DNA of 54,445 nucleotides from Peribacillus kribbensis DSM 17871 (GTDB lineage Bacteria > Bacillota > Bacilli > Bacillales > DSM-1321). Made by a program: the position numbers and the translations under genes. The notes under the pieces are model-generated. The model saw nothing but the letters and a program-made list of their open reading frames with translations, was not told the DNA's origin and made no database searches. The stretch is from positions 302,435-356,879 of the forward strand of contig NZ_KE387238.1 of NCBI RefSeq assembly GCF_000430765.1. The letters are read 5' to 3'. Shown piece after piece: positions 1 to 54,445 of the stretch (positions within the stretch are counted from its first letter, which is position 1; each line of letters begins with the position of its first letter).

Positions 1-198
1 CATTCCGTAGCCTGGATATCCTCCGCTCATTCCGTAGCCTGGATATCCTCCGCTCATTCCGTAGCCTGGATATCCTCCTCCCTGAACAGGCGTCCCATAA
101 CCCATTGTTCCTGGCAAACCGCTGTATCCCATCCTGTCTTCCATTTCATGTATCATTCCATATCCTGCAAATTCATTGCCAAACTGATTTATTAACAT
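1..198 (-). CDS. Gly/Tyr/Pro-rich repeat protein, 5' part only
   Basis: Starts at an ATG (complement of 196-198) behind a GAGGAGGG site and runs off the left edge after 66 codons. The N-terminal 35-40 residues are non-repetitive (MLINQFGNEFAGYGM...). A 9-residue repeat GGYPGYGMS, encoded by nearly identical 27-bp units, then begins and is still running at base 1. Such low-complexity Gly/Tyr proteins in spore formers are often spore-surface or coat components; that role is inference from composition only. CATACACTA (complement of 228-236) resembles a sigma-E/K -10 box (CATANNNTA), but I see no good -35. The C-terminus is outside the window. Confidence 0.7.
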   Translation of the reverse strand, partial: MLINQFGNEFAGYGMIHEMEDRMGYSGLPGTMGYGTPVQGGGYPGYGMSGGYPGYGMSGGYPGYGM

Positions 199-300
199 CT
201 CTATTTTCCCTCCTCAACTATTCGTGATAGTGTATGTGCTGATTTCTGTTTGGAATGAGGAGGATGCCTAGTACATTGAAAAACTAAAAGGTGTCAGGTG

Positions 301-357
301 TTGCAAAATGACACTTGAAGGTGTTATAATTATCGTAATAATAACACCTATTAGTGT
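301..357 (+). promoter_or_regulatory. Promoter inside a long palindrome, likely ArsR operator
   Basis: A -35-like TTGCAA (301-306) and a perfect TATAAT (325-330) are 18 bp apart. They lie in a nested dyad: outer arms acact/agtgt (311-315, 353-357) and inner 14-bp arms (319-332, 336-349) with a single mismatch. The symmetry covers the -10 box, where a repressor would block RNA polymerase. The downstream operon encodes an ArsR-family regulator, so autoregulation is likely. Confidence 0.7.
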
Positions 358-381
358 TACTTTATCAAGGAGGTATTATGA

Positions 382-807
382 ATGGAAACTAAAGAGACAT
401 TTCAGGAAATCCGTAAGACGGTTGTGCTTCATGCACCACTTGAAAAGGTATGGAAAGCGGCTGCAACTTCGGAAGGAATTGCGGCATGGTGGATGCCAAA
501 TACATTTGAACCGATTGTCGGGCATGAATTCATCCTGCATGCTGGTCAATTTGGGGATTCACCCTGCAAAGTAACAGAAATCATCCCAGAGAGCCGGGTC
601 AGCTTCAATTGGGGGAAAGACTGGCAGCTTACGTTTGAATTAAAAGGAATTGATGAGCAAAAAACAGAGTTTACCTTAATTCATTCCGGATGGGATGAAT
701 CAAAGGCTACCGAATTTGGGCAGCCGCACAGCATTGTCCGCGGAATCATGGATGGCGGCTGGGAAGGCATTGTCAAAAAGCGCCTTAAGGAATATATCGA
801 GGGATAA
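382..807 (+). CDS. SRPBCC/AHSA1-domain protein
   Basis: 141 residues, the usual size for a single SRPBCC (START-like) domain of the AHSA1 type. The early motif around LEKVWKAAATSEGIAAWWMP and the C-terminal GGWEGIVKKRL helix are typical. These proteins form a helix-grip hydrophobic pocket; no enzymatic activity is evident. I use ATG 382, eight bases after AAGGAGG; an ATG at 378 meets a stop after four codons. The gene is followed two bases later by an ArsR-type regulator. AHSA1-ArsR pairs are common in Firmicutes and are usually autoregulated through the upstream dyad. The natural ligand is unknown. Confidence 0.85.
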   Translation: METKETFQEIRKTVVLHAPLEKVWKAAATSEGIAAWWMPNTFEPIVGHEFILHAGQFGDSPCKVTEIIPESRVSFNWGKDWQLTFELKGIDEQKTEFTLIHSGWDESKATEFGQPHSIVRGIMDGGWEGIVKKRLKEYIEG

Positions 808-809
808 CA

Positions 810-1136
810 TTGGCACAGCCAGCGCTTAAGCATGATGTATTTCAGGCTATTGCCGATCCTACCCGCCGCAGGATGCTTAAATTACTCGCTGACAGGGAAA
901 TGCCGATTGCTTCTATATCCGATTGTTTTCCCATCACGAGGACAGCTGTCAATAAGCATCTGCATGTCCTGCTGGATGCTGGCCTTGTCAGCCGGAAGAA
1001 AGCAGGAAGAGAAACCCGCTATAAGCTTCAGCCGGCCCCGCTTTCCGAAATTAAGGAGTGGCTTTCTTTCTTTGAAGAATATTGGGATGATAAGCTATCC
1101 GCTTTAAAACAATTTGTAGAATCCGACAGCGAATAA
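810..1136 (+). CDS. ArsR-family winged-helix repressor
   Basis: 108 residues starting with TTG, two bases after the AHSA1 stop, with GAGGG just upstream. The sequence contains the ArsR helix-turn-helix core: AIADPTRRRMLKLL (helix 1), then ITRTAVNKHLHVLLDAGLV as the recognition helix, then the wing RETRYKLQP. I see no CxC or paired Cys/His metal site, so this is not the classical metal-sensing kind. It matches the group that is co-transcribed with AHSA1 proteins. The probable target is the 47-bp palindrome at 311-357. Confidence 0.88.
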   Translation: MAQPALKHDVFQAIADPTRRRMLKLLADREMPIASISDCFPITRTAVNKHLHVLLDAGLVSRKKAGRETRYKLQPAPLSEIKEWLSFFEEYWDDKLSALKQFVESDSE

Positions 1137-1186
1137 AAAAGACCCTTTCGTTTTAGAATTCATACTTTTAAACGAAAGGGTCTTTT
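1137..1186. terminator. Bidirectional terminator after ArsR
   Basis: AAAAGACCCTTTCGTTT pairs with AAACGAAAGGGTCTTTT around a short loop, leaving U-runs on either strand. It starts directly after the arsR-like stop codon. The following stretch to 1374 shows no gene. Confidence 0.85.
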
Positions 1187-1374
1187 ATCTATTTATACTG
1201 TGTTATTTCAGCCAGCAATTGGACCATCATACGGTCAAAAGAGGTAATTTATGTCTGGATAATAAGGGAGTACGTCATTTGGCCTATCCATAAAGTAATA
1301 CAGATTATTCCAGAGGTAAATAAAATCTATTCAATTTAGTTTACATAATATAAATTATTATTTAATAAACATAA

Positions 1375-1465
1375 AAAGATACGAACATTGATCACCTTTG
1401 GATTACACAGTCCTTCCTGCCGGAAATGACCTGTAAGCGTTCGGTCAAGCAATGTTCGTATCTTT
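1375..1465 (-). terminator. Terminator-like hairpin with long structured loop
   Basis: A perfect 16-bp inverted repeat (1375-1390 and 1450-1465) encloses 59 bases. On the minus strand the 3' arm runs into TTTTTATG, so it can act as the pssA terminator. The loop itself holds a smaller hairpin around TTCC-GGCA-GGAA. A loop this long is unusual for an intrinsic terminator. Confidence 0.55.
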
Positions 1466-1496
1466 CTTACCTATTAATTACCCCATGGTATCAGAA

Positions 1497-2186
1497 TTAA
1501 ACTTCCTCTGCTTTATTCTTTTTAAAAAAATGATAGCCAATGAAAATAATATAAAGGGGAATCGCTATGTAGATAAAGTATGGGAATTCTTCATGCTTTT
1601 CCTTAAAAACGACATATAAGGCATATCCTAAATATGCTGTTACAATGATTCCGTATTTTGGAAGCGGCACATCCTTCAAGCTTGGGATCCTAATTTTGCT
1701 GACCATTAACACACAGATTACCGCAAAAGCCAGTGGAAGAACAAACGATGGAATCTTCCCCTGCAGCAGACAAAGCAGTGTAAGAAGCCCTCCCCCTGCT
1801 GGTATCGGAATGCCGACAAAATAATGGGAAGATGTCTTCCCGGACTGAATGTTAAATCTTGCAAGTCTGTAGGCACCAAAAAGCGGGAAAAAGCCGACTA
1901 TCACCCGTCCAAGTACCCCAAACTCCGAAAAATAGGAATAATAAGCCATCATGGCCGGAGCCGCACCGAACGTAATCACATCAGCCAGAGAATCGAGCTG
2001 TTTTCCCAGCTCGCTGTCTGAGCCTAACAGCCTGGCCATCCTGCCATCCATACTATCGAGCATCATGCCGATTAAAATTAAGACAGCCGCATTCTTATAT
2101 TCACCAAGGGCGGAATACATGATGGAAAGAAAGCCGAAATATAAATTAAATAGAGTAAATAGGTTAGGGATGCTGTTTCGAAGAAT
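1497..2186 (-). CDS. pssA: CDP-diacylglycerol-serine phosphatidyltransferase, apparent ATT start
   Basis: A membrane CDP-alcohol phosphatidyltransferase that makes phosphatidylserine, the precursor of phosphatidylethanolamine. The active-site motif is visible: DSMDGRMARLL followed by GKQLDSLADVITFG (DGx2ARx8Gx3Dx3D). The first canonical start, ATG at 2120, would remove transmembrane segment 1 and has no ribosome binding site. The open frame continues upstream with NSIPNLFTLFNLYFGFLSI, matching the paralogue at 35097-35792. It contains no ATG, GTG or TTG before the upstream stop. An ATT at 2184-2186 lies five bases after AAGGGGGAAG and gives 229 residues, against 231 in the paralogue. No psd neighbour is present. 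Confidence 0.85.
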   Translation of the reverse strand: MLRNSIPNLFTLFNLYFGFLSIMYSALGEYKNAAVLILIGMMLDSMDGRMARLLGSDSELGKQLDSLADVITFGAAPAMMAYYSYFSEFGVLGRVIVGFFPLFGAYRLARFNIQSGKTSSHYFVGIPIPAGGGLLTLLCLLQGKIPSFVLPLAFAVICVLMVSKIRIPSLKDVPLPKYGIIVTAYLGYALYVVFKEKHEEFPYFIYIAIPLYIIFIGYHFFKKNKAEEV

Positions 2187-2375
2187 GTAAACTTCCCCCT
2201 TTTTATGAATAATCCATGATTATAGGATGCTTCAATTCTTTCCTGTCATACAGAAAGGAAGAAAATCCTAAATTTTTGCTTCTTTTCTTCCTCTCTGGGT
2301 ATACTAATTCCAGAATTTTCTCCAGCGCCAATTATGTAAAAATCTGTTATAATAAGTATATAAAGAGGTGACAGC

Positions 2376-3194
2376 ATGAGAGTGTTAACATATATCGTAA
2401 GTATTGCCGCCATTGCGGCACTTTGTTTTGCAGGCTGGTTTTTCTATCCTCAATATCAGCTCCATAAATTAAAGGCGGAGGCAGCTGAAGGGGAAAAGAT
2501 GCATAAAGAAACACAAACTTCTTATATAGATTACTTCCGTAAATCCCCAAAGAAAGAGTTATCTCATCTTGCACTAGGCGATTCAGTGATCAAAGGATAT
2601 GGAAGTGAAGAAAATAAGGATTTGGTCACTGACTTCTCCCTTTCCTTAGAAAAAGAAGTAAACAAACCCGTAGTGTATCAAAATAAAGGGATCAATGGGA
2701 TTACCAGCTCACAGCTGAAGGACCTTATTCAGTCGGGAATTTATAACCAGGATATTATTTCTGCAGATATCGTTACCATTAATGTTGGGGGAAATGATAT
2801 TCTAAAGCTTGCACGAAAGCAGAATTTTGCGGATGCCCTTAATTCCTTCGATACCCTGCAAAAGGGGTTCTCCATCAATATTCAGGATATCAGCGATTAT
2901 ATCAAGGAATTGAATCCAAACGCTACAGTCGTATTCCTGGAGCTTTATAATCCTCTTCCTCCGGACAGCCCTTATTATTCCATTGGAAACAAGCTGCTCC
3001 CAAGATGGAATGTTGCAATCTATCAAACCGCAGAAAAACTTAATTCCGCCCTCGTAGTGGAAACCACCCAGGTCATGAACAGCAAACATGTGCAGAATTT
3101 GTCTGACGACGGGATTCATCCAAGTGATCAAGGCTATGCCGCCATTTCAGACTTGATGCTCCACCAATTCAAGCATCGAAGCTTTCCGGCATAA
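2376..3194 (+). CDS. SGNH/GDSL hydrolase, membrane-anchored
   Basis: 272 residues. An N-terminal hydrophobic segment (about residues 5-24) looks like an uncleaved signal anchor, so the enzyme probably faces outward. GDSL block I is at ALGDS (Ser70), block III at GGND (138-141), and the catalytic Asp/His at DGIHPSD (Asp245, His248). This is the complete SGNH set for ester or acyl hydrolysis. It resembles YpmR-like Bacillus lipases/acylhydrolases; the substrate cannot be read. AGAGGTGAC precedes the ATG, and a TATAAT-like -10 lies near 2349. Confidence 0.85.
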   Translation: MRVLTYIVSIAAIAALCFAGWFFYPQYQLHKLKAEAAEGEKMHKETQTSYIDYFRKSPKKELSHLALGDSVIKGYGSEENKDLVTDFSLSLEKEVNKPVVYQNKGINGITSSQLKDLIQSGIYNQDIISADIVTINVGGNDILKLARKQNFADALNSFDTLQKGFSINIQDISDYIKELNPNATVVFLELYNPLPPDSPYYSIGNKLLPRWNVAIYQTAEKLNSALVVETTQVMNSKHVQNLSDDGIHPSDQGYAAISDLMLHQFKHRSFPA

Positions 3195-3210
3195 ATGAAT
3201 AAAATCATAA

Positions 3211-3298
3211 AACAGGCTGCCAACAAGAGGAGTCACCAGCCCTGCGAAATGCTCTGCATCTCGCCTTGCGGGTGGAATCCTTTCTGTGGCAGCCTGTT
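3211..3298 (-). terminator. Terminator-like hairpin with 64-base loop
   Basis: AACAGGCTGCCA (3211-3222) pairs perfectly with TGGCAGCCTGTT (3287-3298). On the minus strand it is followed by a T-rich tail, so it probably ends the CAP-domain gene. The convergent plus-strand GDSL gene stops just before it. The 64-base loop is GC-rich and may fold further, as in the element at 1375. Confidence 0.55.
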
Positions 3299-3309
3299 CT
3301 GTCTTATAG

Positions 3310-4437
3310 CTATTTTGTGTAGAAGTTTTCAGTATAATAGGGCTGTGACTGTGAGTTAAACGCAACGCCCACTCCCAGGCGCTCGAAATCAGGTTTTAAA
3401 ATATTTTCCCGATGTCCGAGAGAATTCATCAGACCTTCATGGGCAAAGATACTGCTCATTTGGCCGTAAGCGATATTTTCCCCTGCTACACTAAAATAAA
3501 TATGATCATTGTGCATGCGGTCGAATGGTGATTGGCCCTTCAGGTTGGTGTGGTCAAAGAAATTATGGACGGCCATGTCATCACTGTGTTTTTCTGCAGT
3601 ACCCTTGATGCGTTCATCCCAGGTCAGCGGCCTCAATCCATGAACCACCCTGGAAGCATTGGTCAGGTCGAACAACTGGGCTTCAAAGCCCTGGATCAAT
3701 GACTTGCTTGGTTTTGTATAATAATCCTTTTTTTCTCGTTCAATATCCTTGCGGATCAGCTGGAGAGCAGTAACTGTATTATTTTGATGTTTATCATAAA
3801 ATATAGTTGCATAGCTGTCGTCCAACAAATACATATCATATTCCTTATCCTTCGGGAGGAGGTAAAAAGCAAACCCTTTTTGAATTTTGGTCAGCGGGGT
3901 TCCCAGTGCTTTTTCTGCAGCTGACTGCTGTGTACCCAGCTTGATTCCCTTGGAAGAAGAAATGAGATCTTGGTCTGTATAGAGGGCTGCGATCCGGTTA
4001 TCCTTATCATAAGCTGCCATAACAAAATTCTGGTAGTTTTTATGATACGAATACCACTTCAAACCATATTCATTGATACTTGAGCGTTTAGGGGCTCCAA
4101 GCTGCTTTTCTGCATTCGCCCTCGAATCCCCTAGCTCCAGATTATAAATGGAAAAAACATGCTGGGCTGGCGTGGTCAATTTAGGCTTTTCTGCTGTAGG
4201 AACAAGCTCTGAATTGTCCGTCCCGCCTTTGGAATTATTGCCTAACTTCGCTGCCAGGCTCTTAAGCTCAAACGATACAGATTCTAGAGTATTTTGAAGA
4301 TCTGGATCTTTACTTAATTGCTGGATCTTATCTTTAAATTCTCCTAATGTCCCTTGCAGTGTGTGATCCGTTCCGCCACGTCCCATATATACCCATAAAG
4401 CGATGATAATCGCCAGAAGGGTCAGAAATTTCTTCAT
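3310..4437 (-). CDS. CAP/SCP-domain protein, YlbC-like
   Basis: 375 residues from ATG 4437, which follows AAGGTGG; the open frame extends upstream, but those codons lack a site and precede the signal anchor. The N-terminus MKKFLTLLAIIIALWVYMG is a signal peptide or anchor. The middle (about residues 95-235) matches the CAP-associated N-terminal domain, with two GDSRANAEKQLG / GTQQSAAEKALG repeats. The C-terminal ~125 residues are a CAP (cysteine-rich secretory/PR1) domain with HSDDMA, NFFDH, GENIAYG and LGHRENIL. It should be surface-exposed or secreted. Function in bacteria is unclear, and B. subtilis YlbC is the closest relative I recall. Confidence 0.85.
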   Translation of the reverse strand: MKKFLTLLAIIIALWVYMGRGGTDHTLQGTLGEFKDKIQQLSKDPDLQNTLESVSFELKSLAAKLGNNSKGGTDNSELVPTAEKPKLTTPAQHVFSIYNLELGDSRANAEKQLGAPKRSSINEYGLKWYSYHKNYQNFVMAAYDKDNRIAALYTDQDLISSSKGIKLGTQQSAAEKALGTPLTKIQKGFAFYLLPKDKEYDMYLLDDSYATIFYDKHQNNTVTALQLIRKDIEREKKDYYTKPSKSLIQGFEAQLFDLTNASRVVHGLRPLTWDERIKGTAEKHSDDMAVHNFFDHTNLKGQSPFDRMHNDHIYFSVAGENIAYGQMSSIFAHEGLMNSLGHRENILKPDFERLGVGVAFNSQSQPYYTENFYTK

Positions 4438-4691
4438 AGCCCACCTTCCTTTTATCCGTTTTCGTACATGGTGCCGGATTAGACATCGAAATGCCTGACA
4501 CCTTTCATATACAACCATCTTTTACTAAACAGCCTTATCTTTTTGCCTAAAAATCAAACAAAAAAAACCGGTCTTTTTTATCACCCTTAGGGACATTCCC
4601 TTAAAAAAGCAATGCTATCTTATATTTTATTCCTATCTCAAGCCAGGGTACAAGTATAGAGGTGGAATAAAACGCTGGGAAAATTTACGAA

Positions 4692-4735
4692 TAAAAAGGA
4701 TCAGGGAGCATCCGCTGTCTCCAGATGCCCCCTGA
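4692..4735 (-). terminator. Terminator of the iminopeptidase gene
   Basis: On the minus strand TCAGGGGGCATC pairs with GATGCTCCCTGA, followed by TCCTTTTTATT. It lies just beyond the stop of the hydrolase at 4749. Confidence 0.75.
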
Positions 4736-4748
4736 CCATACTAATCTT

Positions 4749-5621
4749 CTATTTTTCTGTTTGGTTTATAAATTCCCCTACTACCTTCAGATATTCATCT
4801 GTTTGCTCGAGATAAGGAGTATGGGAGCTTTCCTCAAAAACATGAAATTCGGCTCCCTGGATCTGCCGGCTATAGTGAAGGGTGGTTTCAGGCACCGCTT
4901 CATCATACCTTCCGCACATGAATAAAGAAGGTACATGGATCTTGTGCAGATCCTCCACGCAATTAAACTCTTTCAAATTTCCTGTAACACAAAATTCAGA
5001 GGGCCCCCACATGGTTTGGTAAATCTCTGAATTAGACAGCTTAGTAGCCTTCTGCATAACTCCCGGCCATGGATCAAGCCGGCATACATACCTGCTGTAA
5101 TACTCTTTGATCGCTGCTTTATACTCTTTGCTGTCTGTCAGTCCCTCTGCTTCACATTTAAGGATTGTCCCTTGTGTTTCAGCGGGAAGCTCTTTCAATA
5201 GAACTGCCTGGTCTTCTGCCCAGCGCGGTGCACTCAAGCAGGGACTCGAAAACACAGCGCTTTTCATTCCTTCAGGATTGGTGAGAAGATAGGCAGCCAG
5301 CAGGGTTGTCCCCCAGGAATGGCCGAGGATATGCACTTCCTTCAATCCAAGGGCCTCCCTCACTTCCCCAAGCTCAAGCACAAACCGGTCCAATGTCCAT
5401 AAGTCTTCGCCGTCCGGCCTGTCTGAATATCCGGATCCCAGCTGGTCATAATAAATGACTTCACGCTCCCGGGCAAGAGGATCCAGTGCTTCCAATGGAA
5501 GATGTGAATTTCCCGGCCCTCCATGCAGGATTAATAAGGGAGCCTGATCCTTTGCCTCTCCAATCCGCCTGTACCAAACATTCCCGCCTGTTACCTCTAC
5601 AAGTCCTTCCGTCACGTTCAT
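4749..5621 (-). CDS. Proline iminopeptidase-family alpha/beta hydrolase
   Basis: 290 residues. HGGPG (33-37) forms the oxyanion hole typical of proline iminopeptidases (S33). The nucleophile elbow is GHSWGT with Ser102; the Asp is in CGRYDEAVP and the His in ESSHTPY near the C-terminus. The predicted reaction is release of N-terminal proline from peptides, though close relatives act on other small amides or esters. No signal peptide, so cytosolic. I chose the ATG at 5621, eight bases from AGGAG, over the ATG at 5627, which is too close. Transcribed alone. Confidence 0.85.
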   Translation of the reverse strand: MNVTEGLVEVTGGNVWYRRIGEAKDQAPLLILHGGPGNSHLPLEALDPLAREREVIYYDQLGSGYSDRPDGEDLWTLDRFVLELGEVREALGLKEVHILGHSWGTTLLAAYLLTNPEGMKSAVFSSPCLSAPRWAEDQAVLLKELPAETQGTILKCEAEGLTDSKEYKAAIKEYYSRYVCRLDPWPGVMQKATKLSNSEIYQTMWGPSEFCVTGNLKEFNCVEDLHKIHVPSLFMCGRYDEAVPETTLHYSRQIQGAEFHVFEESSHTPYLEQTDEYLKVVGEFINQTEK

Positions 5622-5684
5622 AAACATTCTCCTAGTCTTAAGGTCTCCTTTTAGATGATACCTCTTTTTTGAATATTTTAAATC

Positions 5685-5713
5685 TAAAAAAAGAGGCGCC
5701 CCTAAGGCAGCCT
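5685..5713 (-). terminator. Terminator of the EIIC-like gene
   Basis: Minus strand: GAGGCTGCC-TTAG-GGGCGCCTC with a small bulge, followed by seven T. It lies ten bases after the stop of the gene at 5724. Confidence 0.8.
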
Positions 5714-5723
5714 CCCATTTCCT

Positions 5724-6740
5724 TTATTGAATCTCCATATGCAGGTCTCCTTTTTTTGCCCAGCCCCAGAGCTTGATAAGCTGATAGAGCGACAGCGATA
5801 TCACGATCGGAAGGATGACTCCTGTTGCGATAAAAACAAGCAGCGCTGAGACGCCGGAATCTGCTAATATGCTGAATGGCGCAATGAGTGAGTTGAGGCC
5901 GAGACCTGCAATTTCATAATTAGCCGTAAACTTAAAAGATAGAGTTGCAATTGGTGCACAAACAACCGCTGAAACAAATGTCGGAATCACAAGCCGGGGA
6001 TTCTTAATCAAATTTGGGAATTGAACTTTAGGTGTCACGAGAACCTGTGCAAGGAAACCGCCTAAATCATTCTGCCTTAAACTCATGGCTGTAAAACCTG
6101 CGAACTGGGCTGTACATCCGATTAATGCCGCAGCACTTGAAACCGGGTCCAATTGAAGGGCAATCGCAATGGCAGCTGACGATGCAGGTGACATCAATAG
6201 AATGCTCCAAACAAGAGCTATAACCATGGAAGCAATGATCGGACTGCCTTGAACAGAAGTCGTGATTTCCTCACTGATTTTTTGCAAAAGCGGTGTAGTG
6301 ACTGCTGCCAGCCCCACCCCTGCTATTCCTCCCGCCAAAATTGCGGCAAAAGGGATGGCCATCATATCAAGCTTTGTTCTTCCAGTAACCCGCTTTCCTA
6401 CAAAGACGGCCACGGCTGCTGCCAGGATCGCACTGATCGGCTGGCCGGTAACAATTGTAAACGCTCCTTCAGGTGTATGTGTAATCGCATTTCCCCCAAT
6501 TACCGCACACGCCATGGCACTGAATAAAACCAGGGTATTTCCTCCCAATTGATAAGCAACTGCGGCTCCGATTGCCGGAGCCAGCAAGACCTTAGCTGCC
6601 CCGCCTATTACCAAAAATATATGCCAGCCTAGAAACTTTCCAAGCGATTCAAATAACAATCCGATTCCAAGAGTAACCAAAACCGCATTCGCTACTCCTG
6701 CTGATACCTTGTACATTCTTTCTACGATGTAATTCTTCAT
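5724..6740 (-). CDS. PTS EIIC-like membrane permease (PTS_EIIC_2 type)
   Basis: 338 residues, almost entirely hydrophobic, with about nine to ten membrane segments. Features include the glycine-rich AIGAAVAYQLGGNTLVLFSA, the GGNAITHTPEGAF loop, and SPASSAAIAIALQLDP. It matches the stand-alone PTS EIIC family PF13303 as I know it. Such proteins are called PTS transporter subunit IIC, but no EIIA or EIIB is encoded beside it and the substrate is unknown. A GTG at 6749 is possible, but ATG 6740 is better spaced from AGGGGTG. A cre site upstream implies CcpA control. Confidence 0.75.
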   Translation of the reverse strand: MKNYIVERMYKVSAGVANAVLVTLGIGLLFESLGKFLGWHIFLVIGGAAKVLLAPAIGAAVAYQLGGNTLVLFSAMACAVIGGNAITHTPEGAFTIVTGQPISAILAAAVAVFVGKRVTGRTKLDMMAIPFAAILAGGIAGVGLAAVTTPLLQKISEEITTSVQGSPIIASMVIALVWSILLMSPASSAAIAIALQLDPVSSAAALIGCTAQFAGFTAMSLRQNDLGGFLAQVLVTPKVQFPNLIKNPRLVIPTFVSAVVCAPIATLSFKFTANYEIAGLGLNSLIAPFSILADSGVSALLVFIATGVILPIVISLSLYQLIKLWGWAKKGDLHMEIQ

Positions 6741-6817
6741 CTTCCACACCCCTGAGTTGTAATTAGCTGGTCCTATGCTGCATCATCATTCTAACCGGCT
6801 TTCTAAATGATTGTTTT

Positions 6818-6845
6818 AATATAACAAATTTTCAGTTAATTACAA
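6818..6845 (-). promoter_or_regulatory. Sigma-A promoter of the EIIC-like gene
   Basis: Minus-strand TTGTAA (6840-6845) and TATATT (6818-6823) with a 16-bp spacer, 78 bases before the ATG. Confidence 0.55.
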
Positions 6846-6887
6846 CTGTTTTTTTGGTTTTTTATGAAAAAATAACGATATTTTTCG

Positions 6888-6902
6888 TGTAAAGCGCTTA
6901 CA
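6888..6902. promoter_or_regulatory. cre site (CcpA operator)
   Basis: TGTAAAGCGCTTACA is a near-perfect palindrome that fits the cre consensus TGWAANCGNTNWCA on the minus strand. It lies about 43 bases upstream of the -35 box of the EIIC-like gene and beyond the fru terminator. It therefore probably governs the permease by carbon catabolite control. The position upstream of -35 fits activation at least as well as repression. Confidence 0.8.
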
Positions 6903-6952
6903 ACTTTTTATACTGATATACTTTTACCTCATTTTTCATTGTGTACGAAAAA

Positions 6953-6994
6953 AACTGCAGCCAAATTCAGATGTATACCTGAATTCGCTGCAGT
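6953..6994 (-). terminator. Terminator of the fru operon
   Basis: ACTGCAGC and GCTGCAGT, with inner arms AATTCAG/CTGAATT, form a long stem. On the minus strand a run of seven T follows. It lies 17 bases past the fruA stop. Confidence 0.88.
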
Positions 6995-7010
6995 CAGTCA
7001 CTTCTATTTA

Positions 7011-8912
7011 TTAAGCAGCCGCCTTTTGAACTTCACTTTCTGCTTTCTTTTTCCAAATCCCTAATATCACGGCGGTTACAAGAGATCCTATAAGAATGGC
7101 AAGGATATAGAGCAGCTTATGGTTGACTGCCAGGAGAATCGCGAAGATTCCGCCATGAGGAGCCTGAAGCGTTACATTAAAGACCATGGACAAGGCTCCG
7201 GCAATCGCTGAACCTGCCACACTGCTGATAATGACTCTGAGCGGGTCAGCCGCTGCAAATGGGATGGCTCCTTCGGTTATGAAGGAAGCTCCTAAAAAGT
7301 AATTTGTAAATCCAGATTTTCTTTCTGTCTCTGTAAATTTATGTTTGAATAATGTGGTTGCAAGAGCGATTCCCAGCGGGGGAACCATGCCTCCAGCCAT
7401 AACGGCGGCATGCGGGCTTAGGCTTCCTGCCTGGATCGCTGCAATGCCGAACGTGAAGGCCGCTTTATTGATAGGGCCGCCCATATCCACAGCCATCATT
7501 CCTCCGAGTATGATGCCAAGAATTATTTTGTTCGTTCCGGATAAGCCATTCAGCCAAGATGTGAGGCCTTTATTAATGGCAGTAACAGGATCGTTGATCA
7601 CATAGAGCATGATCAGTCCTGTGATCAAAATTCCGAACAGCGGATAAAGCAGGACCGGCTTTAACCCTTCAATCTGCTGAGGGAGCTTCTCAAATACTTT
7701 TTTCAAGCCTACTACTACATAACCTGCAAGGAAGCCGGCGATCAATCCGCCAAGGAATCCTGCACCAGCCTGGGCTGCAAGGAGACCTCCTACCATACCT
7801 GGAGCAAATCCGGGACGGTCTGCGATGCTTGAGGCGATGAATCCTGCGAGTACCGGTACCAGGAAAAAGAAAGCGCCGCTTGTTCCGCCGCCGATATCCA
7901 TCAAAGCTTTTGCCAGCGGATGGAAGCTTGGGTCATTCGGGTCAGCGGACTTGATGCCAAAGATAAAGGATAAGGCAATCAGGACCCCTCCTCCCACTAC
8001 AAATGGAAGCATATTGCTGACGCCATTCATTAGATGCTTGTATATGCTGCCTCCTACAGAGCTGCTTCCCGGGCTTCCACTGGCTGCTTTTCCGCTGCCG
8101 CGGTATATAGGGGCATCATGATCAATGGCCCTCTGAATCAATTCCTGTGGTTTTCTGATTCCCTGGGCAACAGGAACGATGATGACAGGCTTTCCATTGA
8201 AGCGGTCCATCTCCACCTGCTTGTCAGCTGCTACGATGATGGCCTCCGCTTCTGCAATTTCATCAGGAGTCAATGCATTTTTAATTCCCGTTGAACCATT
8301 CGTTTCTACCTTGATATAGACTCCCATTTCACGCGCCTTTGCCTTAAGGGCATCAGCAGCCATATAGGTATGGGCAATTCCGGTCGGACAGGCTGTTACA
8401 GCCAGGACTTTCTTCGCGCCAGCAGAAGCATGGTGTCCTGCTTCCTCCTGATTGACTTCATTTTCTTTTTCGTCGATCGCTGAGATGATTTCGTCCACCG
8501 TGCCGGCCTGCAGGAGCCTTTCCCGGAACGCTTCATCCATTAAAAGGGTGGATAGTCTTGAGAGCGTTTCCAGATGGTCGTTATTAGCCCCTTCACTCGC
8601 GGCAATCATGAAGAATAATTTTGCAGGCTGACCATCGAGCGATTCATAGTCAATTCCGCCTTCAGCCCTTCCAAAGCAGATGGATGGTATTTTGACAGCA
8701 GCCGTTTTGGCATGGGGAATAGCGATTTCCTCGCCGATTCCTGTGGTGCTCTGCTCTTCCCTTGCTAATATGGCGTTTTTATAGTCTTCTCTATGATTCA
8801 GCCGTCCTGCTTGATCAAGTTTATTGACCAGTTCATCAATCACACCGATTTTGTCACTCGCGGCAAGGTCCAGGATTACAGTATCCTTCTTCAGTAAATC
8901 TGTAATTTTCAC
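7011..8912 (-). CDS. fruA: PTS fructose transporter EIIABC
   Basis: 633 residues carrying all three EII domains in one chain. EIIA is at about 1-145 with the phosphorylated His in IPHAKT. EIIB is at about 165-265 with the phospho-Cys in ACPTGIAHT. EIIC follows from about 290 as a membrane channel (VVGGGVLIALSFIFG, VPPLGIALATTLF). It imports fructose as fructose-1-phosphate, the substrate of the next enzyme. It starts with GTG, whose bases overlap the fruK stop (GTGA), after AAAGGAGG. Last gene of fruR-fruK-fruA, the B. subtilis order, closed by the hairpin at 6953. Length and domain order are normal. Confidence 0.95.
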   Translation of the reverse strand: MKITDLLKKDTVILDLAASDKIGVIDELVNKLDQAGRLNHREDYKNAILAREEQSTTGIGEEIAIPHAKTAAVKIPSICFGRAEGGIDYESLDGQPAKLFFMIAASEGANNDHLETLSRLSTLLMDEAFRERLLQAGTVDEIISAIDEKENEVNQEEAGHHASAGAKKVLAVTACPTGIAHTYMAADALKAKAREMGVYIKVETNGSTGIKNALTPDEIAEAEAIIVAADKQVEMDRFNGKPVIIVPVAQGIRKPQELIQRAIDHDAPIYRGSGKAASGSPGSSSVGGSIYKHLMNGVSNMLPFVVGGGVLIALSFIFGIKSADPNDPSFHPLAKALMDIGGGTSGAFFFLVPVLAGFIASSIADRPGFAPGMVGGLLAAQAGAGFLGGLIAGFLAGYVVVGLKKVFEKLPQQIEGLKPVLLYPLFGILITGLIMLYVINDPVTAINKGLTSWLNGLSGTNKIILGIILGGMMAVDMGGPINKAAFTFGIAAIQAGSLSPHAAVMAGGMVPPLGIALATTLFKHKFTETERKSGFTNYFLGASFITEGAIPFAAADPLRVIISSVAGSAIAGALSMVFNVTLQAPHGGIFAILLAVNHKLLYILAILIGSLVTAVILGIWKKKAESEVQKAAA

Positions 8913-9835
8913 TTTACTTCCTCCTTTAACTCTTGAATATTTACTTGATGAAGCAGATCTTCAATATCAGACTTCTGACATAGATCATGGGAAAAAGCAG
9001 TTGCACTCCCTGCAGCCAGTCCATAAGCGAAGGAGCGGAGCAGATCGCCGGTTTTTGTATACATTCCGGTAAATCCTGCAACTACCGAGTCACCCGCTCC
9101 AACCGAGTTAATCACGCTGCCCTTTGGAACCGATGCAAACCAGGAATTTTCTTTGGTGCAGAGTACCGCACCGCTGCCAGCCATGGAAACGATCACATGA
9201 AGCGCTCCCATTTCGACTAGTTTTCCAGCATAGTAAACTGCATCGCTTGGGCTCTCAATTTGAACAGAAAACAAGTCTCCCAGTTCATGATGATTGGGTT
9301 TAATCAGAAACGGACGGTGTTTCACTACGTCCAGTAGAGAAGGGCCGCTTGTATCGACCACAACCGAGACTCCATTTTCTGCAGCTGTTTTTGCAGCAGT
9401 TACATAAAAATCCTCTGCTATACTCGGCGGGACGCTGCCAGCCAGTACAAGGGTGTCTCCCTGGTTTAACTTCTTTATTTTAGAGACAAGCTCTTCATAT
9501 TGGGCTTGTGTTATATGGGGGCCCATTCCATTGATTTCGGTTTCTCCGTCTGCTTTCAGCTTGATATTAATTCGTGTATCTTCCTGGATTCTTGTAAAAT
9601 CACAATTCACAGTTTCCCTTTTCAAGAAATCTTCAACAAAATTACCTGTAAATCCGCCCAGGAAACCAAGGGCCGTATTCTCTATGCCCATCCTGCTTAA
9701 AACCCTGGACACATTGATTCCTTTTCCTCCCGGAAATTTATTGTCCCTTTTCATTCGGTTTAAGGAGTGGATCTCGAAATGATCGACCTCTACGATATAA
9801 TCGATCGATGGATTAAGCGTCACTGTGTATATCAT
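8909..9835 (-). CDS. fruK: 1-phosphofructokinase
   Basis: 308 residues of the PfkB/ribokinase family. MIYTVTLNPSIDY at the N-terminus and GGKGINVSRVLSRMG are the substrate-binding signature. The C-terminal GAGDSVVAGF carries the catalytic Asp and anion hole. It phosphorylates fructose-1-phosphate to fructose-1,6-bisphosphate with ATP in the cytosol. ATGA overlaps join it to fruR upstream and GTGA to fruA downstream, so the three are translationally coupled. Confidence 0.95.
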   Translation of the reverse strand: MIYTVTLNPSIDYIVEVDHFEIHSLNRMKRDNKFPGGKGINVSRVLSRMGIENTALGFLGGFTGNFVEDFLKRETVNCDFTRIQEDTRINIKLKADGETEINGMGPHITQAQYEELVSKIKKLNQGDTLVLAGSVPPSIAEDFYVTAAKTAAENGVSVVVDTSGPSLLDVVKHRPFLIKPNHHELGDLFSVQIESPSDAVYYAGKLVEMGALHVIVSMAGSGAVLCTKENSWFASVPKGSVINSVGAGDSVVAGFTGMYTKTGDLLRSFAYGLAAGSATAFSHDLCQKSDIEDLLHQVNIQELKEEVK

Positions 9836-10593
9836 GCGGTCACGACCTTTGTATGGGAATTTTTTCGGAACGGTCTCAAGATGGATTCATCATTCGCATC
9901 TGTAATTATGACCGCTTCCGTCATATCGGCGACTTTTGCAAATGCAGAATCGTTTAGCTTTGAGCTGTCTGCCAGCACATATGCTTCTCTGGACAATTCG
10001 ATTGCGGCCCTTTTTAGAAGGGCTTCATCCGGATCTGGTGTTGTATACCCAAGTTCAGGGTGCACAGCATTCATGCCCAGAAAGCACTTATCAAATCTAT
10101 ATTGCCTGATAAAGCTGACTGCTGTACTGCCCACAATGGCATTGGTAGACGTCTTGACCTGCCCGCCAATGATCATGGTCCGGATGCCTGCCTCTGATAA
10201 TAAAGGAAGATGCATAAGTCCATTTGTGAGAACGGTTACATTCTTTCCGGTTAAAAATGGGATTAATTCTTTCACAGTGGTCCCGGCATCCAGGTAGATA
10301 CAATCCTCGTCGGATATGTATTCAGCCGCTTTTTTCGCAATTTTTAGTTTTTCAGCAATAAACTTATTGGTTTTTTCATGAAGTCCAGGCTCGATGCCGC
10401 GTCTCTTCGGCAGGCTTGCTCCTCCATGTACTCTTTTTAAAAGTCCTTTTTTTTCAAGAGAAGCGAGGTCGCGTCTGAGTGTGGCTTCTGAAGCCTCAAG
10501 CTGTTCAATTAAATCTGCCAATTTTACAATTTCATTTTCTTGTAAAAGGGCGAGTATGATGTTATATCGTTCATCAGCCAGCAAATGATTCAC
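9832..10593 (-). CDS. fruR: DeoR-family repressor of the fructose operon
   Basis: 253 residues with GTG start after AAGGGAG. The N-terminal winged helix-turn-helix of the DeoR type (about 5-58) includes LEASEATLRRDLASLEKKG and the KRVHGGA wing. A DeoR C-terminal sensor domain follows, with YLDAGTTV as the sugar-phosphate-binding loop and the later ILADSSK. Fructose-1-phosphate is the known inducer for FruR orthologues. First gene of the fru operon. The phased CAATCA repeats over its promoter are the likely operators. Confidence 0.92.
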   Translation of the reverse strand: MNHLLADERYNIILALLQENEIVKLADLIEQLEASEATLRRDLASLEKKGLLKRVHGGASLPKRRGIEPGLHEKTNKFIAEKLKIAKKAAEYISDEDCIYLDAGTTVKELIPFLTGKNVTVLTNGLMHLPLLSEAGIRTMIIGGQVKTSTNAIVGSTAVSFIRQYRFDKCFLGMNAVHPELGYTTPDPDEALLKRAAIELSREAYVLADSSKLNDSAFAKVADMTEAVIITDANDESILRPFRKNSHTKVVTA

Positions 10594-10610
10594 TTCTCCC
10601 TTCTGTTACT

Positions 10611-10692
10611 ATCATAACGAAAGCCCTTTCAAAAATCAATCATTTTCAATCAAAAACAATCAATAAATTTCAATTCCGTTCATTAACAATCA
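10611..10692 (-). promoter_or_regulatory. fru promoter with phased FruR-type repeats and a weak cre
   Basis: Minus-strand TTGATT (10634-10639) and TATGAT (10611-10616) with a 17-bp spacer form the promoter. CAATCA (TGATTG on the minus strand) occurs at 10637, 10647, 10657 and 10687, spaced 10, 10 and 30 bp, so all fall on one helix face. The first overlaps the -35. Between -35 and -10, TGAAAGGGCTTTCG matches 12 of 14 cre positions. Repeated DeoR-type binding is inferred. Confidence 0.7.
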
Positions 10693-10741
10693 AAAAAACA
10701 GGCTGGGGGGGTAAATCTGGTCAGAGCTCCTTAAATTTTTG

Positions 10742-10773
10742 CAAAATAAAAACCCAGCGGGATTTCTGCTGGA
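10742..10773 (-). terminator. Terminator of the TIR-like gene pair
   Basis: Minus strand CCAGC-AGAAATCCC-GCTGG followed by GTTTTTATTTTG, 13 bases past the stop of the small gene at 10786. Confidence 0.75.
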
Positions 10774-10785
10774 TTCATATACCAT

Positions 10786-10971
10786 TTAAGCCCTGTTTAA
10801 AGATAAGCCCCTGTATTCAGCCTTGCGCTTATATACAACGGTCCCTTTTTCCTCTTCTCCCTGATTTGTGGAGACTACGGCCTTCATGCCGGAAACAGGC
10901 TCACCTATTTTATAATTCTGATTTTCAACTGCCGTTTTCTTCGTTCTAATTGATTTAGGAAGCCGTCTCAT
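10786..10971 (-). CDS. Small basic protein coupled to the TIR-like gene
   Basis: 61 residues, rich in Lys/Arg, with no recognised domain (MRRLPKSIRTKKTAVEN... at the N-terminus, GEPVSGMKAVVSTNQGEE in the middle). The ATG overlaps the stop of the TIR-like gene as ATGA and has its own strong GGAGGGGG site, so it is probably a real, coupled gene. It is followed directly by a terminator. The pairing suggests a partner or accessory of the TIR-like protein, but nothing in the sequence shows that. Confidence 0.6.
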   Translation of the reverse strand: MRRLPKSIRTKKTAVENQNYKIGEPVSGMKAVVSTNQGEEEKGTVVYKRKAEYRGLSLNRA

Positions 10972-11981
10972 ACTGAACCCCCTCCAAAAAGATAATTAAT
11001 TGTTCCCATTAAATTATGATTGGCCAGGAACAGCTTGTCCAATTCTTCGTCAGACAGTTCCTTTTTCCCAGAAATCGCCACTGTAATTAAAAGGGTACTG
11101 GCTATAGGATAGCATATAACATACGTTTCATCAAAATGGGAATCCTTTAGGAGCACCTGCTCTTCACTTCGGAGAAAAGAATCAATGACAAGGATATGAT
11201 CTTCTTCCCCTCTCTCCTCATTAATGGAAAAAGGGTAAAATTTCCCCCGCCCTTCATTACCGGCAATCTGCCTCAGTCCTTCTGTCCCATCTGCCTTCCA
11301 TACTCCGATTCCCTGTACAGTAAACTGATGCGGCGGTCTAAAGGCATTCCATAATGATTCGAAAAGATATTCGTACTTCTTCTCTGGATGGGCCAGCAGC
11401 CCTTTGGCCAGATTCCTCGTGAACCGGATTAATGCATAATTCTCCTGCAGCTCAAGCTCTGCATTTTCAATCAGGAGGGAAGGCTCCTCAAAGCAGCCTA
11501 ATTTTTGAATCTGACCTGCGATGACAGAGCAGGCCACATTAACGGCGGCATGATAATTTTGATCAGCCCTGTTTTCATATTTTAATACAGAAAGCCCGTC
11601 CAAGTCTGAGGGCAGATGGAATTTATCCACTTTCAGTCCATCCAGCTCTTCAGGAATTGATTCAGAAATTAAGTAAAAAACTCGTCCTCTTCTTAACTTT
11701 CCCCAAAACAATCCCATTTCAAACAGCGTGTTGTCACGGGTATTGACCGTAAGACTGCCGCGCATTTTCACGACATCGTCCGGCGAGAATATAAAAACGG
11801 CAAAATCGCTTTGATTCAATTGCTTTTCCAGGCTTTCCATCGTATAAGAATGGGCATTGAAAACACCCGTAAACCATGGAGTCACTTCCGCATAATACGC
11901 AAGGGCAGCCTGGACAGCCGTCGCATAATGCATCGATTCACTGGCAGAACCTATAAAAACCTTAGGCTTATTTTGATCCAT
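10968..11981 (-). CDS. TIR-like nucleotide-binding domain fused to GAF-like domain
   Basis: 337 residues. Residues 7-150 match the bacterial TIR-like domain of the CAP12/Pycsar-effector type (PF10137): KVFIGSASES (7-16), SDFAVFIFSPDDV (58-70), and TRDNTLFEMG (81-90) with Glu88 at the position of the NADase catalytic glutamate, then GLFWGKL. In this family the domain cleaves NAD+ when a C- or N-terminal sensor is triggered. Residues about 185-335 look like a GAF-type sensor (VQGIGVWKADG, FLRSEEQVLL, the final ELDKLFLANHNLMGTI helix), an uncertain reading. No nucleotide cyclase lies nearby. An overlapping small gene follows. Possible antiphage or NAD+-linked signalling role; inference. Confidence 0.75.
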   Translation of the reverse strand: MDQNKPKVFIGSASESMHYATAVQAALAYYAEVTPWFTGVFNAHSYTMESLEKQLNQSDFAVFIFSPDDVVKMRGSLTVNTRDNTLFEMGLFWGKLRRGRVFYLISESIPEELDGLKVDKFHLPSDLDGLSVLKYENRADQNYHAAVNVACSVIAGQIQKLGCFEEPSLLIENAELELQENYALIRFTRNLAKGLLAHPEKKYEYLFESLWNAFRPPHQFTVQGIGVWKADGTEGLRQIAGNEGRGKFYPFSINEERGEEDHILVIDSFLRSEEQVLLKDSHFDETYVICYPIASTLLITVAISGKKELSDEELDKLFLANHNLMGTINYLFGGGSV

Positions 11982-12062
11982 ACGTCCTCCGTAACTATCA
12001 GAATATTCACTATTATACCATTGTGTCTGAAAGTTTATAACAGGGGAGATGTACTATTTCCA

Positions 12063-12355
12063 TTAAAGATTCAGAAAAGCGTCTTCGGCATTGACTCGCT
12101 CCTTGATTACATGATTCTTATAAGGCCATTTTGAAATATCCTGCCATTCCTTTAGGTTTTGGCTTCCAAATGGTTCATTTTCGCTGCTCATTAAAGGAAG
12201 CAGTATATCCAGGCTTTTTTCTTCAATCTTTTTATCCAGCGGTGAAGATGAATCTGAATTTTTAAGCCCTTTCCCAAACCAATGACAAAAGGATGCCGAT
12301 GGGTTCTTTCCCAGATCTCACTCACTTTTCTCCTCATAGCCTCAGAATATTTCAT
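12063..12355 (-). pseudogene. tenA: tenA (thiaminase II) remnant
   Basis: Begins at an ATG after AAAGGAGG with MKYSEAMRRKVSEIWERTH and HPFVIGLGKG, which fits the N-terminus of TenA (aminopyrimidine aminohydrolase/thiaminase II). After about 31 codons the similarity ends and the frame stops at 12191. Adding one A in the AAAAA run near residue 31 would open a second frame (SSSPLDKKIEEK ... DAFLNL) ending at 12063, but that part does not resemble TenA. At most 40 of ~220 residues remain. It lies directly downstream of the TPP riboswitch and terminator at 12451-12620, as a working tenA would. I call it a decayed gene. Confidence 0.6.
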
Positions 12356-12450
12356 CTTTTCTCCTCCTTTAGGGTATTGCACCACCTTGCCATAAAAACA
12401 GCTAAAACCTTCGCGTAATCCAAAAGCTGCTTAATTTCGGCCTTTCATAC

Positions 12451-12489
12451 AAAAAAGCCCGCTCACTATTCTGGAAGTGAGCGGGCTTA
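12451..12489 (-). terminator. Expression-platform terminator of the TPP riboswitch
   Basis: GCCCGCTCACT and AGTGAGCGGGC form a strong stem followed on the minus strand by TTTTTTG. It sits between the riboswitch aptamer and the tenA remnant. Confidence 0.85.
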
Positions 12490-12529
12490 TGGGTACATGC
12501 CAAATTAAAGCATGACAATCTTAAAAGTC

Positions 12530-12620
12530 CTCCACTTCCCTACGCTGGTATGATCCAGTTCAGGTTCAAAGGGTTAAAAAACAAATGTTTTTCTCTCAGC
12601 CATAAAGGCACCCCTAGCGA
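12530..12620 (-). ncRNA. TPP riboswitch (THI box)
   Basis: On the minus strand the THI-box blocks are intact: GGGGTGCC, GGCTGAGAGA, ACCCTTTGAACCTGA, and CTGGATCATACCAGCGTAGGG. Downstream come a terminator and the broken tenA, so the switch has no intact gene to control here. The aptamer is nearly the same as the second copy at 21251, including the AAAAAC/GTTTTT stem. Confidence 0.92.
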
Positions 12621-12711
12621 AATTGGATATAGGTGCTAAAAGCACGGTATCCCTGTTTTTAATTTGTTACCTACATCATACAATCGTTTTTCCTTGCGAG
12701 TAAAGAACGCA

Positions 12712-13182
12712 TTAAATCTCGATCAGCTTTTGAAGATTGGCAAGCTCGATCGCTGAAACGGCAGAATCATATCCTTTATTGCCTGCCTTTGTTCCAGCAC
12801 GTTCAATGGCCTGTTCGATATTTTCTGTAGTCACGACCCCAAAAATGACCGGCAGACCTGACTCCAGGGACACAGAGGCAATCCCTTTTGCAGCTTCATT
12901 GCAGACATAGTCATAATGAGTAGTTGAGCCTCTGATCACTGTACCAAGTCCAATGATGGCATCATATTTTTTCGTCTGTACTAGACGTTTTGCAATAAGC
13001 GGAATTTCAAATGCCCCAGGCACCCAGGCAACATCAATGTCCTCTTCATTCACTCCATGCCTTTTAAGTCCGTCCATTGCACCATCCAAAAGCTTCCCCG
13101 TGATAAATTCATTGAATCTGCCAACGACAATCCCAACCTTAAGACCTGTACCAACTAAATTTCCTTCAAATATTTGACCCAT
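12712..13182 (-). CDS. ribH: 6,7-dimethyl-8-ribityllumazine synthase
   Basis: 156 residues, full length for the family. It condenses 5-amino-6-ribitylaminouracil with 3,4-dihydroxy-2-butanone 4-phosphate. Conserved elements: VGRFNEFIT near the N-terminus, [27 protein letters not shown] with the catalytic His, and [11 protein letters not shown] after TAGGAGG. Third and last gene of the operon ribE-ribBA-ribH, 94 bases behind ribBA. All key residues look intact. Confidence 0.95.
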
Positions 13183-13276
13183 GATGAGTTCCTCCTAAGT
13201 ATCTAATGTATGCTGTTTGATATCCAGACAGCTTTCTACTGTGCGCTATGTCACTGGCCTTTTTTCCTCGGCTTAC

Positions 13277-14410
13277 TTAAAACTCTCTGCCCGCATTCCC
13301 GGTATTCTGAATGGGAACACTTTCGACTATTTCCAGGCCATATCCGGTCAACCCGGTTATTTTCTTTGGATTATTGGTCAGCAGTCTCATTTTTTCTATT
13401 CCCAAGTCCCTCAGGATCTGTGCCCCGATTCCATAATCGCGCAGTTCGGGTGCTGAGCCAGTTTCCAGTGAGGCAGGGGTTTCGCTTGATTTATAAGACC
13501 ATAGCTTATCGAGAAGGCTGGTTCCTCTTGAATCCTGGCGCATATAAACAAGGACGCCTTTGCCTTCCGCCTGGATCTGGGCCAGGCTCGCATGCAGCTG
13601 CGGGCCGCAATCACATAAATGCGATCCGAACACATCTCCAGCCAGACATTCTGAATGAACCCTGACCAATACAGGTTCTCCCGGTGCCCATTCACCTTTA
13701 ATAAGAGCAAGATGCTCCAGCTTATCAATAGGGTTGGTATAGCCTATCGCCCTGAATTCACCGAATTTTGTCGGAAGGTCGACCTCTACTTCACGTGTCA
13801 CGAGTTTTTCGTTTCGATTACGGAATCGGATCAGCTCTGCAATGGTGATAAGTTTTAGATCATGCTTCAGAGCAATATCCTTTAAATCCGGCACCCTGGC
13901 CATGCTTCCGTCTTCATTCATGATTTCACAGATCACACCAGCAGGCGCAGCGCCTGAAAGGACTGCCAGGTCTACTGACGCTTCCGTATGGCCGGCCCTG
14001 CGGAGGACTCCCCCTTCTTTTGCGATGATCGGGAACACGTGGCCGGGTCTTCTGAAATCAGCAGGTACTGTTCGTTCATTAAGCAGTTCCATAATGGTCC
14101 TGGATCTCTCATGAGCGCTGATTCCGGTACTGGTCGTCTTATGGTCGATGCTTACTGTAAAAGCAGTTCCATGGTTGTCTGTATTATGTTCAACCATTGG
14201 ATGAAGGTCCAGCTTAGAGGCCAGGTCCTCGGTTATGGTTGTACAAATAAGACCCCTGCCGTGGGTGGCCATAAAATTGATGGCCTCCGGAGTCGCCTTC
14301 TCTGCACTAATCACAAAATCTCCTTCATTTTCCCTGTCTTCATCATCGACCACAATCACGGCCTTGCCAGCTTTCAAATCTTCAATAGCTTCTTCGATTG
14401 TATGGAACAT
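13277..14410 (-). CDS. ribBA: RibBA with intact DHBP synthase and degenerate GTP cyclohydrolase II half
   Basis: 377 residues from ATG 14410, eight bases after AAGGTGG; an in-frame ATG at 14437 overlaps ribE and lacks a site. The N-terminal DHBP synthase (1-200) is complete: [38 protein letters not shown]. The C-terminal GTP cyclohydrolase II retains RVHSE, the zinc cysteines in [16 protein letters not shown], and LLTNNPKK. However, RQEGRGIGL is changed to RQDSRGTSL, the DTVEAN segment is lost with a four-residue shortening, and the catalytic Asp of the DLRD motif is Glu. The usual C-terminal EKMGHLL tail is missing. RibB is probably active; RibA probably impaired or inactive. Confidence 0.85.
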
Positions 14411-14423
14411 GTCAACAACCACC

Positions 14424-15065
14424 TTATTTAAATCCATTTTCAGCTAAAAATTCCAGCGATATTTCTCTCTTTGGCGCCTTTCTCTCCAATTGATGGACAA
14501 TATATTTGCCTAACATATCGTTTTCAATATTCACGACATCTCCAGGCTGCTTTTTCCCCAAAACTGTGTCCTGGTGTGTGAGAGGAATGAGGGAAACCGT
14601 AAGCAGATGATCTGTAATCCCAAAGATTGTCAAACTGGTGCCATCAATGGCTATGGACCCTTTCGGTATACAGTACCTGGAGGCTTCCTCGCTTAGCTCG
14701 ATGGTGTAATATACTGCATTTTCTTTTCTTTCTTTTCTCACAATTGTCCCGATGCCGTCCACATGGCCGCTGACAAAATGACCCCCAAACCGGCCTTGAG
14801 GGCTCATCGCCCTCTCCAGATTCACAGGGGAACCCGGCTTCAACAGTTTTAGAGAAGTATCTTTAACCGTTTCCGGCATCACATCGACGGTGAAGGAGGA
14901 ACTTGTAAACGAGGTAACTGTCAAACAGACTCCGTTTACAGAAATGCTGTCTCCCAGATGAACGTCCTCCAAAATTTTATCGGAGAGAATCGTCATCTCC
15001 ATGCTTTTCCCGCTGCTGTTGATGGATGACACCTTGCCGATATCCTCAATTATGCCCGTAAACAC
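14424..15065 (-). CDS. ribE: Riboflavin synthase alpha subunit
   Basis: 213 residues with the two lumazine-binding repeats: [10 protein letters not shown] and GVCLTV in the first, [11 protein letters not shown] and IDGTSLTI in the second. It dismutates two 6,7-dimethyl-8-ribityllumazine molecules to riboflavin and 5-amino-6-ribitylaminouracil. GTG start after GAAGGTGATT. First gene behind the FMN riboswitch, a place usually held by ribD in Bacillus (ribD-ribE-ribBA-ribH); ribD is absent here. Full length, no missing motif. Confidence 0.94.
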
Positions 15066-15102
15066 CCAATCACCTTCTTTTAAAATGGACTAAAAACCAC
15101 AG

Positions 15103-15132
15103 GAAAAGCCCTGCGGAAAATCCTGCAGGGCT
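15103..15132 (-). terminator. FMN riboswitch terminator
   Basis: Minus strand AGCCCTGC-loop-GCAGGGCT followed by TTTTCC, between the aptamer and ribE. Likely the off-state of the riboswitch. Confidence 0.8.
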
Positions 15133-15210
15133 GGGAGAGATGATCTTAAGTATCACAAAATAAGCCTATTTTTTCACAAAAAAACAGACGGATGCTGTAT
15201 ACAATTTCAT

Positions 15211-15335
15211 TGTCCTTCTCCCATCCAGACTATACTGTCGGCTTTGGAATCTCACCAAATCCTGCCTTTTACGGCTCGCGGGCTTAGAGCAATCTCATTA
15301 CCGCCGGCTGGGAATCTCACCCTACCCTGAAGGAC
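15211..15335 (-). ncRNA. FMN riboswitch (RFN element)
   Basis: The minus strand holds the RFN consensus: AGGGTAGGGTGAGATTCCC, AGCCGGCGGTAATGAGA, AGCCCGCGAGCC, GGATTTGGTGAGATTCC, AAAGCCGACAGTATAGTC, TGGATGGGAGAAGG. CTTC/GAAG pairing closes P1. It lies 146 bases ahead of ribE with a terminator in between, so FMN should shut the operon off. The region from 15336 to 15554 shows no gene; it must hold the promoter, but I could not pick a convincing -35/-10 pair. Confidence 0.95.
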
Positions 15336-15554
15336 TATTTCTGCGCAAAAAATTCTCAAGCAGAAATACTACATATTCATTTTACTTTTATTATCATACA
15401 ATACTTTTTTAACGTGCACTACTATTTTACTCTGTATTCTTTTATTATTTACTATCTCCTTATGATATAGTTCTAAACCGCCAGCCTGAACCTGATAAAC
15501 AAGAATAAGACGTGAACCCCATTCATACGTATATTCCTTTATGCAAAAGGTGAT

Positions 15555-16292
15555 TTATTTCACGACAACTTTCATTTCTATATGCTCATGAATTTTTTCT
15601 TCTTTTTCAACATGCACTTTGACATGATAAAACCCTGCAGCAGGAAATTTGTGTGTATATGTATAGACTCCCCGTGCAGCTTCCTTGGCATCCAGATACT
15701 CGTGCCTGCTTTCTCCGTCTTTCCAGAGTTCGAATCTTACGGCTGCCTTTTCAAGCGGTTCATTGTGATTAGAGACATGGGCAGTAAGCAGAACATCTGC
15801 ATGTGCCTTGATATTTTCCACACCCATTAAATGAATTTGTACGTCACCGCTATGATCATGTTCTCCCCCGCCGTTGTCAGACTCTTTTGCAGCAGCCGTA
15901 TCTCCTTTGCCAACTATGAGTTTTCCGCTTGGCATGCTGTGCATGTCCCTTGCGGTCACATGGGAGGTAATCAAATAGACGCCATCTTCCGAAAAAGTTT
16001 TTTTAATTTTGTAGATTCCTTTTTTCTGTGTCTTGACCTCCACCATTTCGGATTCAGCTTCACCGTTTCTTCTAATTTCGAATTCCACTTTCTCTGCATC
16101 TGTCACTGCCTTTTTGTCCTGAGTCACTTTAGCAGAAAGCTCAACCTCCTGATTGACTTCTGCCGTTTTAGGTATATGTAATTGGACATCGAGCATTTTG
16201 GGCACCGCGTCCCTGGTTTCACGATGACCTGAGTCTGAACAGCCAGATAACAGAAGCAGTGCAGTCAGAATGGCCGCTCCATATTTTTGCAT
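15555..16292 (-). CDS. Lipoprotein with two YtkA/FixH-like domains
   Basis: 245 residues. The signal peptide ends in the lipobox LLSGC, so the mature protein is lipid-anchored outside the membrane. Two Ig-like YtkA-type domains follow, at about 35-125 (VQLHIPKTAEVNQEVELSAKV) and 145-245 (VQIHLMGVENIKAHADVLLTAHV), joined by a His-rich linker GGGEHDHSGD. Such domains occur with copper or cytochrome oxidase assembly genes, and histidines in the linker could bind metal; no such genes lie nearby. Start at ATG 16292, after CGAGGA, rather than 16310. Monocistronic. Confidence 0.75.
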   Translation of the reverse strand: MQKYGAAILTALLLLSGCSDSGHRETRDAVPKMLDVQLHIPKTAEVNQEVELSAKVTQDKKAVTDAEKVEFEIRRNGEAESEMVEVKTQKKGIYKIKKTFSEDGVYLITSHVTARDMHSMPSGKLIVGKGDTAAAKESDNGGGEHDHSGDVQIHLMGVENIKAHADVLLTAHVSNHNEPLEKAAVRFELWKDGESRHEYLDAKEAARGVYTYTHKFPAAGFYHVKVHVEKEEKIHEHIEMKVVVK

Positions 16293-16396
16293 GTTTTGTC
16301 CTCGTTCCATGTTAGTTTATTCAATTTTTAATTATACTTGATGACAATGGAATAATTGTGTACAAATTCGTACATTTGCCAAAGGAAAGTGAAACA

Positions 16397-16426
16397 GGGA
16401 GCACACTTTTTCACTCGTGTACTCCC
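16397..16426 (-). terminator. Possible terminator of the autolysin gene
   Basis: GGGAGTACAC pairs with GTGTGCTCCC across a ten-base loop on the minus strand, 13 bases after the stop. The tail TGTTTC is poor in T. Confidence 0.5.
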
Positions 16427-16438
16427 CCTCTAGTAAAA

Positions 16439-18892
16439 CTATTTCAGTTCCCGGGCAATATATTTAGCACTCACCCAGCCTGTATTTCCTGTTGGAAGCT
16501 TCACCTGATACCAAGTTCCCGAAGGATCAGTAATCAGACTGTTATCCTTGTTCATCACCAGCATGACATTTTGATTCAGTTTTAATTGTGTAAGAATATT
16601 GCTGGAGGATGATGTATCCGGCGTTATTCGTACGTTGACCGTGTCTGTGGCTCTCCCCAGGTTTAATGCACTGATATATGTTTTGTAATTAACGAAATCA
16701 ATGGATTTGGTCCAATACAGCTTTCCGTCCGTCTCCACTTTCACCCAGTAATCATTGGTTTTTTCGATGAGATGGAGCACACTTCCTTTTTTAGCCGTCA
16801 TGATATGATCCGAAACCCCTTTGGCAGAATTGAGGACTAAATCGCTGTTTGCCATGATGGATATCCCATCCGGGAATAGATCACTGCCTTGTGGTATAGA
16901 AGGTACCTGGTCAGATGTTTCATTCCTTACTGCTCTGGAATAGTAGGCAGGATCGTATGGAAGGATATTCTGCATATGCGCTGCAATCTTTTTCCCCCAT
17001 TCAGGGTCACTTGCATAATAAAAGTTCATTCCCTCACTGTCAGCATCGATCCGCTTTCCTTCCATATCAACAGTACTGAACCCCAGATAAGCCCCTTTAT
17101 ATCGAAAGAAGACGCCTGATATAGGATTCGGATTCAGATAAGTTGCCTTAATCTGCCTTGCAATATAATTGATATTTTCCTCCAGTGAATTAAATTTATA
17201 GGAAGAAATAAACGGGGCTGCATCATATGATCCAAAACCGAATAAATTATTCTTCCCGATGGAAATCAGGGAGGTCCCAAATGCACTTTCATGAATAGCA
17301 TGTGCAGCAAGATAAAGGGAATTCACTCCATATTTCTTTCCTGCGTCGACAAAAAGTTGTCCTTTTCCGGATAAAACGCTGACACTTCTAAAGCTTTTAT
17401 ATCTGCTGTCTATATAGAAATTGATCTGTTGGGCAGTTACCGGGGACTGTGTGCGCAGGTCAATGAACTGGTAGCCTTCCCTGCTGCCCTGATAGCCTGT
17501 TTTCACTTGTATCAACCCTTCCTCCCTCACATAACCTGAGGTACTTCCACTCATGATTTTGTACCAGCCATCAGAGGTTTTTGCCTGGGCTGTAACAAGG
17601 GTGGATGCTGCAATACTGCCAGTTATGGATGAGCCTTCAGATGCTTCTTTATATAGGGTAAGATCTGTATTTGTGACAAAGGAAAGATTATTTACTTGTA
17701 CTTCAACTGCATTATTCTTCTGTAAATCCTCACTCTTTACATATCCCTGGCGTCCATTGAAGGAAACCTTGAACCAGGTGCCAATTTTTTCTTGAGGCAC
17801 AAGCTGGCTTCCGGCCGGGATGCTACCGAGCATTTTATAGGCACTTCCGAACGATTCATAGAGAGTGGTGTCTTGTAATGCAGAGTATGTCTCCTGGGTG
17901 ACAGGGCTTGCTTTTTCTTTTACAACATCCTTGCTGTTTAGATAATAGGTTTTGGAATTGAATTGAACCTTGTACCAGAGATTCCCGTCAGGACTGACTG
18001 CCTTTCCTGGAGAAGAAAATCCGTTGTTCGCCGTGACAGTGCCCTGCTTTGTAAACACGTTTTGATTGAGAATAAATAGTGCCGCCTCGTTCTTGGTGAA
18101 GACGATTCCCTGGCTGCTCGTATCATATTGTATATTGGGTGCTGCGGAATATTTTTGGACTGCTCTTGAGTCAATCCAACCCCAAAGTCCCTTGTACCCC
18201 GCTGAATACCAGCTCCCAGCCATTAAATTCGATGAAAGCACGGTTCCCTTCGGAATTTTGACGAGCTTTTTATATCCAGTTCCCAATCCCTGAAATAAAT
18301 AGGTATCCTGTGTAGTTTGAAGCTTGATCTGGGCGGTGCTCACCTTCGCTTTTGCCCCTGTGTCCCTGCTGTTTATATACAAGGTTTTCCCTGAAAAAGA
18401 GAGCTGGTACCATTTCTCGCCCCTGCTGTTGGTCACAAGCAGTGTAGTATAAAAGCCGTTTCCTGCTGCAAGTGTCCCTGCCCTCTTGTTTATTGTATCC
18501 GCGGAAGGATATAAAGCCGCGCTTTTTGGAGCAAAGAAATAAGTTTTTACTATGGGCTGCTTGTAATAATATTCTTTAGCATATTTCTTCATAATCCATC
18601 CGGCAGCAGAGGTTTTCTTTTTATTCTTCGTAAATGTATAAGTTACCTTCAGCCAGCTGTCCTTTTCTTGTACCGATGCAGCGACTGCTCCTTTTGGGAT
18701 CGTGAGGATTGTTTTATAACTCGTTTTGGGTCCAGAGCGCAAATTAACATTTGCCGTTGTCTGATAGTTGATCACCTGTGTCTGAGCGAAAGCTTCAGAA
18801 TTTCCTATTGACTCCCTGAATGGCAGCGGATAGACGGCAGCACCTGTTGTAATTCCGGCTGTCAAAACCAGAAGTCTTGCAATCTTTTTCAT
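16439..18892 (-). CDS. SH3b-repeat cell wall N-acetylglucosaminidase
   Basis: 817 residues from the ATG after AAAGGAG; the frame opens 48 codons earlier without a site. MKKIARLLVLTAGITTGAAV is a signal peptide. Several bacterial SH3 repeats follow up to about residue 470, each with the NLRSGP / GWI or DTTLYESFGSAYK pattern. A glucosaminidase (LytD/PF01832-type) domain spans about 510-670: FVDAGKKYGVNSLYLAAHAIHESAFGTS with the catalytic Glu in HES, then NLFGFGSYD. Another SH3 region (NVRITPDTSSSSNIL, GWVSAKY) closes the protein. It should cleave glycan strands at the cell wall. Probably a vegetative autolysin; exact role unknown. Confidence 0.9.
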   Translation of the reverse strand: MKKIARLLVLTAGITTGAAVYPLPFRESIGNSEAFAQTQVINYQTTANVNLRSGPKTSYKTILTIPKGAVAASVQEKDSWLKVTYTFTKNKKKTSAAGWIMKKYAKEYYYKQPIVKTYFFAPKSAALYPSADTINKRAGTLAAGNGFYTTLLVTNSRGEKWYQLSFSGKTLYINSRDTGAKAKVSTAQIKLQTTQDTYLFQGLGTGYKKLVKIPKGTVLSSNLMAGSWYSAGYKGLWGWIDSRAVQKYSAAPNIQYDTSSQGIVFTKNEAALFILNQNVFTKQGTVTANNGFSSPGKAVSPDGNLWYKVQFNSKTYYLNSKDVVKEKASPVTQETYSALQDTTLYESFGSAYKMLGSIPAGSQLVPQEKIGTWFKVSFNGRQGYVKSEDLQKNNAVEVQVNNLSFVTNTDLTLYKEASEGSSITGSIAASTLVTAQAKTSDGWYKIMSGSTSGYVREEGLIQVKTGYQGSREGYQFIDLRTQSPVTAQQINFYIDSRYKSFRSVSVLSGKGQLFVDAGKKYGVNSLYLAAHAIHESAFGTSLISIGKNNLFGFGSYDAAPFISSYKFNSLEENINYIARQIKATYLNPNPISGVFFRYKGAYLGFSTVDMEGKRIDADSEGMNFYYASDPEWGKKIAAHMQNILPYDPAYYSRAVRNETSDQVPSIPQGSDLFPDGISIMANSDLVLNSAKGVSDHIMTAKKGSVLHLIEKTNDYWVKVETDGKLYWTKSIDFVNYKTYISALNLGRATDTVNVRITPDTSSSSNILTQLKLNQNVMLVMNKDNSLITDPSGTWYQVKLPTGNTGWVSAKYIARELK

Positions 18893-19084
18893 AGATTCTC
18901 CTTTAAGTACTCCAAACATGGATGTTTTACCCATGTAAGAAATAAGTATATTTGGGATAACATAAACAAATTGTAAAATACTCCTAGTAGAATTATAGCA
19001 GGGCGATAAATCTATGACTATGTAAAATCCATACAAATAACGATAAATTAATAGTTCTTACAACCCGGCAATATTCAATAAATA

Positions 19085-19112
19085 GGAAAAACCCCTTTAG
19101 GGGGTTTTTCTA
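19085..19112. terminator. Terminator after cotX-like gene
   Basis: GAAAAACCCCCT-AAA-GGGGTTTTTCC is a strong short hairpin with T-runs on both strands, about 100 bases beyond the cotX-like stop. The sequence 18893-19084 carries no gene. Confidence 0.85.
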
Positions 19113-19213
19113 GAAGGGGGTATGATGGTATTTTCTTAAGCCGAAGGCAATATTGTTTGGACTTTTAGAATGAGTTATTGGAGTGTGTTGTTTACTTATC
19201 ATAGGCAGGTAGA

Positions 19214-19696
19214 TTATAGGATATCCAGTCTTACAAGAAGGGCAACCAAGAGCTGTACAAGGATTTGGATATTTACTGCTACTTGTGTGTCGACTGTTTC
19301 AACAGAAACATTTCTGGAATTCTCAATAACTGTTTTCTGGCGTGAGATCTGCTTAACCTGTGAAGATTGAAGCAGCTCTTGGGCCACTCTCTCTGCCCTG
19401 CTTGCATCAGCGATGGAAATGTTGATGAGTACCACAATGGCAGCCTGAAGTGCAGCCTGGAGTGAGATGGCCGCTTTAGTATCGATTGTAGTAACTGTAA
19501 TGTCACAAGAGTCTTTAATAAAAACTAATTCCTCTGAAAGCTGGAATTCATTCCTGCTTTGCACAGCTTCCTGCTGTACATTCTCTTCCTGATCGCAGCA
19601 TAATGGATGGTTCCTTGTTGGGTCGAGGGCAGACCATCTCTGGCTGGAGCAAGCACTTACTTCTTCATTTCCTGAGTGATAATATTCTTGGTTCAT
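19214..19696 (-). CDS. cotX: Spore coat protein of the CotX family
   Basis: 160 residues. The N-terminal third is Cys/Gln-rich. Two copies of the Coat_X domain follow: FQLSEELVFIKDSCDI / TIDTKAAISLQAALQAAI and QISRQKTVIENSRNVSVE / TVDTQVAVNIQILVQLLVA. In B. subtilis CotX belongs to the insoluble outer coat/crust made in the mother cell with CotV, CotW, CotY and CotZ. The ATG is preceded by AGGAGG. A CotW-like gene lies 55 bases upstream on the same strand, as in the cotVWXYZ cluster; cotY/cotZ are not in this window. Confidence 0.88.
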   Translation of the reverse strand: MNQEYYHSGNEEVSACSSQRWSALDPTRNHPLCCDQEENVQQEAVQSRNEFQLSEELVFIKDSCDITVTTIDTKAAISLQAALQAAIVVLINISIADASRAERVAQELLQSSQVKQISRQKTVIENSRNVSVETVDTQVAVNIQILVQLLVALLVRLDIL

Positions 19697-19751
19697 TCAT
19701 GTTCCTCCTATATCCCTTTTGGATATTTGATCTTCGGTTTTACCCGATTCC

Positions 19752-20078
19752 TTATTGATCTTTATTGAAAATCTTCAGAGAATTAACATCATTTTCAACC
19801 GTTTCTGCAGCAGCAACAGCATCCCCGGATTGGTCAGGGTCGGCAGCCGGTGGAACAGCAGACGTGACTGTGGTTTCTGTGACATTTTTGTGTAAGTTTT
19901 TCAGAAAAGAATCTGCTTGTTTTTTTAGCTTCTTAACCGTTTTCCGCAATTCCTGCTTTTCCTTATCGGAAAGCTTCATAGCAGTATTTTCTATTCCATG
20001 TTTCTTAAGCGTATTTGACACAAGCAGCCCCATTAACCCTTTAGTTGCGTCTTCATGCTTAGACTTTCTCTTCGACAC
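19752..20078 (-). CDS. cotW: Spore coat protein, CotW-like
   Basis: 108 residues. The segment GLLVSNTLKKHGIENTAMK followed by LSDKEKQELRKTVKKLKKQ fits the conserved helical core of CotW (NIFSKHG...SDEEKEML). The C-terminal third is acidic and Ala/Val-rich and unlike B. subtilis CotW. GTG start with AAAGGAGGGG. Placed directly before the cotX-like gene, as expected for coat-crust genes. Assignment rests on this short similarity plus neighbourhood. Confidence 0.65.
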   Translation of the reverse strand: MSKRKSKHEDATKGLMGLLVSNTLKKHGIENTAMKLSDKEKQELRKTVKKLKKQADSFLKNLHKNVTETTVTSAVPPAADPDQSGDAVAAAETVENDVNSLKIFNKDQ

Positions 20079-20179
20079 TTATACCCCTCCTTTTCTTTAT
20101 TCCCTATTACCTTATGTACACAGCCTGACTTTTGCCTTAAGGCAAACGTGTAATTTATACAAGCGTGAGCCCAAACTTT

Positions 20180-20285
20180 CTGGGGGGACTGCCCCTATTT
20201 CCCTGGGGACATGCCCCTTTTCCCATGGACAGACCCCTATTTCCCGGGGACAGACCCCACTTCCCGGGGACACGCACCGTTTCCC
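20180..20285. repeat. Five-unit GC-rich tandem repeat
   Basis: Units of 20-23 bp with the pattern C-GGGGACAGACCCC-TATTTCC follow one another from 20180: CTGGGGGGACTGCCCCTATT, CTGGGGACATGCCCC, CATGGACAGACCCC, CGGGGACAGACCCC, CGGGGACACGCACC. Each unit holds a small GGGGAC/CCCC palindrome. It lies between the cotW-like gene and a small gene. Similar GGGGACAG motifs are scattered through Bacillus intergenic DNA as I remember; no coding role. Confidence 0.7.
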
Positions 20286-20412
20286 AAATACGGGTCACAA
20301 ACAGCCTATTGATGAATAAACTGTAAGGATTGGATAAAAAATCATTTTTATGTTTGATTGTCTCTATATTGGTAAAAGTTAAAGAGGACGTATTAAGAAA
20401 GGAGGCATGCCG

Positions 20413-20547
20413 ATGTCAAAGGAGAAACACCCTTTGTTTTCTGATGAGTTTCTGGATAATCTGGCATCTGAGATTAATCAGATGTACAGTGGAGGAGCCG
20501 CTGAGGAAGCCCCTCTTGAACAGAGTGAGGATACTGGATTGATTTAA
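20413..20547 (+). CDS. Small acidic protein, 44 residues
   Basis: MSKEKHPLFSDEFLDNLASE is followed by INQMYSGGAAEEAPLE and a short acidic tail. The ATG lies seven bases after a perfect AAAGGAGG (20398-20405), which is the best reason to believe it. No domain recognised and no membrane segment. It stands alone between coat genes and an acetyltransferase remnant, so a sporulation link is possible, but there is no direct evidence. Confidence 0.6.
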   Translation: MSKEKHPLFSDEFLDNLASEINQMYSGGAAEEAPLEQSEDTGLI

Positions 20548-20599
20548 TCTAAAGGGGATTCCTTCTCTCTTCCCCTAATTGCACCCGGCTGTTCACTTC

Positions 20600-20951
20600 T
20601 CATGTTTGTTTTTTTAACACACAATGACATTCCTTATGACCCTGACCCATTTTGGGAAATATTTTTCCTGTGCTCTCAAGCAAAACAAAACCGGATTTTT
20701 CTATAGATCTGCAGGAATTAAGATTTCCCTCCCAGGCTTGAGCATGGATTTCTTCCACCATTAATTGATGGAATGCAAAATCATAATCCAGCCATCGGGC
20801 TTCCTGTGTAAATCCTTTTCTCCAATAGGGCTTTCCCATTCTCTGACCTCCTATGAAATCACTTGAGCCAGAGATGCATGAATGGTTCAATATTCCTTAA
20901 AACAACCAATTGTCCCTGAAGGAGCGGGGCATCCTTGAAAAAGTGCCTCAT
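20600..20951 (-). pseudogene. GNAT acetyltransferase with internal deletion
   Basis: The 5' end keeps AAGGAG and ATG (complement of 20949-20951) with MRHFFKDAPLLQGQLVVLRN, the normal start of a GNAT protein. The frame stops soon after at a TGA. Another frame carries a complete GNAT C-terminus: GKPYWRKGFTQEA (acetyl-CoA loop), DYDFAFHQL, AWEGNLNSCRSIEKSGFVLL. The central ~60 residues are missing, so the gene looks internally deleted and out of frame. A real GNAT would be about 170-180 residues. Confidence 0.75.
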
Positions 20952-21250
20952 GAAAAATCTCCTTCCTATTTCGGCTGGCTTGTTCGAGTAAAATCCTTAC
21001 AAGTTATTTTCTTCCACCAGGCGGCGGTGCTAAAAGCTGCAGCCATTATGATAGCACCATGGCTGTATTCGCTGCGGCAGATGCCATTGCTTTCCTCCCC
21101 TTTATGTATTACCTCCATCATACAGCATGACAGTCCATATATTCCTTGCCTTGACAGGGATTCTATAGGCAGTTTTAGTTCCTACCCGGCCGTTTTGCTT
21201 TACTATATTCAAAAATAGAGATAAAATTATAACTGGAATCTATATAACTG
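20952..21250. other. Intergenic stretch, no gene recognised
   Basis: About 300 bases between the GNAT remnant and the thi riboswitch. The only candidate is a 13-codon minus-strand reading frame (21046-21087, MASAAANTAMVLS) behind a strong GGGGAGG at 21094-21100. I see no promoter for the thi operon that I would commit to. Confidence 0.5.
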
Positions 21251-21333
21251 CTAGGGGTGCCTGATAACCGGGCTGAGAGAAAAACGTTGTTTTTTAACCC
21301 TTTGGACCTGATCTGGATGATACCAGCGTAGGA
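21251..21333 (+). ncRNA. TPP riboswitch of thiMDE
   Basis: THI-box blocks in order: GCTAGGGGTGCC, GGGCTGAGAGA, AACCCTTTGGACCTGATC, TGGATGATACCAGCGTAGG. The terminator at 21378 sits between it and thiM. It should switch off thiamine salvage when TPP is plentiful. Confidence 0.95.
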
Positions 21334-21377
21334 AAGTAGTAATAAATAGACAGACCCTCTATCTATTTGATATTACA

Positions 21378-21407
21378 AGCCAGGTCCACATTCGGTCCTG
21401 GCTTTTT
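21378..21407 (+). terminator. Expression-platform terminator before thiM
   Basis: AGCCAGGTCC-ACATTC-GGTCCTGGCT followed by TTTTTT. Confidence 0.88.
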
Positions 21408-21465
21408 TGTGTCTTATTCCTGGCTGGAATATTAGATGGCAGAGAAACGAAAGGAGATTATTGGG

Positions 21466-22272
21466 ATGGATGAATTGCATATTGCCGGTCTTCTGGACAA
21501 AGTGCGGAAGGCAAATCCGCTTGTACATAATATTACAAATATAGTCGTAACCAACTTTACAGCGAATGGACTGCTGGCTCTTGGAGCCTCCCCTGTCATG
21601 GCCTATGCCCCCGAGGAGGCAGCCGATATGGCCAAAATCGCAGGAGCTCTTGTATTGAACATTGGCACCTTACAATCGGATGTGGTGGAATCGATGCTGA
21701 TTGCGGGCAGGTCAGCCAACCATCATTCTGTTCCTGTTATACTTGATCCGGTTGGAGCGGGGGCGACTGCTTACCGGACAGAAACAGCCCGCAGGCTCTT
21801 GAAGGAATTGAAGATTACCATATTGCGGGGGAACGCCGCGGAAATTGCCAATGTGATCGGAGAAAACTGGGCGATCAAAGGGGTAGATGCCAGCGCGGGC
21901 TCAGGCAATACAGCAGAACTCGCCGTTAAGGCGGCCACAGAGCTTCGCTGTACCGTTGTCATTACCGGAAAGGAAGATTTCATTTCGGATGGCAGTACAG
22001 TATATTCTTCAGCCAATGGACACCCTCTTTTAACGAAGGTTACCGGTACAGGATGCCTTCTCACTTCTGTCATAGGAGCCTTTGCAGCAGTGGAGGAAAA
22101 TCCTGCGGCAGCCTCACTGGCAGCTGTGGCCGCTTATGGAATGGCTGCTGAGCTTGCCGCTGAAAAGACAGAAACCCAGGGTCCCGGAAGCTTTCAAATT
22201 GAATTGTTAAATCAATTATCCAGGATTAACAGCAGGGATATAGAACGTCTAAGCAAGATAGAAAAATTGTGA
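21466..22272 (+). CDS. thiM: Hydroxyethylthiazole kinase
   Basis: 268 residues. It phosphorylates 4-methyl-5-(2-hydroxyethyl)thiazole for salvage into thiamine phosphate. Conserved stretches include [46 protein letters not shown] and [11 protein letters not shown] with the catalytic Cys. I use ATG 21466, nine bases after AAAGGAG; an in-frame ATG ten codons earlier is poorly placed. First of thiM-thiD-thiE, each separated by few bases or overlapping, under the TPP riboswitch. Confidence 0.95.
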
Positions 22273-22291
22273 TACTTTGGAGGAATTCCCT

Positions 22292-23098
22292 ATGCAAAAA
22301 GCATTGACCATAGCAGGCTCTGACAGCGGCGGCGGGGCTGGCATCCAGGCAGATCTGAAAACCTTCCAGGAAATGAAGGTTTATGGCATGTCAGCACTTA
22401 CTGCCATTACTGCCCAAAATACAGTCGGCGTACAGGCTGTTTATCCAATGACTCCTGAGGCTGTTGCTGCCCAAATGGATTCCATTGGCAGTGATATCGG
22501 AACAGATGCCCTTAAAACCGGCATGCTGTTTAATGCAGACATCATCAAAGCGGTCTCTGATAGAATCAAATTCTATAAGTGGACGAATGTCGTGGTCGAT
22601 CCAGTCATGATTGCTAAAGGAGGTGCTTCCCTTCTTCAGCAGGAAGCTGTTTCGGCACTTAAAGAGCATCTGCTGCCTCTTGCTTCAGTCATCACCCCCA
22701 ATATCCCAGAGGCTGAAGTATTGACTGGCTTAACGATCCATACACTGGATCAGAAAAAGGAGGCAGCCAGATTGCTGCTCGATTTAGGGGTAAAAGCTGC
22801 CGTTATTAAAGGCGGCCATGATGAGGACCCTATGGTGTCATCGGATTTATTTTATGACGGACAAAGCTTTGTCGAACTAAAAAGCACCAGAATCAACACA
22901 AAAAACACACATGGTACCGGATGTACGTTTTCTGCTGCTCTCACGTCGGGACTTGCGAACGGTGAGGAAGTGCTGGAGGCTGTCACTAAAGCAAAGAAAT
23001 TTATCCAGGCGGCTATCCAGAACCATCTCCACATCGGCCACGGCCATGGGCCGACCAATCATTGGGCCTATAACGAGACAGGAGGTTCCCTTAGTTGA
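22292..23098 (+). CDS. thiD: Hydroxymethylpyrimidine/phosphomethylpyrimidine kinase
   Basis: 268 residues of the ribokinase fold. MQKALTIAGSDSGGGAGIQADLK is the HMP-binding start, VVDPVMIAKGG and NIPEAEVLTG are family hallmarks, and HGTGCTFSAALTSGL holds the ATP anion hole. It converts HMP to HMP-PP through HMP-P. The ATG follows GGAGG at 22279; the upstream TTG in the same frame overlaps that site. The C-terminus has a His-rich HLHIGHGHGP. Its end overlaps the TTG of thiE. Confidence 0.94.
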   Translation: MQKALTIAGSDSGGGAGIQADLKTFQEMKVYGMSALTAITAQNTVGVQAVYPMTPEAVAAQMDSIGSDIGTDALKTGMLFNADIIKAVSDRIKFYKWTNVVVDPVMIAKGGASLLQQEAVSALKEHLLPLASVITPNIPEAEVLTGLTIHTLDQKKEAARLLLDLGVKAAVIKGGHDEDPMVSSDLFYDGQSFVELKSTRINTKNTHGTGCTFSAALTSGLANGEEVLEAVTKAKKFIQAAIQNHLHIGHGHGPTNHWAYNETGGSLS

Positions 23099-23748
23099 TA
23101 TACACATCCCAAGAGATAAGAAAGCTGCTTAAAGTGTACTTTATCATGGGCAGCACTAATTGCTTTAAAGATCCAAAAGAGGTATTAGAGGAAGCCATCA
23201 AAGGCGGCATCACTTTATTTCAGTTCAGGGAAAAAGGGACTGGGGCCCTTCAGGGAGAGGAAAAGCTGACATTGGCCAAAGAACTGCAGGCGATATGCAA
23301 AGAGAACAGCATCCCCTTTATCATCAATGATGACCTTGATTTAGCCCTTACTCTTGATGCAGATGGAATCCATATTGGACAGGATGATGGAGATATCGTA
23401 GAGACAAGAAAACTCATTGGAGACGATAAAATCCTTGGCGTTTCCGTCCACAGTGAAGAAGAGGCTGTATTGGCTAAGCTCTCCGGTGCCGATTATTTTG
23501 GCATCGGCCCGGTCTTCCCGACAAGCACCAAGGAAGATGCAAAGCCTGCGCGGGGATCTGTTTTGATTGAGGAGCTCCTAAAAAGAGAAATCCATGTACC
23601 CATCGTGGGAATTGGCGGAATCACCCCTGCCAATGCGGGTACAGTAATGGCTTCTGGAGCAGATGGCGTTTCCGTTATAACCGCCATATCGCATGCGGAT
23701 TCTCCCCTGCAGACAGCCAGGGAGTTAAAGAGCATATGTATCAAATAA
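23095..23748 (+). CDS. thiE: Thiamine-phosphate synthase
   Basis: 217 residues, TIM-barrel. Joins HMP-PP and thiazole phosphate to thiamine phosphate. Motifs: FQFREKGTG, FIINDDLDLALTLDADGIHIGQDD, GVSVHS, DYFGIGPVFPTSTKEDA, and VGIGGITPANA. TTG start (23095) that overlaps the thiD stop, nine bases after AGGAGG. Together with ThiM and ThiD it makes a complete salvage set; no genes for de novo synthesis are in this window. Confidence 0.94.
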   Translation: MIYTSQEIRKLLKVYFIMGSTNCFKDPKEVLEEAIKGGITLFQFREKGTGALQGEEKLTLAKELQAICKENSIPFIINDDLDLALTLDADGIHIGQDDGDIVETRKLIGDDKILGVSVHSEEEAVLAKLSGADYFGIGPVFPTSTKEDAKPARGSVLIEELLKREIHVPIVGIGGITPANAGTVMASGADGVSVITAISHADSPLQTARELKSICIK

Positions 23749-23779
23749 AACAAGAAGGACTGCTGGTCCTTCTTGTTTT
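23747..23779 (+). terminator. Terminator of thiMDE
   Basis: AAAACAAGAAGGAC pairs with GTCCTTCTTGTTTT around a four- to five-base loop right at the thiE stop. Confidence 0.9.
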
Positions 23780-23874
23780 CATCTTATATTTGACATTGAG
23801 TATTCTTTAAGAAAGTTCCTGACCACCTCATGATAAACATCTGCTATCAACTTTCTCTCCCATTCAGCTGGCAA
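23779..23874 (-). CDS. Possible 31-residue protein downstream of the HEPN-like gene
   Basis: TTG start (complement of 23872-23874) seven bases after AAGGGGGA, translating as MPAEWERKLIADVYHEVVRN plus FLKEYSMSNIR. The same frame stays open back into the end of the HEPN-like gene, so this could also be the tail of a longer frame. A regular amphipathic helix is predicted by eye. Small helical partners often accompany HEPN proteins, but this link is only positional. Confidence 0.35.
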   Translation of the reverse strand: MPAEWERKLIADVYHEVVRNFLKEYSMSNIR

Positions 23875-23932
23875 AGCTGCTTCCCCCTTAATCCATATGC
23901 CAGAAACATATATTTTTAGTATGTTTAAGTTC

Positions 23933-24415
23933 TTAAGCAAAAACTGCTGTGCCTGCTATAAAAGGAGCTAGACCATTAGAATAACGTTTAAAAGATTTTT
24001 CGTAGTTTTTTATATAGTTCTCACTGTCTTTCACTTCCAGCAGCCATCTTTGCCCCGCTGCGATCATAACCTGACAAAAGATATTTATATCGACATGCAG
24101 GGCTCCATTCATGATTTGATCATGAGTCTGCGAGTCGCCGGAAGGTACAATAAATAGGATTTTGATAGAGGGCTTTTGCTCTGGACTTCCCTGATGGAGG
24201 AAGGAGCATCTAATATGATAACAATCGCTGGCAGTCAGATACATCTTTCCATCTACGTATTTATCATACCAGGCTTGATACTTAATTCCATTCGTTCTGC
24301 CATTCTTTGACTCCAATGCAGCACATAGATCAGGGATGCATAAAGCCATTCCTAATGCTAATTGATAAACTCCGGCATCCAGGCCTCTTTCTATTTCAGC
24401 AAACAAATCCTCCAT
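23933..24415 (-). CDS. HEPN-like protein of unknown function
   Basis: 160 residues, probably all-alpha in the first half. MALCIPDLCAALES, YQAWYDKYV and DCYHIRCSFLHQG are strong conserved-looking blocks. RCSFLH (Arg69-His74) fits the Rx4H active motif of HEPN RNases. The family occurs as a stand-alone unknown protein in many bacteria as I recall it. I see no nucleotidyltransferase antitoxin beside it, only the small frame at 23779. GGGGGAG precedes the ATG. Function is not shown; RNase activity is a hypothesis. Confidence 0.6.
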   Translation of the reverse strand: MEDLFAEIERGLDAGVYQLALGMALCIPDLCAALESKNGRTNGIKYQAWYDKYVDGKMYLTASDCYHIRCSFLHQGSPEQKPSIKILFIVPSGDSQTHDQIMNGALHVDINIFCQVMIAAGQRWLLEVKDSENYIKNYEKSFKRYSNGLAPFIAGTAVFA

Positions 24416-24830
24416 CTAAACCACTCCCCCTAGAAAGATATATAGAAGGATTCTATAAGAAGATAGAAGATTCCTTTTTTATCTGTACTATACGAGCTTT
24501 GTTTTTATAGGCTCTTTCCTAAAAGATTGTTGCTTTTTAATTTCTGTGAGGCAATTTCATGATTAAAACAGGTGGAGTGGAACGAAAGTTGTGAGACTCC
24601 TGATCCAGCTGCGAAATCGATGTCTGCTTTTCAAATAGTGTGGTTTTTAGAATTTATTTGTGCTTCAGACTGCCTCCATTATGTGCGATTTAAAAAGCAT
24701 CGTTAGGAGGACAGGTGAATATCGCAAAATACTAATTAAAATTCCCAGTAACTTAGTCAGGCATATTCTTTTACGAGGTTACATATTCTATGATAAGATG
24801 AATTTAAGTAACATACAGTGGAGGATTTTA
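24416..24830. other. Intergenic stretch with a fragment of a common Bacillaceae repeat
   Basis: 415 bases with no convincing gene. At 24571-24612 the segment containing GTGGAGTGGAACGAAAG and GAGACTCCTG resembles the start of a repeat I have often seen between Bacillus genes (GGAGCGGAACGAAAG... GAGACTCCTGCGGG), here cut short. Just before the recombinase, AGGAGGACAG (24705-24714) leads only to a six-codon frame. Confidence 0.4.
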
Positions 24831-25400
24831 ATGGAATTTGTAGAACCTTTCAAGGATATCCAGCACATTCTTGCACTTAAGAAGTTTTTTAAAGAGCATT
24901 CACAGCGAGATTATCTTTTATTTGTCATGGGCATCAATACAGGGATGAAGATCAATGAACTGCTCAGTTTAAAGCTGAATGATATTCTTGATGAAAACCA
25001 AAATTTGAAGCATTTCTGTATACTTCACAACCCAGCCTCGGGAATTACTTCGAGCTATCCTTTGAATTCAAAGGTGAAGGAGGCACTCAGCCTGTATCTC
25101 AAGTCCAGAGATTCACTGGGTGAGGACTATCTATTCATTTCTGCCAAGACCCAAAAACCAATCAGCCGCCAGCAGGCACACCGTATCATCCACGATGCAC
25201 TCGACCACCTTGGCATAAGAGGAAGATTCGGAACGGGATCCATGAGAAAGACGTTTGGATATTTTGCCTATATCAAAGGAATTTCCATTTCAATCATCCA
25301 GAAATGTTACCACCATTCCTCCCCTTCCGAGACGTATAAATACCTAGGATTAACAAAGGAGGATACGGACCAGCAGGTTTTTATTGATGTAAACCTGTAG
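24831..25400 (+). CDS. Single-domain tyrosine recombinase
   Basis: 189 residues, catalytic domain only. Start at ATG 24831, six bases after GGAGG; the frame extends upstream without a site. Box I reads TGMKINELLSLK, with Lys40 where Arg is classical. Box II is GSMRKTFGY, with Arg139 present but the usual H of HxLR replaced. His161/162 precede SSPSETYKYLG, where Tyr171 is the likely nucleophile. Small recombinases with Lys in box I are widespread in Bacillus, so this may be functional. No att-like repeats or adjacent cargo stand out. Confidence 0.85.
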   Translation: MEFVEPFKDIQHILALKKFFKEHSQRDYLLFVMGINTGMKINELLSLKLNDILDENQNLKHFCILHNPASGITSSYPLNSKVKEALSLYLKSRDSLGEDYLFISAKTQKPISRQQAHRIIHDALDHLGIRGRFGTGSMRKTFGYFAYIKGISISIIQKCYHHSSPSETYKYLGLTKEDTDQQVFIDVNL

Positions 25401-25450
25401 GTTACGAACAAGAAGGGCAGGAGAGCTGCTACAAAAAAAGGAGGAATTTT

Positions 25451-26335
25451 ATGACTGATCTCATTCAGGCTAAATCCCAGCACAAAAGACTTTCCCCAAC
25501 AAAAATTTTTACCAGAGCTATATTTTTGACCCTCGGAGCTCTTCTTATGGCTACAGGACTAGAAATCTTCCTTGTTCCAAACCAGGTCATTGATGGAGGA
25601 ATCACAGGTGTCTCCATCATGCTATCCTCTGTAACAGGCTGGGAGCTCGGTATCTTTCTGATTATTATCAACGCTCCCTTCATTTATCTCGGCTATAAAC
25701 AAATCGGCAAAACCTTCGCTTTCTCTTCTATATATGGAATCACTGCCTTATCCCTTTTTGCCACACTCTTTCACCCCGTCCCCGCTTTCACGGAAGACAT
25801 ACTGCTCGCTACGATTTTCGGCGGCATGGCAATCGGTATCGGCATCGGGCTGGTCATCCGAAATGGCGGTGCACTTGACGGTACAGAAATTCTTGCCATC
25901 GTCATCAACAAAAGGGTCCCATTTTCCGTTGGCGAAATCGTTATGTTCCTGAATATTTTCATTCTTGGAGCCGCTGGTTTTGTATTCTCATGGGATCGGG
26001 CCATGTACTCCATTCTCGCTTACGTTATTGCTTCAAAGGCAATCGATACAGTAGTAGGCGGACTTGAAGAATCAAAATCCGTATGGATCATCAGCGATTA
26101 CATCCATGAAATTGGAGATGCGATCAACGCCCGTCTTGGACGCGGGGTCACTTATCTGCATGGAGAAGGAGCCTATTCCGGCGAGGATAAAAAAGTCGTC
26201 TTCTGTGTTATAACCAGGCTTGAAGAATCCAAGCTGACCTCTCTTGTTGAGGATATCGACCCTTCTGCTTTTCTGGCAATTGCCGATATCGCGGAGGTAC
26301 GCGGCGGTAGATTTAAAAAACGTAGCATTCATTAA
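25451..26335 (+). CDS. YitT-family membrane protein
   Basis: 294 residues with five or six membrane helices in the first ~200 (FLTLGALLMATGLEIFLVP, GIGIGLVIRNGGALDGTEI) and a C-terminal DUF2179 cytosolic domain (GRGVTYLHGEGAYSGEDKKVVFCVI). This is the YitT/YvjA architecture; the physiological substrate is not established. ATG follows AAAGGAGG. Monocistronic, closed by a terminator. Confidence 0.9.
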   Translation: MTDLIQAKSQHKRLSPTKIFTRAIFLTLGALLMATGLEIFLVPNQVIDGGITGVSIMLSSVTGWELGIFLIIINAPFIYLGYKQIGKTFAFSSIYGITALSLFATLFHPVPAFTEDILLATIFGGMAIGIGIGLVIRNGGALDGTEILAIVINKRVPFSVGEIVMFLNIFILGAAGFVFSWDRAMYSILAYVIASKAIDTVVGGLEESKSVWIISDYIHEIGDAINARLGRGVTYLHGEGAYSGEDKKVVFCVITRLEESKLTSLVEDIDPSAFLAIADIAEVRGGRFKKRSIH

Positions 26336-26348
26336 TGTGAACACAAAT

Positions 26349-26385
26349 AAAGAGCCTGTTTCACTTCAGAAACAGGCTCTCTTTC
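26349..26385 (+). terminator. Terminator after the YitT gene
   Basis: AGAGCCTGTTTC pairs with GAAACAGGCTCT, then CTTTCC. The minus-strand side has TTTATTTG, so it may also end the LapA-like gene at 26391. Confidence 0.85.
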
Positions 26386-26390
26386 CTATT

Positions 26391-26684
26391 TTAATAGGCT
26401 GGGTCTTCATTATTCTCTCGATCAGCAAGATGATTTTGTATCTTCAGTTCATCTTTTTCTTTTTTCAATTCCTTGATTTCCCGCTTTAGTTCCCTATTTT
26501 TTGCCGCTCCTGCAGCCCCCATGATGAGCACTCCCATTAAAACAGAAACCAGGATCACTAAAATAAGCGGCCATTGCGAGGTTCCAAAAAGGTAATGGAC
26601 CTCAACTCTGTTCACATTAATGACGGCAAAAATGGCAATGATTAGAGCGAAAACTACCGCTAATAGAAGGTTCCATTGCTTCAT
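26391..26684 (-). CDS. LapA-domain membrane protein
   Basis: 97 residues: two transmembrane helices (about 7-25 and 40-62) with NVNRVEVHYLFGTSQWPLIL between them, then a charged coiled-coil (LKREIKELKKEKDELKIQNH). This is the DUF1049/LapA pattern; B. subtilis YrvD is similar. ATG after GGAGGGCG. Confidence 0.85.
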   Translation of the reverse strand: MKQWNLLLAVVFALIIAIFAVINVNRVEVHYLFGTSQWPLILVILVSVLMGVLIMGAAGAAKNRELKREIKELKKEKDELKIQNHLADRENNEDPAY

Positions 26685-26773
26685 CCTTCGCCCTCCCTCC
26701 TATAAGGATGACATATTCTTTCCATACCCTGTAAATGAACTTGACTAAACCTCCGGCGCTATAGGGTGTTCAG

Positions 26774-28255
26774 TCACTCATTGTGAAGAAAAACAAGCTG
26801 ATTCACTTCTTCCGCTACCCGTATACCCGATTCGATAGCCCCTTGTATCCAGCCAGGATAATTGGAGGTATGTTCACCTGCAAAAAGGACCCTGCCTTCT
26901 CTGCTTGCAATATACGGTCCCAGTGTGGTCTGCTGCAGTGGCTTATAAAAGGAAACCACTCCGGCTGAGTATGGATTCTGTCCCCAGCTGAAGCTTTTTC
27001 CAGCCATGAAATAACGGCTAAGATCTCTTCCATGAATGATGGATAAATTTTCAAGAGACTTATGTATTCGGTCTTTCTCGTCCAGACTGTCCCAGAACAG
27101 GGAGTCGTCTCCCCAGGTGTAGCTGGCCAATACGATTCCTGGTGTATTTGTGCCTATCCCTCTGCTTGGGTAATAGCTGAATCTCACCGGAAGATCTGTA
27201 ATGCTTTGTCCTCCATATTGGCCATTTTCCTCCCAGAACCTCCGGCTGAATTGCAGGCCGATTTTCGTGCCCGTAATATAATGCAGTTCGTTGATGGCTC
27301 TCCATTTATGATATGAAAGCAGGGAGCGTGGATTCACATTTATAAAAGGAAATGCTGAAAATGGGACAGTAATGATCACCAGGTCACTTTTCGTTATGAA
27401 TGTCTTGGCATTTTTTCCAGCGGTTGAACGAAGAACGATCTCATCATTGGACTGCGTCAATCCTTCTACCCTTTGGTTCAACATAATGATGGATTGTAAT
27501 TCTTTTAAAAATGCATGGGGGAGCAGGTCGTTGCCCCCTGTGATTTCGTGCAAAACGAGTCCTGATTCCAATAAATAAAGCAGTTCCCTTAAAACGGCGG
27601 TAAAAGAAAGCTCCGGGAAGCCCTCCAACGCAAGGAGCACCTCGAGCATGTTGATTGCCCCATCTGAGAGGGACAATGCTGCCGGGTTGTATTTTAAAAA
27701 GGCTTCAAAGGAATAGCTGTCAAAGTCCCTTACAACCTTGGGCCAATTTTGGGCCGGATTCCTTGCAATGAATTCTGTAATTGGGCGAATGGCTGTCTGG
27801 AATAACTGCAGAGGAGAAATTTTTTGCTCTGCCTCCAGCAGGGGAAATCCTAAAATCCCTGGGGATTTAAGGACCTCTTTTAACCGGGCTGTTTTTCCGT
27901 TTACATATACGAGGTCATTGGGCGTTGTCCCAATAAAGCGGTTAATCTTTAAACCAAATTTTTCTATGTAAGCAAGCGTCATGAAATGTACGTCAGGAAT
28001 CCTCATGGCTCCCATGTCCAAGTATTGCCCATTTTCAAAGGGCTTCCGGGCCGTATAAATTTTCCCTCCCACCCTGTCTGATGCTTCGAGGATCGTAACA
28101 TGGTGTCCAGATGCCTTCAGCAGGGATCCGGCAACGAGTCCAGACATTCCTGCTCCAATGATGCTGATTTTTTTGGGAGAATTCGTATTGGGAAGACCGT
28201 GACGAATAAGGGAAAGCACCCTCTCCCGGGCTTCTTTTGTATAAATATCAAACAT
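26774..28255 (-). CDS. Flavin monoamine/L-amino-acid oxidase family protein
   Basis: 493 residues. The dinucleotide-binding start ISIIGAGMSGLVAGSLL, the LEASDRVGGKI motif and the YLDMGAMRIP segment mark the amine oxidase FAD fold. The C-terminus has LFAGEHTSNYPGWIQGAIESGIRVAEEV, the FAD-contact helix. Substrates in the family include aromatic amino acids and amines; B. subtilis YobN is close in character. No signal peptide. The TTG at 28258 is in frame, but the ATG next to it is the better start. Transcribed alone; a plausible terminator was not found. Confidence 0.88.
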   Translation of the reverse strand: MFDIYTKEARERVLSLIRHGLPNTNSPKKISIIGAGMSGLVAGSLLKASGHHVTILEASDRVGGKIYTARKPFENGQYLDMGAMRIPDVHFMTLAYIEKFGLKINRFIGTTPNDLVYVNGKTARLKEVLKSPGILGFPLLEAEQKISPLQLFQTAIRPITEFIARNPAQNWPKVVRDFDSYSFEAFLKYNPAALSLSDGAINMLEVLLALEGFPELSFTAVLRELLYLLESGLVLHEITGGNDLLPHAFLKELQSIIMLNQRVEGLTQSNDEIVLRSTAGKNAKTFITKSDLVIITVPFSAFPFINVNPRSLLSYHKWRAINELHYITGTKIGLQFSRRFWEENGQYGGQSITDLPVRFSYYPSRGIGTNTPGIVLASYTWGDDSLFWDSLDEKDRIHKSLENLSIIHGRDLSRYFMAGKSFSWGQNPYSAGVVSFYKPLQQTTLGPYIASREGRVLFAGEHTSNYPGWIQGAIESGIRVAEEVNQLVFLHNE

Positions 28256-28404
28256 CAACCTGCTCCCAACTTTGTATTTATACAGTATATTAATAAGGGC
28301 AGGACAGTATGTAAAAATGTGGGATTCACCCTATATTCATCTTAGCCGCCGGCAGACAGTGAAGCACCCGCTAGCAAGGAGAAAGGGAGACTTTTGATAG
28401 CCCC

Positions 28405-29199
28405 CTAAACTTGTATGCGGTCTGCGTGAGTATAAATATTCATGGCTCCCTTTCTGATAAATCCTACAGCCGTGATTCCCAGCTCTTCTGCCAATTCGAG
28501 AGCCAAATCAGTTGGGGCCGATTTGGAAAGGACAATAGGACAGCCGATTTTTGCAACTTTCAAAAGGATTTCTGAAGAGATCCTCCCACTGAAGACAATA
28601 ATTTTATCTCGTATGCTGATACTGTTTTTCAGGCAATATCCATATATTTTATCAAGAGCATTATGTCTTCCAATATCCATCCTGCTTACAACCATTCCAT
28701 CCACATCGCAAAGTGCCGCATTATGGACGCCTCCTGTATTCTGAAAGGTGTGCGCACTATTCTGCATGTTATCCATCAAGCTGAAGCAGTCTTCCGGTGA
28801 AAGGGTTACATCTGCATCATGCATTTTTTTTGCAGTAAGAGCGTCATTGACAAAAACGAATCCCTGCCGGCTCATGCCGCAGCATGAGGTAATATATCGT
28901 TTGCCTGAAAACTTTTCATAATAAGGATTCACCTTGGCCAATTTCACATGGACAAAGCCTTCTTTTTCTTGGACCCATAAATCCTCAATATCGCTGTAGC
29001 TTTTAATGACTCCTTCTGAAGCGAGATATCCTATCACCATATCTTCTAAGTATTCCGGAGTACAGACCATGGTAACAAATTCTTCAGAGTTGATCTTAAT
29101 GGTAACGGTATATTCAGATACAATCGTATCCTCTTTGTCCACGGCTCCCTTGCCGCGCTCATAGCGAATGATGTTCCGGGAAATCGACGTATCCTTCAT
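28405..29199 (-). CDS. fdhD: Formate dehydrogenase sulfurtransferase FdhD
   Basis: 264 residues. FdhD transfers sulfur to the molybdenum cofactor so that formate dehydrogenase becomes active. SCCGMSR holds the conserved cysteine pair, and NTGGVHNAAL, DIGRHNALDKI and GRISSEIL are family hallmarks. ATG after AGAGGAG. It lies downstream of the DUF1641 and catalytic-subunit genes with a terminator-like hairpin between, which fits a shared or adjoining unit. Confidence 0.95.
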   Translation of the reverse strand: MKDTSISRNIIRYERGKGAVDKEDTIVSEYTVTIKINSEEFVTMVCTPEYLEDMVIGYLASEGVIKSYSDIEDLWVQEKEGFVHVKLAKVNPYYEKFSGKRYITSCCGMSRQGFVFVNDALTAKKMHDADVTLSPEDCFSLMDNMQNSAHTFQNTGGVHNAALCDVDGMVVSRMDIGRHNALDKIYGYCLKNSISIRDKIIVFSGRISSEILLKVAKIGCPIVLSKSAPTDLALELAEELGITAVGFIRKGAMNIYTHADRIQV

Positions 29200-29286
29200 A
29201 AAGCTCTCCTCTTTCTATCAGGGACAGATTCCCCATTCTAAAAAATTTCTTTCCTTACATTATATCCGTCATCTTAACGCTTAATA

Positions 29287-29320
29287 AGCAGATAGCACAC
29301 CCTCGGGCGTGCTATCTGCT
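29287..29320 (-). terminator. Hairpin between DUF1641 gene and fdhD
   Basis: AGCAGATAGCACGC and GTGTGCTATCTGCT form a 14-bp stem. The T-rich tail is short (TATTAAG), so termination may be partial. Confidence 0.6.
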
Positions 29321-29328
29321 CGTGTCAT

Positions 29329-29871
29329 TTACATTTCATGATTCGGATTTTGATGCTGGCGCTGATGTTCAGGAAGCCTTGTATTTCTTTCCAGAGAGGA
29401 AGTATCCTCGCCCATTCCTTTTAGGAAAGTTAATAGTAAAGTGATGGAACGGTTGATTTCGGGATCCTTCAAGGACCGCATTAAATCAAAGACGCCAGTC
29501 TTCTCATCGGTTACTTTTGCTTCTGCGACTCTTGCTATACCTGAATTCACCTTAACCAGGATCGGCTCCAGCTGTTTAACATTCAAGGTGCCGAGCACTC
29601 CCACCATCAGAAGCAGATTCTTCAGCATGTTGGCTGTTTCAGGAGTATCTGCCTTCTTAACCAGAACATCCATCACTTTGTCTCCCTGCCCAAAAAGGGC
29701 GGACATCATGGATAATACTCCACGGTCGTGCATATGATTCAGCGTTTTCAGAAGTTCAAGAAGGCTGTCTTTATTCTCGAGCAAGGCATTTTCAACCTCA
29801 AGGAGATCCTGGGACCTTTTTTGTTCTTCTGTAAATTCGATTTTATGGATGGATTTTATCGCTTTTGCCAT
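29329..29871 (-). CDS. DUF1641 protein of formate dehydrogenase (YrhD-like)
   Basis: 180 residues, mostly alpha-helical, with [20 protein letters not shown] and [23 protein letters not shown]1641 proteins are usually encoded next to formate dehydrogenase catalytic subunits and are thought to be part of the complex. The ATG lies inside the last codons of the upstream gene (16-base overlap) with AAAAGGAG, so the two are coupled. The C-terminus is His/Gln-rich. Confidence 0.9.
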
Positions 29872-32822
29872 AATGCTTCCGCTCCTTTTTCCGCCAGTTC
29901 ACCCGGGAAAACATAATCCTTGCGTGCCCACTTTTTCTGGACCTGGACGCCAATCTGCGGCTGCGGATTTCCATTTCTATGGTTGATTCTAGGCAGCGGG
30001 CTCTTTCCTTCCTGCCGGAGAATCTCCATCTTCGCATTTGTTTCCTTATAGGCTGGAGTATCTGTATCTTTATCCGCTTCACTGCTGGTCAATAAGTTGA
30101 TGGCCGCATCACCAGAATCATTCATAGGAAGATAGACTTCTTTTCCATGAACACGGTCCGTTACCACACACTCTACTTTTACGCTGCCAAACGGTGAAGT
30201 CAAGCGGACAAGAGTTCCATCCCGCAGGCCTCTTTCAGAAGCAAGCTCAGGTGAAACCTCCAGGAATACTTTTGGAGTTTTGGAGGAAATCCCCTTGGAT
30301 TTATAGGTCATGTTCCCTTCATGGAAATGCTCCAGCAAACGGCCATTGTTTACATGAATGTCATATTCCTCAGCATACTGAAGCGGTACAGACCATTTAA
30401 CCGGATACAGGTTCGCTTTTCCGTCCGGGAAATTGAAGCCGTCTTTGTATAAGACCGGAGTGTCCGTTCCATCTGGTGCAACCGGCCATTGGAGGCTCTT
30501 ATACCCTTCAAGGCGGTCATACGTGACACCAGCGTATAACGGCATCAGCTTGGCAGCTTCCTCCATGATTTCTCCTGGATGCTCATAATTCCATCCAGCA
30601 CCAAGGCGGTTTGCCACTGCCTGGATGATCTGCCAGTCAGGCTTGGAATCTCCCAGCGGCTCGAATACCTGATACAGACGCTGGATTCGTCTTTCTGTAT
30701 TGGTGAAGGTGCCTTCTTTTTCAAAGCTTGGGCTTGCCGGAAGCACAACATCAGCGAATTCGGCAGTGCGGGATAAGAAAATATCCTGTACCACGAAGAA
30801 GTCAAGCTTTTCAAAAGCTGCCTGGACATGGTTGATATTGGAGTCCACTAGACCCATGTCCTCCCCTTTCAGGTACATGGCCTTTATGGTACCCGCGTGG
30901 ATTCCCTCTACCATTTCATGGTTATTTAGTCCCGGCTTTTCTGGCAGCTGAGTCCCCCATGCTTTCTCATATTTCGCACGTACAGCAGGATCATCCACTC
31001 GTTCATAGCCAGGCATATTCGCAGGGGCACTTCCCATGTCGCTTGCGCCCTGTACGTTATTATGGCCGCGGAGCGGATAAGCTCCAGCACCTGGCTTGGC
31101 ATGGTTCCCAGTCACCAATAGAAGATTAGAAATGGCTGTACTTGTATCTGAACCGCCTAGATGCTGGGTCACTCCCATCGCCCAAAGGATACAGGTTGAT
31201 TTAGCTTCATAGATCATGGTTGCGATTTGGATCAGGGTCTCGCGGGAAATTCCGGTATGATCCTCTGCATACCCAAGAGTGAAGCCTTCCAGGCTCTTCA
31301 CAAACTCTTCATAGCCATTTACTTTTTCCCTTATAAATTCTTCGTCCGCCCAGCCCATATCAATGATATATTTGGTTACAGCATTCAGCCACACAACATC
31401 TGACCCTGGCTTTGGACGGATAAATAAATCTGCACGATCTGCCATTTCGTGTTTCCTTAGATCCACTACAATGGTCTTCTGTCCGTGGAGCTTTTGTGCC
31501 CGTTTAATCCTTGTAGCAAGGACCGGATGGGCTTCAGAAGTATTTGTGCCCACCATAATGACAAGTCCGGACTGGGCAATATCCTTAATAGAACCTGAAT
31601 CCCCCCCATATCCGACGGTTCGAAGCAAGCCGACGGTTGCAGGAGTCTGGCAGTAGCGGGAGCAGTTGTCCACGTTATTGGAACCGATGATGCCGCGTGC
31701 AAGCTTCTGCATTAAATACGATTCTTCGTTTGTACATTTGGAGGATGTGATAAAGCCCATGGATTCCGGGCCATGCTGCTCCTTGATTTCAGAAAACTTC
31801 TTCGCGATTAAAGTCAGTGCTTCTTCCCACTCAGCCTCACGGAAAGCATCCCCTTCCCGGATCAGCGGCTTTGTCAAGCGCTCTTCGCTATTCACAAAGC
31901 TCCAGCCGAATTTCCCTTTCACACAGGTGGAGATATTATTGGCAGGCCCTTGAATGGATGGCTCGACCTTCAGGATTTCCCTTTCTTTAGTCCATACATC
32001 AAAGCTGCAGCCTACACCACAATATGTGCAGACCGTTTTGGTTTTTTTGATCCGCTCATCACGCATGGCAGACTCCATATCGGAAATGGCTAAAATGGAG
32101 CCGTATCCAGTTTCGACTCCTTTTGTTATTTCAATCATGGGACGAAGAGTCTGCTTGGCAATGCCAGTCAAGAAGCCTGCTTCCCCTACCATGCCTTTTT
32201 CCATCATCGCGTTACAAGGACAGACTGTGGAACAGTGGCCGCATGAAACACAGGAAGATTCATTGATTGGAACATCATTATCCCAGATTACGCGCGGACG
32301 CTCTCTATCCCAGTCGATCCTAAGTGTTTCCGTTACCTGAACATCCTGGCATGCCTCTACGCAGCGTCCGCAGAGAATGCACTGATCCGGATCATATCTG
32401 TAGAAGGGATTTGAATTATCCTCTTCATAAGGCTTTTGGTCAAAAGGGATGCTTTGATGATTGATTTTCATCGCTTTAACGGTATTATGTATTTCACATC
32501 CACCGTTATTGTAATCACATACTGTGCAATAAAGTTCATGATTGTATAAAATCTTGTCCATTGCGATCGTCTGTGATTTCTTTACCAAAGGAGAGACCGT
32601 ATCGATTTCATCTCCCTGCTTCAGCTTGGTTGAACAGGATCTGACAAGCTCTCCGTTAACTGAAACAATACAAGTATCACATGTTTCTATCGCTCCCATG
32701 GCAGGATGATAGCATACGTGAGGAATTTCAATAGAGCTGTCAGATAAAAATTGGAGGATTGTCTGGTCCTGCATCGTCTGCATTTCCACTCCATTTACTT
32801 TAATACTGATGGAATCTGGCAA
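29856..32822 (-). CDS. fdhF: Formate dehydrogenase catalytic subunit, cysteine type
   Basis: 988 residues. N-terminal 2Fe-2S plug (about 1-80; [15 protein letters not shown]), a His/Cys cluster region ([11 protein letters not shown]), two 4Fe-4S ferredoxin motifs ([24 protein letters not shown]), then a 4Fe-4S site [12 protein letters not shown] opening the molybdopterin domain. The catalytic residue is Cys in [13 protein letters not shown], so no selenocysteine is needed. The C-terminal part carries the Mo-bisPGD binding fold ([18 protein letters not shown]). It oxidises formate, feeding electrons to an undefined acceptor, and needs FdhD. TTG start. A -10-like TATAAT lies at 32840-32845 (minus strand). 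Confidence 0.95.
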
Positions 32823-32945
32823 CCGGCTTCACCCTTTCTATTATAGCTATATAGTTTTTCGTTCACTTAAATTCCCTACCCAGTCCTTCTGATACTCAAA
32901 CCTTTCAGGGGAAAAGTATCGATCTTTTCCCTTTGTGAAGATTAT

Positions 32946-33248
32946 CTAATCCAGGATTTGAATGTTCGCAAGCGAGGCAAGATGCGTTTTAATTACTTTT
33001 TCTCCATATACTAATGAAACATACTTTTCTTTCGAAGAACCGGACTCCGATCCAGTACTTTTAGGCTCTATCCTTATAATTCCTGTCTCCCCCTGTTTGT
33101 CCCTGAATTTTTTGCCATTCAGGGCACTGCCAAGGCTTTCTTCAATTCCAGAAAGGACTGAGGCAACCTCCTGCAGCTGCGTTCTTAAATGAAACATATT
33201 ATCATGAAGATTTATATAGCGGCGCATTAAACTCTCATAGTTATCCAT
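32946..33248 (-). CDS. Conserved-looking small protein, function unknown
   Basis: 100 residues. The first half is helical and coiled-coil-like (MRRYINLHDNMFHLRTQLQEVASVLSGIE); the second is Lys/Ser-rich and ends VIKTHLASLANIQILD. ATG after AAGGAGG. Placed upstream of the formate dehydrogenase gene on the same strand, 123 bases away, so co-transcription is possible. I do not recognise a family. Confidence 0.6.
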   Translation of the reverse strand: MDNYESLMRRYINLHDNMFHLRTQLQEVASVLSGIEESLGSALNGKKFRDKQGETGIIRIEPKSTGSESGSSKEKYVSLVYGEKVIKTHLASLANIQILD

Positions 33249-33643
33249 TCGGTTCCTCCTTAATGCCTACACCTCTATATTTCTGTACCCCGTGATCTGC
33301 TAAAAAAAACTACCTGGTGTTGTGTGAACATCTTTTAAAGTAAAATATTTTCTGCCCCATCACTAAATTCCTTTTGAATAACCGATACTTTTACTAACTA
33401 AACCTGCAGCTGCGGTTTCGAGTCATAACCCAGTGTGTCTCGCGGAGAAGCCCGGGTAATGCTTGGTGAAAAATACTCGAAAGTTACTTTATACTAACCT
33501 GTAATGTATACTTTTAGAATCGGGACTTAAAAGCCGAGCATTAGACAGCTGCCGAAGCGGCATAAGGATCCAAAAAAGCAAAGGATTCATCATTTTGCAG
33601 GGGGTCTTCGCCGGAAAGAACTGATGACTAAGGGAGGAACCAG
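33249..33643 (+). other. Long leader region with possible RNA structure
   Basis: 395 bases between divergent genes. Visible pairings: TTCGAGT (33418-33424) with ACTCGAA near 33476, TGCCG-AAG-CGGCA near 33553, and CTTTTA/TAAAAG around 33515-33535. It contains GTCTCGCGGAGAAGCCCGGG. No terminator U-run and no riboswitch family I can name. It may simply be the 5' leader of the gene at 33644. Confidence 0.35.
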
Positions 33644-34351
33644 ATGTTTACGACGATACCGCCTAAGGGAGATTTCTTCCCTTTTGATAATGAAGAAGAG
33701 TACATAAGAAAAGTCAAAGAATGGGGACTGATTTCTGCTTCAGCAAAATCACCTAAAAAAGAGTTTTTATACAAGCGGCAGGGCTCTGTCTATACGGTTG
33801 CGATTGAGGGGTATCAGACGAGCGGAAGCCATGAAACAGCCGTCGTATCCTTTGCCAATGATGTGCTGCACTGTGTTCATCCTGCTTATCTTAAGGAGAT
33901 GCAAAGCGGTTCATTTGGTAAAGAAGTGCTTTTTGTGTTAGATGAACAGGAAGCAGCGGAGTCAGGCGGACCTGAACCAGTGAAAGAGGGAAAGGCTGCA
34001 AAAAGTCCGAAGAAGAAGGAAGCAAAGCCAAAGAAAAAGCAGCTCCCTGCCATAGAACTTCCGGCTGAAAAGGTATCCTTTACTGCTGCGATACAAGAAT
34101 TTTCCACCAAATATAACCACTTTAACGAAACAGAAGAAGAAATCATTATTTTCAAAGATGTAATCATCACGGGGGATTCCCCCGTTGAAGTTGGTGAAGC
34201 CTGGTGCGGATACAGCAAGACTCTGAAGAAATTGGAGCTCGGGCCGGAAGATCAGCTTACCTTTGACGGCAAGATTGTGGATCGGAAGCTAAACAAAGAC
34301 ATACGGTATAAAATCAACAATCCATCAAAGTTACAGGTTGAAAAAGCGTAA
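33644..34351 (+). CDS. Protein of unknown function with Lys-rich linker
   Basis: 235 residues. An N-terminal region (1-100) reads as a mixed alpha/beta domain (PKGDFFPFDNEEEYIRKVKEWGLIS), then a Lys/Pro-rich linker near 110-140 (KKKEAKPKKKQLP), then a second domain (VSFTAAIQEFSTKYNHFNETEEEIIIFKDVIITGD). No catalytic motif, no signal peptide. The ATG follows AGGGAGGAACC. I know no family for it. It lies behind a ~390-base leader. Confidence 0.75.
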   Translation: MFTTIPPKGDFFPFDNEEEYIRKVKEWGLISASAKSPKKEFLYKRQGSVYTVAIEGYQTSGSHETAVVSFANDVLHCVHPAYLKEMQSGSFGKEVLFVLDEQEAAESGGPEPVKEGKAAKSPKKKEAKPKKKQLPAIELPAEKVSFTAAIQEFSTKYNHFNETEEEIIIFKDVIITGDSPVEVGEAWCGYSKTLKKLELGPEDQLTFDGKIVDRKLNKDIRYKINNPSKLQVEKA

Positions 34352-34450
34352 ATCTCATGGTTCTCGATTATGTGTAAATTACACCCATCTGAGCCCGGGA
34401 AGGGATAAACCGGGTACATCTACGCATCTTATACTTAGGAGGTGATTGGG

Positions 34451-34651
34451 ATGAATCAATCAAATGGACAAAATCAGGATAATGAGCAGCATGGATTCAT
34501 GGGAATGCTCTCCCAAGCCGCAAATTCCGTGGTAGAAACCGTAAAAAACCTGACTGGCAATGAGGAGAAAAGCCAGCACAGCCAGGGACCGGGAAATCAG
34601 GAGAATAACTACCAAAACAACCATCATAAAAAGAATAAACATCAGCACTAA
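34451..34651 (+). CDS. Small Asn/Gln/His-rich hydrophilic protein
   Basis: 66 residues. Start at ATG 34451, six or seven bases after TAGGAGGTG; the GTG in the same frame at 34442 sits inside the ribosome binding site. One short amphipathic stretch (GMLSQAANSVVETVKNL) is flanked by Asn/Gln-rich and a His/Lys-rich tail. Such composition resembles small spore- or stress-related proteins of Bacillus. A strong terminator follows at once. Confidence 0.65.
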   Translation: MNQSNGQNQDNEQHGFMGMLSQAANSVVETVKNLTGNEEKSQHSQGPGNQENNYQNNHHKKNKHQH

Positions 34652-34682
34652 AGAAAACGCCAAGATTTTGGCGTTTTTTATT
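34652..34682 (+). terminator. Terminator after the Asn/Gln-rich small gene
   Basis: AACGCCAA-GATT-TTGGCGTT followed by TTTTATTTT. Confidence 0.92.
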
Positions 34683-34795
34683 TTGGTCAAGATGGTGTCA
34701 TGAATCATAAAAGCCTGGATTATACTAGTACAAACCCGATTAAAAAAAGTGTATTTGGGCAACATGAGGACAGGCTTAATAAAAGGAGGCTGCAA

Positions 34796-34939
34796 ATGAT
34801 TGATGAGGAAGAGCGTCTTATTTTTTTCAAGGAAATTGAACTTCTTTTACATGAATATAAAAACTGCAGGGATGGAGACATCCAAAAATCCATCTGCAGC
34901 GATATCCTATTGATATGTGGTGCGCTAGCAGAGGAATAG
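34796..34939 (+). CDS. Small acidic protein, 47 residues
   Basis: MIDEEERLIFFKEIELLLHE then YKNCRDGDIQ and a Cys-containing end (SDILLICGALAEE). The ATG is six bases after AAAAGGAGG; the frame extends upstream without a site. Two predicted helices; no family recognised. It is followed by AACCCTCGGGTT and a T-run near 34953-34980, a possible terminator. Confidence 0.6.
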   Translation: MIDEEERLIFFKEIELLLHEYKNCRDGDIQKSICSDILLICGALAEE

Positions 34940-35096
34940 AGTATGAGTGTTACAACCCTCGGGTTATTCAGCCCTTTTTTTATATCCATACTGGTTTAAA
35001 AGAAAGGTAAAGGATAATCCGCCCCAGCATGTAAAAGAAAAAAAGAGAAACATATCGTTCCTCTTTTTAGACTTGCAGGTTAAAGATCCGATTCAC

Positions 35097-35792
35097 TTAA
35101 TCCAGGTCTTTCTTATGTTTGCCCCTGACAAAACGGTACGCCAAAAAGGCAATATACAGCGGAGTAGCTATATAAATTAAGTATGGCGATTGATTATACG
35201 TTCCCTTGTACAGCAAAAAAAGCAGGCTCCCAAGAAACAGGGTGATGATTGTTCCATATTTAGGAAGCGGAACTTCCTTTAAGCTTGGAATTCTCAGCTT
35301 GCTCACCATTAAAAAGGACAATGCGGTAAAGATGACAGTTGTGACGATATTGGGGATCTTGTCTCCAAATAAAGTAAGAAGCGCCAGAATTCCTCCCGCA
35401 GCTGTTATTGGCACACCGACAAAATAATTTATGGATGATTTCCCTGTACCAATATTAAACCGGGCAAGACGGTATGCCCCAAACAATGGGAACAGCCCTG
35501 CAATAGCCAATCCTAATAATCCAAATTGATGAAAGTATGTGTAATAGACAAGAAAAGAAGGAGCAATTCCAAAGGTAACAATATCGGCCAGTGAATCCAG
35601 TTCCTTTCCCAGTGCGCTGTCGGCCTTCAGCATCCTGGCCACTCTGCCATCCATGCTGTCAAGCATCATGCCTATCAACACGAGAACTGCGGCGTCTTTA
35701 AATTTCCCGTTTGCCGCAAATCCGACAGATAAAAAACCGCAGAATAAATTTCCCAATGTAAACATATTGGGAATGCTTTTGGTAATCCTCAC
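35097..35792 (-). CDS. pssA: CDP-diacylglycerol-serine phosphatidyltransferase, second copy
   Basis: 231 residues, GTG start, with the CDP-alcohol phosphotransferase motif DSMDGRVARML and GKELDSLADIVTFG. About eight membrane segments. It is roughly 55-60% identical by eye to the gene at 1497-2186, including IPNMFTLGNLFCGFLSV, FFVG-like loops and SLKEVPLPKYG. Both active sites look intact, so the genome may have two PS synthases or one with another acceptor. No psd gene is adjacent. The ribosome binding site before the GTG is weak and distant. Confidence 0.88.
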   Translation of the reverse strand: MRITKSIPNMFTLGNLFCGFLSVGFAANGKFKDAAVLVLIGMMLDSMDGRVARMLKADSALGKELDSLADIVTFGIAPSFLVYYTYFHQFGLLGLAIAGLFPLFGAYRLARFNIGTGKSSINYFVGVPITAAGGILALLTLFGDKIPNIVTTVIFTALSFLMVSKLRIPSLKEVPLPKYGTIITLFLGSLLFLLYKGTYNQSPYLIYIATPLYIAFLAYRFVRGKHKKDLD

Positions 35793-35911
35793 GTAAAGAC
35801 TTCACTCTCCCTTAACTTTCAGGTTAACCTGTTTGTACTCATTTTCTTCCCTACCTTACTATATCACTTATAAAGAGGGTTCGTTTACTACTATAGCAAT
35901 TTTTTTGTTTT

Positions 35912-35940
35912 TCCTTCTGCCGGCAGAAGGATTTTTCTTG
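35912..35940 (+). terminator. Plus-strand terminator without an obvious gene
   Basis: TCCTTCTG-CCGG-CAGAAGGA followed by TTTTTCTTG on the plus strand. The minus strand has an A-rich rather than T-rich continuation. No plus-strand gene precedes it within 970 bases, only pssA on the opposite strand. Confidence 0.6.
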
Positions 35941-36011
35941 TAATTGTCCACACTCTTATCTATCAATCTTCATAGTATAAAGTATGTTTCATAGAATTGC
36001 ACGAAGAAGAT

Positions 36012-36140
36012 ATGGAGAAGATTGTAAAAAATTCTGAGCAGCGTGAAGCAGAGTTGATCAGACTTTTAAATATGTTTGAGGATAAGTATGACATACTCAC
36101 TTTTAAGGCAGAGGAAATCCTGAAAAAACTAACCGGTTGA
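36012..36140 (+). CDS. Doubtful 42-residue reading frame
   Basis: MEKIVKNSEQREAELIRLLN continues as MFEDKYDILTFKAEEILKKLTG. The composition is like a real helical protein, but there is no ribosome binding site before the ATG, and a TAG closes the frame 30 bases upstream. A TTG at 35997 is also in frame. Could be a decayed gene. The rest of 35793-36232 shows nothing else apart from the hairpin at 35912. Confidence 0.3.
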   Translation: MEKIVKNSEQREAELIRLLNMFEDKYDILTFKAEEILKKLTG

Positions 36141-36232
36141 TCACTAAAAACAATATGAATTTGATCCATTATTTTCATTTCTATGATAGCAGGATAAAGG
36201 TGGAATTCTATTATAAATAGGTGCATGTCCTC

Positions 36233-36259
36233 ACAAAAAATGTCTAAGGTCATACCTTA
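36233..36259 (+). promoter_or_regulatory. Sigma-K-type promoter before YjcZ genes
   Basis: CATACCTTA (36251-36259) matches the CATANNNTA -10 box, with AC at 36233-36234, 16 bp upstream, as in sigma-K promoters. Transcription would start near 36266, after the in-frame ATG at 36260, so that ATG is probably not used. Confidence 0.5.
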
Positions 36260-36292
36260 ATGTATAGGGAATTCCTTAAATCCACCAAGGTG

Positions 36293-36433
36293 GTGAACAT
36301 TAAGGGCTGTTTCGGAGGATATGGATACTACGGCGGAGCTGGTTATGGAGGCGGCGGTTATGGAAGCACATTTGCCCTGATCGTTGTACTTTTCATTCTT
36401 TTAATCATCATTGGCGCAGTGTATTCATACTAA
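36293..36433 (+). CDS. YjcZ-family sporulation miniprotein, first copy
   Basis: 46 residues from GTG 36293. Gly/Tyr-rich head ([16 protein letters not shown]) and one transmembrane tail [21 protein letters not shown], the YjcZ pattern. The start is uncertain: GTG 36293 overlaps its own AAGGTGG, while ATT 36299 is spaced five bases from it. By alignment with the next gene, the start would fall at about 36299. Probably made in the mother cell during sporulation, given the sigma-K-like promoter. The C-terminal helix is almost identical to that of the next gene. Confidence 0.75.
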
Positions 36434-36471
36434 AGGATTGTGAACTGCAGCTCATAAGGGAGGTGACATAA

Positions 36472-36570
36472 ATGGGTGGAAACGGCTATGGTTACGGTGC
36501 AGGTTTTGCACTAATCGTTGTATTGTTCATTCTTCTAATCATTGTTGGCGCAGCATTTGTTGGATACTAA
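36472..36570 (+). CDS. YjcZ-family sporulation miniprotein, second copy
   Basis: 32 residues: [11 protein letters not shown] then [21 protein letters not shown], a single transmembrane helix. Perfect AAGGGAGGTGA before ATG 36472. Tandem with the first copy, 38 bases apart, ending in the hairpin at 36593. YjcZ/SscA-type proteins help spore assembly in Bacillus; the individual role is unknown. Confidence 0.85.
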
Positions 36571-36592
36571 TATCTCTAAATGATTAGGAGAT

Positions 36593-36628
36593 AAGGGCAG
36601 ATTTTTTAATCTGTCCTTTGCTTTTTTA
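36593..36628 (+). terminator. Terminator of the YjcZ pair
   Basis: AAGGGCAGATT-TTTT-AATCTGTCCTTT followed by GCTTTTTT. Confidence 0.85.
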
Positions 36629-36637
36629 TATCAAGCA

Positions 36638-36673
36638 AATAAAGCCTGTGAAGAAAACATCACAGGCTTTATT
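36638..36673 (-). terminator. Terminator of kimA
   Basis: AATAAAGCCTGTG and CACAGGCTTTATT form a 13-bp stem, ten bases past the kimA stop, with T-rich flanks on the minus strand. Confidence 0.85.
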
Positions 36674-36682
36674 CACATAAAA

Positions 36683-38509
36683 TTATTCTTCAAGATGATA
36701 AGGGACCGTAGTGACAATCACATCCCTGCGATATAAAAGAAAAGCTCTTATCAGCAGACTTGATTGATTGTGAAGGATATTGTGCCAGCTCTTTTTGGGA
36801 ATAAACTGCGGTATGAGAACCGTCACTCGATAATTCGATTCATTGGCCTTTTTTTCGACCGTGGCAATGAATTTTGTAAGCGGCTGTATGATGCTGCGAT
36901 AATATGAATTCAGCGTGACAAGCCTGATTCCAGGCTGCCATTTATTCCACTTATCTTCGAACTTTTTTTCATCCTCACGTTCAAACGAGACGTATACAGC
37001 AATAATCTGGTCTGCTGATAACGACTTGGCGTAATTCAGCGAATTTTCCACAACATGCGTGATTCCTGCCACAGGGATGATAATGACATTCCCCTCTATT
37101 GGAGGGACCGGTTTATTTGAAGCGATTCTTAGCTGTTTGCCAACAGCATCATAATGCCTCCTGATCCTATGGAAAATGATCACGAGCACCGGTAAAAAGA
37201 TTAAAACCGGCCAAACCTGGCCAAACTTGGTGATAAAGAAAATCATCATGACCGTAAAACTTATTATAGCACCTACAGCATTAATAATTAATTTACCCAG
37301 CCAGCCCTTCGGTTTTTCTTTGATCCATTTCACCAGCATACCGCTCTGCGACAAAGTAAAGGGAATGAAGACCCCTACAGCATATAAAGGAATGAGCTGT
37401 TCAGTCTTCCCTTTAAAGATGACAATCAGCAGGATGGAAGTCAGTCCAAGGGTAAGGATGCCGTTTGAGTACCCCAGCCGGTCCCCTCTGATGGTAAACA
37501 TTCTAGGAATATACTTATCTGCTGCCAGATTAAAGGCCAGCAGCGGAAAAGCTGAATATCCTGTGTTTGCCGCTAATACTAGAATTAAGGCTGTTGTTGC
37601 CTGAATGAAATAATAGATAACATTCCGTCCAAAGGTCGCTGATGCGATTTGTGAGACAACCGTTTCTTTTTCTGCCGGCTGTATGCCATAATAGTAGGCC
37701 AGAAAGACGATCCCACAAAACAGAATGGCAAGGAGCAGCCCCATAGCTGTCAGCGTTTTTGCTGCATTTTTAGGTGCAGGACTTTTAAAATTGGGAATGG
37801 CGTTTGATATTGCTTCCACTCCAGTCAAGGCAGAACTGCCTGAGGCGAATGCCCTTAAGAGGAAAAACAATGAAACCCCTGCTACAGGCGTACCCAATGG
37901 TGTATGCAGATTGGATGAAACATCACCTGTCAAGATTTTATATACGCCTACTCCGAGAAGTATGAATAATGCCAGAACGAACAGGTAGACAGGATAAGCC
38001 AAAATAGAAGCAGACTCCGTGATTCCTCTTAAATTCAATATCGTAATTAAAACAACCAGTATACTTGCTATCAATACATTATGTGTATGAAGCTGGGGTA
38101 TTGCGGATGTAATTGCATCTGTACCAGCGGATACACTTACTGCAACCGTTAAAATATAATCGACAAGCAAGGATCCTCCTGCAAGCAGCCCAGGATTTAC
38201 ACCAAGGTTTTCCATGGATACTACATAGGCTCCCCCTCCCTGTGGGTAAGCATGGATAATCTGCCTGTAGGAAAGGATCAATGCCGTCAGCAATACCAGT
38301 ACTCCAGCAGCTATCGGTATAGAATACCAAAAAGCCATCGCGCCTGCCGTGATCAATACAATTAAAATCTGTTCTGGCGCATATGCCACCGACGAAAGAG
38401 CATCGGAAGACAATATCGCTAATGCCTTGGTTTTACTAAGCTTTTGTTCCCCCACCTCAGTGGATTTAAGGGGACGGCCAATTAAGAATCTTTTAACCGC
38501 AGAAAACAT
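36683..38509 (-). CDS. kimA: High-affinity potassium importer KimA (YdaO)
   Basis: 608 residues, with the APC-type membrane fold (about 12 helices) and a C-terminal USP-like cytosolic domain from about 455. MFSAVKRFLIGRPLKS, KALAILSSDALSSVAYAPEQI, YPQGGGAYVVS and the C-terminal IPQFIPKKSWHNILHNQS match B. subtilis KimA closely. It imports K+ with H+ and is inhibited by c-di-AMP. ATG 38509 follows TAGGTG; an in-frame TTG lies seven codons earlier. Often annotated as an amino acid permease, but the match to KimA and the c-di-AMP riboswitch ahead of it argue for potassium. Confidence 0.93.
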   Translation of the reverse strand: MFSAVKRFLIGRPLKSTEVGEQKLSKTKALAILSSDALSSVAYAPEQILIVLITAGAMAFWYSIPIAAGVLVLLTALILSYRQIIHAYPQGGGAYVVSMENLGVNPGLLAGGSLLVDYILTVAVSVSAGTDAITSAIPQLHTHNVLIASILVVLITILNLRGITESASILAYPVYLFVLALFILLGVGVYKILTGDVSSNLHTPLGTPVAGVSLFFLLRAFASGSSALTGVEAISNAIPNFKSPAPKNAAKTLTAMGLLLAILFCGIVFLAYYYGIQPAEKETVVSQIASATFGRNVIYYFIQATTALILVLAANTGYSAFPLLAFNLAADKYIPRMFTIRGDRLGYSNGILTLGLTSILLIVIFKGKTEQLIPLYAVGVFIPFTLSQSGMLVKWIKEKPKGWLGKLIINAVGAIISFTVMMIFFITKFGQVWPVLIFLPVLVIIFHRIRRHYDAVGKQLRIASNKPVPPIEGNVIIIPVAGITHVVENSLNYAKSLSADQIIAVYVSFEREDEKKFEDKWNKWQPGIRLVTLNSYYRSIIQPLTKFIATVEKKANESNYRVTVLIPQFIPKKSWHNILHNQSSLLIRAFLLYRRDVIVTTVPYHLEE

Positions 38510-38654
38510 TGCTGCACCTACCAATACCAAAAATTATTCGGGCTAATTTTGCCGGCCTGCATTTCCACGGAAAGCCAGGCGGTTTTCTTCCATTTCAATA
38601 ACGAAAAACATTCTACGAATCAGCCATAAAACTGGTGATCTTAGCTTAAAAAAC

Positions 38655-38696
38655 AAAAAAGGTCCACTCAGGCAAAACGAATAAGCCTGTGGACCT
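38655..38696 (-). terminator. Expression-platform terminator of the c-di-AMP riboswitch
   Basis: AGGTCCACAGGC pairs with GCCTGAGTGGACCT on the minus strand and is followed by TTTTTTG. Confidence 0.85.
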
Positions 38697-38717
38697 GTAT
38701 ATTTTAAGCCTCACCAG

Positions 38718-38862
38718 CTTCACCTTCCTCTCTATGAACGCCTGCGGGGTTAGCTGTCGGGTTCGGGCCAAAGAGTAGCCCTTCCTAACTAATAATCAGG
38801 ATTCACCCCAAGTGGCAGTGCCACGCAACATTGGGTTCCCCGCTCCATAAGGATTAAGCGAT
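38718..38862 (-). ncRNA. c-di-AMP riboswitch (ydaO-yuaA)
   Basis: On the minus strand: CGCTTAATCC, GCGGGGAACCC, TTGGGGTGAATCC, GGGCTACTCTTTGGCCC, GAACCCGACAGCTAACCCC, GCAGGCG and GAGAGGAAGGTGAAG, the ydaO consensus blocks in order. Its terminator and kimA follow. High c-di-AMP should stop kimA transcription. Confidence 0.95.
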
Positions 38863-38941
38863 AACGAAATATGAAACTGTTGATTATCTTACTCCTAAGA
38901 ATTGCACTTGTAAATAAGGAATATAAATTTTTTTAAAAAAT

Positions 38942-39151
38942 TTACAATTCCATATCGTTCCAATTCCCAGGAAGCGGAGTTTTTACAATGTATTGGTAAA
39001 GCGCGTCCCAACCCTTCGATCTTATAAAACCTGCATACAGCCAATCAGGCAGATCAAGCACCTCGGCTGACGAAGGCAGTTCCACTATCCTTGCGTCTTC
39101 TTTAATAAGTCCAGGTACAATTCCCCTCAATTCCTCCTCTCCCCCCTTCAT
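38942..39151 (-). CDS. Small protein of unknown function
   Basis: 69 residues from ATG 39151, a start with no good site; AGGAGG occurs inside the frame seven codons later, so a TTG start near GGAATTG is also possible. Recognisable only as a compact soluble protein (VELPSSAEVLDLPDWLYAGFI, WDALYQYIV, NWNDMEL). On the same strand as the RsbR-like gene, 92 bases away. Confidence 0.5.
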   Translation of the reverse strand: MKGGEEELRGIVPGLIKEDARIVELPSSAEVLDLPDWLYAGFIRSKGWDALYQYIVKTPLPGNWNDMEL

Positions 39152-39243
39152 CCAGCACAAATAGGCCTGTATGAAAGCGGATTTGCATCAATCGGCAAAC
39201 CTGCCAGTGTAACATCCTCCAGGCCTTATAAAGCTTATCTGGG

Positions 39244-40083
39244 CTATTCCACTTTTTTAAATCCAATCTCAGATAAAGCCTGCCTCATATTTGCCCTGGT
39301 ATTGATATGACTGAAATCCACTCCGAGACCAACAATTGTCTGAGCAATTTCAGGACGTATTCCTGTCAAATATGCTTTGACTCCTGTCAAATTCAGGGCG
39401 CTTATAATTTGGAAAATCTGATTGGCGACCATTGTATCAATAATGGGCACTCCCGAAACATCTAAAATTACATCAGTGAGGTTCAGACGTGCACTTTCAT
39501 TTAGAGATACTTCCATAATCAGCATCGCCCTTTGGGTGTCAATGGACCCGACAATTGGTATGATGGCTACTCCGTCTGTTACAGGAACAACCGGAACAGA
39601 CAGCTCCTCAAGGGCTGAATAAGCATTGTTCATTAAATTGGTATTATGCCTTTCATAGACTTCACTCATGACTCTCCCTATCCTGTCCAGCAGGGGGTCA
39701 ATCGTCTTTGAAACATCCAGGATGGTAATGGCGGCAAATTGCCTTTCTGCCAGCTCCTTTGTAAATACTTCCCATACCACTGTACGGTAGCTTGAAATGA
39801 CCCGCAGAGAATCACTTATGGAAAGTCCAGAGTGAAGAGCAATTTCCGCAGCTTGATTACTCCATTCATCCACCTTCTCAATAAGATTCTCCATATCATC
39901 AGTGAACAAGGAAATGCCAAATAATTCAAAGATCTTTTTTCGGTATTCCACATGTATAGCAGAAGAGAGTATATCATCTTTTTCTCTTTCAAGCTCAGAT
40001 AGATTCTTCCCACCGACGGTCATGGATAATTGATATGCATTTTCTATAATTTTTTCACCGATATATTTGAGTTCTTGTTTCAT
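39244..40083 (-). CDS. RsbR-family stressosome protein
   Basis: 279 residues. The N-terminal half (1-160) is the all-alpha globin-like RsbR sensor domain, ending in the linker VYERHNTNLMNNAYSALEEL. The C-terminal half (about 165-275) is a STAS domain with PIVGSIDTQRA and LDVSGVPIIDTMVANQIF, where a phosphorylatable Thr/Ser occurs in RsbR. RsbR proteins build the stressosome that controls sigma-B. Encoded 123 bases after an RsbT-like kinase; no RsbS-type short STAS protein is nearby. Confidence 0.88.
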   Translation of the reverse strand: MKQELKYIGEKIIENAYQLSMTVGGKNLSELEREKDDILSSAIHVEYRKKIFELFGISLFTDDMENLIEKVDEWSNQAAEIALHSGLSISDSLRVISSYRTVVWEVFTKELAERQFAAITILDVSKTIDPLLDRIGRVMSEVYERHNTNLMNNAYSALEELSVPVVPVTDGVAIIPIVGSIDTQRAMLIMEVSLNESARLNLTDVILDVSGVPIIDTMVANQIFQIISALNLTGVKAYLTGIRPEIAQTIVGLGVDFSHINTRANMRQALSEIGFKKVE

Positions 40084-40206
40084 TTAAGAAAATGATTCCC
40101 CTTTAGCCCTTTTTTACGCAGGTACAGCATCCTACAAATTTGGTTTTATTTTATCATAGAATATATTTAGGTTACCAAACATATCTAATTCTGATTCCCA
40201 AAGAAA

Positions 40207-40611
40207 TTACGATATCCATTTTAAGACTGTAACTTTTGTGCCTTTTCCCGGAGTTGAATCAATATCAAATTCATCCATCATATTTTTGACTCCAGGGAGC
40301 CCAGCCCCAAGACCGCCGGATGTGGAATAGCCCTTTTCAAGCGCTTTATTAACCATTGATATCCCCGGCCCATGGTCCTCAGCTGTAAGCCTCACTCCTC
40401 TTTTCCCGGCTGGTTCTTCTATTATTTCTAAAGTCAGCCTGCCGTTTCCTGCATATAAATAAATATTTCGGGCCAGTTCAGAAATAGCCGAGAGTACTCG
40501 TGCCTGATCTATCGCACCTGCATTCATGTCCCGCAGCCTATTTCTTCCGCCAGTCCGTGCCTTCATAATATCTTTTTCGGCATTAATATCTATTACCAAC
40601 GATTTCTCCAT
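40207..40611 (-). CDS. rsbT: RsbT-type serine/threonine kinase (anti-sigma switch kinase)
   Basis: 134 residues of the HATPase_c fold. ISELARNIYLYAG carries the N-box, EDHGPGIS the G1 box, GLGAGLPGVKNMMDEF the G2 region, and GKGTKV the end. The motifs fit RsbT, which phosphorylates RsbR/RsbS and then activates RsbU. The start is unsettled: ATG 40611 has little of a site, while a TTG four codons in is spaced well from TGGAG. No rsbS, rsbU, rsbV, rsbW or sigB lies in the window. Confidence 0.85.
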   Translation of the reverse strand: MEKSLVIDINAEKDIMKARTGGRNRLRDMNAGAIDQARVLSAISELARNIYLYAGNGRLTLEIIEEPAGKRGVRLTAEDHGPGISMVNKALEKGYSTSGGLGAGLPGVKNMMDEFDIDSTPGKGTKVTVLKWIS

Positions 40612-40710
40612 TTCAATTCACTCATTTATTGGAAAATAAATTTTTTTTGCAAACCATTAGTAATGACATCAGCATACATTCCTATACCTGTTATCTTGGC
40701 TAAAAAAATA

Positions 40711-40752
40711 AAAAAAGCCAAAAAGAAGAAAGAATCTCCTTTTTGGCTTTTG
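40711..40752 (-). terminator. Terminator downstream of the repeat array
   Basis: AAAGCCAAAAAG pairs with CTTTTTGGCTTT; the minus strand continues with TTTTATTTTTTTAG. No gene precedes it on the minus strand before the csp terminator, so it may close a transcript of the repeat array or one entering from upstream. Confidence 0.75.
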
Positions 40753-40929
40753 TCTAGTTCTATTGCCCAGCTCAATTTGCCTTTATTTAAGAAATGAATC
40801 AGAATATTTATCTTTTATATGAACTACTTCTAATAGAACTAAGCTTACAATACTTAGATTCCTTTTTGATCATATCATACTTTGCCTCTATGTCGAAAAT
40901 AAACCAAAGAAAAATCAGATATTTTTTGG

Positions 40930-41348
40930 GGGAAGCACCGTTCTCCGCTTTTTTATTAAAATCCAGCTCCAAGCTGAGACCCTCGAGTCATAAGCCAATC
41001 CGGCTATGAGGAGAAAACCGCTCCTCACATCCGGCTCGTCTTATGCTTGTCGGGTCTCTGCCTTCCAACTAGTAGAGCATTTATTAATTTGAGTCCGTTA
41101 CATCTCATTTTAAATACGTTTCATTAGGAAGGCACCGCTTTCCACTTTATATTTAATCCAGCTCCGAACTGCCGCCTTCGGTCATAAGTCAATCAGTCCA
41201 TGGGAAGGAAAACCGCTTCCCATAGCCTACTCGCCTTATGCCTGTCAGGCGGCTGCTTTTCAATGAGTTTTATTCTTAGACTTGTCTCTTTTTCATTCTG
41301 CTTCATTTTATCTTTGTGTGAAAAGCACCGTTCTCCGCTTTATAAAAT
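40930..41348 (-). repeat. Tandem array of a structured ~195-bp element
   Basis: Two complete units and a third start. The unit head AAAGCGGAGAACGGTGC (or variant) begins at minus-strand positions 41341, 41148 and 40951, a period of 193-197 bp. Each full unit contains: an arm pair GTGCTTTTC/GAAAAGCA (or GTGCCTTCC/GGAAGGCA) around 58-60 variable bases; a stem GCCGCC/GGCGGC (or AGACCC/GGGTCT); an inner CATAAG/CTTATG; a hairpin with conserved CGGTTTT loop; then TTCGGAGCTGGATT. Stems differ between copies but stay paired. I recall similar elements between many Bacillaceae genes; no name is certain. Confidence 0.7.
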
Positions 41349-41376
41349 AAAAACAGACTCTTTTCAGAGTCTGTTT
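41343..41376 (-). terminator. Terminator of the cold-shock gene
   Basis: AAACAGACTC and GAGTCTGTTT form the stem; minus strand then reads TTATTTTATA. It lies 15 bases past the csp stop and abuts the repeat array. Confidence 0.85.
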
Positions 41377-41390
41377 GTTTTTTGGTTGGA

Positions 41391-41591
41391 TTATAGTTTT
41401 TGTACGTTGGTTGCTTGGGGTCCGCGCTGGCCTTGTTCTACGTCAAATTCTACTTCTTGGCCTTCATCTAGAGATTTGTAGCCCTCTCCTTGAATAGCTG
41501 AGAAATGTACAAATACATCTTCTCCGCCTTCTCTTTCAATAAAGCCAAATCCTTTTTCTGCATTAAACCATTTTACTTTACCACGTTCCAT
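41391..41591 (-). CDS. csp: Cold-shock protein
   Basis: 66 residues, the usual single cold-shock domain: [16 protein letters not shown] with RNP1, then [10 protein letters not shown] as RNP2. Binds single-stranded RNA and DNA and melts RNA structures. ATG 41591 follows TAGGAGG; the upstream ATG in the same frame overlaps that site. A sigma-B-like promoter precedes it. Confidence 0.95.
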
Positions 41592-41648
41592 TTTGTTGCC
41601 TCCTAGCATGTTACTGAGAAAATTTGCAATTTGCTTTGCGTATATATT

Positions 41649-41674
41649 ATACCCAGCATTTTTAGAGTTAAAAC
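41649..41674 (-). promoter_or_regulatory. Sigma-B-like promoter of csp
   Basis: Minus-strand GTTTTA (41669-41674), 14-bp spacer, GGGTAT (41649-41654); consensus is GTTTAA-N12-14-GGGTAT. A TATAAT overlaps at about 41645-41651, so sigma-A use is also possible. Confidence 0.55.
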
Positions 41675-41735
41675 ATAAAACATTCAGTATTTGAAAATTT
41701 TCTATGATATACCTTATTTTTGCTTAGTAAATCAT

Positions 41736-42992
41736 CTAATTAAAGGTTCTTATTCCTTTATGGAGCATAAGGATCCCGGAAACTGCCATGATGATTAAAC
41801 TGAAAATTAGTAACGTCAATATTTCACCAGCTGATTCGGCTATCCATCCTGTAATAAGATATCCTAATGGAAGGAGGGCGAAAGAGCCCAGCATATCTAG
41901 GCTGGCTACCCGGCCAAACTTTTCTTCTGGCACAAGCTCCTGGAGGCTTGTTTCCCAAATAAGGCCGAAAAGCATGATTCCAGCTCCGTTTACGAATAAA
42001 CAGACGATGAGAAGAATCAGATGAGAGACAAAGGGGGCTGCTAAAAAGGCCGCTCCGCTGATGAAGACCCCTGCATAAGCAAGAAGTCCCCTCTTCTCCC
42101 ACTTCTTTTTCATTCCGAAAATAATTCCGCATATAATGGCCCCGGCACCAGAGGCCGATAAAAGAGTTCCGTATACCACTGGATCGTATTTATAATGAAT
42201 GTTCACAAGCCAGGGAATCAATACTCTAATAATACCCCCAGAAAAAATGTTGATGACTGAAAAAGCAATAATTGTGAGCCACAGCCAATCCTGCTGCTTA
42301 AGGACCTCGATTCCCTCTAAAAAATCCTTTTTTATTGAAAATTTATTCCCTGACGCAGCTGAAGCCTGCTTAAATGTAAGAGATCTCATACTGCATAAAA
42401 TTAAGAAGGAAATCAGGTAGGTCGCTGCATCAATCCCAAAGCCCCATGCAGATGATACAGCCGAAATCAACACTCCACCAGCAATCGGACCAAAAATTCT
42501 CAATGCCTGGATGCTGGTCTGAGTCAAAGAATTTGCCGCGTTACGGATATCCTCGGTAAACACCCTGGCTCTTACCGATGAATAAGCCGGCTGGAAAAAA
42601 CTATCCATTGCCCCCATTAGAAGCATGAATAGATATAAGGACAGCATATTTACCTTATCAGCAACAATCAATGCACATAAAGCTCCCATTAACACAAAGC
42701 GGATGGCATCCATAGTCAGCATGATATGTACTTTATTCCTTTTGTCCACCAGCACCCCTGAAAATGGAAGGATGATTACAAAGGGAAGCATATATAAAGC
42801 CATGACTGTTCCCATAGCTGCAGTGGATCCGGAAATGTTAAGAACCAGAATGGGAAGGATGACATTTGTAATGGAACTTCCAAATAAGGAAAAAATCTGG
42901 CCAAAATAGAGAGCTGTAAAATACTTCGATTTTTTAAATGGCTCGAACAGTGCTGTTGATCTGACTGAGCCACGGGTTTCGAGCGAACTCAT
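41736..42992 (-). CDS. MFS transporter, drug/siderophore exporter type
   Basis: 418 residues with 12 membrane segments. GVLVDKRNKVHIML is the loop 2-3 motif (GxxxDRxGR-like), and ANSLTQTSIQALRIFGPIAGG and PEEKFGRVASLDMLGSFALLPLGYLITG fit the EntS/MefA-type subfamily of MFS exporters. Substrate unknown. Start at ATG 42992, after GGGGGAGG; the frame begins 13 codons earlier. No regulator gene adjoins it. Confidence 0.88.
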   Translation of the reverse strand: MSSLETRGSVRSTALFEPFKKSKYFTALYFGQIFSLFGSSITNVILPILVLNISGSTAAMGTVMALYMLPFVIILPFSGVLVDKRNKVHIMLTMDAIRFVLMGALCALIVADKVNMLSLYLFMLLMGAMDSFFQPAYSSVRARVFTEDIRNAANSLTQTSIQALRIFGPIAGGVLISAVSSAWGFGIDAATYLISFLILCSMRSLTFKQASAASGNKFSIKKDFLEGIEVLKQQDWLWLTIIAFSVINIFSGGIIRVLIPWLVNIHYKYDPVVYGTLLSASGAGAIICGIIFGMKKKWEKRGLLAYAGVFISGAAFLAAPFVSHLILLIVCLFVNGAGIMLFGLIWETSLQELVPEEKFGRVASLDMLGSFALLPLGYLITGWIAESAGEILTLLIFSLIIMAVSGILMLHKGIRTFN

Positions 42993-43117
42993 TATGTATC
43001 CTCCCCCGACAATATATCTAAATATTACCACTAATCTCCTTTTTATGGATTTATTTGTTAAAAAAGTATGAAAAATATTTTTTTGGTAAAAGATGTTGTA
43101 AAAAGGAGGAAGTAAAA

Positions 43118-43552
43118 ATGAGAGCTGTATTTATATTACTTATGAAATTTATTGTCAGTCTGGCTGCATTTTATATTGGCCTGGATTTGTTTTTTGATGC
43201 TTCTGTTGCAGATATCGCTTCTTTCAGTGCAGCTGCGGCATTATTGACATATGTTTTAGGAGACATGATCGCTATTCCCCGTCTGGGAAGGTCACAGGCC
43301 CTTGTGATCGACTTTACCCTTGTCTACCTTTCTGTATGGATTTTTGGGAGTATCTTGCTGGATGATTACGGGCAAATTGGCTGGGGAAGCATTCTATCCG
43401 CGGGTGTGTTTACTCTTGCTGAAGCCGTTCTGCATCGATTTGCATTTAGAGATCCAGAGGCAGGGATGAATGGCACGAAAACCCGCACCATTAATCCGAA
43501 GCTTGCCTACTCTACAGAGATGGCAGAGGAACCTGCGGGAAAAGATAAATAA
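43118..43552 (+). CDS. DUF2512 membrane protein (YndM-like)
   Basis: 144 residues with four transmembrane helices (LLMKFIVSLAAFYIGLDLFF, FSAAAALLTYVLGDMIAIP, VIDFTLVYLSVWIFGSILL, WGSILSAGVFTLAEAVL) and a polar tail. This is the DUF2512 pattern. ATG 43118 after AAAAGGAGG; the frame extends upstream without a site. Function unknown. Terminator follows immediately. Confidence 0.85.
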   Translation: MRAVFILLMKFIVSLAAFYIGLDLFFDASVADIASFSAAAALLTYVLGDMIAIPRLGRSQALVIDFTLVYLSVWIFGSILLDDYGQIGWGSILSAGVFTLAEAVLHRFAFRDPEAGMNGTKTRTINPKLAYSTEMAEEPAGKDK

Positions 43553-43555
43553 TTC

Positions 43556-43585
43556 GAACATTCACTAGTGTGAATGTTTTTTTTT
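43556..43585 (+). terminator. Terminator after the DUF2512 gene
   Basis: GAACATTCAC-TAGT-GTGAATGTTT followed by eight T. Confidence 0.9.
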
Positions 43586-43736
43586 GCCCTTTTTATGGCG
43601 GGCATAAAACACCAGGAAAATAAGCAATATAAAAAAGCAAGAGTAAACTGCTGTTAACGCACGGAACTGTTGCTAATTGTCTATAGGGCATTGATTTATA
43701 TCTTGGAAAATCCACTCGGAAAGGCAGGCAATATTT

Positions 43737-44372
43737 ATGGCAGAACTTTTATTCATAACGGCACATCCCCATGATGAAAAACAATCGTTCAGTATGGCGG
43801 CCGGTAAGGCTTTCGTTGATTCATACCGGGAAAATCATTCAGGTGATACCGTGACTCACCTGGACTTATACAAAGAACATATCCCGCATATTGATGCCGA
43901 TGTTTTCAGCGGCTGGGGCAAGCTCAGCTCTGGTTCCTCATTCGATCAGCTTTCCCAGGAAGAAAAGTCCAAGGTAAGCCGTTTATCGGAGCTTGTCGAG
44001 CAATTTACACGTGCAGATAAATACGTTTTTGTCACTCCTCTTTGGAACTTTTCCTTTCCGCCTATCTTGAAGGCTTATATAGATTCTATTTGTGTTGCGG
44101 GAAAGACGTTTAAATATACAGAACAAGGACCTATCGGGCTGCTTACAAACAAAAAGGGTCTGCATATTCAGGCCCGCGGAGGAATTTATTCTGAAGGACC
44201 TGCCGCTGATCTGGAAATGGGGCACCGCTATCTGTCTGTTATCATGCAGTTTTTCGGTATCCCTTCCTTTGAGGGAGTCTTCATAGAAGGGCACAACCAA
44301 TATCCCGACCGGGCTCAGGAGATTAAAGAAAAAGGCATCGCAGAAGCGAAGGAAAAAGCAAAGACATTCTAA
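43737..44372 (+). CDS. azoR: FMN-dependent NADH-azoreductase
   Basis: 211 residues of the flavodoxin-like AzoR/acpD fold. [20 protein letters not shown] is the FMN phosphate loop, [20 protein letters not shown] the FMN-isoalloxazine strand, and the later [30 protein letters not shown] fits the family. It reduces quinones and azo dyes with NADH. The ATG has only GGAAAGG as a site. Monocistronic. Confidence 0.92.
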
Positions 44373-44685
44373 AGGATACATTAGGCATCCAGGAAATTCT
44401 TTTCGAGGATTCCGTTCTGAGGGGCCTTCCTTAATAATGTTCCGACATGACAGTCATCGTTATTGGTATAAAAAGTTAAACTCGCCATTGGCGAGTTTCT
44501 TTTATTTTAGAGCACTATTTCCGCCGTCTTACTTATCTACCTTAATAGGAATGCACTGAAAACGGAACAGGTCAGGAATTTTCCCTCATGCTTTTTTCAT
44601 GTACCCGTTTTTCTCATCATAATCATGATTAACCCCACTTTTTGTTTTTTTATCAAAGGGAGTTGAAAAGCGGGAGGTTACAGTG
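44373..44685. other. Intergenic stretch with a terminator
   Basis: 313 bases. The hairpin at 44478-44505 (AAACTCGCC-ATT-GGCGAGTTT then CTTTTATTTT) ends the azoreductase transcript. The rest is presumably the promoter region of the amidohydrolase gene; I see no further element. Confidence 0.5.
44478..44505 (+). terminator. Terminator of azoR
   Basis: AAACTCGCC-ATT-GGCGAGTTT with CTTTTATTTT after it. Confidence 0.8.
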
Positions 44686-46266
44686 ATGGCTTATACATTT
44701 GTAAATGGAAAGATCTTCACCTCCGACCCATTGATGCCTTATGCTGATTCCATGGTTGTCGAGAATGAACGTATAAAATGGATAGGGCCTTTCAGCGAAT
44801 TGCCTGCAGCTTATGGAGAATGTATTGATTTGGGCGGCAGACGTGTCCTCCCTGGATTTATTGATGCGCATATGCATGCTGAAATGCTGGCAGAAAACCT
44901 TTCTCAGATTCCCTGTACCCCGCCCGCTGTTTCCTCCATACGGGAATTGCAGATAAAACTGAAAGAATCCGCAATTTCCCGTGAGGCTGGCTCGTGGATT
45001 CTTGGCTGGGGCTATGATGAAGAAAAAATGGAAGAAAAGCGTATGCCTGACCGATGGGACCTTGATAAGGCATGCCCTGATCAGCCTGTCATGATTATGA
45101 GGTCTTGCGTACATGTATGTATCGTGAATAGCTTCGCTTTGTCACTGGCTGGAATCGGCCAGCAGATAAACGGCGATCCTGAAGGAGGCAGGATCGACCG
45201 GGATGAAAGAGGAATTCCAACTGGCGTTCTTCGTGAAGAAGCAGCAATCAGCCTGGTCCGGAAACATCTCCCTCAAAGATCCCAAGAAGAAAAAGCCCAG
45301 ACATTGGCTGAATTAAGCAGCCTCCTTGCTTCCTATGGCATTACCTCCGTTACGGAGATGATGGCAGACGGAGGCTCCTATGACAGATTCCTTGCCGGAC
45401 GCAGAAAGGGGTTTAAGCAAAAGGCTGTTTTATACTGTATGTGGGATTCACTAAGGGCCCGTCCGGTCTCTCCTGAACAAACCAATGCAGGCAATCACCT
45501 GTTTATCGCCGGCGTCAAGCTTTTTGCAGATGGCAGCATTACGGGCCGGACTGCATGGGTCGATCCTCCCTATCTAGATTCCTCGGAAAATGGTATATGT
45601 ATCATAAATAAAGAAGAAATTACCGCTGCCTGCCGTTATGCAAGAAAACATAATCTGCAGGTAAGTACCCATGCCATGGGTGAGATGGCTATCCGAATGG
45701 CGCTCGATGTATTCGCGGGGGAATACCCATGGATCCCTGATTCGCCCACTTTCCGTATGGAGCATGCTTCCCTTGTTCAGCCTTCAGATCTGGAATTGGC
45801 AAGCTCAAGACAAATTGCACTCCTGCCTCAGCCTGTTTTCATCTTTGCGGAAATTGAAGGGTATATCAGCAGCATTGGAATTGAACGAACTCGAAAATCT
45901 TATCCTATTCGCAGCATGCTTGATAAGGGCATCCCCGTCTGTATATCATCAGACGCTCCGGCAACCGCGTGGAGCGAACCGTATAATCCATTCATTGGCA
46001 TTAAGGCTGCGGTTACCCGGACATCCTGGAATGGGACTGACACCGGCCAAGAGCAGAGAATCAGCCTAATAGAGGCAGTATGGCTATACACTCGAAAAGC
46101 AGCAGAAATAGCCCGTCTTCCTTCGACCGGCTGTTTGAAAAGCGGGAATTTTGCTGACTTTATCGTATTAGACAAGGATATTTTCGACGTTCCGCTCACT
46201 GAGGTTGATTCTGTGAAGGTGGAAATGACTTATATAAACGGGGAGAAGGTCTATCATAGAACATGA
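44686..46266 (+). CDS. YtcJ-type metal-dependent amidohydrolase
   Basis: 526 residues. An N-terminal beta-sandwich (1-60) and a TIM barrel with metal-binding motifs: DAHMH (strand 1), STHAMG, MEHA, and SSDAP at strand 8. VKLFADGSITGRT gives the Lys used in carbamylation in some amidohydrolases. It belongs to the YtcJ/imidazolonepropionase-like amidohydrolases, which cleave C-N bonds in cyclic or formylated substrates; the substrate cannot be told. ATG 44686 directly after GGGAGGTTACAGTG. A hairpin overlaps its stop. Confidence 0.88.
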   Translation: MAYTFVNGKIFTSDPLMPYADSMVVENERIKWIGPFSELPAAYGECIDLGGRRVLPGFIDAHMHAEMLAENLSQIPCTPPAVSSIRELQIKLKESAISREAGSWILGWGYDEEKMEEKRMPDRWDLDKACPDQPVMIMRSCVHVCIVNSFALSLAGIGQQINGDPEGGRIDRDERGIPTGVLREEAAISLVRKHLPQRSQEEKAQTLAELSSLLASYGITSVTEMMADGGSYDRFLAGRRKGFKQKAVLYCMWDSLRARPVSPEQTNAGNHLFIAGVKLFADGSITGRTAWVDPPYLDSSENGICIINKEEITAACRYARKHNLQVSTHAMGEMAIRMALDVFAGEYPWIPDSPTFRMEHASLVQPSDLELASSRQIALLPQPVFIFAEIEGYISSIGIERTRKSYPIRSMLDKGIPVCISSDAPATAWSEPYNPFIGIKAAVTRTSWNGTDTGQEQRISLIEAVWLYTRKAAEIARLPSTGCLKSGNFADFIVLDKDIFDVPLTEVDSVKVEMTYINGEKVYHRT

Positions 46267-46281
46267 CCTTCTCCTTTTTTT
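46242..46281 (+). terminator. Terminator overlapping the amidohydrolase stop
   Basis: GGAGAAGGTC and GACCTTCTCC form the stem, starting inside the last codons, followed by TTTTTTT. Confidence 0.88.
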
Positions 46282-46285
46282 ATTA

Positions 46286-47713
46286 TTATCGGATTTTAAA
46301 AGTCTTTTTAATATTGCCCCAAATCCCCTCGTGCTGGGCATGCTTGGCAGGTGCCTGGCTTCTTACATTTTGAAGAGCACTTTTAATATCGATCAGTCCG
46401 TCTCCATAATAAGGATCAGTCCCTTTTTGCCCAAGGTCGTAGGAGGACGACTTCATGATTTTCATGATTTCATAATTCTTAAGACCACGATTCTTCGACT
46501 TCATCAGACCAGCAAGCGCAGCTGCGTGCGGGGAAGCCATCGACGTTCCTGATAAAGCAGCATACTGGCTATGGAAATACGTACTAGGAATATCTACTCC
46601 CGGCGCTGTAACATCCACATATTCACCATAATTCGAAAAGCTGGCTCTTTTTCCATTATAATCGACTGCTGATACACACAGCACTTCAGGATATGCTGCA
46701 GGAAAGCTGGGCTGATCGGTATTATCATTGCCTGCTGCTGTTGTAATCACCACATTACGCTTAAATGCATATTTCACTGCTTCATGCATGACAGCGGAAG
46801 GCTGGTAATTGCCAAGGCTCAAATTTATGACATCCGCTCCGTGGTCTGCAGCCCAAATGATACCCCTGGCTACATCAAATGCATTTCCATAGCCCTTTTC
46901 ATTCATCACTTTAATTGGCATGATCCGGTTATACCAGGTAATCCCTGCGATTCCCCGTAGATTATTGGTTTCAGATGCAATTATTCCTGCCACATGGGTC
47001 CCGTGGCCATTGTCATCATCTGGATTAAAATTTTTGCTTACTACATTATACCCTTTCATGATTCTATTCCTTAAATCGGGATGGCCAAGATCTACTCCGG
47101 TATCTACGACTGCAATCACTACATCTCTGCTTCCCTTGCTAATAGTCCAGCCTCCCTCGGTCTGGATAGCAGGAAGATTCCATTGGTACTTTCTTTTGTA
47201 CAGAGAGTCATTTGGTTCTGCTTCATTCTGCATGTAGATATAATTCGGTTCTGCAAACGCAGTTTTAACATGTTTATTAAAGTATTGCAGCAGATCGGAG
47301 GTAGAGAGAGTTTTGGAACGGAAGACCATAGTATGATCAAAATCTTTAAGGATCGTCCCGTCAATTTCCATTAAAATGGCAGCAAGTTCCGGTTTATGCG
47401 GTATTTCCTTAAAACGGACGGTCACTTCATGCTCATGATAATGACTCTCATCCTGAGTATTGTGTTTAATAACCGTTATTCCAGGCTTTGTGCGCAGATG
47501 GGATTTCAGCGATACCCCATTCTCAAGGCTATTGATATATAAAAGTCCACTTTGTCCATCCTTTGATTCATTCAGGATTTTCGGATTTCCCGTTCCGAAA
47601 CGTTCCTGACCTTCCTTTTGTATTGTTTTGGTTTGAATAGAATTATCGTTGTTTAATGCACAGCCTGTCATTCCGAGCAAAAGAATCAGCGGAAGAAAGC
47701 TTTTTATTCTCAT
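46286..47713 (-). CDS. Subtilisin-family (S8) serine protease lipoprotein
   Basis: 475 residues from ATG 47713 after GAGGTGATGAT; the ORF extends 24 codons upstream without a site. MRIKSFLPLILLLGMTGC is a lipoprotein signal with lipobox GMTGC, so the protease is anchored outside. A ~150-residue propeptide-like region precedes the catalytic domain, which carries AVVDTGVD (Asp), NGHGTHVAGI (His), NAAG-like TTAAGND (oxyanion Asn), and GTSMASPH (Ser). Very likely an extracellular or membrane-tethered endopeptidase. It converges with the amidohydrolase gene. Confidence 0.93.
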   Translation of the reverse strand: MRIKSFLPLILLLGMTGCALNNDNSIQTKTIQKEGQERFGTGNPKILNESKDGQSGLLYINSLENGVSLKSHLRTKPGITVIKHNTQDESHYHEHEVTVRFKEIPHKPELAAILMEIDGTILKDFDHTMVFRSKTLSTSDLLQYFNKHVKTAFAEPNYIYMQNEAEPNDSLYKRKYQWNLPAIQTEGGWTISKGSRDVVIAVVDTGVDLGHPDLRNRIMKGYNVVSKNFNPDDDNGHGTHVAGIIASETNNLRGIAGITWYNRIMPIKVMNEKGYGNAFDVARGIIWAADHGADVINLSLGNYQPSAVMHEAVKYAFKRNVVITTAAGNDNTDQPSFPAAYPEVLCVSAVDYNGKRASFSNYGEYVDVTAPGVDIPSTYFHSQYAALSGTSMASPHAAALAGLMKSKNRGLKNYEIMKIMKSSSYDLGQKGTDPYYGDGLIDIKSALQNVRSQAPAKHAQHEGIWGNIKKTFKIR

Positions 47714-47861
47714 ATCATCACCTCTATTGCTATCTATCTTTATGATGTGTTGATAACAAAAAAAGATAATAGCAATGATTGGCATAGATCCTTCTTCTTT
47801 TCAAATAATTCAAAAATCTATATAATGACTTCTATAGCTGAAACAGCTCGGAGGGGATAAA

Positions 47862-49073
47862 ATGATCGTTTCTGATATTAAGAATATGGCGGATGAAATC
47901 AAAGATGAGGTGATAAAGTGGAGGAGGCATCTTCATCAGAATCCTGAGATATCCTTCCACGAAACAAATACCTCAGAATTCATTTACAATACCCTGGCAT
48001 CTTTTGAAGGCCTTCAGGTTTCACGTCCTGCCCAAAACAGTGTCGTAGCCAGGCTGATCGGCGGCCGGCAGGGTAAAGTACTCGCAATCCGCGCCGATAT
48101 GGATGCTCTCCCCATTCAGGAAGAGACTGGCCTGGAATTCAGTTCACTGAATGAAGGTGTTATGCATGCCTGCGGCCATGACGGACATACTGCAATCCTC
48201 CTTGGAACAGCGAAAATCCTGTCCGGAATGAAGCAAGATATATCCGGAGAGATTCGTTTTATTTTTCAGCATGCAGAGGAACTGTATCCAGGCGGTGCTG
48301 AGGAACTGGTGGAAGCCGGAGTGATGGACGGAGTAGACGCGGTAATTGGCACTCATCTCTGGTCGCCTCTGGAGAGCGGTAAAATTGGCATTGTTTACGG
48401 GGAAATGCTTGCTGCTCCCGACACATTTTACGTGACCATAAATGGGAAGGGCGGGCATGGGGGCCTGCCGCATGAAACGGTTGACAGCATTGCCGTAGGG
48501 GCCCAGGTTGTGACAAACCTCCAGCATATTGTTTCCCGGAATCTGGACCCTCTCGAGCAGGCGGTCATCTCGGTTACGAAGATCTCCGGCGGCACTACCC
48601 ATAATGTCATACCCGGCAGTGTGGAGATGATGGGGACTGTCAGGACATTTAAGAAGGAAGTCAGGAAGGAAATACCGGGTCTTATGGAAAGAGTGATTAA
48701 GGGGATTACAGAAGCCCACGGAGCTGGTTATGATTTCAAATTTGAATATGGGTACCGGCCGGTCGTCAACAAAGACACTATCACTTCGTTCATTCATGAC
48801 ACGGCTATACAGCTTTATGGTCAGGAAGCTGTGCAAGTAATGAAGCCAAATATGGTTGGAGAAGATTTTTCCGCTTATCTAGAAAAGGCAGATGGCTGTT
48901 TCTTCTTCACTGGGGCCGGCAATTCTGAAAAGGGCATTACATATCCCCATCATCATTCTCGTTTTACAATTGACGAAGATTCATTGAAAATGGGAATGGA
49001 GATGTTTGTTTCCGCCGCCTTGAGCTTCAGCGGGGCTGGCATTCCCCAGAATGTTCACAAGATTAATTCATAA
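47862..49073 (+). CDS. M20-family amidohydrolase (N-acyl amino acid hydrolase)
   Basis: 403 residues. RRHLHQNPEISFHETNTSEFI at the N-terminus, AIRADMDALPIQEETGLEFSS with metal-binding Asp, MHACGHDGHTAILLGTA, FQHAEELYPGGAEELVEAGVMDGVD, and C-terminal GEDFSAY and HHHSRFTID give a complete AmaA/HipO-type di-zinc peptidase. It removes acyl groups from N-acyl amino acids. ATG after GGAGGGG. A VOC-domain gene follows 12 bases later, so they form one unit. Confidence 0.93.
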   Translation: MIVSDIKNMADEIKDEVIKWRRHLHQNPEISFHETNTSEFIYNTLASFEGLQVSRPAQNSVVARLIGGRQGKVLAIRADMDALPIQEETGLEFSSLNEGVMHACGHDGHTAILLGTAKILSGMKQDISGEIRFIFQHAEELYPGGAEELVEAGVMDGVDAVIGTHLWSPLESGKIGIVYGEMLAAPDTFYVTINGKGGHGGLPHETVDSIAVGAQVVTNLQHIVSRNLDPLEQAVISVTKISGGTTHNVIPGSVEMMGTVRTFKKEVRKEIPGLMERVIKGITEAHGAGYDFKFEYGYRPVVNKDTITSFIHDTAIQLYGQEAVQVMKPNMVGEDFSAYLEKADGCFFFTGAGNSEKGITYPHHHSRFTIDEDSLKMGMEMFVSAALSFSGAGIPQNVHKINS

Positions 49074-49085
49074 GGGAGAAAAAGA

Positions 49086-49469
49086 ATGAAAAAAAGACTC
49101 GATCACCTTGGGATCATGGTAAAAGACATGGATGCATCCATTCAATTTTATGTAAATGAACTTGGATTTACCCTGAAAGACAGGCTTCTGCATACAAATG
49201 GTGTGATAGAACTGGCCTTCTTGGGCTTCAATGAATCCGGGGAAACTGAAATTGAATTGATAAAAGGATATAACGACTCCCTTCCGAACGAAGGGAAAGT
49301 CCATCACTTTGCGATCCAAACGGAGACAATCGAAGACGATTTTAAACGAATGATGGAACACACCCATATTGAATTGATTGACAATGAAGTCATCACCCTG
49401 CCAAACGGGTACCGCTACTTTTATATCTACGGTCCTGACCGTGAATGGATTGAATTTTTTCAGCGATAA
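49086..49469 (+). CDS. VOC-family (glyoxalase-like) protein
   Basis: 127 residues with a bisected beta-alpha-beta-beta-beta fold. LDHLGIMVKDMDASIQFYVNELGF opens the first half; HHFAIQTETIEDDFKRM and YIYGPDREWIEFFQR close the second, with His/Glu at the metal positions. Could be a lactoylglutathione lyase-like enzyme or a resistance protein; no substrate evident. AGGGAGAAAAAG precedes the ATG. Co-transcribed with the M20 peptidase. Confidence 0.85.
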   Translation: MKKRLDHLGIMVKDMDASIQFYVNELGFTLKDRLLHTNGVIELAFLGFNESGETEIELIKGYNDSLPNEGKVHHFAIQTETIEDDFKRMMEHTHIELIDNEVITLPNGYRYFYIYGPDREWIEFFQR

Positions 49470-49476
49470 CTTTAGA

Positions 49477-49521
49477 GAAGCTGTCTTAGAGGTTTACACC
49501 CTATAGACAGCTTCTTTTTTC
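49477..49521 (+). terminator. Terminator of the M20-VOC unit
   Basis: GAAGCTGTCT and AGACAGCTTC with an 18-base loop, followed by TTTTTTCTTTTT. Confidence 0.85.
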
Positions 49522-49630
49522 TTTTTACCCCTTCGCCATATTTTACAAGAATTCTCAGGAAAAAAGAATGTATGAATGATTGAGAACAGAGGGAGATTAA
49601 AAGTACCAACCAACAAGGAGGTGAAAACAC

Positions 49631-49837
49631 ATGGCAAGAAGCGGAAGCAGAAATCAACTTTTGGTTAACGGCGCTCAACAAGCGATCGACCAAATGAAGT
49701 ATGAAATCGCTCAAGAGTTTGGTGTACAACTTGGAGCAGAAACAGTTTCACGCGCAAACGGATCAGTAGGTGGAGAAATCACTAAACGTCTAGTTGCTAC
49801 TGCTCAATCTCAATTAGCAGGTCAATTCACTCGCTAA
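49631..49837 (+). CDS. ssp: Small acid-soluble spore protein, alpha/beta type
   Basis: 68 residues with the family signatures [21 protein letters not shown], including the GPR cleavage site in EIAQEFGV, and [17 protein letters not shown]. It coats DNA in spores and is degraded at germination. Perfect AAGGAGGTG before the ATG. Its codon use is biased toward high-expression codons compared with its neighbours (GGTGTACAACTTGG). I see no clean sigma-G box. Confidence 0.97.
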
Positions 49838-49863
49838 TCAAAAATTTAATACCTATGAATATG

Positions 49864-49889
49864 GGCTATCTGCCTCAAGGCAGATAGCC
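49864..49889 (+). terminator. Hairpin after the SASP gene
   Basis: GGCTATCTGCC-TCAA-GGCAGATAGCC is a perfect stem; the tail is C/T-mixed rather than T-rich. It probably stabilises or ends the ssp transcript. Confidence 0.7.
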
Positions 49890-49927
49890 TCCTCTGCTAT
49901 TCCCCATAAATTGGTTAGATCCATATG

Positions 49928-50686
49928 TTAATTCGTTAAATAAAATGAATCCACCACTCTTGAGACTGTACATGAGTTTAATGTAAATACCCGCTGCATG
50001 GCCATATTGGTTGTATGAGTGCTTCCTATATAGTATTCAGCCCCCATTCCTTTCAGCATCCAAAGTGTCTGGTAATGCAGCATTTTACTGAGTCCTCTCC
50101 CCCTGTGTGCAGGCATAAGGCCGAAGTAGAAGAGCCTCCCCTCATTTTTTCTCCCTGGCTCAATATGCGGAATTGCCAAAGCAATAGGATTTTCTTTTAA
50201 AAAAGCTGCTTTACAGGAAGCTTCCCAGCCTTCTCCAAGCTCCCTTTGGACGGAAGCCAAATGCTGATCCATAGTCATGGAGGAAGCCTTGTTGGCTGAA
50301 CCGATCATGCATTGTCTCCAGATTTCCTTGAAGAATTCAGGTGATAACCCTTTCTCCCCCATGGTCCTCCACTCTGCTTCACCTTGCATCTCCCTTACAT
50401 CTTCCAGCCCCCGGTGTACTTCCACTCTGGCCGTATAAAACTCAAATCCCAAACGGATCAATTCTGTTTTCATGCGGGAATAATGGCTGGTTGATTGGAG
50501 TATGAATGCTCCCACCCGGTCGATATTTAGATCTATCAGGGAGGCTGCCTGCGTTACAGCCTTTTCAATTTCCTCCTCCCTTATAGTCAAATTATTTTTT
50601 TCTTCTAACTGAATATAAACGGGTGATCCATCCAGGACTCGAAAAATCTTGTTCAATATACCTGCATGTAAGATGGAATGCATCAT
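49928..50686 (-). CDS. GNAT-family N-acetyltransferase
   Basis: 252 residues from the ATG-ATG pair seven bases after GGAGGG; the ORF starts ten codons earlier. The acetyl-CoA-binding motif is FGLMPAHRGRGLSKMLHYQTL (Q/RxxGxG/A equivalent), with IGSTHTTNMAMQRVF as the C-terminal motif. The N-terminal 130 residues form another domain, so this is one of the longer, possibly two-domain, GNAT proteins. Acceptor unknown. The C-terminus overlaps no other gene. Confidence 0.85.
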   Translation of the reverse strand: MMHSILHAGILNKIFRVLDGSPVYIQLEEKNNLTIREEEIEKAVTQAASLIDLNIDRVGAFILQSTSHYSRMKTELIRLGFEFYTARVEVHRGLEDVREMQGEAEWRTMGEKGLSPEFFKEIWRQCMIGSANKASSMTMDQHLASVQRELGEGWEASCKAAFLKENPIALAIPHIEPGRKNEGRLFYFGLMPAHRGRGLSKMLHYQTLWMLKGMGAEYYIGSTHTTNMAMQRVFTLNSCTVSRVVDSFYLTN

Positions 50687-50920
50687 TTTCTCCCTCCAAC
50701 GTGTATTTTCCTCCATTTCCGGGTGCCTTTCCGGGCAAACACCCTTTACAAAGGTTCCTTTCCAAAATAGCAGCTAGTTTAGAATCCTGTTTTTTAGGAA
50801 AAGTGTATGTATACAGGGCTGTGGTATTTATCTTTTTATTGACCCTCTAAAAAGATTGTACCTTGTTAACCTGTAAATAAAATAGAAATTCTTTTTCTTA
50901 CTGTCAGGGGAGGTCTGCCA

Positions 50921-52063
50921 ATGTGGATTCATAAGCCATTTTTCAAATATGCTGCAGGAATCATATTAACGCTGCTTATCATTGTACTCTTGGGGAAAAT
51001 CGACTATCTTTTATGGCCGATCCAGCAATTTATTGCTACTATCTTTTTTCCGCTTTTAATCGCAGGGCTGCTCTATTATTTAATCAGGCCTATCGTGAGA
51101 CTGCTGTCAAAGAAACTTCCTAAGTCTGTCAGCATTTTGGCAGTCTATGCCGTTGTTATCGGTCTCATTTATGCCATCATCCATTTTTCCGGACCTGCAA
51201 TCAGCAGCCAGATTCAGAATCTTTCCCATACCTTACCGGAAAGGTTCAAGGAGTTGTCCTCTCAATCAGAGAAGACCATCCAGAAACATAACTTAGGATT
51301 CATTCAGGGTGGAAATATCAAGGAAACTGCCATGCACTACTTCAATAAATTATCTGAGAAAACATCCTCTAATATAGTTGAGATTTTTTCCATGATTACA
51401 AGCATTGCAGCGGTTTTGATTGTGATCCCCTTTACGCTGTTTTATTTTTTGAAGGATGATGAAAAGCTGCGGCCTTTCTTATTGCGTTATATCCCTGAAG
51501 AGCATGAGCTTGAGGGAAACAAAATCCTGCTTGACGTAGATAAAGCCCTCTCTACTTATATTACCGGCCAGTTCATTATCGCATTTGTGGATGGCGTACT
51601 GATGTATGTCGGCTATTTAATTATCGGGCTTGATTATGCTCTTCTTCTCGCGGTGTTTGCTATGCTGCTGACCATCGTCCCTTTTATAGGTCCCTTTATT
51701 GGCATTATCCCAGCTTTATTGGTCGCCCTGCAGACCGATTCCTTCATGGCGCTGAAGGTTATTTTTGTCCTGATTGCCGTCCAGCAGCTTGAAGGCCATC
51801 TAGTGACTCCCAATGTTATGGGGAAACGGCTGAATATCCATCCATTAACCATCATTATGCTTCTCCTTGTTTCGGGTTCCCTGTATGGATTTATTGGTAT
51901 TCTAATTGCCATCCCGCTCTATTCAGTGGTTAAGACGCTGATCAAGAACTTCCGGCTGCTTTACCAGCTCCGCCACAAAAAAGCCTCTGTCAGGGCAGAA
52001 GCAGAACAGGAGTTTAATAATGAATTGTCCTCTTTAGAAGGCAAGGATATTCAGAGTGATTGA
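50921..52063 (+). CDS. AI-2E family transporter-like permease (YueF-like)
   Basis: 380 residues with seven or eight membrane helices. FFPLLIAGLLYYLIRPIVRLL near the start and GLDYALLLAVFAMLLTIVPFIGPFIGIIPALLVAL then LVTPNVMGKRLNIHPL near the end are the signature of the PerM/AI-2E superfamily. B. subtilis YueF is the nearest relative I know. The annotated link to autoinducer-2 is historical; some members are Na+/H+ antiporters. ATG after GGGGAGGT. Note that in B. subtilis pncA is also near yueF. Confidence 0.88.
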   Translation: MWIHKPFFKYAAGIILTLLIIVLLGKIDYLLWPIQQFIATIFFPLLIAGLLYYLIRPIVRLLSKKLPKSVSILAVYAVVIGLIYAIIHFSGPAISSQIQNLSHTLPERFKELSSQSEKTIQKHNLGFIQGGNIKETAMHYFNKLSEKTSSNIVEIFSMITSIAAVLIVIPFTLFYFLKDDEKLRPFLLRYIPEEHELEGNKILLDVDKALSTYITGQFIIAFVDGVLMYVGYLIIGLDYALLLAVFAMLLTIVPFIGPFIGIIPALLVALQTDSFMALKVIFVLIAVQQLEGHLVTPNVMGKRLNIHPLTIIMLLLVSGSLYGFIGILIAIPLYSVVKTLIKNFRLLYQLRHKKASVRAEAEQEFNNELSSLEGKDIQSD

Positions 52064-52154
52064 AATGCTGTTTTAAAGAACCTGCAGAGGGGATAGAACC
52101 GTATAAGACATAATGAGCATCATCACCTTTAAATTAAGAATTAAAGGAATTAAA

Positions 52155-52304
52155 ATGCCAGCAGATCATGGTAAAGAAAGCTTAAGGAATGCCGAAAGAC
52201 GTTTTCAAGAAGGAAGCAGGCCACAAAATCAAAAAGACCCTGATACAGGACGGAGAGCTTCCGAACAAAACCGCTTAAAGGATGAGGAAAATTTAAGAAG
52301 ATAA
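52155..52304 (+). CDS. Small hydrophilic charged protein
   Basis: 49 residues: MPADHGKESLRNAERRFQEG then a Gln/Asp/Arg-rich remainder (TGRRASEQNRLKDEENLRR). ATG 52155 after AAAGGA. Lacks hydrophobic segments, so intrinsically disordered is likely. Resembles other very small, uncharacterised Bacillus proteins in composition only. A strong terminator follows. Confidence 0.6.
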   Translation: MPADHGKESLRNAERRFQEGSRPQNQKDPDTGRRASEQNRLKDEENLRR

Positions 52305-52309
52305 AAAAA

Positions 52310-52346
52310 GTGTGAGGATCCGTTTTGGATTCTCACACCCTTTTTT
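52310..52346. terminator. Bidirectional terminator between convergent genes
   Basis: GTGTGAGGATCC and GGATTCTCACAC around a five-base loop, with CCTTTTTTAT on the plus side and TTTTTTTATC on the minus side. It serves both the small gene and the LysE exporter. Confidence 0.9.
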
Positions 52347-52355
52347 ATACCCCTT

Positions 52356-52964
52356 TTATGTAATTAGGTTCTTTATGAGAAGGATCGCAACAGCCCATAT
52401 TATGCAGGCTGATATCTTATTGATGACAATCATCAGCCTCCCTGATGCATCGATCCTGCCAAACATCCTCCCGGCAGCAGCAAGGCCCAAAAACCATATC
52501 CATGAAACAGAAATGCAGCTCGAGGCAAATACCCATCTCTCACCACCTCCATACTGCAGGGAACTGGTCCCGATCACTCCAATGGTATCAAGAATGGCAT
52601 GGGGATTGAGCAATGAAACCGAAGCCGCAAAGATAATCTGCCTTTTGAAAGGAAAAGCCTGTCCATCCTTCTCTTTCCCCGGTTTACTAGTCCAGGTAGC
52701 CCAGCCCATATATAATAAAAATAAACATCCTATTGAAATCAGGATCGTTTTAATAACAGGGCTCGCCAGAACCACTACTGAAACACCCCCTACCGCCAGA
52801 GAAATCAGCAGCGTATCACAAATGGAAGCCATGATGACGGCAGGAAGGGCATAGAGGAATCTCCGCTGATAAGCGCCCTGCTGAAAAATAAAAACATTTT
52901 GAACACCCAGCGGCAGAATCAGCCCCATGGCCAAAAACACTCCATGTAAAACAACGGCAATCAA
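52356..52964 (-). CDS. LysE-family amino acid exporter
   Basis: 202 residues, six membrane helices, starting with TTG after AAGGAG. GLILPLGVQNVFIFQQG is the LysE/ArgO signature, LLYMGWATWTS and LNPHAILDTIGVIGTS are conserved in the family. Exports basic or other amino acids when in excess. Monocistronic. Confidence 0.9.
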   Translation of the reverse strand: MIAVVLHGVFLAMGLILPLGVQNVFIFQQGAYQRRFLYALPAVIMASICDTLLISLAVGGVSVVVLASPVIKTILISIGCLFLLYMGWATWTSKPGKEKDGQAFPFKRQIIFAASVSLLNPHAILDTIGVIGTSSLQYGGGERWVFASSCISVSWIWFLGLAAAGRMFGRIDASGRLMIVINKISACIIWAVAILLIKNLIT

Positions 52965-53017
52965 ATTTCAAAACTCCTTGCCATAAACTCTCCTCCTAAA
53001 CAGTGTGAACCGCACTT

Positions 53018-53569
53018 TTATACAACAGATGCTCCCAATGTACCTTCAAAATGCCCTAAAGCCCATTCATGTCCCGCCTGATTAAAGGATGCAGCAGCAT
53101 TTTTGTAAACCACGATGGTAAATCCTTTATTGTAGGCATCCACTGCCGTATGGAGGACGCAAATATCTGTACAGACTCCGATCAGGTGGACCTCCGTTAT
53201 CCCGCGTTCCCTCAGTTTTATTTCGAGATCGGTACCCGCAAAGGCTGAGTAACGGGTTTTATCCATGAAATAAACATGTGGCTCACTCTTATTCTGTTCA
53301 TAGACATCGATTAAACTGCCGTATAAGCTTCTTCCTTCAGTGCCCCGAATATTATGGGGCGGGAACAGCTTCGTTTCCGGATGATGGTGGTCCCCTTTTT
53401 CATGAACATCCACTGCAAATACTGTATAATCTCCATTTTGGATAAACTCCCTAGTAATGCGGCAGACTTCCTCTTCAATATCCTGTCCGGGCTTCCCGCA
53501 AGTCAATGCTCCATGAGGCGCAATAAAGTCCTTAGTATAATCAATATTGATCAAAGCTTTCTTTCCCAT
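53018..53569 (-). CDS. pncA: Nicotinamidase
   Basis: 183 residues. Hydrolyses nicotinamide to nicotinate in NAD+ salvage. Catalytic triad: Asp10 in NIDYTKDF, Lys in MDKTRYSAF, Cys in GVCTDICVLHTA. The metal site is DVHEKGDHHHPETKLFPPHN. Very close to B. subtilis PncA throughout. ATG after AAGGAGATG. A wrecked Nudix gene follows on the same strand upstream (53629-54234), a known neighbour type for NAD genes. Confidence 0.95.
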   Translation of the reverse strand: MGKKALINIDYTKDFIAPHGALTCGKPGQDIEEEVCRITREFIQNGDYTVFAVDVHEKGDHHHPETKLFPPHNIRGTEGRSLYGSLIDVYEQNKSEPHVYFMDKTRYSAFAGTDLEIKLRERGITEVHLIGVCTDICVLHTAVDAYNKGFTIVVYKNAAASFNQAGHEWALGHFEGTLGASVV

Positions 53570-53628
53570 ATTTCATCTCCTTATCTCTGCTATTTGCATG
53601 GTTATTCCTGATTACTCTCCGTTCACAT

Positions 53629-54234
53629 TCACAGATAATGGCAGATTGACTCAATCATTTCAAAATCATTGAACCTATAGAGCTGTGAGGGTCTGAATGA
53701 ATGGCGGCTTGTCTTTTTAGGATTCCCCTTCTCATCCAAAACCTTCTCAATGAACGTAAGCTTTGGAGCCTTCGTATAAAAAAGATTCTCCTTAGACGTG
53801 GATCGTCCCAAACCGTCAATAAAACTCTCTGCAATTCTGACAGCGTAAACTCTTCCGGCAGAAAATTTTTAGCTGCCGTGGTCTGAATCATATTGAAGGG
53901 CATCCATTTTAATCCTGCGATGATCAAAGGCCAGCTTAAGACTTACTACCTCATCCACTGTAAAAAGTTCAACTTCTGTATATGTGCTTCAGGCACAATC
54001 GCATAAAATGCATTAGAAATCATCCAGCCCCTTGGATTGCGGTCTATTTCATCATAGACTCCAAAATGCTTAAGGAGCAATCCATCCAACTTCGTTTCCT
54101 CCTTAAGCTCCCTTCCCTGCGGCCCTAAAAGCAGTCTCCTTTTTAGGTGCATCCACAAAACCTGCTGGAAGGGCCCACTTCCCCCCTCTTGAAATATTTC
54201 TCGGGAAAGCGCAGAAAGTGACAAAGAAAGTCAT
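53629..54234 (-). pseudogene. NrtR/Nudix-type gene with several frameshifts
   Basis: The parts read in order, in shifting frames: GGKWALPAGFVDAPKKET (complement of about 54150-54190), RELKEETKLDGLLLKHFGVYDEIDRNPRGWMISNAFYAIVPE, SLKLAFDH, ALKWMP-like WMPFNMIQTTAAKNF then LLPEEFTLSELQRVL, and LGRSTSKENLF ... FRPSQLYRF. This is a Nudix box (Gx5Ex7REUxEE) plus the NrtR-like winged-helix end (EEFTLSELQ). The N-terminal ~40 residues are missing and at least three frameshifts separate the segments. It follows pncA's neighbourhood, where Nudix regulators of NAD metabolism often sit. Confidence 0.8.
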
Positions 54235-54279
54235 AATTCTGTTTATTTTTCAAATGTATGTAATGGTTCGTTCAAAAGA

Positions 54280-54320
54280 AATAGAACTGCCTCTTTATTT
54301 AAGACAGTTCTATTTTATTG
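54280..54320 (-). terminator. Terminator of the right-edge Gly/Tyr gene
   Basis: AATAGAACTG and CAGTTCTATT form the stem on the minus strand, with TTCTTTTG after it, 37 bases past the stop of the edge gene. Confidence 0.75.
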
Positions 54321-54356
54321 CTTTTTCTGCCATACAGGCTACTTTTCATCTGAATT

Positions 54357-54445
54357 TCAGCTTTGCCCAGATTGTCCCGGGAATTGCTGGTATCCACCCA
54401 TTCCTGACTGCCCGCTCATACCGGGATACCCGGTTGTACCTGGCT
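54357..54445 (-). CDS. Gly/Tyr/Pro-rich protein, 3' part only
   Basis: The last 28 codons of a gene that begins beyond the right edge: PGTTGYPGMSGQSGMGGYQQ, FPGQSGQS and a TGA stop. The composition resembles the repeat gene at the left edge (GGYPGYGMS) and both lie on the minus strand. They are not in one frame if the ends were joined, so I treat them as two genes or a collapsed repeat. Confidence 0.65.
   Translation of the reverse strand, partial: PGTTGYPGMSGQSGMGGYQQFPGQSGQS

Follow-up and report, generated by a model that had tools for sequence, protein, structure and literature searches.

What does a bacterial TIR-type NADase respond to when no cyclase lies beside it, and what is the role of a very small gene that overlaps its stop codon? 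The question is raised by a two-gene locus on the reverse strand of the 54,445-nucleotide stretch of Peribacillus kribbensis DSM 17871 analysed here (the window). Its first gene (10968..11981, ATG start, TGA stop) encodes a 337-residue protein, termed here TIR-GAF after its two domains; the second (10786..10971) encodes 61 residues. To our knowledge, bacterial TIR-type NADases are so far triggered either by second messengers or by structural proteins of phages. The reading favoured here, to which we give a probability of roughly one half, is that a stand-alone NADase with a GAF sensor is controlled by a small GAF-binding subunit, and that an infection signal releases NAD+ depletion. If true, a stand-alone sensor architecture, comprising a GAF fold and a small protein, would be added to the TIR-type NADases, and bacterial immunity would include a GAF domain gated by a protein partner. 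The data presented below suggest that the two-gene unit is an uncharacterized, self-contained defence or self-shutdown switch.

Domains and transcription of the TIR-GAF gene

Residues 7-136 of the TIR-GAF protein (11574..11963, reverse strand) match the CAP12/PCTIR-type TIR family PF10137 (E 7.5e-27; 94.1 bits against a curated cut-off of 24.7). A preliminary description of the locus had proposed a CAP12-like TIR domain in this position, and had named a different N-terminal fold as the result that would refute it; the family match and the fold comparison both bear out the CAP12/PCTIR-type TIR. The catalytic position, which aligns to the TIR-STING structure 7un8, is occupied by Glu88 (codon 11718-11720, reverse strand). 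The residue is kept by 104 of the 105 distinct members with a full-length protein, a set from which large genes that were shorter than 900 nt or broken were excluded. The preliminary description was right to place a glutamate there and wrong only in its wording, as Glu88 replaces no catalytic residue. The N-terminal half is predicted to be a NADase of the TIR type.

In the AlphaFold2 model a long linker helix, residues 167-197 (11391..11483, reverse strand), leads into a domain of residues ~199-337 (10971..11387, reverse strand) that fold comparison assigns to the GAF fold. The C-terminal half of the model aligns to GAF structures, while the alignment to 7un8 stops at model residue 216. The GAF-type, non-STING assignment that had been made from the raw sequence is thus upheld by the fold. 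Of the profile searches proposed earlier for both halves, the N-terminal one gave the PF10137 match, and the C-terminal one returned no Pfam GAF family match at E values up to 1; as modelled, the C-terminal half is a GAF fold outside the curated GAF sequence families. Within the domain Asn321 is invariant (105/105), Cys290 and Gly241 are each conserved in 103 of the 105 members, and position 228 is Trp, Tyr or Phe in all of them. A conserved Gly-Gly pair close to the C-terminus was set aside as a possible by-product of translation signals, because the same codons hold the embedded Shine-Dalgarno sequence of the small gene (GGAGG; 10981..10985, reverse strand).

An extended -10 promoter-like element, TGGTATAAT (12012..12020, reverse strand), begins 39 nt before the start codon of the TIR-GAF gene. 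Of 73 regions upstream of family members, that of the window included, 41 contain the pattern TGnTA(T/A/C)nnT, where mononucleotide shuffles predict 8.3, the regions being related to one another; the element itself is absent from the list of a stricter promoter scan. Behind the small gene lies a likely intrinsic terminator (10742..10775, reverse strand), consisting of a stem, a 9-nt loop and a T-run (fold -12.2 kcal/mol, z -1.98), which is absent from the list of the pattern scan. That scan identified a terminator-like site at 12488-12455, between the unit and the upstream genes, which, read from their translations, are presumably riboflavin genes. Given the promoter-like element, the upstream terminator-like site and the likely terminator after the small gene, the two genes look like a transcription unit of their own. 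Upstream of the module, a short ORF (12191-12385, reverse strand) bears a weak likeness to the beginning of TenA (PF03070, E 0.0093; 16.2 bits, where the cut-off is 22) and is followed by an unmatched 42-residue ORF (12063-12191, reverse strand). This is perhaps a decayed thiaminase gene, lying after the upstream terminator-like site and before the module.

The small gene and its probable link to the GAF domain

The start of the small gene overlaps the TIR-GAF stop codon by ATGA, and the GGAGG lies 9 nt before its ATG, confirming both the overlap and the separate ribosome-binding site of the preliminary description. That description had also named absence of the small gene beside homologues as evidence against it; a small ORF (47-105 aa) is present beside the stop in 105 of 105 distinct full-length members, the window included. 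An ORF of such size near the stop is also found for 193 of 657 control long ORFs. A start at exactly -4 is far more discriminating, being seen in 78 of the 105 members versus 28 of the 657 controls; for one member (L048) the only call of a small ORF was at +28. The small gene is under purifying selection: of 196 pairs 98 were usable, and all 98 gave a dN/dS below 1, with a median of 0.151. The median for the large gene is 0.086 (98 usable pairs of 196). In a copy carried by a Terribacillus plasmid the small gene is annotated with a RefSeq protein accession.

The C-termini of the small proteins share a motif that was recognized by eye. Many Paenibacillus have it as (I/V)GPSVEGxDKEYxKVxSGKVxxxKPSFA, Neobacillus has it as GKEESGKVxYKRKADY, and L125-L129 and L177 contain distant versions; five proteins lacking a simple motif pattern were retained in the counts of 105. 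Ahead of the last 30 residues both length and sequence vary, but this region is net positive in 102 of the 105. The window protein has no Pfam or PHROG family match, and among 69 small proteins there were weak family matches in one or two and a single weak PHROG match. Modelled alone, the small protein is mostly unstructured, with one hairpin (residues 29-34/40-45) at low confidence (pLDDT 59). No natural fusion of the large and small proteins was seen among the members.

Across the 105 rows, evolutionary distances between small proteins follow those of the GAF domain (Spearman 0.75) and the linker (0.74) more closely than those of the TIR domain (0.58); fast TIR columns of similar divergence give a rho of 0.61. 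The partial correlation between the GAF domain and the small protein, given the TIR domain, is 0.59, and that between the TIR domain and the small protein, given the GAF domain, is -0.08. The GAF > TIR order is kept when the divergent relative L129 is left out, and on thinning to 77 rows (GAF 0.80, TIR 0.64) or 46 rows (GAF 0.72, TIR 0.57). L129 carries an N-terminal DUF4062 domain (PF13271, E 4.2e-19) in place of the TIR domain; its C-terminal half matches the family profile (E 3.9e-8, an independent value) and is followed by a small ORF with the GPS motif. In the accessible part of a 2026 preprint, DUF4062 is reported as a TIR-like NADase of the antiphage system Swarozyc (PMC13174449). This one locus points to an exchange of effector on a conserved sensor core, with DUF4062 in the place of the TIR domain. 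As small-protein distances follow the GAF domain and linker over the TIR domain, and as L129 swaps the effector and keeps the GAF half and the small ORF, we infer that the small protein touches the GAF domain, presumably by physical binding.

A proposed latch on the predicted NADase, and the alternatives

In the proposed mechanism the large protein would be the sensor-effector, in which an N-terminal TIR NADase is connected through a helical linker to a C-terminal GAF-fold sensor. The small protein would be a dedicated subunit whose conserved C-terminal hairpin docks onto the GAF domain, and whose basic, variable and probably disordered N-terminal tail may bind nucleic acids or anions. Translational coupling would deliver it at a matched dose. 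Bound to the GAF domain, the small protein would act as an inhibitory latch, holding the linker and TIR domains inactive until an infection signal removes, competes with or modifies it, or enters the GAF pocket. The TIR domains would then assemble and deplete NAD+, stopping both cell and phage. The function is probably abortive-infection-like, with a presumed antiphage action and phage as the putative trigger. We favour the inhibitory direction over the activating one at about 55:35.

The activating direction, which we regard as doubtful, would make the small protein a sensor adaptor: with its hairpin on the GAF domain, the basic tail would catch a phage protein, or nucleic acid that is damaged or of phage origin, and drive TIR assembly. 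The basic, variable region in 102 of 105 proteins is consistent with such a role, as are the low-confidence hairpin, expected of a part that folds on binding, the gene order, in which the large gene comes first and the small one is translationally coupled to it, and the fact that no full-length large gene (n=105) lacks the small ORF. An obligatory activator, however, would be needless once its effector is lost, and among the 13 loci in which the large gene is broken, the small gene still looks intact in 8 and does not in the other 5, a difference that is not significant. This tally excludes the contig-edge fragments L005/L007 and two weak fragments, and the 8 become 7 when the near-identical L082/L095 are counted once. 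The decay asymmetry was rejected as proof of antitoxin function: the large gene makes up ~85% of the length, so that seven of seven single breaks falling within it has a chance of ~0.3, no more than gene length predicts. One of the broken loci (L183), with an intact-looking small gene, lies beside a gene that by eye resembles those for peptide-binding proteins; the same kind of gene, likewise recognized by eye, flanks an intact copy in a second genome (L178).

GAF domains commonly bind small ligands. They are counted, in the accessible part of an eLife article, among the nucleotide-binding domains of other conflict systems (PMC7159879). It is conceivable, at odds no better than those of the activator, that the TIR-GAF protein senses a small molecule, such as a nucleotide or a cyclic ADP-ribose-like compound, or redox state through the near-invariant Cys290, and that the small protein merely stabilizes it. 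The conservation of Cys290, Gly241 and the aromatic position 228 described above would suit a ligand pocket. The small protein, however, evolves with the GAF domain and is missing in none of the 105 members, and there is no conserved neighbour able to make a ligand. Over 78 loci (ORFs of at least 70 aa), every family besides the large and small genes is confined to 10 loci or fewer. In one genus in which the TIR-GAF gene is found in 56 of 75 genomes, 12 of the 56 carriers have a SMODS match and 44 do not, leading us to reject, for that genus, a SMODS cyclase acting in trans as a needed partner. Together, these neighbour and SMODS counts support the earlier view of the module as stand-alone. 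PADLOC was run on 60 of the 158 neighbour candidates, drawn from 21 of the 78 loci; it gave few matches, to be read with no background rate, and every matched family was represented by one protein only. The Terribacillus plasmid pDMT04 also carries, close to its copy of the module, a cluster (L146, 3040-6371) whose annotations name the ThiF family and prokaryotic E2 ligase family D; it may be an operon for ubiquitin-like conjugation.

The distribution of the module bears on whether it serves defence at all. A scan of genomes from 84,980 species with the single protein as query, a search limited to close relatives, returned 75 loci, and the loci in the tree belong to Bacillaceae, Caryophanaceae and Paenibacillaceae. 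With a profile of the C-terminal half, matches were found in 13 of 397 genomes of the order, two broken copies among them, in 41 of 398 of the class and in 4 of 299 of the phylum, all four of the last lying in the same class. A wider profile raised the class count to 48 of 398, and every one of these counts takes in the genome of the window itself; the wider profile was built with L129 and other distant members, for which its E-values are circular. The two-gene unit recurs across many Bacilli, and the matches in the genome samples are all from Bacilli. It occupies the same place in the four genomes compared from the genus with 56 of 75 carriers, and five genomes of another genus share a different place. 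In a protein tree the TIR-GAF protein of the window clusters with rows from Perspicuibacillus and Neobacillus and away from the two same-genus rows L003/L004; L129 was excluded and near-identical rows thinned, and the tree drew long-branch warnings, with the window's protein in one such join. One copy of the large gene lies on a viral contig (L133); a tblastn search of 50,697 phage records gave no match. The tree grouping, the different sites across genera, and the plasmid and viral-contig copies are read as signs that the module moves horizontally.

It is unlikely, somewhat more so than the two preceding alternatives, that the pair is a resident regulator of NAD+ turnover or development in Bacilli, outside defence. 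The near-core state in one genus is as compatible with a housekeeping or stress gene in residence as with a fixed defence, and synteny in the four genomes compared, low dN/dS values, the lack of a defence-island signal in the neighbours sampled and the restriction of genome-sample matches to Bacilli all agree with residence. Set against this are the patchy occurrence elsewhere, as in the 13 of 397 genomes of the order, the signs of horizontal movement, the plasmid copy, repeated decay, and the locus in which the effector is exchanged for a defence NADase domain; the sigma-A-like extended -10 speaks weakly against a sporulation gene. That the small ORF overlaps by chance or codes for no protein, as its shortness, the window protein's lack of a family match and the frequency of similarly sized ORFs near control stops might suggest, is highly improbable in view of the enriched -4 start, the dN/dS values below 1 in every usable pair, the common C-terminal motif and the RefSeq accession on the Terribacillus plasmid.

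The inhibitory latch is the reading retained. A broader proposal is held more tentatively, at rather less than even odds: that Bacilli possess a so far undescribed immune switch made of two genes, whose GAF domain has a tiny basic protein, and no second messenger, as its regulatory ligand, and whose NADase effectors, CAP12-type TIR or DUF4062, are interchangeable on the same core of GAF domain and small protein.

Comparison with known systems

Among TIR-type NADase modules, the TIR-GAF gene and its small partner make up a new variant, one whose sensor arrangement is so far unstudied. The literature matches listed (titles and abstract starts, with subscription journals mostly outside) contain no description of the protein or the small gene, and the phrases TIR-GAF and GAF-TIR, with their 'and' forms, were not found in the full-text literature searched, which likewise mostly excludes subscription journals.

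An identity with CBASS Cap12 was rejected, as the NCBIfam equivalogs, with a cut-off of 450 bits, give scores of only 71.5 and 70.9. Cap12/TIR-STING of CBASS (SfSTING, 7un8) ends in STING, whereas the C-terminal domain of the TIR-GAF protein is a GAF fold, and the TIR-GAF operon differs from that of Cap12 in having no CD-NTase and an extra small gene. The earlier statement that no cyclase is encoded nearby is correct: the sole SMODS match of the genome lies ~151 kb away, beside its own SLATT_4, and the genome contains no match to the guanylate-cyclase family PF00211. That distant SMODS nucleotidyltransferase, with its SLATT_4 two-TM effector and an ORF that by eye resembles a tyrosine integrase (L184; G000:C2:155500-169500, outside the window), is a separate CBASS-like locus.

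Pycsar was rejected on the absence of a PF00211 match from the genome. PycTIR (8jsj) resembles the module in its TIR domain (E 3.1e-28 with the family profile) but carries it at the C-terminus; in the TIR-GAF protein the TIR domain is N-terminal and the GAF-fold domain follows. The pairing of a candidate toxic enzyme with a small, partly disordered partner in a coupled operon also recalls type II toxin-antitoxin systems, from which the window module differs in that the large gene comes first and the small protein has no recognized domain.

SpbK of Bacillus subtilis is likewise an antiphage TIR NADase from a Bacillus; the accessible part of its report describes it with the phage protein YonE, and mentions neither GAF nor a small partner (PMC12847820). 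The link to Swarozyc runs through DUF4062, which is also the N-terminal domain of L129, whereas the window protein belongs to PF10137. The word GAF was not found in the main text of the Swarozyc preprint; as described in its accessible part, the auxiliary domain is HTH/winged and portal-binding (PMC13174449), in contrast to the GAF fold and small gene that accompany the TIR domain in the window.
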